From assembly GCA_003223295.1 (NCBI GenBank), contig QHYM01000118.1, positions 1-36,325 of the forward strand: 36,325 bases of DNA. Direction: 5' to 3'. This stretch comes from Acidobacteriota bacterium (lineage in GTDB: Bacteria; Acidobacteriota; Terriglobia; Acidiferrales; UBA7541). The position numbers were made by a program, and so were the translations under genes. Below, piece after piece: positions 1 to 36,325 of this stretch (within the stretch, counting starts at the first letter, position 1; each line of letters opens with the position of its first letter). The notes beneath the pieces were generated by a model. The model was not told the DNA's origin and searched no databases. It saw only the letters and a list, made by a program, of their open reading frames with translations.

Positions 1-1
1 C

Positions 2-124
2 ATTCGCCGCGTTCGCCCCACTACCAAGCCATCGGCCCTCCCCGACCTCTGCGACGCCATTCTTGCCAACGTGACGAGGTTGACCTCCGCCACTGAATCC
101 GTGACAAACATTCCTTTCCGATGA
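2..124 (+). CDS. C-terminal end of an unidentified protein (5' end outside window)
   Basis: An open frame enters from the left edge and runs for about 40 codons to a TGA at 122-124. That stop overlaps the ATG of the next gene in an ATGA arrangement, the classic sign of translational coupling. The tail is arginine/threonine-rich at first, then has a helical stretch (LCDAILANVTRL). No domain can be recognised from 40 residues. Because the following methyltransferase carries a PqqD-like end and a nucleotidyltransferase lies beyond it, the gene could belong to a RiPP or capsule-type biosynthetic locus, but that is inference. The frame starting at base 1 is also open until base 96 and is the main alternative. 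Confidence 0.5.
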   Translation: MRRVRPTTKPSALPDLCDAILANVTRLTSATESVTNIPFR

Positions 125-1269
125 CTATGTATTCGCTGAGCGCATACGGAGAAATGATCGGGGACAGCGATCGTTTCAACGCCTATGCCAAGGCCATCGC
201 CAGTGCCGTCCGGCCGGGTGATGCGGTCGTGGAAATCGGCTGCGGGCCGGGCGTGTTTTCACTTCTTGCCTGCCTCGCGGGAGCAAGGCGCGTCTACGCG
301 ATCGAGACCGAGGATATCATTCATTTGGCAAGAGAACTTGCCTCAGCAAATTGCTTTACGGATCGCATCGAGTTCTTTCAAAGCGATTCGCGCAAGACAC
401 AGTTGCCGGAGCGCGTAAACGTCATTGTTTCCGACATCCGGGGCGCCCTCCCTCTTTTAAACCATGCGATTCCGTCGCTGGAGGATGCACGGCAACGATT
501 CCTCCTTCCGGGAGGTGCCATGATCCCGCAACGCGACGTTTTGAGGGCCGCTCTGATTGAGGCGGATTCGTTTTACTCCGGGCTTGTTTCACCATGGCAG
601 AATTCAGTTCGGGATACGATCCTTTCCCCGGCGCTTTCGCTTCTCCTCAATCGGCTCTACACCTCGAGATTTGGGAGCGAACAACTCCTGACGACTGCAC
701 AGACTTGGGGAGTGTTGGATTATACGGCGGCTAATTCAAGGAGCGCGGCGGGCGAATTGCTCTTTCATGCGGCCCGAAGCGGGATTGCCCACGGAGTCTG
801 TTTGTGGTTCGACACAAACCTATTCCGGGATATTGGATACTCCTCCGGCCCCGGAGCTGATAAAACCGTATATGGCCAGGTATTTTTGCCCTGGCCGGAG
901 CCGGTTCCGCTAACCCAAGGTCAGGAAGTCCAAGTGGGGCTACATGCGGATCTAGTCGGAGAAGATTATGTCTGGCGGTGGGAGGTGAAAATTCCTACCG
1001 GCGGCAATGGGGCTGGCCCCCAGTTTCAACAGTCAACCCTTCAAGGCGCTCTACTCACGCCAAATTCTCTAGAGCGGCGCGCTGCCGATTTCGTTCCCGC
1101 GCTCACTGGGGAAGGGCTCCTGCGGCGCAGAGTTTTCGAGCTGATGGATGGAAGAGCTTCACTGCAGGAAATTGCGCACAAGCTGGCAGCCGAGTTTCCC
1201 CAACGTTTCTCTAGTTGGCAACGAGCCTTGTCCTATGCTGGTGCCGTCTCGCAAGAGTTCAGTCGTTAG
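121..1269 (+). CDS. PRMT-like class I SAM-dependent methyltransferase with PqqD-like C-terminus
   Basis: The 382-residue protein has a Rossmann methyltransferase core. Motif I is VVEIGCGPGVFSLLA near residues 36-50, an acidic motif II follows (VYAIETED), and the motif-IV-like VIVSDIRG is near residue 105. The layout resembles protein-arginine methyltransferases, with a beta-rich C-terminal half that ends strands in the 'VQVGLHADLVGEDYVWRW' area. The last ~70 residues (RRVFELMDGRASLQEIAHKL) look like a PqqD-type winged-helix peptide-binding domain: 'LMDGRxSLQEIA..L' matches its helix-turn pattern. The start overlaps the previous stop (ATGA), so it is probably operonic with that gene. Substrate unknown. 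The PqqD-like tail suggests it recognises a leader peptide or works in a RiPP pathway; this is inferred. Confidence 0.8.
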   Translation: MTMYSLSAYGEMIGDSDRFNAYAKAIASAVRPGDAVVEIGCGPGVFSLLACLAGARRVYAIETEDIIHLARELASANCFTDRIEFFQSDSRKTQLPERVNVIVSDIRGALPLLNHAIPSLEDARQRFLLPGGAMIPQRDVLRAALIEADSFYSGLVSPWQNSVRDTILSPALSLLLNRLYTSRFGSEQLLTTAQTWGVLDYTAANSRSAAGELLFHAARSGIAHGVCLWFDTNLFRDIGYSSGPGADKTVYGQVFLPWPEPVPLTQGQEVQVGLHADLVGEDYVWRWEVKIPTGGNGAGPQFQQSTLQGALLTPNSLERRAADFVPALTGEGLLRRRVFELMDGRASLQEIAHKLAAEFPQRFSSWQRALSYAGAVSQEFSR

Positions 1270-1329
1270 ATTGCCGGAGGACTCCTTCCTACGAACACAT
1301 CGCCGGCACCAGGCCGCTCTTACAATGGC

Positions 1330-2511
1330 TCAGTTTTTCCCGGAGCGGCTATATTTTCGCGCTAGCCGGAATGGGCGGCGCAACCCATCCAGGAATCGGT
1401 TGTTGCTAACTTTGCTGCGGGCCTGCCAGTCTTCTTCTGTCGGCGACAAAGAAAGTCTTAGCAGGTAAGCCGGAGCCGCGAGGAAGCTGCCGCGCATGCG
1501 CAGCCGAAACGCTGCGCGTTCGAATAAACCGGGTGGCGCATAACCGGCGGCAGGCAGCCAGCGCAGCACTCGCGCGGCAAGCTTTGCGGCAGCGGTGTCC
1601 TTCCGCATGCGGGAGGAAACTGCTTCAGGTAGCTCGGCGTGCAACACGTCCACGGCGAGGTGCAATCCGGCATGCAGCAAATGCTCCGCCTGCACCCTTC
1701 TTGCGGATGAGGCGGCACGTTCCCAATCAATGTTCGTTTGCCGCAAAACTAGCCCCGCGACGTCCGCGATCCAGCTCAACCTTTCCCAGAAATGCTTCGC
1801 GCCGTGGATGCAGATAAGCACTAGTTCGTCTTCTACGCTCGGCGCGGGGACTTCATGAGCATCGAGGCGCACCAGAATCTGCCGCGCAAAGAAATCCTCG
1901 ATGGGAAGTGGACGGGGAAAATAGCGCAACGTCAAGTCGTTGTGGAGTTCCACGAGCAGCTTCGCATCGGGCTTGGAGAAGAGGTACTGCCCGGGAATCT
2001 TGCCAGCGTCAATGGCGCTGGGAGAGACTGCCGCTTGGTAGCCGGAGCCAATCATTAACTCCGTAGCACGGCGAATGTCAGGCTGGCGCACGAGGAGATC
2101 GAGGTCGCCGTAGCTGCGCACGGATGAGTCGCCATACGCCTGGGCGGCCAGCACGGGTCCTTTGATGACCAGCGCGGAAATTCCCTGCGCGCTGAAAAGC
2201 TGCAACAGGCGAAAGAGTTCCGCGGTCAGGCGGAGAGTCAGAAAGTTCTGTGCGCGCCGGTTTTCGACAAGCGTTTGCTTGATCTCTGCTGGAACCGCCG
2301 GCGCGTTGCTATCGTTCAGGCAAGCCGCGAGCTGCCCGGGCACGCCGTGTTCCTCGGCAAGCAGCAGCAGGCGATGCCAGTCGACGGCAGGAAATAGTTT
2401 CAGCAACCGCTCTGTGTCGCACCAAGGAGAAGCGCATTCCCGCAACGCGGCCCAGTCGCGTTCGAATGCGCGGATATCGGACAGACGCGCCGATGTGAGC
2501 GGTTCAACCAT
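1330..2511 (-). CDS. NTP_transf_5-type nucleotidyltransferase family protein
   Basis: The 393-residue protein has the hallmark of the uncharacterised nucleotidyltransferase family PF14907. A helical N-terminus is followed by ALVIKGPVLAAQAYGD and RSYGDLDLLV (about residues 113-141), where the GDxD aspartates would bind metal and NTP. The downstream VELHNDL and ICIHGAKHFWERLSWIADV motifs are also family-typical. Members often sit in lasso-peptide, RiPP or polysaccharide loci, and some modify peptides with nucleotides or phosphate. It converges on the methyltransferase gene with a 60-bp gap, and lies 83 bp downstream of the response regulator gene on the same strand, so it could be read from either its own promoter or that operon. 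The start ATG at 2511 is the first in frame. Confidence 0.85.
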   Translation of the reverse strand: MVEPLTSARLSDIRAFERDWAALRECASPWCDTERLLKLFPAVDWHRLLLLAEEHGVPGQLAACLNDSNAPAVPAEIKQTLVENRRAQNFLTLRLTAELFRLLQLFSAQGISALVIKGPVLAAQAYGDSSVRSYGDLDLLVRQPDIRRATELMIGSGYQAAVSPSAIDAGKIPGQYLFSKPDAKLLVELHNDLTLRYFPRPLPIEDFFARQILVRLDAHEVPAPSVEDELVLICIHGAKHFWERLSWIADVAGLVLRQTNIDWERAASSARRVQAEHLLHAGLHLAVDVLHAELPEAVSSRMRKDTAAAKLAARVLRWLPAAGYAPPGLFERAAFRLRMRGSFLAAPAYLLRLSLSPTEEDWQARSKVSNNRFLDGLRRPFRLARKYSRSGKN

Positions 2512-2594
2512 AGTGGTATGTGCGACTATAAGCCAATGCAGGTGGGGTCGCGCGGGCCATCCTCGTGATGAGGGTCCTGTGAGGTGCGTGATGC

Positions 2595-4067
2595 CTACTT
2601 GCCTGAGCTAGCGCTCAGGCTATCGCCGTCGCGGCCGCGCCGCCGGATGTCGATCCCCAGGCGCTTGATTTTCTGGTTCAGCGTGGAAAGCGGGATGAGA
2701 AAACGCTCTGCGGCTTCGGTCTGGTTCCAGTTGGTACGCTCGAGCATGTCAACGATGATGCGGCGCTCGATTTCGTCCATGATCTGAAACAGCGAAGGTT
2801 GTGGACTATCGGCCGCGGTGCGGGACCCGGGCTCTCCTGGAAGCGCTGGGAGAAACTCCGCGAGTTGCAGGCGCACGCCGCGCACGATTTCCTTGCTTCG
2901 AATGCTCTCCGGGAGCAAGTCCACGTCAATACGGTTCTGCGTCGAGAGCACGACGGCGCGCTCGACCACATTCTCGAGCTCGCGCACGTTACCGGGCCAG
3001 TCGTAATCCATGAGCAACTTCATGGCATTCGGCGTGAATTGCAGAAGCGCGCGGTTATTTTCCAGGCAGAAGCGCTCGAGGAAATGCAGAACGAGAAGCG
3101 GCACATCCTCACGGCGCTCGCGCAGCGGTGGAATACGCAGGTGAATCACGTTCAAGCGGTGAAACAAATCTTCGCGGAAGCGGCCCTCGCGCACCAAGGT
3201 GAGCAGGTCGACGTTTGAAGCGGCCACAATGCGCACGTCCACCTTGATTTGTTCGGTGCCGCCGAGGCGCATGAATTCGCGCTCTTGAATCACACGCAGC
3301 AATTTGGCTTGCGTTTCCGGGCTGATGGTCGCGATTTCGTCAAAGAAAATCGTGCCCTGATCCGCCACTTCGAACAGACCCTTTTTCGAGGCTACGGCGC
3401 TCGTAAAGGCGCCCTTTACGTGACCAAAAAGCTGCGATTCCAGAAGATCGACGGGAATGGATCCGGTGTTCACGGGCACAAAGGCTCGGTCCGCTCGCGG
3501 AGAAGCGGAGTGCAGCGCCTTGGCGATGAGCTCCTTGCCCGTGCCACTCTCTCCGCTGATGAGCACAGTCGAACGCGAAGGCGCCACCTGCGCAACGAGA
3601 TCCAGCAGTACCTGCATCTTGTCGCTCTTGCCCACTATGTTGGGGAAATTGAAGCGCTGCTTGAGGGCCCGTTTGAGATGGATATTTTCATCGCGAAGCC
3701 GCCGGGATTCCACGGCTTGAGCGACCTGCGCGAGCAATTCGTCGTTGGACCACGGCTTGGTGATGTAATCGATCGCGCCGTTCTTGAAGGCGGCGCGCGC
3801 CATGTCAATGGAGCCGTAAGCGGTAATCAAGACGACGGAAAGGTCGGGGTCGCGCCGGCGAACTTCCTTCAGCATGTCGAGGCCGTTGCGGTCCGGCAAA
3901 CTGACGTCCAGCAGCAAGAGATCGAAGGGATGTTCTTCCAGCTTGGCGAGTCCGGATTCGCCCGTATCGGCGCTGGCGACGCCGTAGCCCTCGCCCTTCA
4001 GGAGAAGTTCCAGGCCTTCTCGGATTTCAGATTCGTCGTCGACAACAAGGATGGAACCTTTAGACAT
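2595..4067 (-). CDS. NtrC-family sigma-54-dependent response regulator
   Basis: Taken from ATG 4067, the protein is 490 residues in three parts. The receiver domain (about 1-120) has acidic pocket D10/D11, phosphoacceptor D54, T82 and K104. The AAA+ sigma-54 activator domain has Walker A GESGTGKE (172-179), loop GAFTSA (219-224) instead of the usual GAFTGA, and Walker B GTIFFDE (238-244). A Fis-type helix-turn-helix (TEAAERFLIPLSTLNQKI) lies near the C-terminus. The frame stays open 24 codons further upstream, but ATG 4067 begins exactly at the receiver domain and is preceded by AGGAAA about 7 bases away. It overlaps the kinase gene by 8 bases, so the two form a cotranscribed two-component system. 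It would activate sigma-54 promoters; no convincing -24/-12 site was found in the window. Confidence 0.95.
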   Translation of the reverse strand: MSKGSILVVDDESEIREGLELLLKGEGYGVASADTGESGLAKLEEHPFDLLLLDVSLPDRNGLDMLKEVRRRDPDLSVVLITAYGSIDMARAAFKNGAIDYITKPWSNDELLAQVAQAVESRRLRDENIHLKRALKQRFNFPNIVGKSDKMQVLLDLVAQVAPSRSTVLISGESGTGKELIAKALHSASPRADRAFVPVNTGSIPVDLLESQLFGHVKGAFTSAVASKKGLFEVADQGTIFFDEIATISPETQAKLLRVIQEREFMRLGGTEQIKVDVRIVAASNVDLLTLVREGRFREDLFHRLNVIHLRIPPLRERREDVPLLVLHFLERFCLENNRALLQFTPNAMKLLMDYDWPGNVRELENVVERAVVLSTQNRIDVDLLPESIRSKEIVRGVRLQLAEFLPALPGEPGSRTAADSPQPSLFQIMDEIERRIIVDMLERTNWNQTEAAERFLIPLSTLNQKIKRLGIDIRRRGRDGDSLSASSGK

Positions 4068-6879
4068 GAGCCGCTTTCCTGGCCGCGGGGAACTCGACGT
4101 GGAACGAAGTGCCCTTTCCGGGCGTCGAGCGCACATCAATCTTTCCTGCGTGCTCCTTGATGATTCCGTAGCTCACCGAGAGGCCCAGGCCGGTGCCCCG
4201 GCCATTGGACTTGGTGGTGAAGAAAGGATCAAAAATGCGGTGGATATCTTCGCGCGGAATTCCCGCGCCGGTATCCGCGATTTCGATTTCCACGCTGCCG
4301 TTATGGGCAGCCGTCCGGACTTCCAGCATTCCGCCGCCAGGCATGGCATCGCGCGCATTCAAAAACAAATTCAGGAAAACCTGTTGCAGCTTGTTTGCGG
4401 AGCCGTGCACGGGCGGCAGCGACTCGCCGAGCTCCTTCAGCACTTGAATCTGCGAGGCTTTCAGAGGATGCGCCACCAGCGAGAGAGTCTCTTCCACCAC
4501 GCGGTTTACGTCGACGCTTGCAGCTTCGGCCGCTCCCGTACGCGAAAAATTGAGCAGATTATTGACAATTTCGCTGGCGCGAAACGTCTGCTTGACGATT
4601 TTGTCGATGATCGACTGGCGCGGATCGCCCTCAGGCATCTGCTTGGCCAGCATCTGAATGTAATTCGAAATCACCGCGAGAGGGGTATTCACTTCATGCG
4701 CCACGCCGGCGGCGAGAAGCCCGAGGGAGGTCAGCTTCTCCGTCTGGGTCATCTGTTCTTCCATGCGCTCGCGCTGGGTCACGTCGTCGAAAAGCAATAA
4801 CCGCCCGATGCGCTCATTCGACTTGCTTACCAGCGGCGCAATGGAAACGTTCAAAGTCAAATGTTTTCCCTGATGATGCAGCCTCTGCTTATAGATGCCG
4901 GTGATGTGTTCCCGGTCACCGCGCGCAGCGATTTCCTGCGCCAATTCCTCCGGAAGCAAAGAGCTGAGCCTGCGGCCAACCGCGTCGCGGCGCAAAACTG
5001 CGAACAACTGCTCCATGCGCGTGTTCCAGGATTCGACGATGCCATCCAGATCCACGGCGAGTACGCCGACGTTCAGGGATTCCACGATGTTCTCGCTGAA
5101 ATCCTTGAGACGTGCAATTTCCAGGGCCTTTTGTTCGAGAGAGCTGTAAAGCTGTGCGTTGTCGAGCGCCACGGCGACGTAGCCGGCGATGGTCTCGACC
5201 AGCTCGACGTCGTCGCTCGACAGGAAATCGCCATCGACCGTTTTGCCGAGGCCGAGGACCGCGACGGTGTGCTCGCGGATGCGGCACGGAACAAAGTAAT
5301 TCAGATCTAATTGTTCGAGCGTCCAGCGCACCGAGTCGCTGACGTCTTTCACCGCACGGGGCGACTCAAAAAAGAGCGCCCCGCGCGCGAACTCGAGCCG
5401 GGCCGGATCGAGGAAACCAAGATCCATGGATTCCGAAAGCCGCACGCCCATGGAACGCGCAATACGCATCCTGTCGGGTTGCTCGGGGTCATGCACAAAA
5501 ATCGCCAGGCGGTCCACCAGCAAGGTCTGCGAGATGCGGTCCATTACCGAGCCCAGCATCGGATCTAGCCGCACTTCGTTGGTCAGCGTGCGGCCAAATT
5601 CGATCAAGGTGCGGCGGTAGTCCAGGCGGTCGCGGTAAAAGAAGCGGTCCAGGCGCCCTTGAATCCCTTCGCGCAAAGGCTGGAACAAGAAAGCCGCAAT
5701 GACGATGGCGATCATACCGCCCACGGGCCCCGTGGCTGGCGCGTGGAACAGGTAGGTAATCAACGCGACTAGCGAGAAATAAACGGTGGCCACTGCCGCA
5801 GTGGCAGCCGTGTACGCCAGACCGCGCTTGAAAATGATGTCCACGTCCATCAAGCGGTAACGGATGATGGCGTAGGCAAAACACAGGGGGATGAGCACCA
5901 GACTTACTACGGTCAGCTTCATCCATGCAGGGGGCGTGAGCCCGAGCACGCGGGGAAGGATGTAAAGCAGCGAAACGGGCAGGCTGCCGGCGAGCGTTCC
6001 GCCGGTAAGCCATTTCAACTGTTGGCGTAGAACGCCGGACGGCGCTTCGCGGTAATTCCGGTAGAAGACAAGGCCCGCCGCGACGAAACACGCCCCGAGG
6101 CAGCCGAACTCAAGCTTCTCCAGAAGGATATAAGCGCCTAGCCAGGGCACGAACCCCAGAGCATTCAGCGCCGTGCTCACGTGAATCAACAGCAGGGCGA
6201 GAGGGAGAGAATAAACCGCCAGAAGCTTCGCCGTGGTGCGCAGTCTCGATTCGGTCCGTCCGGGGAAAACCAAAGCGAAGTGCAGGAGCAAGGCTGGCAC
6301 CAGCAGACGCGCAACGATTTCCGACCAATAGACTTCCCAGTCGAAGGTGTCCAGCTTTCCACTGAAGTGGAAAGACCAAAGAATGAAAGAAGCCAGGCAG
6401 AAGATATAAAAATGCACAGCGCGGCGAGCGTTCCATCGCCGAATAAAAATGAATAACCCAATGAAGAGATACAACAAACCCACAACGCGAAGATAATTCT
6501 CAGTGGCGACGGGTTTTTCTGCGGGAGCCGTTACCAGCGGCGTTTCGAACTCTTCCCCATTCCGTGAGAGCTTATAGTGAACCTGGGTCCAAAGGCCGGC
6601 GCGATCGAGCCTCCGGGGGACCTCGGCTGCCCGTGAGATGGCAACCCCGTTGAACGCCAGCAGGATGTCGCCGGTGCGGATCGCAGTGTGGCTGGCGGGA
6701 GAATTAGCAGCAACGTTCCGCGCCTGGATGCCATGGTCGGTGTCGATCCAGGTGACCCCGTCGTATACTTGCTCATAGCGGGAGCGCTGGTCAAAATTCA
6801 ACAGGGCAAAAATTACCGCTGCCAGCGTAGCTAGCGCCAGCACCACCGCCCCAAGACTGACTCGCAGGTTCTGCTTCAT
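4060..6879 (-). CDS. Membrane sensor histidine kinase with PDZ, multi-TM, GAF and PAS domains
   Basis: The 939-residue protein starts with one transmembrane helix (about 8-28). A PDZ-like extracytoplasmic domain follows (DTDHGIQARNVAANSPASHT, RTGDILLAFNGVAI), then a block of roughly eight membrane helices to about residue 400. The cytoplasmic part has a GAF-like segment (about 430-580), a PAS segment (NVGVLAVDLDGIVESWN), the HisKA box with HEVNTP (His728), the N box NLFLNARDAM (near 841), DTGAGI (near 869) and GRGTGLGLS (near 893). All catalytic boxes are intact. It overlaps the response regulator by 8 bases, which makes that its partner. The PDZ domain suggests sensing of envelope protein termini or folding state. 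Upstream lies a 183-bp gap after the outer-membrane protein gene. Confidence 0.94.
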   Translation of the reverse strand: MKQNLRVSLGAVVLALATLAAVIFALLNFDQRSRYEQVYDGVTWIDTDHGIQARNVAANSPASHTAIRTGDILLAFNGVAISRAAEVPRRLDRAGLWTQVHYKLSRNGEEFETPLVTAPAEKPVATENYLRVVGLLYLFIGLFIFIRRWNARRAVHFYIFCLASFILWSFHFSGKLDTFDWEVYWSEIVARLLVPALLLHFALVFPGRTESRLRTTAKLLAVYSLPLALLLIHVSTALNALGFVPWLGAYILLEKLEFGCLGACFVAAGLVFYRNYREAPSGVLRQQLKWLTGGTLAGSLPVSLLYILPRVLGLTPPAWMKLTVVSLVLIPLCFAYAIIRYRLMDVDIIFKRGLAYTAATAAVATVYFSLVALITYLFHAPATGPVGGMIAIVIAAFLFQPLREGIQGRLDRFFYRDRLDYRRTLIEFGRTLTNEVRLDPMLGSVMDRISQTLLVDRLAIFVHDPEQPDRMRIARSMGVRLSESMDLGFLDPARLEFARGALFFESPRAVKDVSDSVRWTLEQLDLNYFVPCRIREHTVAVLGLGKTVDGDFLSSDDVELVETIAGYVAVALDNAQLYSSLEQKALEIARLKDFSENIVESLNVGVLAVDLDGIVESWNTRMEQLFAVLRRDAVGRRLSSLLPEELAQEIAARGDREHITGIYKQRLHHQGKHLTLNVSIAPLVSKSNERIGRLLLFDDVTQRERMEEQMTQTEKLTSLGLLAAGVAHEVNTPLAVISNYIQMLAKQMPEGDPRQSIIDKIVKQTFRASEIVNNLLNFSRTGAAEAASVDVNRVVEETLSLVAHPLKASQIQVLKELGESLPPVHGSANKLQQVFLNLFLNARDAMPGGGMLEVRTAAHNGSVEIEIADTGAGIPREDIHRIFDPFFTTKSNGRGTGLGLSVSYGIIKEHAGKIDVRSTPGKGTSFHVEFPAARKAAHV

Positions 6880-7062
6880 GGCCTTGAATAAACCGACAAA
6901 CGAATACTAAAATCCGGAAGCAAGCCAATGTCCACTGTTTGGAAGATTAGCATGCAGGAAACTCTAGTGTCTTCAACAGTTTACACCAGCAGAGGACTGA
7001 ACAACCTCAGTTCATCCAGTTTCTGGGAGGGTAGATACAGCTTTTGAGAGCTTTCAAACTAC

Positions 7063-8811
7063 CTAAAACTGCACGCTCAGCCCGCCCCGGAATGTCCGGA
7101 AAGCGGGAACGAGGACGAGGTGGCCATCCCTGCTACTGGTTGAAACATAGCCCTGTGCCAGTAAATTCTCGCAATCTGCGATAGCCTCCCATCTTCCTAA
7201 AGCCCATCTTGGCAGCGGCTGGCGGACCGTCAGGTGGACATAAGGATCCATCTGATAGAGGGACTCCCCAAAACCATCCAGGCGGGAGACCGTCGGCCCG
7301 CTGATCCACTTGTACCCCACGTGAACCTTGGTGCCGAGGCGGGGTACCTTGGCTGAAATGTCGGCGCCAAGTGAATGCCGCGGAACGGCTTGCAACACGT
7401 CACGCAGCAGGTTGTCCATATCATTGACCGGTGCAAGCGCACTTGCGATGGAATACAGCGCACTGAATTCGGTGTCGCCTTCTAGTTTCTTTCGAAACGC
7501 GACGCGCGCTCCCCAATTACTGGAAGCGCCACCGTCATAAACAAATCCCTTGGAAGAATAATCCTGGAAGTAATCACTGGCGGGGAGAGCATCACTCCCC
7601 AAGCCGTAGACGGCTACGTGCCGATTGTCATCGTGGAAACCAGCGAACTGAAGAACGCCGTGAGCGCCGATCTTTCGATTTGCGGCGAGTTCCTCATGCC
7701 AGCCGCTTTGCAATACCGGGCGGCCATCGCGCAAGAGCAGCGCGGGAAACGCATCCAGCTCGTTTAGAGCCGCCGTCAGCATTGCGCCCGGTTGCACCTC
7801 GGTGGCCTCGAGCGGGGCAGGTCCGGTGGGCATCGAAGCAAAAATCAGTTCGGTGTACCAATCTTGAGAAATCCGGTAATTAAGCTGCGCCCGCGGACGC
7901 AGCGAAGACGCCGCAGTGCCGAGTCCCACCAGAACATATTCGCCACCGTAACGCAGAAGCAGGCGATCGCCAAAGGATATGGCACCGCCTTGATCAAGCC
8001 GAACGCCATGAAACGTGGGACCGTCTGGCCCGATCTTGGCTTCACGGAGCGCCAGCGCTGTGTGCGGGCCCGCGCCCAGAGTTCCTGTGGGCATCCAAAC
8101 CGTAGCGATGCCGCCGCCAGGGGCCTCCTGGTCGTAACTCAGTTGCCCGGCGAAGAGCAGGCTGCCCGCGCCTCCAAGTTTCTGGTTGTAAGCAACGGCC
8201 GTGGCGGGTGCTGCAGCAATGTTGGAAGGGGAACCGGCCCGGCGCGCTCCATTCGTGAATTCCATTCGGACGCGCGGCAGTTCGGGCCTGCGGTTTTCCG
8301 CGCCTAGCGTCGAAACCGTGGCGCTGGACTCGTCCATCCATTCCAGAACCGGCCGTACCGAGGCGGCGGAACGCAGCACCCATTTCCAATCATCCGGGTT
8401 ACTAGCGGCATTAGAGGGCATGCGCCGCAATTGATCGAGCGAGGCGTACATGGATTCCAGTTCAACGCGAACCACGGTGGTCACATTAGGGCTGACGCGA
8501 ACGTGCTTCTCGAGGGTGGGAAGAAAGCCGGCAAGAGTAACGCGCAAGGTGTAGAGACCGGGGAGCAGCTTGCTTCCCTGGAAAACTCCTTGCGTGTTTG
8601 TGAGCAAACTGTGTGGCCCCGTTGCTCCCGTGAATTCCGGAGCAAGCTCCACGCTCGCGCCCATTTGCGGCGTGCCCGCAGTGTCACGCACCACTCCCGC
8701 AAGCTTGCCGAGGACCGGCTTGGCTTGCGCGGCCGCTGGTTTCGCAACAAACGTAGAAACGCCAGCGGTCAGGACCAGGGCCCCCAGGATTCGGAGTCGC
8801 CCTTGTTTCAC
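7063..8811 (-). CDS. Carboxypeptidase-regulatory-domain outer-membrane protein
   Basis: The 582-residue protein has a signal peptide (RLRILGALVLTAGVSTFVA then an alanine-rich cleavage region). A carboxypeptidase-regulatory-like Ig domain follows at about 36-115 (GKLAGVVRDTAGTPQMGASV, PGLYTLRVTLAGF). The rest is rich in alternating beta-strand patterns and ends in phenylalanine (GGLSVQF), the outer-membrane barrel signature. It resembles Oar-like receptors but is half their size and no TonB plug is evident. Translation begins at GTG 8811 with a strong GGAGG-type site 8 bases upstream that overlaps the end of the GWxTD gene. Only 6 bases separate the two genes, so they form an operon. It may be a non-TonB barrel assembled with its partner; function unknown. 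Confidence 0.8.
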   Translation of the reverse strand: MKQGRLRILGALVLTAGVSTFVAKPAAAQAKPVLGKLAGVVRDTAGTPQMGASVELAPEFTGATGPHSLLTNTQGVFQGSKLLPGLYTLRVTLAGFLPTLEKHVRVSPNVTTVVRVELESMYASLDQLRRMPSNAASNPDDWKWVLRSAASVRPVLEWMDESSATVSTLGAENRRPELPRVRMEFTNGARRAGSPSNIAAAPATAVAYNQKLGGAGSLLFAGQLSYDQEAPGGGIATVWMPTGTLGAGPHTALALREAKIGPDGPTFHGVRLDQGGAISFGDRLLLRYGGEYVLVGLGTAASSLRPRAQLNYRISQDWYTELIFASMPTGPAPLEATEVQPGAMLTAALNELDAFPALLLRDGRPVLQSGWHEELAANRKIGAHGVLQFAGFHDDNRHVAVYGLGSDALPASDYFQDYSSKGFVYDGGASSNWGARVAFRKKLEGDTEFSALYSIASALAPVNDMDNLLRDVLQAVPRHSLGADISAKVPRLGTKVHVGYKWISGPTVSRLDGFGESLYQMDPYVHLTVRQPLPRWALGRWEAIADCENLLAQGYVSTSSRDGHLVLVPAFRTFRGGLSVQF

Positions 8812-8817
8812 GTTTTG

Positions 8818-10521
8818 TTACCTCCCCGGTGCCGAGCTTGCCGTGGTTTTGATTTCCTGCGGCGCTTTCACCGTGAAATCCGCGGTTCGCGAAATGGTTT
8901 GATTCGAATGCGCGTCTGTAGCGTTCACTTCCAGTGTGTACTTCCCTGGAGGAAGTGTGGCCAGCGGCAAGAACCGCTCGATGGTGACCTGCTCGCCGGT
9001 TTGCTTCAGGTCTTCCGACGTTTCCTTGAACTGCATGCCCGGCACCGGTTCGCTACCCTTCTTGACGGTAAATTGGAAATTCGCGCTGGACTTGTGCGTC
9101 GAGTCGTCGGGCTTCAGGTTATAAACCTGCATATAAATGCCGAGCCGGTCGGCAGTAGTGAAATCGGCCTCCAGTCGCGGCCGCACTTTGGAGGAACCCA
9201 GCACAAACTGGCCGGTTCCGATTTGTTTCGCGGGAACGTGCTCGATCTGGTCGGCAAGAATCAGCGAGCTGGCTTCGAGCTTGTCGTCCTGATAGCGGGG
9301 CACGGCCAAGCGATTGTTCACGGCGCCAATGTTTCCGCTCTGCACGTCTTTAATCACCAAATCCAGGCGATACAGACCCGGGCGCAGCGGCACGGCCTTC
9401 TGATAAATCGATTGCAACTTCAGCGACTGCTGATAGAGGGAATCGGGGAAATCGCGACTGACGGAGTCTTCAAAAGTCTGCACGACGCGGCCGGTGAGCG
9501 TGGTAATGCGCCCGAAAATGTTGACGACGGCGGAGTGGATGCCTTCCTTGGCCTGGAAGGAAAGCTGTCTGTTGGGAATCTGCACGGTAATCGGGACTAA
9601 TACGGTGTCGTTCGTGACCTTCAAATAATCGGTCCGCCAGTTGAAATGCATCTGGTCGCGGACGATGCGGGAAGTCACCACCGCCTCCAAATCCTTGAAC
9701 TTTACTTCGGGCGGTTTTTGGACCTTGGCATAAAGCTCGAGGCGGTTGAATTCATCCATGCTGGCAGGCGTTCCACCCATGGTCTTCGGAAGGTTCGTGC
9801 CGTCGGAGCGAGTGAAGCGGTCGGCCTTTGTCGACATGCCCATCGATTCCATCAAACTCAAACCCGCACCGGGCACGTGCAGGAGGGCGTCTTTTTCCGA
9901 CGGATCCATGGTCATGTGGTATTCGCCGGAGCCGCTGGGATCCACGAACTCCAGAATGATGTTCTCCCCGATGCCTTCCAAATAGCGCCAGCGCCAGGTT
10001 TCCCAGGGATACGTGGAAGTAGAGCCTCCGCCTTCTTCCATCGGCCGGTCGTACGTGCCGCCCGTTGGGTGTGACTCAACTTCGTCAGCCGGACCCCACA
10101 TGATGTACATGCGGCCGCGATCGGTTTTCCAACCCGGGATGCCGGAGGCAAAATGTTCGTTGGCGTAAGCGATGCGGCGGTAATGCTCTTCCTTGAAATC
10201 GTTGTCCGGAAGGTCGGGATTGCTGCTGCGGCGAAGCCAAAACTGCTCGATGAATTGCTCGCGCTCTTCGTTGGTAGCCAACTGGAGAAAGGCGTTGCGT
10301 TCGTCCGGGGTAATAATGTAGGTGACGTCCTCGGTAAGCCACTGCTTGTAGGCGTTATCGAGCTCCTTCAGGGTGCGCTTCATCTTGCGCTTCGTGTCTT
10401 TATCCATTTTCTTGGGAACAGGAGGCGCACTGGGATCCTGCGCCTCTTGGGGAAAAGCCGGCGGCAGGCAGATGGCGAATGTAAAAACGGATGCGATTAC
10501 GGTACGCGTTACCCGTGACAT
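8818..10521 (-). CDS. GWxTD domain-containing secreted protein
   Basis: The 567-residue protein has a signal peptide (VIASVFTFAICLPPAFPQ). The GWxTD domain spans about 50-210, with 'EEREQFIEQFWLRR' near 86-98, GWKTDRGRMYIMWGPADEVE at 130-149, and the later PWETWRWRYLEGIGENI segment. The C-terminal half is beta-rich, with Ig-like repeats (PPGKYTLEVNATDAHSNQTI). The family is abundant in Acidobacteriota and Bacteroidota/Ignavibacteria, has no established function, and is commonly found beside outer-membrane or two-component genes, as here. The ATG at 10521 is preceded by AGAGGTG. It is the first gene of an operon with the outer-membrane protein gene 6 bases downstream. Confidence 0.93.
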   Translation of the reverse strand: MSRVTRTVIASVFTFAICLPPAFPQEAQDPSAPPVPKKMDKDTKRKMKRTLKELDNAYKQWLTEDVTYIITPDERNAFLQLATNEEREQFIEQFWLRRSSNPDLPDNDFKEEHYRRIAYANEHFASGIPGWKTDRGRMYIMWGPADEVESHPTGGTYDRPMEEGGGSTSTYPWETWRWRYLEGIGENIILEFVDPSGSGEYHMTMDPSEKDALLHVPGAGLSLMESMGMSTKADRFTRSDGTNLPKTMGGTPASMDEFNRLELYAKVQKPPEVKFKDLEAVVTSRIVRDQMHFNWRTDYLKVTNDTVLVPITVQIPNRQLSFQAKEGIHSAVVNIFGRITTLTGRVVQTFEDSVSRDFPDSLYQQSLKLQSIYQKAVPLRPGLYRLDLVIKDVQSGNIGAVNNRLAVPRYQDDKLEASSLILADQIEHVPAKQIGTGQFVLGSSKVRPRLEADFTTADRLGIYMQVYNLKPDDSTHKSSANFQFTVKKGSEPVPGMQFKETSEDLKQTGEQVTIERFLPLATLPPGKYTLEVNATDAHSNQTISRTADFTVKAPQEIKTTASSAPGR

Positions 10522-10760
10522 GGAGACACCTCTAGATCCAGGACGCTGGAATTCTACCCCCGGACAAGTTCCCCGTCAATCGGCGGAATCTCCTGCATTA
10601 TCTGACACTTGTCCCCCGCGTGGCGTTAGAGATCGGAAGGGGAATATTGGTTGCCTGACAATTTTTGGCCTGAACGAAAGTACAGGGGACGCGGCCGTTA
10701 TGGAATGCGGGTCTCAGGCTCGAAGGCGCAACAGGATCAGAGGATTTGGGAGCCTGGAGT

Positions 10761-11048
10761 TTACTGCACGCGCTGGGGCTGGCCGTCGGACCCCACCAAG
10801 GCATCGAAGATCGCCAGCACATGGCGCCGGTAATCCAACATGCGCTCAAAAACATCTTTCAGTTGCGGGTCGCGCTCCGCTTCGCGGTGCCATTTGGCGA
10901 GGACCGCGCTGGGTACTTCGATGTCGCGACGCAACTGGTCGGCAGAATGGCCACGCAGAAACAGGCCGTAGAAAAATGCTGCCTCGCGCTGCGGATACTC
11001 GAGATCCTGCAGCGTTTCCGCGGGAACGAATTGTGGCAGCGTAGCCAT
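10761..11048 (-). CDS. Small HTH-like protein of unknown function
   Basis: The predicted protein is 95 residues, without signal peptide or membrane helix. The middle (YGLFLRGHSADQLRRDIEVP) followed by AVLAKWHREAERDP reads like a helix-turn-helix of the transposase/resolvase type: a short helix, a 'G-S-x-x-Q-L' turn, and a recognition helix ending in K/R-W. The C-terminus (MLDYRRHVLAIFDALV) is a further helix. It may be a DNA-binding accessory protein, but I do not recognise a named family. The start ATG has no clear ribosome-binding site. It is divergent from the EcsC gene across 158 bp and lies 239 bp upstream of the GWxTD gene on the same strand. Confidence 0.6.
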   Translation of the reverse strand: MATLPQFVPAETLQDLEYPQREAAFFYGLFLRGHSADQLRRDIEVPSAVLAKWHREAERDPQLKDVFERMLDYRRHVLAIFDALVGSDGQPQRVQ

Positions 11049-11206
11049 GAAGAAAAATGCAGTTTACCCAAAAACATTTCCGCGTCAAGTAGGACTTGCG
11101 TTCTCTTGACGCGTGGCAGCCAACCCTCCCATTTCCCTTAGTTTCTGTCCCTGCGAGAAAACTGAGCTTGCCTCCGGCGTTGCAGCGTGCCTCTGAAGGC
11201 CTTAAG

Positions 11207-11905
11207 ATGCTAGAAGGTATGGTGAAGTTACGCAACTCGGGTAAGCGGTCTTTTGCGGGCCGCATGGCGCGCCGTTTGTTGCGCTCTGGCGCGATTCGAG
11301 GAATGCGTTCCATCGAGATCGATCCGGAGGACTTCCGGCGCCAGCTTGCGGATAAGCACGGCTTATGGATTCCCAATTTTGCGCGCATGCGGGATGTCCC
11401 GCTCGAGCACTTGGATGCGATTGCTAGGGCATTAATTCGGGACGCCGAGCGCCTTGCTTTGGTCGAGGGCGCAGGATTCGGGCTGGGCGGCATGATCACG
11501 TTTCTTCCGGACGCGAGCTTACTGACCATCATTACTTTGCGACTGATTCAGCGGCTTGCGTTGCTTTACGGATTCGCAGAGGGCGAAAGCGATCAACGGA
11601 TTGAAATGTGGAAAGCGGCGGCGGTCGCGTCCGGGATTGATTACGGCGAGGATTTGGCGGGGAAACAGGTGTGCGAGAAAATCGCGCCGCGCGTGGCAAA
11701 GCAGCTGGCCGCGAAACTTGGAACAGAGACCGCGGAAAAGTGGGTTGGGCGGCTTGTTCCTCTGGCTGGCTCTGCCATTGGTGGCGCGTTGAATTTCTCC
11801 TTCGTGCGGGGCTGGGGCCGGCGCGTGCAGCGGCATTTGCGGGCGAAGCATCTTGAAGCGAAGGCCTCCGCAGCAACGCGGTCGCGAGAGTATGCAGGGG
11901 ACTAA
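11207..11905 (+). CDS. EcsC family protein
   Basis: The protein is about 232 residues from ATG 11207. It matches the EcsC family (PF12787) in its glycine-rich amphipathic hydrophobic stretches (VEGAGFGLGGMITFLPDASL, LVPLAGSAIGGALNFSFVRG) and the long middle helices (LTIITLRLIQRLALLYGF, then an RIEMWKAAAVASG region). EcsC is named from the Bacillus Ecs transporter operon; the molecular role is unknown and the protein is probably peripheral to the membrane. The frame is open to an ATG at 11096, but those extra 37 residues are proline-rich with no family match, and GAAGG sits 7 bases before ATG 11207, so I chose that start. A further ATG at 11219 is possible. No ABC transporter neighbour is present. 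Confidence 0.82.
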   Translation: MLEGMVKLRNSGKRSFAGRMARRLLRSGAIRGMRSIEIDPEDFRRQLADKHGLWIPNFARMRDVPLEHLDAIARALIRDAERLALVEGAGFGLGGMITFLPDASLLTIITLRLIQRLALLYGFAEGESDQRIEMWKAAAVASGIDYGEDLAGKQVCEKIAPRVAKQLAAKLGTETAEKWVGRLVPLAGSAIGGALNFSFVRGWGRRVQRHLRAKHLEAKASAATRSREYAGD

Positions 11906-11968
11906 GCCTCCGTTGTTTAGTGTTTGCAGTTGGGTTCGTAGCGGCAAATCAGTGGTTGGGAGGAGAAT

Positions 11969-12460
11969 ATGCATGGAATTGCAAGACTCGGCAGCGCGGC
12001 GATGCTCTTCGGTTTGGCTTTGGCGCTCACCTTCATTCCACTGACTGCGACTTCCAGACCGTCTCAGGAAGGAAATGCGCCGAGCTCTGCAGCTGACGAC
12101 GCCGTGCCCGCCTACCATGCCCAGACTCCCAAAGGCGACCTCCCCGAAACAATGAAGCCGGAATCCTTTCCCGATCCGCTGGTGCAAAATGCCTACGCGG
12201 TTGCGGCGAGGATCAAAAAGACGCTTTACCAGCAGCCCTGCTACTGCCATTGCGACCGCAGCAAGGGACACGCGAGTTTGCTCGATTGTTTCGCCAGCGA
12301 GCATGGCTCCGGCTGCGGCACTTGCATCTATGAGGATTTCTATAGCTACGAACAGGTCCACAAAGGGAAGACAGCGGGGCAGATCCGCGAAGGAATCATC
12401 AAAGGCGCATGGAAATCGGTGGACGCCACGAAATACCGACAGCCGCTGCTTGCCAGGTGA
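11969..12460 (+). CDS. CYCXC (PCYCGC-type) secreted cysteine-rich protein
   Basis: The 163-residue protein begins with a hydrophobic signal segment (AAMLFGLALALTFIPLTA) and an alanine/proline linker. The C-terminal domain is the conserved PCYCHCDRSKGHASLLDCF block followed by SGCGTCIYE. Six cysteines and several histidines in 35 residues fit the CYCXC/PCYCGC family (PF13798). This family includes selenocysteine forms in other bacteria; no in-frame TGA is present here. The clustered cysteines suggest a periplasmic metal or redox site, but the role is not known. A GGGAGGAGA site lies directly before ATG 11969. It stands alone between EcsC (63 bp) and the next operon. Confidence 0.85.
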   Translation: MHGIARLGSAAMLFGLALALTFIPLTATSRPSQEGNAPSSAADDAVPAYHAQTPKGDLPETMKPESFPDPLVQNAYAVAARIKKTLYQQPCYCHCDRSKGHASLLDCFASEHGSGCGTCIYEDFYSYEQVHKGKTAGQIREGIIKGAWKSVDATKYRQPLLAR

Positions 12461-12526
12461 CCAAGTCGTTTCTTACTGAGTAGCATAAGCCCTTTTTTTG
12501 GTTTTGGAAGCGTGGGCAGAAGTGTC

Positions 12527-12555
12527 TTGTCCCTACGCGCGACAATTCGTAAACT
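12527..12555 (+). promoter_or_regulatory. Candidate sigma-70-type promoter for the C39/TPR-barrel operon
   Basis: TTGTCC at 12527-12532 and TAAACT at 12550-12555 are separated by 17 bases. Each box matches four of six consensus positions. The distance to ATG 12588 leaves a short leader containing an AGGAGGA ribosome-binding site. This is pattern matching only. Confidence 0.4.
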
Positions 12556-12587
12556 AGTTGTATCCCAGCCAACAATTAGGAGGAAGA

Positions 12588-12992
12588 ATGCATTCTCGCC
12601 TCAAGTTGAGTGTGTGTCTGCTGGGGCTCGCCGCCCTGTTCGTGTCGGCGGGAATCCCGGCGCGGGCCCAGGACCGGCAACACGTTGTTTCTCTGAGCGA
12701 CCTGAGCAAAGACGCTGCTCGTCCGGCCCAGACCCGTCAAGCTAACGAAGAAGCCGTTCGAACATTGCTTTCTTCCGACCAGGGCCAAAGAGCGCTGAAA
12801 TCCGCCAAGCTCGATTACCAAAAGGTGGACAAGGCCGTTGGCCAATTGAGCGACGAAGATCTCGCCAAACTGGCGGAGCGTTCCCGGCAGGCGCAAGCGG
12901 ATTTTGCCGCCGGGCGCATTTCCGACCGCGATATGCTTTGGATCATCCTTATCGTGCTCGCTATAGTGGTATTGGCGCTAGCGCTCCACTAA
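12588..12992 (+). CDS. PA2779-like membrane-anchored protein
   Basis: From ATG 12588, with AGGAGGAAG immediately upstream, the protein is 134 residues. It has a signal peptide (KLSVCLLGLAALFVSAGIPA), a helical exported middle, a motif DKAVGQLSDEDLAKLAERSR typical of the 'RV..LSD.E...LA' helix of PA2779-family (DUF6627-like) proteins, and one strongly hydrophobic C-terminal helix (LWIILIVLAIVVLALAL). The overall plan of signal peptide, helix pair and C-terminal anchor matches PA2779. In Pseudomonas the neighbour PA2778 is a C39-like cysteine peptidase, and here too the next gene encodes one, which supports the assignment. An in-frame ATG 30 bases upstream lacks a good site and would spoil the signal peptide. 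Confidence 0.72.
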   Translation: MHSRLKLSVCLLGLAALFVSAGIPARAQDRQHVVSLSDLSKDAARPAQTRQANEEAVRTLLSSDQGQRALKSAKLDYQKVDKAVGQLSDEDLAKLAERSRQAQADFAAGRISDRDMLWIILIVLAIVVLALALH

Positions 12993-13014
12993 TCCCAAAC
13001 CATCGGAGTCGTTT

Positions 13015-13581
13015 ATTACCGGCTGGAAGCGGGCCACGTTCGCTTTGTTCCTGACGCTTTTCCTGGGGTGGACCGTCCAACCGGCGCCCCAGGAAAGTGC
13101 CGGAGTCTGGCTCGACGTGCCGTTCGTCAAACAAAACGAGGACGGCTGTGGGGCCGCGGCCATTTCCATGATTTTGCAGTATTGGAACGCTCATGGCGCG
13201 CGAATCGATTCGCAGCGCGCGGATGCGGTGGCTATTCAAAAGCAACTCTATTCGCGCAAGGCGCGAGGGATCTTCGCTTCGGACATGGAAGGCTATCTGA
13301 AAGCTTCCGGCTTCCAGGTTTATCTGCTGGGCGGAAGCTGGGCGGACCTGCAGGAACATTTGAAGCAAGGTCGTCCGCTGATTGTGAGCCTCCAGCCAGG
13401 TACTGCCAAAGCGCCACTGCACTACGTGGTGGTGACCGGGATCGCCTGGCAGCACGATGCGGTTTTCATCCACGACCCCGCTCGTGGCAAACTTCTTCGC
13501 GTAGAGCGGGCAGAATTCGAAAAGCAATGGCGGTCCAACCGCAATTGGATGTTGCTGGCAGTCCCCGAAAAGGTTGCTTGA
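13015..13581 (+). CDS. C39-like cysteine peptidase (PA2778-type), probable ATT start
   Basis: The exported papain-like C39-type peptidase domain has the catalytic cysteine in NEDGCGAAAISMILQYW, the histidine in LHYVVVTGI and the aspartate in FIHDPARG, all present; 'FVKQNEDGCG' includes the usual oxyanion-region Gln. No ATG or GTG lies between the in-frame stop at 12979 and the domain. ATT 13015 has GGAG 6 bases upstream and gives a signal peptide with a basic n-region (ITGWKRATFALFLTLF). TTG 13045 would remove the basic residues. I prefer ATT, with TTG as the alternative. The gene starts 22 bases after the PA2779-like stop and its TGA overlaps the next start. It could process peptides or anchor-linked substrates in the periplasm. 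Confidence 0.82.
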   Translation: MTGWKRATFALFLTLFLGWTVQPAPQESAGVWLDVPFVKQNEDGCGAAAISMILQYWNAHGARIDSQRADAVAIQKQLYSRKARGIFASDMEGYLKASGFQVYLLGGSWADLQEHLKQGRPLIVSLQPGTAKAPLHYVVVTGIAWQHDAVFIHDPARGKLLRVERAEFEKQWRSNRNWMLLAVPEKVA

Positions 13582-15263
13582 TCCGCTTTTTCCTTATCTT
13601 CTTTTTTCTTTCCACTGCAGGTTTCGCCCAAGATCTCGGTCCAGAAGCGTCTCGACTCGCGGCCGCGCAAAGCGCATTCGATGCCGGCCGTTGGGACGAA
13701 GCGGCGCGGCTTTCGCAGGGGCCTGCAGATCAGCCAGCGGAGCTCGATTTCCTGCGGGGACTGGCGCTCTCTCGCCTGGAGAAATGGGACCAGGCGAAAG
13801 TGGCCTTCGAAACGGGTGCGCGAAAGTCGCCGCGCGATTCGCGGTTTCCCGTGGAGCTGGCAGGCATCGCCTACAAACAGAAAAATCTTCGCCTTGCCAA
13901 GCAAGACTTGCGGACGGCACTGAACCTGAATCCCGACGACGCGTACGCGCAGGAATTTCTGGCCACCATCTATTTTCTCGAAGGAAATCTTGAAGCCGCG
14001 CTGAAGTTTTGGAATCTCGAAGACAAACCGAGATTGCGAAGCGTTGCTTTCATGCCCTCCGTGCGATTGTCCGAGCCGCTCCGCAACCGCGCTTTGGCTT
14101 TCAACGCCCCGCAAGTTCTGACCAGCAGCGCTCTGCTCACTACGGAATCGCGGCTGGACAACCTGGGCATTTTTTCCAGCCGGCGGATCGCACTCACTCC
14201 CGCGGATTCTGGAACCTATGATCTGACGGTGCACGTGGCAGAGAGAAATCTTTGGGGCGATTCGAAAGCCCAAGGGCTCGTCGCTCTCTTCAGCGGCCTG
14301 CCGTATGCGACCGTCTATCCGGGACTCTACAATCTGGGCCATCGCGCCGTTAACCTCACTTCACTTGCACGCTGGGACGCGGAGAAGCGCCGTTTCTTTG
14401 TGGAGGCCTCCCTGCCGGTCTACGGCGACCCCGGCTTGCGCTTGCGCATCTATGCGGACGCGCGGAATGAAAACTGGAATTTGTCGCAAACTTTCACCGG
14501 CACGGCCTCACTAACAGACTTGAACATTCGGCGGATCGCGGCCGGGGGCGAATTTAACCAGGTTGTAAACGGGCGGTGGAGTTGGAGCGCTGGCGCAGAA
14601 GCCGCCAATCGCAATTTTCGCAATCTGAGCAGTTCGCTCTCAGCGACGGAGCAGGTGTTTTTCACCGGAGGAAATTCCCTCGCAGGCTGGGTGAGTGCCG
14701 CGCGTACTCTTGTGCGCGCCCCGGAGCGCCGCTTCACGTTGGACTCTTCGGTCCAAGCAAGGGCAGGCCGCGAGTTTGCAAGCTCGCTCGGTCCATTCGC
14801 GACGTTTCAAGGACGCCTGAACGCTCACTGGTTCCCGCGAGATAAAGGAGACGATTACCAGATGCAGGCGCGGATTCGCGCGGGCGCAACCGCCGGCAAG
14901 GCCTCGCTCGACGAACTTTTCCAGTTGGGAGTCGAGCGCGATAACGATCTATGGATGCGCGGCCATCTAGGAACCACCGACGGCCGGAAAGGAACCGCCC
15001 CGCTCGGACGGCGATACTTCCTGGCGAGCTGGGAGATGGACAAGAACATTTATCAAAACGGCCTCTTCAGCGTCAAAATCGGGCCTTTTCTGGACAGCGG
15101 CGCAATCGCAGATTCTTCAGGGCTCTTTGGTTCACAGCGCTGGCTGTGGGATTCCGGCTTGCAATGCAAGGTGCGGATTCTCGGTGGCGTCACCGTCGTT
15201 TTCTCGTACGGACAGAATCTGCGGGGTGGGAAAGGCGTGTTCTACGGAACGGTTCTGCGTTGA
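13578..15263 (+). CDS. TPR-POTRA-Omp85-like outer-membrane protein
   Basis: The start is TTG 13578, which overlaps the previous TGA (TTGA) and follows AAAAGG. The 561-residue product has a signal peptide (IRFFLIFFFLSTAGFAQ) and about three TPR-type repeats at residues 20-140 (FDAGRWDEAARL, LSRLEKWDQAKVAFETGARK, LRTALNLNPDDAYAQEF). A POTRA-like unit follows at about 175-220 (LLTTESRLDNLGIFSSRRI then DLTVHVAERN). The rest is a beta-barrel. Barrel signs typical of the Omp85/TamA group are LWMRGHLGTTDG (the L6 'RGxxG' loop), KIGPFLDSGAIAD and a final LRGGKGVFYGTVLR. The much longer open frame that begins at 13068 is only a shadow over the peptidase gene. It probably assembles in the outer membrane and may translocate or receive the peptidase product. 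Confidence 0.8.
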   Translation: MIRFFLIFFFLSTAGFAQDLGPEASRLAAAQSAFDAGRWDEAARLSQGPADQPAELDFLRGLALSRLEKWDQAKVAFETGARKSPRDSRFPVELAGIAYKQKNLRLAKQDLRTALNLNPDDAYAQEFLATIYFLEGNLEAALKFWNLEDKPRLRSVAFMPSVRLSEPLRNRALAFNAPQVLTSSALLTTESRLDNLGIFSSRRIALTPADSGTYDLTVHVAERNLWGDSKAQGLVALFSGLPYATVYPGLYNLGHRAVNLTSLARWDAEKRRFFVEASLPVYGDPGLRLRIYADARNENWNLSQTFTGTASLTDLNIRRIAAGGEFNQVVNGRWSWSAGAEAANRNFRNLSSSLSATEQVFFTGGNSLAGWVSAARTLVRAPERRFTLDSSVQARAGREFASSLGPFATFQGRLNAHWFPRDKGDDYQMQARIRAGATAGKASLDELFQLGVERDNDLWMRGHLGTTDGRKGTAPLGRRYFLASWEMDKNIYQNGLFSVKIGPFLDSGAIADSSGLFGSQRWLWDSGLQCKVRILGGVTVVFSYGQNLRGGKGVFYGTVLR

Positions 15264-15414
15264 CGACGGAGGGGCGTCTCACCCGGAGGCAATCAGCTGT
15301 CTTCGGGTAACCCAATCCACGTTTCTTTCGTCTCACAAACAGTTCGCAAGGCGGCGTGAACTTCACGAGTGGTGTCTGCCGCGATTCACACTTCATCCAC
15401 ACAGGGGCGCTCAA

Positions 15415-17478
15415 ATGTCCAAACGATTTTTTTCTGCAGCTGGCATGCTTACTGTCATCGGCCTTGTGGCGATCGGACTCGCGGGCGTCGAGTTGCGGAG
15501 TTCGCCAAATGGGGCGGACCAGCCAAAGTCTTGGGGGTTCGACACCGCCAATCTCGACAAGACTTGCAAACCCTGTGACGACTTTTATCAGTTTGCCATG
15601 GGCGGATGGATGAAAGCGAACCCGATCCCGCCGGAGTACTCGGTCTGGGGCTCGTTCAGCCAGCTTGCCGACAAGAATCAGAAGAATCTGCGGGAGATCC
15701 TGGAAGCAGCGGCGAGCACCAAAGCCTCGCCCGGCACCAACGAACAAAAAATTGGCGACTTCTACGCGAGTTGCATGGACACAACGTCCATTGACGCGGC
15801 CGGGAGCAAACCGATCGAACCGGAACTGACGCTCATTTCGGCCATTCAGACATTGGCGGATCTGCAATCAGAGACGGAGCGCTTGCACAGCAAAGGCGTG
15901 GGCGTGCTCTTTCGCTTCAATTCAACGCAAGACGCCAAGGACAGCACGCAGGTGGTTGGCGCTGCGTTTCAGGGCGGCTTGGGTTTGCCCGAACGCGAGT
16001 ATTACTTGAAGCCGGACGAGAAATCGAAGCAGCTTCGCGACGCCTACGTGAAACACGTCGCGAACATGTTTGCGTTGCTGGGTGATTCCGCGGCGGCGTC
16101 TGGCCAGGAGGCCGCGACGGTTCTCAAAATCGAGACCGCATTGGCGACAGCTTCGATGAAGAACACCGATTTGCGCGACCCGGACAAGACCTATCACAAG
16201 ATGACGCTCGCGGATTTGAAAACGCTGACCCCGACCTTTTCCTGGGAGTCTTATTTCAAGGCCGCCGGGCATGCAGAACTCAAGGGCATCAACGTAGCCC
16301 AGCCGGACTTTTTCAAGTCCCTTGACGCACAATTAGCGGCCACGCCGATGGAGGATTGGAAGACCTATTTGCGCTGGCATCTGGTGAATTCTGCCGCTCC
16401 TGGCCTCTCCGAGAAGTTTGTCAACGAAGAGTTCGATTTTCGCGGCAAGACCCTGACCGGAGCGAAGGAAATCCAGCCGCGCTGGAAGCGCTGCGTGCAG
16501 GCGACGGACCGCGCGCTCGGCGAGGCGTTAGGCCAGGTTTATGTGCAGAAATATTTTCCGCCGGCGGCCAAAGCACGCGCGCTCGAAATGGTCCACAATC
16601 TGATTGCCGCGCTGCGTGACGACTTGCAGACCCTGCCGTGGATGGGACCGGAAACCCGCACGCAAGCCACCGCGAAGCTCGAGGCTTTCGCCGTGAAAAT
16701 CGGCTATACCGACAAATGGCGCGATTATTCGGCGCTGAAAATCGACCGGCGCTCCTACGCAGAAAACGTGGTGCGTGCTTCGGAGTTCGATTTTGCGCGC
16801 CGTCTCAACAAAATCGGCAAGCCTGTCGATCGCACGGAATGGGGCATGACGCCTCCTACGGTGAACGCCTACAACAACAGCAATATGAATGAAATCGTAT
16901 TTCCGGCGGGAATCATGCAGCCGCCTTTCTACGATCCCAATGCGGATGACGCGGTGAACTACGGCGGAATGGGAGCAGTGATCGGCCACGAAATCACTCA
17001 TGGTTTCGACGACCACGGAAGCAAATTTGACGGTAAGGGCAACCTGAAAGACTGGTGGACTCCCGAAGACCTCAAGAATTTCACTGCGCGCGCGAAATGC
17101 GTTTCCGATCAATTCGATGGTTACGTTGTGGATGGGGAGTTGCATGAAAATGGAAAGCTGGTCCTCGGCGAAAGCATCGCGGACCTCGGCGGTCTGGCAA
17201 TTGCGTACACGGGGTATGAAAAATCACTTCAAGGCAAGCCGCGGCCGCCAGACCGAGATGGATTCACCCCGGAACAGCGCTTTTTTCTTGGCTGGGCCCA
17301 GGTCTGGGGCGCCAACGAGCGCATCGAGTATGCGCGTTTGATGGCCAACACCAACCCGCACCCCTTGGGAAGATTTCGGGGCAACGGCCCCCTCTCCAAC
17401 ATGGCGGAATTCGCAAAGGCCTTCGGTTGCAAGCATGGCGAAGCCATGGTGCGCGAGCAAGCCTGCAAAATCTGGTAG
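15415..17478 (+). CDS. M13 (neprilysin-like) family metallopeptidase
   Basis: The protein is 687 residues from ATG 15415, close to the usual M13 length. It has a signal peptide or anchor (SAAGMLTVIGLVAIGLAGVEL), the family N-terminal region with PCDDFYQFAMGGWM, and the substrate-site NAYNNSNMNEIVFPAGIMQPP. The zinc site is HEITH (H525, H529) with E586 in LGESIADLGGL. The C-terminus ends in the canonical CKIW. All catalytic residues are present. It acts as a zinc endopeptidase on peptides in the periplasm or at the surface. The frame is open 96 codons upstream, but those codons overlap the end of the previous gene and a 151-bp spacer. Its GGGG site is modest. It converges on the OmpA-like barrel gene 87 bp downstream. 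Confidence 0.95.
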   Translation: MSKRFFSAAGMLTVIGLVAIGLAGVELRSSPNGADQPKSWGFDTANLDKTCKPCDDFYQFAMGGWMKANPIPPEYSVWGSFSQLADKNQKNLREILEAAASTKASPGTNEQKIGDFYASCMDTTSIDAAGSKPIEPELTLISAIQTLADLQSETERLHSKGVGVLFRFNSTQDAKDSTQVVGAAFQGGLGLPEREYYLKPDEKSKQLRDAYVKHVANMFALLGDSAAASGQEAATVLKIETALATASMKNTDLRDPDKTYHKMTLADLKTLTPTFSWESYFKAAGHAELKGINVAQPDFFKSLDAQLAATPMEDWKTYLRWHLVNSAAPGLSEKFVNEEFDFRGKTLTGAKEIQPRWKRCVQATDRALGEALGQVYVQKYFPPAAKARALEMVHNLIAALRDDLQTLPWMGPETRTQATAKLEAFAVKIGYTDKWRDYSALKIDRRSYAENVVRASEFDFARRLNKIGKPVDRTEWGMTPPTVNAYNNSNMNEIVFPAGIMQPPFYDPNADDAVNYGGMGAVIGHEITHGFDDHGSKFDGKGNLKDWWTPEDLKNFTARAKCVSDQFDGYVVDGELHENGKLVLGESIADLGGLAIAYTGYEKSLQGKPRPPDRDGFTPEQRFFLGWAQVWGANERIEYARLMANTNPHPLGRFRGNGPLSNMAEFAKAFGCKHGEAMVREQACKIW

Positions 17479-17565
17479 ATGCGTGGGCCTTGGCGCGGGA
17501 ACTTGCTGCTCGGCAAATTGCTTCACTTTGAGAACGGCGCTGAATCGCTTTCTAGGTTCCCGCCG

Positions 17566-18321
17566 TTAGAAGTGGAGGACCGCTCCGCCGGCAAGCTGGA
17601 AGTTGCTTTGCGTCTGGTGGAAGAAGCCGGTGCGCACGTAATCGCCCTCTGCCCGGAAAGAGAGGTGCGGGTTCCAGCGGTAATCCGCCCCGCCGCCGAG
17701 CTGCATGGAATACGAGCCGCGGTTGCCTGCTGCGGTCTGTGGCTGCTCATGCGCGCCCCCCAGAATCGCATGCAACCAGGGCTCCCAGCGCCTCTGCCGC
17801 CACGCGACCTTTGGGCCCCCGCCGTAAACCAAGATCTTGGCATGATCGGTCCCGATAGTCCCCGGAGAGAATGCCGCCGTAATGCTCCCCTCGACGCCTA
17901 GCCACTCGTTCAGGAAATAAGCTACCGACGTCTTAATGCCGATGGCGTTGGCATTGAGCCCGGAAGATTGGAAATGGACCCAGGCAAGACCGAGTCCGAG
18001 TTGCCAGCGATAGTCATCGCGGCCTCCATAAACAAACCGGGGCTGGGGCGACGCTGGGGTTGGAGCAGCAGGGGCTGGTTCTGCAAACAACGCCGTGCTC
18101 AGAGGGGGAGCAGGGAATGTGCGCGCTGAGATTGTCCCGGGTGGAGCGAAAGAATCGGCGGCTGCCAGGAAATCGGGAAGCGTCACTTTCGCGGCCGAAG
18201 TTGCGGAAAAATCCGGCGCCACGTTGTCCGTGTCGAGAAGCGGCTTCGCCGCATTGCCTTGCCCTTGCGACACACTCACGACTCCAAGCAGCAAGAATGC
18301 CGACACAAATAAACTCTTCAT
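17566..18321 (-). CDS. OmpA-like beta-barrel outer-membrane protein
   Basis: From ATG 18321 with GGAGAGG upstream, the protein is 251 residues. A signal peptide (LFVSAFLLLGVVSVSQGQ) is followed by an alanine/proline linker (about 25-100). An eight-stranded-type barrel domain follows, with repeated aromatic/glycine strands (YRWQLGLGLAWVHFQSSG, ILVYGGGPKVAWRQRRWEPW, SMQLGGGADYRWNPHLSFRA) and a terminal phenylalanine (GGAVLHF), as in outer membrane beta-barrel domain proteins (PF13505). There is no OmpA peptidoglycan-binding domain. A longer frame starting at 18423 has a membrane-like but unsupported extension. It stands alone: convergent with the M13 gene, 172 bp downstream of the PilZ gene. 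Function likely structural or adhesive. Confidence 0.82.
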   Translation of the reverse strand: MKSLFVSAFLLLGVVSVSQGQGNAAKPLLDTDNVAPDFSATSAAKVTLPDFLAAADSFAPPGTISARTFPAPPLSTALFAEPAPAAPTPASPQPRFVYGGRDDYRWQLGLGLAWVHFQSSGLNANAIGIKTSVAYFLNEWLGVEGSITAAFSPGTIGTDHAKILVYGGGPKVAWRQRRWEPWLHAILGGAHEQPQTAAGNRGSYSMQLGGGADYRWNPHLSFRAEGDYVRTGFFHQTQSNFQLAGGAVLHF

Positions 18322-18493
18322 GATGCGCCTCTCCGAGGGCTGCCCCACGCCTGGCATCAGCCACACCGCTACGGTAAACAACACGAAGGCGTTTGTCCAC
18401 GCCCTTTCGCGCCAGAGGGGCAAAAAGAAGACTGTCAGGAGGTCGCTCGGTATCGATGGCGTTCTCAGGAAACGCGCTCTTTAACCGGAGCAA

Positions 18494-18823
18494 CTATGCG
18501 TCACCATACCTTTGCAAAATGCGCCAGGGAGCGCGCCCACCTCGGAACTTGAGCCCCACGAAAAAGCGGCCCTTGTCAGACTTCTCGCAGTAGACGACTT
18601 CGCCCTGGATGGGGGGGCCCTGGTCGACGGGAACAACCTCTACCGCGTCCCCCGGCTGCCAACGATGAGTGGAGCACACGCGAACGCCGCGAGAGCTAAG
18701 ATTGTCCGTGTACGTCTTTTCCTCCACTTCACCGCTCCCGGCTTCCAAACCGGAGAGGCGCACCCTCACCATGATGGGCAGTCTCTTTTCCGTTCTTCCG
18801 GTCAGATTTTTGTCGAAATACAT
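18494..18823 (-). CDS. PilZ domain protein
   Basis: The 109-residue single-domain protein carries the c-di-GMP-binding PilZ pattern: a basic RTEKRLPIMVRVRL start (R...R-type motif), then TDNLSSRGVRV (the [D/N]xSxxG motif), a beta-barrel core with QPGDAVEVVPVD, and the closing VGLKF. The first motif reads RTEKR, so the usual RxxxR spacing is kept (R11 and R15 region). Such proteins relay c-di-GMP to motility, adhesion or exopolysaccharide machinery. No diguanylate cyclase lies nearby. The start has only a weak ribosome-binding site, and a 315-bp gene-free stretch lies upstream. Confidence 0.83.
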   Translation of the reverse strand: MYFDKNLTGRTEKRLPIMVRVRLSGLEAGSGEVEEKTYTDNLSSRGVRVCSTHRWQPGDAVEVVPVDQGPPIQGEVVYCEKSDKGRFFVGLKFRGGRAPWRILQRYGDA

Positions 18824-19138
18824 ACCGTCACATGCCGCGCAATCTATTGCTTACCAAGGCCGACGATGTTTGCGCCGCAACTGAACTGGTTAGGACTGGG
18901 GCCTTCCGTCGAGAGTCAGGTTCGGGGCGTCTGGGCTCGTGCGTGGACCGTTAATGTGTGCGTCTGCCTGGTCTCTGGGGGCTTCCCTTGGAAAGCCGCC
19001 AGAATGCCTACCAACGCCATTATTAGAAAACGCGCTCTGAACAAACGCAATCCGTTGGAGACTGCATCTATTCATTAGTAAGTTCCAGTAGTACTCAGGC
19101 CGACGCGCAGCGTCCTTGGCCCGAATGGAGCCATTGGC
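18824..19138. other. Gene-free 315-bp stretch between the PilZ and cupin genes
   Basis: No convincing gene was found; the short frames here lack coding character and ribosome-binding sites. It holds a small hairpin-like segment (GGCTTCC/GGAAAGCC with a bulged A, around 18980-18998) and an 11-base copy of AAACGCGCTCT at 19028-19038. That 11-mer also occurs at 18470-18480, upstream of the OmpA-like gene. The stretch presumably contains the promoter of the PilZ gene. Confidence 0.5.
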
Positions 19139-19510
19139 CTAGCGGCCGTGGCGCAAATAACCGTCGGTCTTGCTCAACCAGTCTTCCCGCGGAGGGTCGA
19201 AGACGTCGAGGTCCAGCGTGTCTTCAATCGCCCAGGCCTCGTGTGGCATGTTCGAGGGAATACAGAGGACTTCCCCGGCGCGCACCACAATTTCTTGGCC
19301 GTCAATCGCGAACTTCAGGGCCCCCTCCAGGATGTAGGTGACCTGCTCGTTGTGGTGCTGATGCAGGGGCACGTGCGCACCTTTTTTCAGGAATACCCGC
19401 GCGAGCATAATCTTGTCGCCAACCACCATTTCGCGCCCAATGAGCGGATTGAGCTGCTCGTGTTCCACGTTTTTCCAGGGGATGTATTTCGCTTGCGTCG
19501 AGGTGCTCAT
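19139..19510 (-). CDS. KdgF-like cupin domain protein
   Basis: The 123-residue single cupin has both conserved motifs: GAHVPLHQHHNEQVTYILEG (metal ligands H50, H52 and E55) and PSNMPHEAW (H90). The order, length and the ending DVFDPPREDWL are very like KdgF/pectin-degradation cupins, which open ring forms of unsaturated uronates; close relatives include general mononuclear cupins, so the reaction is not certain. Its ATG overlaps the amidohydrolase TGA (ATGA at 19507-19510), so the two are translationally coupled and share an operon with the aminotransferase. Cytoplasmic; no signal peptide. Confidence 0.85.
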   Translation of the reverse strand: MSTSTQAKYIPWKNVEHEQLNPLIGREMVVGDKIMLARVFLKKGAHVPLHQHHNEQVTYILEGALKFAIDGQEIVVRAGEVLCIPSNMPHEAWAIEDTLDLDVFDPPREDWLSKTDGYLRHGR

Positions 19511-20841
19511 TTCATCTCTCCGTACAGCTTTGCGGCGTTATCGTGCAGGTACATGCGCGCGAGTTCGAGCGCTTTTGGCTCCGTGAACGCGCCTTCCGCG
19601 ACAAGATCGGCAAGCGCCGCGGCCACCGCCGTGCGGGCGGAGCGCGCCGCCAGCCAGAAGGTTTCTTCCGCGCCCACGGCATCATTAAAGGGAAAAGCGT
19701 CGGACCCGAACATCATTCTCTCGGGATACAGAGAAATCCACTGCTTGAGGATGTTCTTCAATTCCGAGGGGTAAACGTAGTAGCCCATCAGCGAAGAGTC
19801 CGTGTACACGTTCTTTGCAGCGGTCATCCAGATCGTTTCCAGCGTGTGAGGATAGCCGCCATGGATCAGCACGAACTTCACGTTTTTGTACCGCGGGTCG
19901 CGCAGCACATTTTCGAGATTCAGCGGGTTGCCATTGACCAAGCTGAAGTAATCGCCGATGCCCACGGCGCTGTGAAAATGCACGGGTAACTTCAGTTTTC
20001 CCGCCTGCTCGATAAGCACGCGAAAAACGTAATCCTGAAATGCGCGGTATTCATCCGCGGAAGGCACACCGCCGGAATGGTATTTCGCGTAAATGGCCTC
20101 CGCCGCCGCGTGCGGCGGATCGCCAAAATAAAGGGACCGGAAATAAGCAGCTTCGAATTTAATGGCCACGCCGCCCTTCTTCTGATTATCGGCAAGCGTT
20201 TGCCTCACGAAACTCTGGTAACCGGCAAGGTCCGCAGGCAGACCGTTCAGACCCTCCTGTTTCATGTACCGCCCGAGCACCTTTTCCTGTAGCGGGATGT
20301 ATACGCCCATATCGCCGTTTTTCCCGGTTTGGCTGTGATTGTCGAAGGGAAACAGAAACGAATCGACAAAGAAAACCCAATGGAAGCGTTTAGGATTCAG
20401 ATACGGCGCCAGCGCCACGCGATTGGCTAGGCAAGTCTCGATGTTCAGCTTGTCCAAAATACCGTCCCAATACGTCGTGCTGCCTGAAGCTTCAGCGGCT
20501 TTCTTTTTCTCAATGAGCCACTTCGCGTGTTCGGGCTTGAAATCGTCGTAAGGATATCCGAAGAGCGCCTTGGCGGCGGCGACGAATTCGGGATTGTCGT
20601 CGCGCAAACGGATCACCGAGCTTTCGTCGGGCGGCGCAGCCTGCGCATCCATGTCTGAATCGTCGGGAAACGTGGCGTGTGAATGATTGTCGTAGATCGG
20701 GATGCTATCGATTTGCCGGAGCAGGCGTTCGTAAATCTTTTGTAGGTCATTGCTTGGGAAAGGCCGGGCCTGCGCGCGGGCCGTCGTTGTCGTGAAAATC
20801 GCCACGAAAGAAATCGCGGCCATGCGAATCCATTTGTTCAT
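19507..20841 (-). CDS. Amidohydrolase superfamily protein, exported
   Basis: From ATG 20841 (AAGGA upstream) the protein is 444 residues. It has a signal peptide (RMAAISFVAIFTTTTARAQ), then a TIM-barrel amidohydrolase pattern: YDNHSHATFPD with H53xH55, VHFHSAVGIGDYF, VLIHGGYPH and the final MFGSDAFPF aspartate. These are the expected metal and catalytic positions for the amidohydrolase_2/FluG-like group, which includes decarboxylases, lactonases and isomerase-like enzymes; the long insert (residues about 60-200) is unusual. Longer starts give a poorer signal peptide. It is 32 bases downstream of the aminotransferase and overlaps the cupin gene by 4 bases. The substrate is unknown. Confidence 0.83.
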   Translation of the reverse strand: MNKWIRMAAISFVAIFTTTTARAQARPFPSNDLQKIYERLLRQIDSIPIYDNHSHATFPDDSDMDAQAAPPDESSVIRLRDDNPEFVAAAKALFGYPYDDFKPEHAKWLIEKKKAAEASGSTTYWDGILDKLNIETCLANRVALAPYLNPKRFHWVFFVDSFLFPFDNHSQTGKNGDMGVYIPLQEKVLGRYMKQEGLNGLPADLAGYQSFVRQTLADNQKKGGVAIKFEAAYFRSLYFGDPPHAAAEAIYAKYHSGGVPSADEYRAFQDYVFRVLIEQAGKLKLPVHFHSAVGIGDYFSLVNGNPLNLENVLRDPRYKNVKFVLIHGGYPHTLETIWMTAAKNVYTDSSLMGYYVYPSELKNILKQWISLYPERMMFGSDAFPFNDAVGAEETFWLAARSARTAVAAALADLVAEGAFTEPKALELARMYLHDNAAKLYGEMK

Positions 20842-20873
20842 CTGCATCCTTGCGAACTCTTCCCGGAAACTCT

Positions 20874-22061
20874 CTATCGTTGCGAAACAGCGGCGCGCCA
20901 ATGCAGCGAAACCCGGTGCATGCGTTCGAGCGCGTCTTGGAGCAAATTCCGCGCGCTCACCAGCGAGAACCGCAGATAGTTCCTGCCCCCAGGACCAAAC
21001 GCTGCCCCCGCGATTCCCGCGACGCCCCCTTCTTCGAGCAAAATCTTCTGAACTTCTTCGGCGGAAAGTCCGGTCTCTTCAATATTGACCCACGCATAGA
21101 ACGCGCCCTGCGGCGCCCGGCAGCGAAATCCGGGAATCCGGTTCAGTCCGGAGACAAAGAGTTCGCCCCGCTTGCGGTACTCCTCGACCATCGCGTCGAC
21201 GGCGCTGGTGGAATCACGCAGGGCTTCGATTGCCGCGACCTGCGTGAACTCCGCCGCGCAAGTAAAGGTGTTCAGCACCAGCAAGTCCACGGCGTCAATC
21301 ACGTGCGCAGGAGCCACGGCGTAACCGAGCCGCCAGCCGGTCATCGCGAAACTTTTGGAAAAGCCGTCAATGATAACGGTCCGCTCAGCCATGCCGGGAA
21401 GCGCCCAGATGGACTGGTATTCGCCGCCAAAAAGAATGCGTGCGTAAATTTCGTCGGAGAGAATCCACAGGTCGTGCCTTTGCGCCAGCTCCGCGAGCTT
21501 CGCGAGCGCGGCCGAGCTGAAAACCGTGCCGGTCGGATTATTCGGCGAATTGAAAATGATGATGCTGGTGCGCGGAGTAATCTTTGTCGCAATCTCCTCC
21601 AAATCCGGCTGAAACTGGTTTTTTTCTTCCAGGCCAAACGGCACGGCCTTTGCGCCCAGGCCGCGCGTGAACGAGGGATAAATCGGAAAGCCCGGATCGG
21701 GATAAAGCACTTCGTCGCCCGGTTCGATAAGCGCCATCATCGCCAACGAAAGCGCCATCTTGCATCCCGGCGCTACCAGCACTTGCTCCGCCCCGACCTC
21801 GAGTCGGCGCGTGCGCTTCAAATACGCAGCGATGGCTTCTCGCAGAGCGGGCAGCCCCCGCGTCGAGCAGTAACGGTCGCGCCCCGCCGCGACCGCATCG
21901 CGCAGTGAATCCACGACCGGCGCAGCGGGATGAAAATCCGGCTCGCCCAGCTCAAGATGAATGATGGAGTGCCCGGCGCGCTCCAGTTCTTTGGCGCGCG
22001 AATAAACGGCCAGCGCGGCTTCTCCGTTCAGTTGCGAAACGCGTGATGCAATGCGGGTCAT
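20874..22061 (-). CDS. PLP-dependent class I/II aminotransferase
   Basis: The 395-residue protein has all aspartate-aminotransferase-fold marks: HLELGEPDF near the start, NSPNNPTGTV (171-180), DEIY (D203, Y206), the PLP lysine K236 in DGFSKSFAMTGWRLGY, and an arginine near the end (LRFSLVSA). It catalyses transamination of an amino acid with a 2-oxo acid in the cytoplasm. Residue features do not settle which one (aspartate, alanine or aromatic). The open frame continues 152 codons upstream but those codons are shadow sequence over the TonB receptor 3' end; ATG 22061 begins exactly at the family N-terminus. It is first in an operon with the amidohydrolase and cupin, so it may use an amino acid released in that pathway. 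Confidence 0.93.
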   Translation of the reverse strand: MTRIASRVSQLNGEAALAVYSRAKELERAGHSIIHLELGEPDFHPAAPVVDSLRDAVAAGRDRYCSTRGLPALREAIAAYLKRTRRLEVGAEQVLVAPGCKMALSLAMMALIEPGDEVLYPDPGFPIYPSFTRGLGAKAVPFGLEEKNQFQPDLEEIATKITPRTSIIIFNSPNNPTGTVFSSAALAKLAELAQRHDLWILSDEIYARILFGGEYQSIWALPGMAERTVIIDGFSKSFAMTGWRLGYAVAPAHVIDAVDLLVLNTFTCAAEFTQVAAIEALRDSTSAVDAMVEEYRKRGELFVSGLNRIPGFRCRAPQGAFYAWVNIEETGLSAEEVQKILLEEGGVAGIAGAAFGPGGRNYLRFSLVSARNLLQDALERMHRVSLHWRAAVSQR

Positions 22062-22213
22062 CTGTGCAATCCGAGAAAGATGGTAGCACTCCCCGGGCGG
22101 CTGCGAACTGCATGGCAATTCCACAACCGGCCTGGAAGAGAATTCTAAATGCAAAAGCCTGGGGCGCTGCCATACGCGCGTCCCTGCTCGAAAGACAATT
22201 TGGTGTGTCCGCC

Positions 22214-25200
22214 CTAAAAAGCGTAGCGCAACGAAAACTGAATCAGCCGTGGTGTACCCACAGTGCTGATGATTTTCCCGAACGGACTGTTCGAAAGCGG
22301 AATCGTTTCGGCGTCGTTCACGGTCGGATTGCCGAAATTGGCGTGGTTCCAGATGTTGAAGAAATCCGTGGTGAAGCGCAAAGACTTCTTCTCCGTCAGC
22401 TTGAAATTCTTGATCAGCGAAAAATCCCAGTTTTGCTGGCGCGGGCCGCGAAAGACGTTTCTGCCAAGATTGCCGAAGTCGGTGGTGCAGAAGTTTGCAT
22501 TGTTGACCGGATCGCAAAGCGTGGGATAGAGCAGCGGCGCAGTGGCGAAGGCATTCACATTCAGATAACCGTCAATCCGCTGGTGAATGTCACCAGTGGT
22601 CACGGCGTTCGAGAGCGCGCTTCCGCTCGCCAGGCTTCCGGAAAGAGTGCTCGGTGTAAAGCCCAGTCCCAAGAAACCGCTTCCTGCGCCGGAATCCGTG
22701 ACGGAAAACGGCGTGCCGGATTGGAAAGTGGTGATGCCGCTGAGGGCCCAATGGCTCAGCAGAGCGGCTTTCCACCCGGTTTCGTCCTTGTAAAACGGCA
22801 AGTCGTAGCGATAACTCACCACAAAGCGGTGGGTGCGGTCGAAGTCGGAAAGGCCACGGGAAGCGTCGAGCGTTGATTCGTCGTTGAAGGCTGTGTTGAA
22901 CGCGGTGTTCCCCGACGAGGTCGCGTCCGTGGACTTGGAAAAGGTATATGCGGCCTGGAAGTATCCCGCACTCCAACGGCGCGTCAGTGAAGTCTGTAAG
23001 GAGTGATAGTGCGAATAGGCGTCGTTGGCGAAAAGCTGGAAGCCCGCGTAGCCGTTGATTCCCTGGACTCGCGAACGCGCCACCGCGTTATTGAAAGTGT
23101 TGCTGGTTATCGAGCATGTTGCGTTCGGGCCTACGGCTGATCCGTTGCAGTTGGCTCCTGGGACGACCACGGGGTTCGCTGCAGAGGCCCGCTGCGACTG
23201 CAGGTTGTCGCGCGTCTCGCGCAGATGCACGGCGTGTGTTCCCACGTAGCCGGCCTCCAACACCCATTGCTTGCCGAGCGAACGCTGCACCGTCAAATTC
23301 CACTGCTGCGTGCTGGGCACCACGAAGTGCCGCGGCACTTGCAACCCGAAGATAAAGATCGAAGGGAGCGGCCCCGGGCAGGCAGCTCCGGAAGCAGATC
23401 CATAGTTCGCAGCCTGAGTCGTGTCGCCTCCCGGAAAGCCTTGGAAGACAGAAAGACACGGCACAAACGCGGGATCGAGCGTCCCGGCCTTCGGCAGTGC
23501 GTTCAGATTGGGGCTGGGGCAGTTCGCCGGTGGCGTCGGGGAATAAATGCTCCCCATGCAACCTGCGGCGCTGGCCCCGAAGGTCACCGGCAAGAACGGC
23601 GTCTGGAACGATAATTGGTCTACCGTGCCCACATCTTCGCGGACGTAATAAATCCCAAAGCCCGCTCGAATCGTAGTGCTGTGATGTCCGAAAACGTCGT
23701 AAGCCAGCCCGATGCGCGGCCCAAGATTTGTCGAATAGTTGTTATTGTACGTAGTTCTGCTGGCGTTTCCAGTGAGACCCGCGAGGTTCAGGCTCTTGAC
23801 GCAGGAAGGATACCCAAAGGGAAACTGCCCCTGGCTGGCAAGCGCTGGATCGAGATTACCAATATGGCAAAGCTGGTCGTAGAAAGCTCCAAAGATCTCG
23901 GTCCGGATCCCGAGGTTAAGCGTCAAATCGCTCCGCATCTTCCAATCGTCCTGGGCAAAGACCCCATAATTGTTGGTGCGATATTCATGGTTATACACAC
24001 CACCAGCCCCAAAACTGAATAAGGGGGTGCCCAGCAAAAAGTTCTGGAAATCGCTGTGGCCGTCCGGCGTGTTGGTGAAGAAAAGTTCGCCGTTGAACAC
24101 CTGCGGGAAGAGCTTATCCAGATTGACGCGCGTCACTTCCCCGCCGAAGCGCAACACATGCTTGTCCTTCACCCAGCTCACCGTATCGACCACGTTGTAG
24201 TTGTTCTGCGTTTGGTGCTGGTCGGCAAAGGGCGCCGGGCCAATCTCAAAACCAGAGCTGGAAAAAACAAATTTATAAATGGAATCCGTGACGCCGTTGG
24301 TGGGGCGATCGATGCCCAAGTCCGTGACAGTTACGGGGGCAATGTTGTTCAACTGGTCGTTGATGTGCACGAATCCGAACCGTAATTCATTGACCAGTGT
24401 CGGCGAAAACAGGTGCGTCTCGGTGACGTTGAAAAACCGCGCGTGAACCGGAGTATCAAAAGGAAAATTGAGAGACGCCGTGCTGATGCTGCTGGACAGC
24501 GTGCTTCCTAGTGATTCTTGCAAGTCGCCGCCCCCGAAGGGCAGGAAGCTTTTCGAATCGGAGAAAAAGAATCGTGCCGAAAGCTTGTCCGCGCCACTGC
24601 GGAATTCGCGGTCCCAGTTCGAAGTGAACTGGTCGTCAGTAAATCTTCCGGGACGGCTAATGGCAAATGCTCCAGTTGCCGGATCGCCACTTGGTATCAG
24701 GAAGTCGTTGGATGTTCCACCAAACTGATTGCTCTTGAACTGCAGGAGCTTGACCGCGACGGGATCGAGATTCGTAATGCCAGTGGGAAGGCCGGTTGGG
24801 AAAAAAGTTGCGATCAAGGATGCTTCCGTACGGTTTTGGGCATCCGGCAGTGTGGGAATGGTTGTGCTGATAAACGTTCCCGCCGAAAGGCCGCTACGTT
24901 GGCGCGTTCCTTGGTAATTCAGGAAAAAGTACCCCCACTTTTCGTTTCCCACAGGTCCGCCTAGGCTCCCGCCGAAGATGTTCTGCTTAATAACCGGGCG
25001 CGGCTGTCCTTGCCTGTTCAGGAAGTATTCGTTGGCATTCAACACGTCGTTACGGAAAAACTCGTAAGCGTCCCCGTGCAGCTCCTTTGTGCCGGATTTC
25101 AGAATCGCGTTGACGTTGCCGCCCCCATTGCGCCCCTGGCTGGCGTCATACAGCGACGTCTGCACTTTGAACTCCTGAAGAACGTCGGGATTCGGCAAGG

Positions 25201-25843
25201 GAACATAGGTCGCCTGCGCCACGTTGTAATCCGTCGCGCTGATGCCTTCGATCAGGAAATTGTTGTTGTCCTCGCGCTGCCCATTCACGAACAGTTTCAC
25301 GCTGCCTCGGCCGAGTTGCGCGGCTGCGTTCAGTTCGCTTTGCGCGCCCGCAGAAAGCGTTAGCAACTGCTGGTAATTCTGCGTGGCCAGCGGCAGTCCG
25401 CGGACCGTTTCTGTGCCGAGGGATTGCCCGGTGGTCGCGTTGGTGGTCTCAACCGTGGTGATCTGCGCGGAAATCTGCACCTTCTCGCTGACTGCCCCCG
25501 GCTTCAGTGTAATCGTGACTTTCGTGGTTTCCGTTACGCGCACTTCAATGCCGTCGGCCTTGGATTGCGAGAATCCCGATTTGTTGACCATCACAGAGTA
25601 AATACCTGGAGGCAGCAGCGGCACAACGAAAGAGCCGTCAGACGCCGTTGGCAGTTTTCGCACCACGGCTTCCGTGCGCGTATTACTGATCTGTACGTCC
25701 GCGCCGGCTACTGACCCGCCCGTGGTGTCCACCACGCTCCCGCTGATGGCGCCGGTAGCGCCGCCTTGACCGTAGGCGCACTGGCTCCCCAACAGCCCCA
25801 CTACCAAGACTGCGGTTGATAACACACGATAGACCATTCGCAT
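22214..25843 (-). CDS. Oar-like TonB-dependent receptor with carboxypeptidase-regulatory domain
   Basis: The protein is 1209 residues from ATG 25843, preceded by a G-rich GGGGGG site. It has a signal peptide (VLSTAVLVVGLLGSQCAYGQ), a carboxypeptidase-regulatory-like domain at about 30-115 (GAISGSVVDTTGGSVAGADV, PPGIYSVMVNKSGFSQ) and a TonB plug at about 125-250 (ETVRGLPLATQNYQQLLTLS, VFVNG-like VKLFVNGQREDNN). The large barrel ends in FSLRYAF. This architecture is the abundant Acidobacteriota Oar/OmpA-like receptor group, thought to import large substrates or act in cell-surface contact. A further upstream ATG in frame would add residues with no signal-peptide role. It diverges from the FecR/DUF6600 gene across a 366-bp region with two strong hairpins. 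Ligand unknown. Confidence 0.94.
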   Translation of the reverse strand: MRMVYRVLSTAVLVVGLLGSQCAYGQGGATGAISGSVVDTTGGSVAGADVQISNTRTEAVVRKLPTASDGSFVVPLLPPGIYSVMVNKSGFSQSKADGIEVRVTETTKVTITLKPGAVSEKVQISAQITTVETTNATTGQSLGTETVRGLPLATQNYQQLLTLSAGAQSELNAAAQLGRGSVKLFVNGQREDNNNFLIEGISATDYNVAQATYVPLPNPDVLQEFKVQTSLYDASQGRNGGGNVNAILKSGTKELHGDAYEFFRNDVLNANEYFLNRQGQPRPVIKQNIFGGSLGGPVGNEKWGYFFLNYQGTRQRSGLSAGTFISTTIPTLPDAQNRTEASLIATFFPTGLPTGITNLDPVAVKLLQFKSNQFGGTSNDFLIPSGDPATGAFAISRPGRFTDDQFTSNWDREFRSGADKLSARFFFSDSKSFLPFGGGDLQESLGSTLSSSISTASLNFPFDTPVHARFFNVTETHLFSPTLVNELRFGFVHINDQLNNIAPVTVTDLGIDRPTNGVTDSIYKFVFSSSGFEIGPAPFADQHQTQNNYNVVDTVSWVKDKHVLRFGGEVTRVNLDKLFPQVFNGELFFTNTPDGHSDFQNFLLGTPLFSFGAGGVYNHEYRTNNYGVFAQDDWKMRSDLTLNLGIRTEIFGAFYDQLCHIGNLDPALASQGQFPFGYPSCVKSLNLAGLTGNASRTTYNNNYSTNLGPRIGLAYDVFGHHSTTIRAGFGIYYVREDVGTVDQLSFQTPFLPVTFGASAAGCMGSIYSPTPPANCPSPNLNALPKAGTLDPAFVPCLSVFQGFPGGDTTQAANYGSASGAACPGPLPSIFIFGLQVPRHFVVPSTQQWNLTVQRSLGKQWVLEAGYVGTHAVHLRETRDNLQSQRASAANPVVVPGANCNGSAVGPNATCSITSNTFNNAVARSRVQGINGYAGFQLFANDAYSHYHSLQTSLTRRWSAGYFQAAYTFSKSTDATSSGNTAFNTAFNDESTLDASRGLSDFDRTHRFVVSYRYDLPFYKDETGWKAALLSHWALSGITTFQSGTPFSVTDSGAGSGFLGLGFTPSTLSGSLASGSALSNAVTTGDIHQRIDGYLNVNAFATAPLLYPTLCDPVNNANFCTTDFGNLGRNVFRGPRQQNWDFSLIKNFKLTEKKSLRFTTDFFNIWNHANFGNPTVNDAETIPLSNSPFGKIISTVGTPRLIQFSLRYAF

Positions 25844-25905
25844 AACACCCCCCAGCGATGGGACTCCGCGACTCCTCGTTTGTGGGCAACTCCTAATGGG
25901 TTTTA

Positions 25906-25934
25906 AGACCTCCCTCCGGGAAGGAGGGCGGTCT
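25906..25934. promoter_or_regulatory. Hairpin in the TonB receptor leader
   Basis: AGACC at 25906-25910 and GGTCT at 25930-25934 flank CCCTCC (25912-25917) and GGAGGG (25923-25928) around a GGGAA loop, with one T/C mismatch. The stem has 11 pairs and is very GC-rich. It lies about 63 bases upstream of the receptor start, inside its probable leader, and could attenuate or stabilise the message. No T-tract follows on the receptor side. Confidence 0.5.
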
Positions 25935-26009
25935 CCGAGACACATCGCGGATGACCTGGATGTCCCTCGTTGTGAAACTAACGTTTCGCCTTTGGAGTGT
26001 CAAGAAACG

Positions 26010-26033
26010 AGTGAATCAGGTTCTTGGTTCACT
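26010..26033. repeat. 9-bp inverted repeat in the receptor/FecR divergent region
   Basis: AGTGAATCA (26010-26018) and TGGTTCACT (26025-26033) form a 9-pair stem with one G-T pair around a 6-base loop. A shorter palindrome GAAAC-TAAC-GTTTC sits nearby at 25974-25987. Both resemble operator half-sites and are candidates for transcription-factor binding between the two divergent genes. No regulator gene is adjacent. Confidence 0.4.
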
Positions 26034-26209
26034 TCATCCGCGTCGCAGCGAGGCCGTAATCGATTTGTGCCGTTTCCCACTCGATGCCTTGCTCCCCTTG
26101 ACGCCGGCAACTCCAGGCGAGACCATGCTTTCAGGGGCTGGAGTACGCAACCGGTCCTGCTTTGGTGCCGTCTAATGTTTTAGCCAGCTTCCCCGTGAGG
26201 GGGTGACTT

Positions 26210-27949
26210 ATGACTTCCCGCAAACTGCTTCCTCTGATGTTTCTGGTTCTCCTGGTGGCGCTGTTCTTGGGCACCCCGTTGGCATCCGCCGACTCGAGCC
26301 ATGCCCGCATCATCCGGCTTAGCTTGGTTACAGGCGACGTCCGCTTTGCTGCGAAAACGCATGGTGATCCACTGGCCGATTCGGGTGCCAATTGGGAAAC
26401 CGCGCAACGGAACCTGCCCATTCGCCAGGGCTACGTTTTGGCCACGGACAACGGCCGCGCGGAAGTCGAGTTCGAGAACGGCACGCTGGCTTTCTTGAAG
26501 GAAAACACGGTTCTCGAGTTTTATGATCTCTCGCTGAAAGACGGCGGGCTGATTACACGGCTGGTTTTGCGCCAAGGCAGCGCTTCCTTCCATGTGAATC
26601 CCGTAAGCGGCGATTATTTCAGCGTGACCGGCGGCGATTTCACCGTTGAAGCGGGCAGCCGCGCCACCTTCCGCCTGGATAATTTTCAGGATGGCAGCAC
26701 GGTCGAAAATATCGCTGGCCGCGTCACCGTTCTGCATCAAGACGAGACCACGCGTCTCGAAAAGGGCCAGTCCCTTTCCATGAATGCTGGCGAGGAATCC
26801 TCTCTCGCCTTTGGCCGGGTTCCAGGACAGGATGAATTTGACCGCTGGGTCTCCGGTCAAATCGATACGGTTTCGACAGCCACAGCAGCCACTATGCAAT
26901 ACACCAATTCCCCGTATTATGCGGCGGGATTCGGCAGCCTCTATTCGTACGGCTCCTGGTTTAACTGCGGGGGATATGGCTTTGGCTGGCGGCCCTTCGG
27001 CGTCAGTTCCGCATGGTCCCCTTTTACGAATGGGCAATGGATCTTGGATCCCGCTTTTGGCTGGACTTGGGTCAGCTTCCAACCCTGGGGCTGGGCGCCC
27101 TATCATTACGGTGGCTGGCTCTTTGACTCTGGCTGCGGAGGCTGGTTTTACTCGCCGCCTTTGCTCTACGGGTTCCATCCCGGGGCCGGGGGTGTTCCAA
27201 TCAGGCGTTTCCCGCCGCGTGTCCATCCCCCGCGCCCGGTCTACCACGCTGTAACCGCCGTTTTTGTTCGCAGCAAAAATAGTACAGTGGGCATCGTCCC
27301 CATGCATCCTCTCGATGCTAAGGGCAAGACTCCGCTGAATCTGGATCACGGCATTCTTTCGCCCACTGCGTCGAGCGATCTAAGCGGGCGGCGGGTGATG
27401 GCCTCTGAGCCCGGACAAAAATGGGAAACCTTGAAGTCCGCGCCCAAGAACGCTTTCAGCAATGCCCTTATGCCGACGGTGCCTCCTGTTCGCGTTTCCA
27501 GAACCGTGCTAGAAAGCGGCTCGAACACGCGAGTCGTCTCGACAAGCAAGGAATCTTCAATCATCTACGATCCCAAGGAGCATCGCTTCGTCAACTCGAA
27601 TAATGGTGCGAACTCTACGGCATCCCCGCAAAGGGAGATCGTCACTCAGCGGGATCGCACGGCACCTCCGGCAAACCGCGACGGCCGCAACAACGTCGCT
27701 GGAGTTCCTCCCGTGACCGCGCGTAACGCTACGGCTCCGCCGCCGCGCAATACGGTTCCGCCTCCTGTGCCGCGTTATTCAGGCGGCGAACGCAGCTCGG
27801 TTGGTGGCGGTTCAGGCAGCACTTGGGGTGGCGGTGGGGGCGGTTCTCGTTCATCCGGTACCTCAAGCGCAGGCGGCTCCACACACTCCACGCCTGCCCC
27901 CGCGCCGGCGCCTGCACCCCGTTCCTCCGGCGGTGGCCGCCCACACTAA
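26210..27949 (+). CDS. FecR-domain protein with DUF6600-like aromatic region and low-complexity tail
   Basis: The 579-residue exported protein has a signal peptide (LLPLMFLVLLVALFLGTPLA). A FecR-like beta-helix domain spans about 30-200 (RLSLVTGDVRF, NGRAEVEFENGTLAFLKEN, GDFTVEAGSRATFRL, GRVTVLHQD). A tryptophan/glycine-rich DUF6600-type region covers about 225-330 (NGQWILDPAFGWTWVSFQPW, YHYGGW, GCGGWFYSPP). The tail (about 460-579) is proline/glycine/serine low complexity. The family's role is unknown; in Acidobacteriota these are cell-surface proteins. GAGGGGG precedes ATG 26210, and a CCCC/GGGG hairpin can pair with that site. It diverges from the receptor and ends in a strong terminator. 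Confidence 0.88.
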   Translation: MTSRKLLPLMFLVLLVALFLGTPLASADSSHARIIRLSLVTGDVRFAAKTHGDPLADSGANWETAQRNLPIRQGYVLATDNGRAEVEFENGTLAFLKENTVLEFYDLSLKDGGLITRLVLRQGSASFHVNPVSGDYFSVTGGDFTVEAGSRATFRLDNFQDGSTVENIAGRVTVLHQDETTRLEKGQSLSMNAGEESSLAFGRVPGQDEFDRWVSGQIDTVSTATAATMQYTNSPYYAAGFGSLYSYGSWFNCGGYGFGWRPFGVSSAWSPFTNGQWILDPAFGWTWVSFQPWGWAPYHYGGWLFDSGCGGWFYSPPLLYGFHPGAGGVPIRRFPPRVHPPRPVYHAVTAVFVRSKNSTVGIVPMHPLDAKGKTPLNLDHGILSPTASSDLSGRRVMASEPGQKWETLKSAPKNAFSNALMPTVPPVRVSRTVLESGSNTRVVSTSKESSIIYDPKEHRFVNSNNGANSTASPQREIVTQRDRTAPPANRDGRNNVAGVPPVTARNATAPPPRNTVPPPVPRYSGGERSSVGGGSGSTWGGGGGGSRSSGTSSAGGSTHSTPAPAPAPAPRSSGGGRPH

Positions 27950-27973
27950 ACGAACCATTCGCGTCCAGAAACG

Positions 27974-28009
27974 AAAACGCCTCCCGCTCCTGGTCCGAGA
28001 GGCGTTTTT
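27974..28009 (+). terminator. Rho-independent terminator of the FecR/DUF6600 gene
   Basis: AAAACGCCTC (27974-27983) and GAGGCGTTTT (27999-28008) form a perfect 10-bp stem around a 15-base loop, with five T at 28005-28009. It lies 25 bases after the stop codon and 31 bases before the end of the convergent amrB gene; the A-rich left flank could give a weaker terminator for that strand. Confidence 0.8.
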
Positions 28010-28039
28010 CTTCATTTCAAGAGTCAGCTGTTTCGCGCC

Positions 28040-28849
28040 TTAGGAAAAAACCATTCCTGCATAGCCGACCACTTGGCTGCAATCCCCAGAAACGTCCCCG
28101 GAAGTCGCGTATTTCACGAGTTCTGCTTTCTTCGCTCCGAGTGCCCAGAGCGCCGTGAGCATCGCCACTGCGGGGCCAAGCCCACACATGGAAATTTCTT
28201 CGTTGCGGCAGGTGTCGTAGAGTCCTCGCGCATCGAGCGCCAGCAACTGATCAATGGCTTTGCGATCCTTCATCCGCGTCGTGGCGTCATCTTCGTAATG
28301 ATTCAAATCCGAAGTCGTCAGCAGCAGCACGCTTTCCTTTGCATTCTTGAGCACGCGCGCCAGCGCTTCGCCAACGTTCACCAGTGATTCGAATTGCACC
28401 GTTCCTAGCGCCACCGGCACAAACGAAAATCCCGGCGTGAGTACTTGCAAAAACGGCACCTGCACTTCGAGCGAATGTTCCGTACTGTGCGCCACGCTAT
28501 CCTCGCGCAGCAAAGGGCACTCTCGCCGCAATTCTCCCGCAAGCGCTTCATCGATGGGCGCGTCGCCCAACGGCGTTCGCCACGCTCCACTGGATAGAAT
28601 CGCCGCCTGTTCTCCCCGCGGATAGTGCCTAACGCCAAGCACGATGACTTGCGGCGGAAACGCCACGCGCGCAAACACCGCCCCCGCCACGTGGCCCGAG
28701 TACATGTACCCCGCATGTGGCACCAGGCAGGCTTTTACAGGAAGGGCTTCGTGCTGCGGATCAGGCTGCGAATACTGGCGAACAAGAGTGGTGAGTTCTC
28801 TGGAATCGGAGGGATAAAAGCGTCCGGCAACCGCGGGGGGGCGAAGCAT
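28040..28849 (-). CDS. amrB: AmmeMemoRadiSam system protein B (MEMO1 family)
   Basis: The 269-residue protein matches the MEMO1/AmrB family throughout: PPAVAGRFYPSD at the start, VPHAGYMYSGHVAGAVF (H45), LGVRHYP (H75), VAHSTEHSLEVQVPFLQ, LTTSDLNHYED and EISMCGLGPAVAML with the conserved cysteine. In the MEMO1 family the two histidines and the cysteine bind metal; the AmrA/AmrS partners (AMMECR1 and a radical SAM enzyme) are absent from this window. The ATG at 28849 has GGAG 7 bases upstream; a TTG start 15 bases earlier is possible. It follows two small genes on the same strand with a 16-base gap, so they may share a transcript. Function of AmrB in bacteria is not established. Confidence 0.93.
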   Translation of the reverse strand: MLRPPAVAGRFYPSDSRELTTLVRQYSQPDPQHEALPVKACLVPHAGYMYSGHVAGAVFARVAFPPQVIVLGVRHYPRGEQAAILSSGAWRTPLGDAPIDEALAGELRRECPLLREDSVAHSTEHSLEVQVPFLQVLTPGFSFVPVALGTVQFESLVNVGEALARVLKNAKESVLLLTTSDLNHYEDDATTRMKDRKAIDQLLALDARGLYDTCRNEEISMCGLGPAVAMLTALWALGAKKAELVKYATSGDVSGDCSQVVGYAGMVFS

Positions 28850-28865
28850 CTTGCGGCTCCGCAAA

Positions 28866-29270
28866 TCAAATCGGCTTCGAGGGTTTCCCTTTGAACTTCA
28901 ACGCTTGCATCGTGGAAGGGTGGTAATAGATCGTCACTTTGTCGCCGTACTGGTAGCCGCCCTTATCCACGATCTGCTGCATTTTAGTCGAGGCTTCCTG
29001 CGACAGGGAAAACGTCTGGATGGACATGTCGTTGCCCTTCGCGCGCGCGGTGATTTGCGCAGTGTTCGCGTTCATCACGAAGCCTTCAAATTTCATAATC
29101 CCATCTGGTTTGGGCTTCGGCTTCACGGCGCTTATGATGATCGGCACGGCCGTATCCACCACGACGGGCACGACCACGGGCACTTGCGCGGCAGCGGGCG
29201 AAGAAAAAAGTCCCGCCGCGAGTAACATCCCTGGCAGCCCGAACCCGGCGATTTTTGCAAACAGCTTCAT
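28866..29270 (-). CDS. Small exported protein of unknown function
   Basis: The 134-residue protein starts with a signal peptide (KIAGFGLPGMLLAAGLFSSPAAA), followed by a valine-rich VPVVVPVVVD stretch and a beta-rich basic domain (GFVMNANTAQITARAKG, SLSQEASTKMQQIVDKGGYQ, KVTIYYHPSTM). The domain could be a small beta fold; I do not recognise a family. Its ATG overlaps the preceding gene's stop (ATGA at 29267-29270), and the amrB start is 16 bases downstream, so all three are likely one transcript. It probably acts in the periplasm or envelope. Confidence 0.7.
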   Translation of the reverse strand: MKLFAKIAGFGLPGMLLAAGLFSSPAAAQVPVVVPVVVDTAVPIIISAVKPKPKPDGIMKFEGFVMNANTAQITARAKGNDMSIQTFSLSQEASTKMQQIVDKGGYQYGDKVTIYYHPSTMQALKFKGKPSKPI

Positions 29271-29623
29271 TCGGCGTCGTCCGTGGCAATTCGCAGCGAT
29301 TTCAGAAACCGCACATCCTGTGGCGTCATCGCCAATCGCGCCACCGGTTTCTTGTCCCCTTCTTCCGTCAGCGACTCCTGGTCCACCTGAATCCGCAACG
29401 ACTCCAGGAAGCGCCGGTCCTGCGTGGTCAATTTCGCATCCTCAGCCGTTGTGCCGTCCCGCTTCGCCAGCCCGATGGTGGCGTCCAATTTCAAGACGAT
29501 ATCGTACCCGTGTGCGCGCACTCCGGCAATCGCGCCGGTGATGCGATCGGATTCGGACACCGTGTCGTTGATCGCGTGTCCCAATTCACGGAGCAGGTTT
29601 TTCAGGTGATCGTCGAGTTGCAA
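29267..29623 (-). CDS. Small protein with internal T-x-Q-D-x-R-F-L repeat
   Basis: The 118-residue cytoplasmic protein starts at TTG 29623, with GGGAG 8 bases upstream; no ATG is available before an in-frame stop. The first 35 residues form an amphipathic helix (DDHLKNLLRELGHAINDTV). The C-terminal half contains a near-exact repeat: LTTQDRRFLESLRI and, 25 residues later, MTPQDVRFLKSLRI. I do not recognise the family. The ATGA overlap with the exported protein gene supports a coupled operon, and the repeat suggests a duplicated helical binding motif. Confidence 0.68.
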   Translation of the reverse strand: MQLDDHLKNLLRELGHAINDTVSESDRITGAIAGVRAHGYDIVLKLDATIGLAKRDGTTAEDAKLTTQDRRFLESLRIQVDQESLTEEGDKKPVARLAMTPQDVRFLKSLRIATDDAE

Positions 29624-29805
29624 GGGGGTTTCTCCCGTACCACTAGTGCTATTTTAGGCTTACGAATTGTTGGATACAAGAGACCTTCGCGCCGTTGTCT
29701 CCAATCCGTTCACAGGGCTTTTCCCTACCTACCTGTACACAAGAATCCTACAAGAACCGCGCCTCGTTTCCTGCCGCTTGGCCGGTTTTGCGCTAAGATG
29801 CTTTT

Positions 29806-30060
29806 ATGTCCACGACCGTGAACGCGGCCAGTGCCTCTCCGCCGCAGGGTGGTTTCCGCCGTCTGTGGCGCGTGCTGCGCCAGCTTTTTCACGAAGTCGT
29901 GGGCGCGGTTTTTGCCGTTCTCGCGCTGGGCTGGGTCAACGCCGCGTTTCGCGCCTGGACGCGCGACGTGTCTCGCTGGCTCGTCGCCATCGCGATCGCC
30001 ATGGCGGGCTTGCTGGTGTTTTTCGCGGTCAGTTCGTTCCGCCACGCCCGCAAATTGTGA
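29806..30060 (+). CDS. Small two-helix membrane protein of unknown function
   Basis: The 84-residue protein has an N-terminal amphipathic region and two probable membrane helices (VVGAVFAVLALGWVNAAF and LVAIAIAMAGLLVFFAVSSF) separated by a short loop with a basic/aromatic WTRDVSRW. No family is recognised. There is no clear ribosome-binding site: TAAGAT lies only 6 bases before the ATG and could be a -10 element, so the gene could be transcribed without a leader. It is divergent from the TTG-start gene and 132 bp upstream of the mutase gene. Confidence 0.6.
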   Translation: MSTTVNAASASPPQGGFRRLWRVLRQLFHEVVGAVFAVLALGWVNAAFRAWTRDVSRWLVAIAIAMAGLLVFFAVSSFRHARKL

Positions 30061-30192
30061 GCCATGTCTCGACGCGTCCGAGAGCAGGGGTTTTTGCACA
30101 GGCCGCGCTTTAGCCCGGCACGATTGAAGGTACAAGCATGTCCTTGAACCACAGCCATAATCAAATTGCCCGCCACCATTTTCGGTCCTTCC

Positions 30193-31818
30193 ATGTCTGA
30201 AACAAAAACCAAATCCGCCCCTCCCGCCGAGCGCAAAGAAAAATTCACCACGCTTTCCGGCCTCCCGCTCGAGCCCCTCTACACCGAATCAAATCTTGCC
30301 TCGTGGGATCCCGACTCCAATCTCGGCTTCCCCGGCGAATTTCCCTACACCCGCGGCATTTACCCCACCATGTACCGCGGCCGCTTCTGGACCATGCGCC
30401 AGTACGCCGGCTTTGGCACCGCCCTCGAATCCAACCGCCGCTATCGCTATCTTCTCAGCAAGGGCCAGGCGGGCCTCTCGGTGGCCTTCGATCTCCCCAC
30501 GCAAATCGGCCTCGACTCCGATCATCCTCTCGCCCTCGGCGAAGTTGGCAAAGTCGGCGTAGCCATCGATTCGCTCGAAGATATGGAAACGCTCTTCGAC
30601 GGCATCCCGCTCGAAAAAGTTTCCACCTCCATGACCATCAACGCCACCGCCGCGATTCTTCTCTGCCTTTACGTCGCCGTGGCCAAAAAGCAGGGCGCCA
30701 ATCTGCAAAAACTTTCCGGCACCGTGCAGAACGACGTTCTGAAGGAATACATCGCCCGCGGCACCTACATTTATCCCGTGCGCCCGGCCATGCGCATCGT
30801 CACCGATATTTTTGCCTGGTGCCGCGACGAACTCCCCCGCTGGAACACCATCTCCATCTCCGGCTACCACATCCGCGAAGCGGGCTCGACCGCCGTTCAG
30901 GAAGTCGCCTTCACCCTCGCCGACGGCATCGCCTACGTGCAAGCCGCGCTTGACGCCGGCCTCAGCGTCGACGAATTCGCGCCGCAGCTCTCCTTCTTCT
31001 TCAACGCGCACAACGATCTGCTCGAAGAAATCGCCAAGTACCGCGCCGCGCGCCGCCTGTGGGCCAAAATTATGCGCGACCGGTTCCACGCCAAAGATCC
31101 CCGTTCGCTGCTCCTGCGCTTCCATGCGCAGACTGCTGGTTCTTCCCTTACCGCGCAACAGCCGGAAAACAATATCATCCGCGTCGCCATCCAGGCCCTG
31201 GCTGCCGTGCTCGGCGGCTGCCAGTCGCTGCATACAAACTCGTTGGACGAAGCACTCGCATTACCCACGGAAGATTCCGCGCTCATCGCTCTTCGCACCC
31301 AGCAAATCATCGCCCACGAGACAGGCGTGACCAACACCATTGACCCTGTCGCGGGTTCCTACGCCATCGAGCATCTCACCAAGGAAATCGAACGCGGCGC
31401 CGAAGCGTACATCGCCAAGATTGATGCCCTCGGAGGAATGCTGCGCGCCATCGAGTCTGGCTTCGTTCAAGGTGAAATTCAGAAAGTCGCGTTCGAATTC
31501 CAGCTGGCCATCGAGAAAAAAGAGCAAATCGTCGTGGGCGTCAACGATTTCGTTGCCGAGGAAAGCCGCCAAATTTCTACTCTCCGCATTGACGAAGAAA
31601 TCGAGCGCTCCCAAGTCGCGCGCCTCAAGGCTCTCCTTGCCAAACGAGATTCTGCTCGCGTGCAATCCGCCATCGCCGAGCTCCAGCGCCGCGCCTCGGC
31701 GTCAGAAAATCTTCTCCCCGCCATCCTCGCCGCCGTCGAAGCCTACGCCACTGTCGGCGAAATCTCCGACGCCCTCCGCCGCCTCTTCGGCGAATATCAA
31801 GAATCTGTGGTGATCTAA
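30193..31818 (+). CDS. Methylmalonyl-CoA mutase large (catalytic) subunit lacking the B12-binding domain
   Basis: The 541-residue protein is the TIM-barrel half of acyl-CoA mutases: [67 protein letters not shown] and [13 protein letters not shown]. The substrate-selecting pair corresponds to Y71 in RQYAG and R189 in [11 protein letters not shown], which matches methylmalonyl-CoA mutase (Tyr/Arg) rather than isobutyryl- or 2-hydroxyisobutyryl-CoA mutase. No DxHxxG cobalamin motif is present and no B12-binding subunit is encoded in the window, so the small subunit must lie elsewhere. It would isomerise methylmalonyl-CoA and succinyl-CoA. ATG 30193 lacks a ribosome-binding site; TTG 30166 is an alternative. 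Confidence 0.93.
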
Positions 31819-31825
31819 AAACCTA

Positions 31826-32125
31826 GTGGGGGATTTCCTGACGACGAAGTATCGCGTTCTTTGGCTTTTAGAGATTGTGCTTGCGATGCTCCTGCTATTT
31901 GTTCTCGTTGCTCCCATACAGGACTACGCGGTGAGAGAATACAAAGAGTACCTGCGACAGCCATCGCCAGAAGCGCCAAAAGCGGTTGAAGATAAGAGCC
32001 AGGAAGAATCCCAGTCGCGCCGAGGTATTGCAATTTTCTTAGTGGCCGTCGGGTTCAGCATTTCGATCCCGATATTTCGACTCCGCCATCGAAGTAGAGC
32101 GCGCCAAATCGAACGCGGGGTTTGA
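31826..32125 (+). CDS. Small two-helix membrane protein of unknown function
   Basis: A 99-residue reading frame starts at GTG 31826, 7 bases after the mutase stop, with no visible ribosome-binding site, so coupling is possible. It has two hydrophobic segments (LWLLEIVLAMLLLFVLVAPI and GIAIFLVAVGFSISIPIF) separated by a charged helix (EYKEYLRQPSPEAPKAVEDK). I recognise no family. The start is uncertain; the coding call rests on the two clean membrane helices and on the hydrophilic linker between them. Confidence 0.45.
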   Translation: MGDFLTTKYRVLWLLEIVLAMLLLFVLVAPIQDYAVREYKEYLRQPSPEAPKAVEDKSQEESQSRRGIAIFLVAVGFSISIPIFRLRHRSRARQIERGV

Positions 32126-32196
32126 CGTTTGACGGGCCCTCCGCCCAGGATGCCATCTCGCCCGCGCTGTAGTATCCTTCCGGTTTAAGGCACGTT

Positions 32197-32790
32197 ATGA
32201 AACTAATTCTCGCTTCCGCTTCCGTCCGTCGCGCTGAAATCCTTCGCGACGCGGGCTACCATTTCTCCGTGCTTTCGTCGGCCGTCGACGAAACGCCCTT
32301 CGCCGGCGAGTCGCCACACGACTTGGTCCTCCGCCTCGCCGAAGCCAAAGCGCAGCTCGCCGCCGCCCGTGCCGTCGGTCCCGCCATCATCATCGCTGCG
32401 GACACCGAGGTCGTTCTCGATGGTCGCATCTTCGGCAAGCCGCGTTCTTCTGACGACGCTCGCCGCATGCTCACAAAACTTTCCGGCCGCTCCCACAACG
32501 TCCTCACCGGAGTGGCTGTCGTCCGCCTCCCCGACGCCGAACGCATCTCCTTCGTTGAAACCACTCGCGTGGAGTTCGCTCCTCTTTCCGACGAAGAAAT
32601 CACGCGCTATCTGGACACTGGCGAGCCGTACGACAAAGCCGGCGCTTATGCCATCCAGGGCTACGCCGCCCGTTACATTCCTTGTATTGAAGGTTGCTAT
32701 TTCAACGTGGTGGGCCTGCCTCTCTCGCGCCTTCAGCAGGCACTCACCGAACTCGGCTGGACCGAAAATTACTTCTCCGCCGTCGGTTAG
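32197..32790 (+). CDS. maf: Maf family nucleoside triphosphate pyrophosphatase
   Basis: The 197-residue protein has the Maf signatures: SASVRRAEIL at the start (S7, R11, R12), AADTEVVLDGRIFGKP (D69), GRSHNVLTGVAVV and EPYDKAGAYAIQG. The last motif is typical of the dTTP/UTP pyrophosphatase (YhdE-like) subfamily. It hydrolyses non-canonical or excess nucleoside triphosphates to monophosphates and is cytoplasmic. ATG 32197 is preceded by a TAAGG-type weak site. It starts 71 bases after the small membrane protein and is followed by a palindromic repeat element. Confidence 0.94.
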   Translation: MKLILASASVRRAEILRDAGYHFSVLSSAVDETPFAGESPHDLVLRLAEAKAQLAAARAVGPAIIIAADTEVVLDGRIFGKPRSSDDARRMLTKLSGRSHNVLTGVAVVRLPDAERISFVETTRVEFAPLSDEEITRYLDTGEPYDKAGAYAIQGYAARYIPCIEGCYFNVVGLPLSRLQQALTELGWTENYFSAVG

Positions 32791-32816
32791 CTCACAATAC
32801 GATGGGGTTTTGTAGG

Positions 32817-32994
32817 GGCGCGGCACCGCTGCGCCGTGGTTTGGCAACCACTATGAATTGGAGTGGCGATCCTGCGCTGGTGTCATTCTGCGCCCATTCC
32901 GATGATGGGCGAAGGATCTCAGCGGATAGTTCAAGCACGGGCGCAATGAGTTGAGATCCTTCGAGCCGCAAAATACGCGGCTCTCAGGATGACA
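32817..32994. repeat. REP-like palindromic element: small hairpin plus paired hairpin arms
   Basis: The first unit, GGCGCGGC-ACC-GCTGCGCC (32817-32835), is an 8-pair hairpin. The second part is a cruciform. TGTCATTCTG (32881-32890) pairs with CAGGATGACA (32985-32994), 9 of 10. GAAGGATCTC (32911-32920) pairs with GAGATCCTTC (32953-32962), 10 of 10. Inside each arm is a 7-bp hairpin (CGCCCAT/ATGGGCG and GAGCCGC/GCGGCTC). The pattern resembles REP/BIME-like elements dispersed in many genomes and sits between maf and the permease genes, where it could also act as a bidirectional terminator. Confidence 0.72.
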
Positions 32995-33018
32995 GGTCGT
33001 TGAGGAAACTCAGCAATC

Positions 33019-34284
33019 CTACTCGTACCTCAAGCAATCAATCGGATCGAGGTTGGCCGCCAAATTCGCCGGGTAATACCCGAAGAACAGTCCCACACCC
33101 ACCGAAATCACGAATCCAATCGTCACCCACAAATACGAAAGCGTCGCCGGAATCGAAGGCACCGTAACGCGCACCAGCGTGGAAATGCCCGCGCCGATCA
33201 AAATGCCAATCGTCCCGCCAACCAGCGTGAGCACCACCGCTTCCAGCAGAAATTGCAGCCGCACGTCCGCGCGGCGCGCGCCAATGGCTTTGCGCACTCC
33301 AATCTCCTGCGTCCGCTCCGTCACGGAAATGAGCATAATGTTCATCACGCCGATGCCGCCCACCAGCAGCCCAATCGAGCTGATCACCGTCGTGAGGATC
33401 ACCAGCGCTCCGGTAAGCTGGTTCCACAGATTGCTCAGAAAGTCCGGCGAGCTCAGCTCAAAATCATTTTCCTTCCCCGCCGGGATGCGCCTTAGCCGCC
33501 GCATCGCTTGAATCACTTCCCCTTGCGCCGTTTCTATGTTCACGCGCTTGGGGATGGTGAAAATCATGATCAGTTCTTTGGCTTCCGGATATTCCTTGTG
33601 GAATTTGCTCAGCGGAATGATGGCGAAAATATCCACGCCGGGCCCGAGAAACAATCCCTGATCGTGTTCGAATGTCCCAATGACTTCATACGTGCTCCCA
33701 TTGATCCGCACGGTCTTGCCCAGCGGGTCTTCGTTGGGGAAGAGCGATTCGCTGATCGCTGCTCCCAGCACCACCACGGCGCGCGCGTGCGCTTCGTCAA
33801 ACGCGCTGATGAACCTTCCGCGCGCAATGGTAAACAGCGGCAGCGCCGTCGTGTATTCCGGTTCCGCTCCGCGTACGATCAGCTTTTCCACGCTGTGGTC
33901 CCCGTAGGTAATCAGGTTTGAGTCCCCTAGGAAGAAGCCGCGCGTTCCAACAGTGTTCACGTCCTCCACGTCGGGAGCCGCTTGCCGGACGTACTCCGCG
34001 TAGCTGTATTCCAGGTATTTGCGCACGCGAATGCGTTGCGGCATGCGCGAAGGGTCCGTCCCCGGCGGGAAACGCGTCAGAAAGTAGGTCCGTGAGCCCA
34101 GCGACTCCACGCGATCCTGCACGAACTTGTTCAGTCCCTGGATGATTGCCGCCATGGAAATCACCGAGGAAACGCCGATGACGATTCCCAGCACTGTTAA
34201 TGCCGACCGCACTTTGGACGAACGCAGCGTTTCCATAGCCGCGAGGAAATTTTCGCGCGCCTGCTCGAGTGTCATCAGGGCCAT
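33019..34284 (-). CDS. MacB/FtsX-type ABC transporter permease (second of pair)
   Basis: The 421-residue protein has the MacB permease layout: a short cytoplasmic start, a transmembrane helix (VRSALTVLGIVIGVSSVISM), a large periplasmic core (about 70-270), and three C-terminal helices with the ERTQEIGVRKAIGARRADVRL motif that contacts the ATPase. The C-terminus is GLFFGYYPANLAANLDPIDC. It has no nucleotide-binding domain. Its ATG directly follows the other permease's stop (TAAATG), so they are translated together. Such transporters move lipoproteins, peptides or antibiotics outward by mechanotransmission; an ATPase must be supplied from elsewhere. Confidence 0.92.
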   Translation of the reverse strand: MALMTLEQARENFLAAMETLRSSKVRSALTVLGIVIGVSSVISMAAIIQGLNKFVQDRVESLGSRTYFLTRFPPGTDPSRMPQRIRVRKYLEYSYAEYVRQAAPDVEDVNTVGTRGFFLGDSNLITYGDHSVEKLIVRGAEPEYTTALPLFTIARGRFISAFDEAHARAVVVLGAAISESLFPNEDPLGKTVRINGSTYEVIGTFEHDQGLFLGPGVDIFAIIPLSKFHKEYPEAKELIMIFTIPKRVNIETAQGEVIQAMRRLRRIPAGKENDFELSSPDFLSNLWNQLTGALVILTTVISSIGLLVGGIGVMNIMLISVTERTQEIGVRKAIGARRADVRLQFLLEAVVLTLVGGTIGILIGAGISTLVRVTVPSIPATLSYLWVTIGFVISVGVGLFFGYYPANLAANLDPIDCLRYE

Positions 34285-35505
34285 TTAGTCCGACCTCAAC
34301 GCAACCACCGGATCCAGCTTTGCCGCGCGCAACGCCGGGTAAATTCCAAAAAACAGTCCCACCGCGGAACTCATGATCACGCCCATCACCGCGACCGAGG
34401 TGCGCACCGATGCCGGGAAAGGCGTGTACGTTCGCAGCACCAGCGCCACCAGAAATCCGAGCGCGATGCCGATGGCTCCGCCCGCAATGCACTGCATGAA
34501 GCTTTCCGTGATGAACTGCTTCAAAATGTCGCCCTGCGTGGCGCCCATCGCGCGCCGCACGCCAATTTCCCTCCTCCGCAGCGTCACGCTCACCAGCATC
34601 ACGTTCATGATCACGATCCCGCCGATCACCACGGAAATCACGCTCACCAGGATGAACACCCCGAAGAATGCCGAGCTGATACTCTTCCACAGCGCCATGT
34701 AGCTGTCCTTGGTGCCAATGAAAAAGTCATTCTCCATCTTCCCGCTCAGGTGCCGCCGCGCCCGCAGGATAAGCTGTGCCTGGTCTTGCGCCGTCTCAAA
34801 ATTTCCCGCGCTCGTCTTCACGTTGATCGTCAGGCTCGAGTGAATTCCCTGGATGCTCAGAAACACCGGCAGCGGCACGATGACGAAATTGTCCTGGTCC
34901 TGTCCAAGCACGCTGCCCACCTTCTCCATGACGCCAATAACCGTGAACTCATCGTTCCCGATCCGGATGTTTTTCCCGATGGGGTCCACGCCGAGAAACA
35001 GCCGCTGCACGATGGTGTCGCCGATTAGGCACACGCTTGTGCGGTGATCCGCCTCCCACGTGGTGAAGTAGCGCCCATTCTCGACCGTGCGCGAGTCGAT
35101 ATTGGCCATGTTGGGTGTTTGGCCGTAGAAGTTCACGTCCGTGGACTCTTTGTCCTCGTGTCTTGCCTTAACCGACGCGCTGGCCGTCGCGCCCACTTCG
35201 CCGCACGCCGTGCATCCTTCCTCGACCGCGCGCACGTCCTCAATCTCGATCTTCTTGTACTTCAGCGCCTTGATGATGATGTTGAAGTCCGTTACGGCAA
35301 ACGGCGTGCGCGCAATCTGGAATACGTTGGTCCCCAGATTCGCGATCTTGTTCTCCACGTACAGGTTCGCCCCCTGCACGATGGTCATCACCGTAATGAG
35401 CGTGGCCACGCCCATCGTGAGTCCCAGCATGGTCAGGGACGCCCGCAGCTTGTGTGCATGCAGGGCGCTCAGGCACTGCGCCAAATTGTCCCGAATGGCT
35501 AGCAT
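34285..35505 (-). CDS. MacB/FtsX-type ABC transporter permease (first of pair)
   Basis: The 406-residue protein has the same architecture: helix LRASLTMLGLTMGVATLITV, a periplasmic MacB core (about 60-270) that includes a C-T-A-C pair (EEGCTACGEVG), and the ATPase-contact RRREIGVRRAMGATQGDI segment between C-terminal helices. ATG 35505 gives a normal N-terminus; a TTG start at 35538 would add 11 residues and neither has a clear ribosome-binding site. It abuts the second permease (TAAATG) and forms a heterodimer with it most simply. No ATP-binding protein or membrane-fusion protein gene lies in this window on either side. Confidence 0.9.
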   Translation of the reverse strand: MLAIRDNLAQCLSALHAHKLRASLTMLGLTMGVATLITVMTIVQGANLYVENKIANLGTNVFQIARTPFAVTDFNIIIKALKYKKIEIEDVRAVEEGCTACGEVGATASASVKARHEDKESTDVNFYGQTPNMANIDSRTVENGRYFTTWEADHRTSVCLIGDTIVQRLFLGVDPIGKNIRIGNDEFTVIGVMEKVGSVLGQDQDNFVIVPLPVFLSIQGIHSSLTINVKTSAGNFETAQDQAQLILRARRHLSGKMENDFFIGTKDSYMALWKSISSAFFGVFILVSVISVVIGGIVIMNVMLVSVTLRRREIGVRRAMGATQGDILKQFITESFMQCIAGGAIGIALGFLVALVLRTYTPFPASVRTSVAVMGVIMSSAVGLFFGIYPALRAAKLDPVVALRSD

Positions 35506-35554
35506 CAATAATGGGTGGTCGCTGTTTTTGTGTGACAACGCGGGTTTTCGTCAG

Positions 35555-35623
35555 GGCACGGCTTCCAGCCGTGCCGTAACGGCCGCAAAATCAACAAGGC
35601 TTTAGCCGCTGAGGGCCATGCCC
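35555..35623. repeat. REP-like cluster of three small hairpins
   Basis: The three hairpins are GGCACGGCT-TCC-AGCCGTGCC (35555-35575, perfect 9-bp stem), GGCT-TT-AGCC (35598-35607) and GGGC-CAT-GCCC (35613-35623). This order of palindromes separated by short A-rich spacers resembles acidobacterial intergenic palindromes. It lies directly upstream of the permease operon. Confidence 0.65.
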
Positions 35624-35795
35624 TTGAGGTGCCACACAGTCTCATCTCTTACCGCTACTCTACCAAATCCCCTCGGGCCCGTTGCAGTTCGCCCGGAGAA
35701 TCTAGCCTCACGCTATGGTTACGAAGAAATCGCCCTCGGGGTTACCGCAGAAGAAGTGCTAGGCTCGACAATTCGCACACCCGGCTCGTTTGTGG

Positions 35796-35833
35796 AGGGG
35801 ACATTCTTATCGAGGTAAAACAGGGGACATTCT
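35796..35833. repeat. 12-base direct repeat AGGGGACATTCT
   Basis: Exact copies occur at 35796-35807 and 35822-35833, 26 bases apart. Similar GGGGACATTCT strings are seen near transposase-type sequences in related genomes, but no transposase frame is present here. Read as a possible relic of an insertion sequence end. Confidence 0.45.
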
Positions 35834-35935
35834 AAAAAGAGCTTTGACATTACCGCAGTTTATCCTTGACGGAATCTGCCCCAGATTACAACTCTCTTAG
35901 AATCAACACTTACGAGACCCCCTCTAGAACGGTTC

Positions 35936-35974
35936 ATTCTAAAGGGCTTACATGGATGCTAAGTCCTTTAGAAT
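35936..35974. repeat. Long near-perfect inverted repeat (15-bp stem)
   Basis: ATTCTAAAGGGCTTA (35936-35950) pairs with TAAGTCCTTTAGAAT (35960-35974), 15 pairs with one G-T, around a 9-base loop. The TTAGAATC part recurs as a degenerate direct repeat (35897-35913 and 35968-35984, 14 of 17 identical). It may be a non-autonomous element terminus or a regulatory hairpin upstream of the permease genes. Confidence 0.6.
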
Positions 35975-36131
35975 CCGCACCTACAATAAAATAGGCGGTA
36001 CCCTCTCTCAGAGTTGTCACGAGTGCTCAACTCGCACGGGGAAGACGCCTGGAAGGACTCGGCCGAGGGCAGCAAGCAGGGTTTTCCTCCGAGCGTCTGT
36101 ACTGGAAAACTGGGAACTGACGACCGGTAGC

Positions 36132-36159
36132 AAAAAAGGGCGGCTACACGAGCCGCCCT
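36132..36159 (-). terminator. Rho-independent terminator of the tatA gene
   Basis: On the minus strand AGGGCGGCT and AGCCGCCCT form a 9-bp GC-rich stem (positions 36159-36151 and 36145-36137) with a 5-base loop, followed by six T (plus-strand A-tract 36132-36137). It lies 37 bases after the tatA stop codon. Confidence 0.88.
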
Positions 36160-36195
36160 AACCAAATGGTGATGGAACCTTTGCCGTGGCTGACG

Positions 36196-36325
36196 TTACT
36201 TCTTTTCTTCGGCTGGCTTTTCCGCAGGGGCCGCAGGCGGTGCCTGCGCTGGAGGCGCTGGCGTTTGCGAGGCGCCGGACATTCCTTCCTTGAAGCTGCG
36301 GATGCCTTCGCCAAGACCTTTCATC
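36196..36325 (-). CDS. tatA: TatA/E family twin-arginine translocase protein, C-terminal part
   Basis: Only the last 42 or so codons are in the window. They read MKGLGEGIRSFKEGMSG, which matches the amphipathic helix after the TatA membrane helix (LGxGxGEGIRxFK). A proline/alanine-rich tail and EEKK end follow, as in many acidobacterial TatA proteins. The ATG in the window at 36324 is internal, since the membrane helix must be upstream of it. TatA builds the pore for folded proteins with twin-arginine signal peptides. A strong terminator follows 37 bases after the stop. Confidence 0.88.
   Translation of the reverse strand, partial: MKGLGEGIRSFKEGMSGASQTPAPPAQAPPAAPAEKPAEEKK

Follow-up and report, generated by a model that had tools for sequence, protein, structure and literature searches.

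The window, by which we mean the whole stretch of 36,325 nucleotides analysed here, carries a compact operon of three genes. They code for a PA2779-family membrane protein, a periplasmic C39-type cysteine peptidase and an exported TPR-POTRA-Omp85 barrel protein (Table 1), and related genomes keep them together at 32/32 genuine loci. An earlier note, made from the letters of the DNA, had proposed such an operon and had read it as a device for processing and for outer-membrane assembly or translocation. The operon is confirmed as a whole, its interpretation in part: neither of the two outcomes that the note named as refuting came about, since gene 3 is predicted to have a POTRA and an Omp85 barrel and related genomes keep the set. 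A device for processing at the outer membrane is the best reading of the three-gene set.

The explanation which we favour, with a rough probability of 0.5, is that the operon specifies a peptidase station on the side of the outer membrane that faces the periplasm. The gene 3 product would be an Omp85-type barrel in the outer membrane with its POTRA and TPR extending into the periplasm, and these would hold the gene 2 peptidase, to which they are fused in other Acidobacteriota. The gene 1 product would be exported by Sec and then retained in the inner membrane by its C-terminal helix. Cleavage by the C39 peptidase after a conserved Ala/Gly-Gly just before this helix would release the helical domain from the inner membrane, and the freed domain would be handed to or through the gene 3 barrel. 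The parts of this scheme differ in strength: docking of gene 2 on gene 3 in the split form is quite likely, the chances that gene 1 is the substrate are about even, and translocation or assembly of the product by the barrel is a more tentative suggestion. The most far-reaching version is a pathway of its own at the outer membrane. A C39 peptidase linked to an Omp85 protein via TPR and POTRA, by docking or by fusion, would release an inner-membrane-anchored protein by a cut after Ala/Gly-Gly at its C-terminal helix, and the barrel would display or secrete the product; taken as a whole this version is unlikely.

The domain make-up, the triad, the conserved three-gene set, the fusions, the co-occurrence and the near-invariant glycine presented below are computed results. 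In favour of the peptidase station we count the Omp85 fold of gene 3, the C39 fold of gene 2 with ComA and LahT as its nearest relatives, the three genes kept together at 32/32 loci, the fusions, the co-occurrence and the precedent of FapD.

No function of PA2778/PA2779 pairs is described in the literature searched. The fused and split forms in Acidobacteriota link the C39 peptidase with a protein of the Omp85 family. That peptidase and barrel exist as one protein makes a poorly studied gene family testable. The near-invariant glycine amounts to a prediction of the peptidase cut site at a single residue. If the explanation is true, substrate maturation joins the processes known to be coupled to Omp85 proteins.

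The three genes and their products

The genes lie on one strand with intergenic gaps of 22 and -4 bases, provided that gene 2 starts at the ATT at 13015. The only ordinary in-frame start codon of the window near this position is the TTG at 13045, and a common start codon was looked for among the relatives, of which none is shared at that place. It should be noted that the region 13003-13050 has no ordinary start codon where the gene 2 signal peptide should begin; in near relatives this place retains a GGAG together with an ACG (ACC in the window), and a few relatives have an ATG nearby.

The closest neighbours of the operon are a gene for a small protein of the PCYCGC family (PF13798) and one for an M13 peptidase. 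The former, at 11969-12460 directly upstream, is common to near relatives (e.g., L032, L036, L042, and L043). A further conserved partner in the flanks was considered and rejected: PCYCGC, GWxTD proteins and others are shared mainly within the nearest group and, among the neighbours listed, are absent from distant loci. No amyloid-repeat subunit was noted near the operon. At 22214-25945 the window codes for a large outer-membrane protein with a carboxypeptidase-regulatory-like domain and an OMP_b-brl_4 barrel.

Table 1. Features of the operon, with positions in the window.
Feature	Position	Strand	Basis
Gene 1, PA2779-family protein with signal peptide, short helical ectodomain and a transmembrane helix at the C-terminus	12588..12992	+	NF033919 41.1 bits vs cut-off 40; AGGAGG 4 bases 5' of ATG
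Gene 1, candidate cleavage motif FAAG (residues 106-109), just N-terminal to the transmembrane helix	12903..12914	+	Gly109 column 63/64
Gene 1, C-terminal transmembrane helix	12933..12986	+	sequence MLWIILIVLAIVVLALAL; homologues' tails strongly hydrophobic
Gene 2, periplasmic C39-type cysteine peptidase without a TPR of its own	13015..13581	+	PF13529 and PF03412 above cut-off; model; start uncertain (ATT 13015 / TTG 13045)
Gene 2, catalytic Cys45 / His136 / Asp154	13147..13149 / 13420-13422 / 13474-13476	+	conservation in 71 homologues
Gene 3, exported TPR-POTRA-Omp85 barrel protein	13578..15263	+	TTG start, 4-base overlap with gene 2 stop; Pfam, model, structural matches
Gene 3, TPR region, residues 22-148	13641..14021	+	Pfam TPR_16 and TPR_2 above cut-off; model helices
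Gene 3, single POTRA, residues 152-222	14031..14243	+	order of elements in the model; alignments to BamA, TamA, FhaC start at residues 148-152
Gene 3, Omp85-type beta barrel, residues 249-561	14322..15260	+	~16 strands; Z 21-25 to BamA, TamA, FhaC
Gene 3, RGH L6-like loop	14958-14966	+	sequence

The gene 1 protein passes the cut-off of the PA2779 family (NCBIfam NF033919) narrowly; against the related Pfam family DUF6627 it scores 15.5 bits, which is under the cut-off of 27.

Gene 2 is a C39 peptidase by family profile, with 67.4 and 49 bits in the Pfam C39 families (PF13529 and PF03412; cut-offs 24 and 22), and by its Cys-His-Asp triad; proteolytic activity is predicted. The triad had been described as intact, and it is also conserved: Cys45, His136 and Asp154 are kept in 71/71, 71/71 and 65/71 homologues. 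The solved structures nearest to its model (pLDDT 89.3) are the double-glycine peptidases ComA and LahT (Z 19.0), the other matches being PCAT1 (mostly Z 16-18) and general papain-like proteases (about 13-15). With 57.4 bits against the PA2778 family NF033920, which has a cut-off of 150, and with no TPR, gene 2 falls outside that family. FilB of the Acinetobacter fil locus was considered as its identity and discarded, the match being weak (26.5 bits) and the literature search on the fil genes giving no lead on FilB.

For gene 3 the proposed combination of TPR, POTRA-like segment and barrel is borne out by structure prediction. The AlphaFold2 model, made from a 29-row alignment (mean pLDDT 87.7, pTM 0.83), has TPR helices followed by a beta-alpha-alpha-beta-beta POTRA directly ahead of a C-terminal barrel of about 16 strands, as counted from DSSP with the first strand short. 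The best Foldseek matches are BamA, TamA and CdiB, and structural re-alignment gave Z 21 to 24.6 against BamA, TamA and FhaC, the top value with BamA barrels, with many alignments spanning residues 148-561. By Pfam sequence search the POTRA is found at E 0.021, below the cut-off. The L6-like loop is present and, compared with the conserved (V/I)RG(F/Y), reads MRGH in gene 3; most relatives have LRGH there, some of them RAH or HAH instead, and most fused proteins LRAH. The polysaccharide exporters with TPR plus porin (BcsC, PgaA) and Slam were rejected as identities, given the POTRA and Omp85 barrel matches of gene 3; their family matches in the TPR part are far below cut-off.

Conservation, fused and split forms

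In a scan of species genomes we found 32 genuine relatives of gene 3, each of them in a record titled Acidobacteriota. Each of them has a homologue of gene 2 directly upstream and a homologue of gene 1 before that, which rules out a chance association. The distribution is patchy (27/396 genomes). More distant homologues of gene 3 are found without genes 1 and 2 in three genomes: in G052, over the 16 kb covered, and in G044 and G059, where the DNA begins at a contig end. No homologue of gene 1 was found in these genomes; such barrels count against the peptidase station. No plasmid record has gene 3 or a fused protein.

The PA2779-family matches in 297 Acidobacteriota genomes were surveyed together with their neighbourhoods, and three arrangements were found around the PA2779-like gene. 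It is accompanied by a C39-TPR protein (L098-L101, L103, and L104), by a single C39-TPR-POTRA-barrel polypeptide (L106, L107, L113, L116, L117, L118, and L120; also L169, L170, and L171), or by the split form seen in the window (L105, L111, L112, L114, L115, L119, and L123). Profile comparison matches gene 3 to the fused proteins across 469 columns (E 4e-24) and gene 2 to their N-terminal part (E 6e-35). Fusions such as these usually indicate that the separate proteins act together. Because a single polypeptide with all these domains adjoins the PA2779-like gene elsewhere in Acidobacteriota, the peptidase and the Omp85 barrel very probably form one outer-membrane unit.

In the C39 tree, which is unrooted and has long branches, 42 split rows fall into a single branch, with two further split groups outside it. 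The automatic labels of L099, L101 and L104 in this tree are wrong; all three are C39-TPR proteins. The separate branches imply, for an unrooted tree, that fusion or fission happened more than once. The earlier note proposed that the TPR had moved to a separate protein. The TPR is indeed on the Omp85-like gene 3, but a move in this direction is conjectural, as C39-TPR, fused and split forms coexist and the tree has no root.

Gene 1 as the candidate substrate

A PA2778-type C39 peptidase, called at >=116 bits with a mixed profile and with a clear gap below, is found in 30/32 genomes with a PA2779-family match vs 7/265 without (Fisher p ~4e-32, relatedness not corrected). In several genomes, among them G070, G097 and G122, they lie on separate contigs, so that the link is more than neighbourhood. 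The proposed relation to PA2779/PA2778 pairs is real. Six genomes have a C39-TPR protein without a detectable PA2779-like gene, which counts against the peptidase station. In genomes of this kind, the C39-TPR proteins L160, L161, L162 and L164 have about 350-376 residues, and in their C39 domain a Trp replaces the usual Gln before the catalytic Cys.

Adjacency and co-occurrence would be equally expected if gene 1 were a membrane-bound partner or regulator of a peptidase acting on other, unlinked exported proteins which pass the barrel. The conservation within gene 1 bears on this choice. In 64 PA2779-like proteins from Acidobacteriota the most conserved column of the alignment is Gly109 (63/64), which directly precedes the C-terminal helix. 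In the 63 proteins with the glycine the residue before it is Ala in 56 and Gly in 7, and between 23 and 35 residues (median 25) come after it. The sole protein without it is L127 of genome G065, in which neither C39 profile finds a homologue. Genome G082 has four PA2779-like genes and one C39 of the PA2778 type; the unlinked paralogues that were read, L182 and L183 of this genome and L184 of the sister genome G108, keep FxAG, although the part that connects the glycine with the transmembrane helix has diverged. A betaproteobacterial PA2779 protein, that of Azoarcus, has AGG at the same place. We count the glycine with its preceding Ala/Gly and its one exception, the extra copies with FxAG beside one C39, and the Azoarcus AGG in favour of gene 1 as the substrate. 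A partner or regulator is somewhat unlikely, since its best conserved residue would lie before the helix, outside the ectodomain core, up to four copies would serve one peptidase, and the only glycine-less copy would be in a genome without a detected peptidase.

Three further observations concern these genes. At the L127 locus (6195-8191) the glycine-less gene adjoins a short-TPR barrel homologue, and the locus is possibly a decayed or repurposed module. L183 and L184 have a CGC motif in the diverged stretch. Tandem duplicates of the PA2779-like gene precede the peptidase gene in several lineages (L042, L050/L112, L115 and L101).

The canonical C39 leader has the consensus L(-12), E(-8), L(-7), GG (PMC6959990). 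The PA2779-like proteins agree with it at G(-1) and A/G(-2), while a large hydrophobic residue is present at -7 in none and at -12 in 11%. This departure favours the partner or regulator and counts against the peptidase station, as does a possible structural role of a glycine at the membrane boundary. FapD and other periplasmic C39 peptidases may recognise different sequences (PMC5557850). For gene 1 the role of an anchor was first suggested, but that of a substrate agrees with the evidence at least as well.

The barrel and known systems

The barrel could also be a mere anchor: it would transport nothing and just tether the peptidase to the outer membrane, a task that in the C39-TPR forms may fall to a lipid anchor. 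Such a tether is compatible with gene 1 as the substrate. L100 and L103 are C39-TPR proteins with a lipobox-like Cys after the signal (LLSSC, LTSC) and no barrel, yet they are paired with PA2779. On the other hand, many lineages retain a POTRA together with the complete Omp85 barrel, which is beyond the needs of anchoring, and we place the mere anchor on the improbable side. A quality-control device, with peptidase and TPR clearing outer-membrane proteins that have assembled wrongly at an Omp85 site, would account for TPR, peptidase and Omp85 protein occurring together and has a precedent at BAM in BepA, a periplasmic peptidase which either promotes the assembly of LptD or degrades it (PMC8423444), but it is improbable, as the fold of gene 2 is nearest to sequence-specific double-glycine peptidases, the tight PA2779 link is left unexplained and the distribution is patchy.

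The operon is neither a canonical PA2778 system nor a canonical system for Fap or two-partner secretion. It shares with the PA2778/PA2779 pair (NF033920/NF033919) a PA2779-like membrane protein, above the family cut-off, beside a C39 peptidase, and the GG before the C-terminal helix is also seen in Azoarcus; PA2778, in contrast, has the TPR on the peptidase and no barrel, where the operon of the window has it on the Omp85-type protein. Two-partner secretion (TpsB) needs two POTRA and a neighbouring gene for a secreted TpsA, and was rejected because gene 3 has one POTRA and is flanked most closely by the PCYCGC protein and the M13 peptidase. With the Omp85 superfamily at large (BamA, TamA, FhaC/CdiB) gene 3 has in common a POTRA followed by a barrel of about 16 strands; it differs in the single POTRA after TPR repeats, the C39 operon or fusion and the degenerate L6 (RGH; RAH in some relatives). 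The C39 domains of peptidase-containing ABC transporters (ComA, LahT, PCAT1) are nearest in fold to gene 2 (Z 16-19), which unlike them is exported to the periplasm, lacks an ABC transporter part and has a candidate substrate motif off the canonical leader. BepA, which works at the BAM complex, is likewise a peptidase with TPR next to an Omp85 protein, but it is a zinc metallopeptidase and is not fused to the barrel. The Fap system combines a periplasmic C39 peptidase, FapD, whose active-site Cys is required for outer-membrane export via FapF, with a dedicated outer-membrane barrel (PMC5557850). By its description, FapF forms a trimer in which each barrel has 12 strands, carries a coiled coil and is no Omp85 protein, whereas the gene 3 barrel is Omp85-type by model and structural matches; Fap secretion was rejected on this ground.
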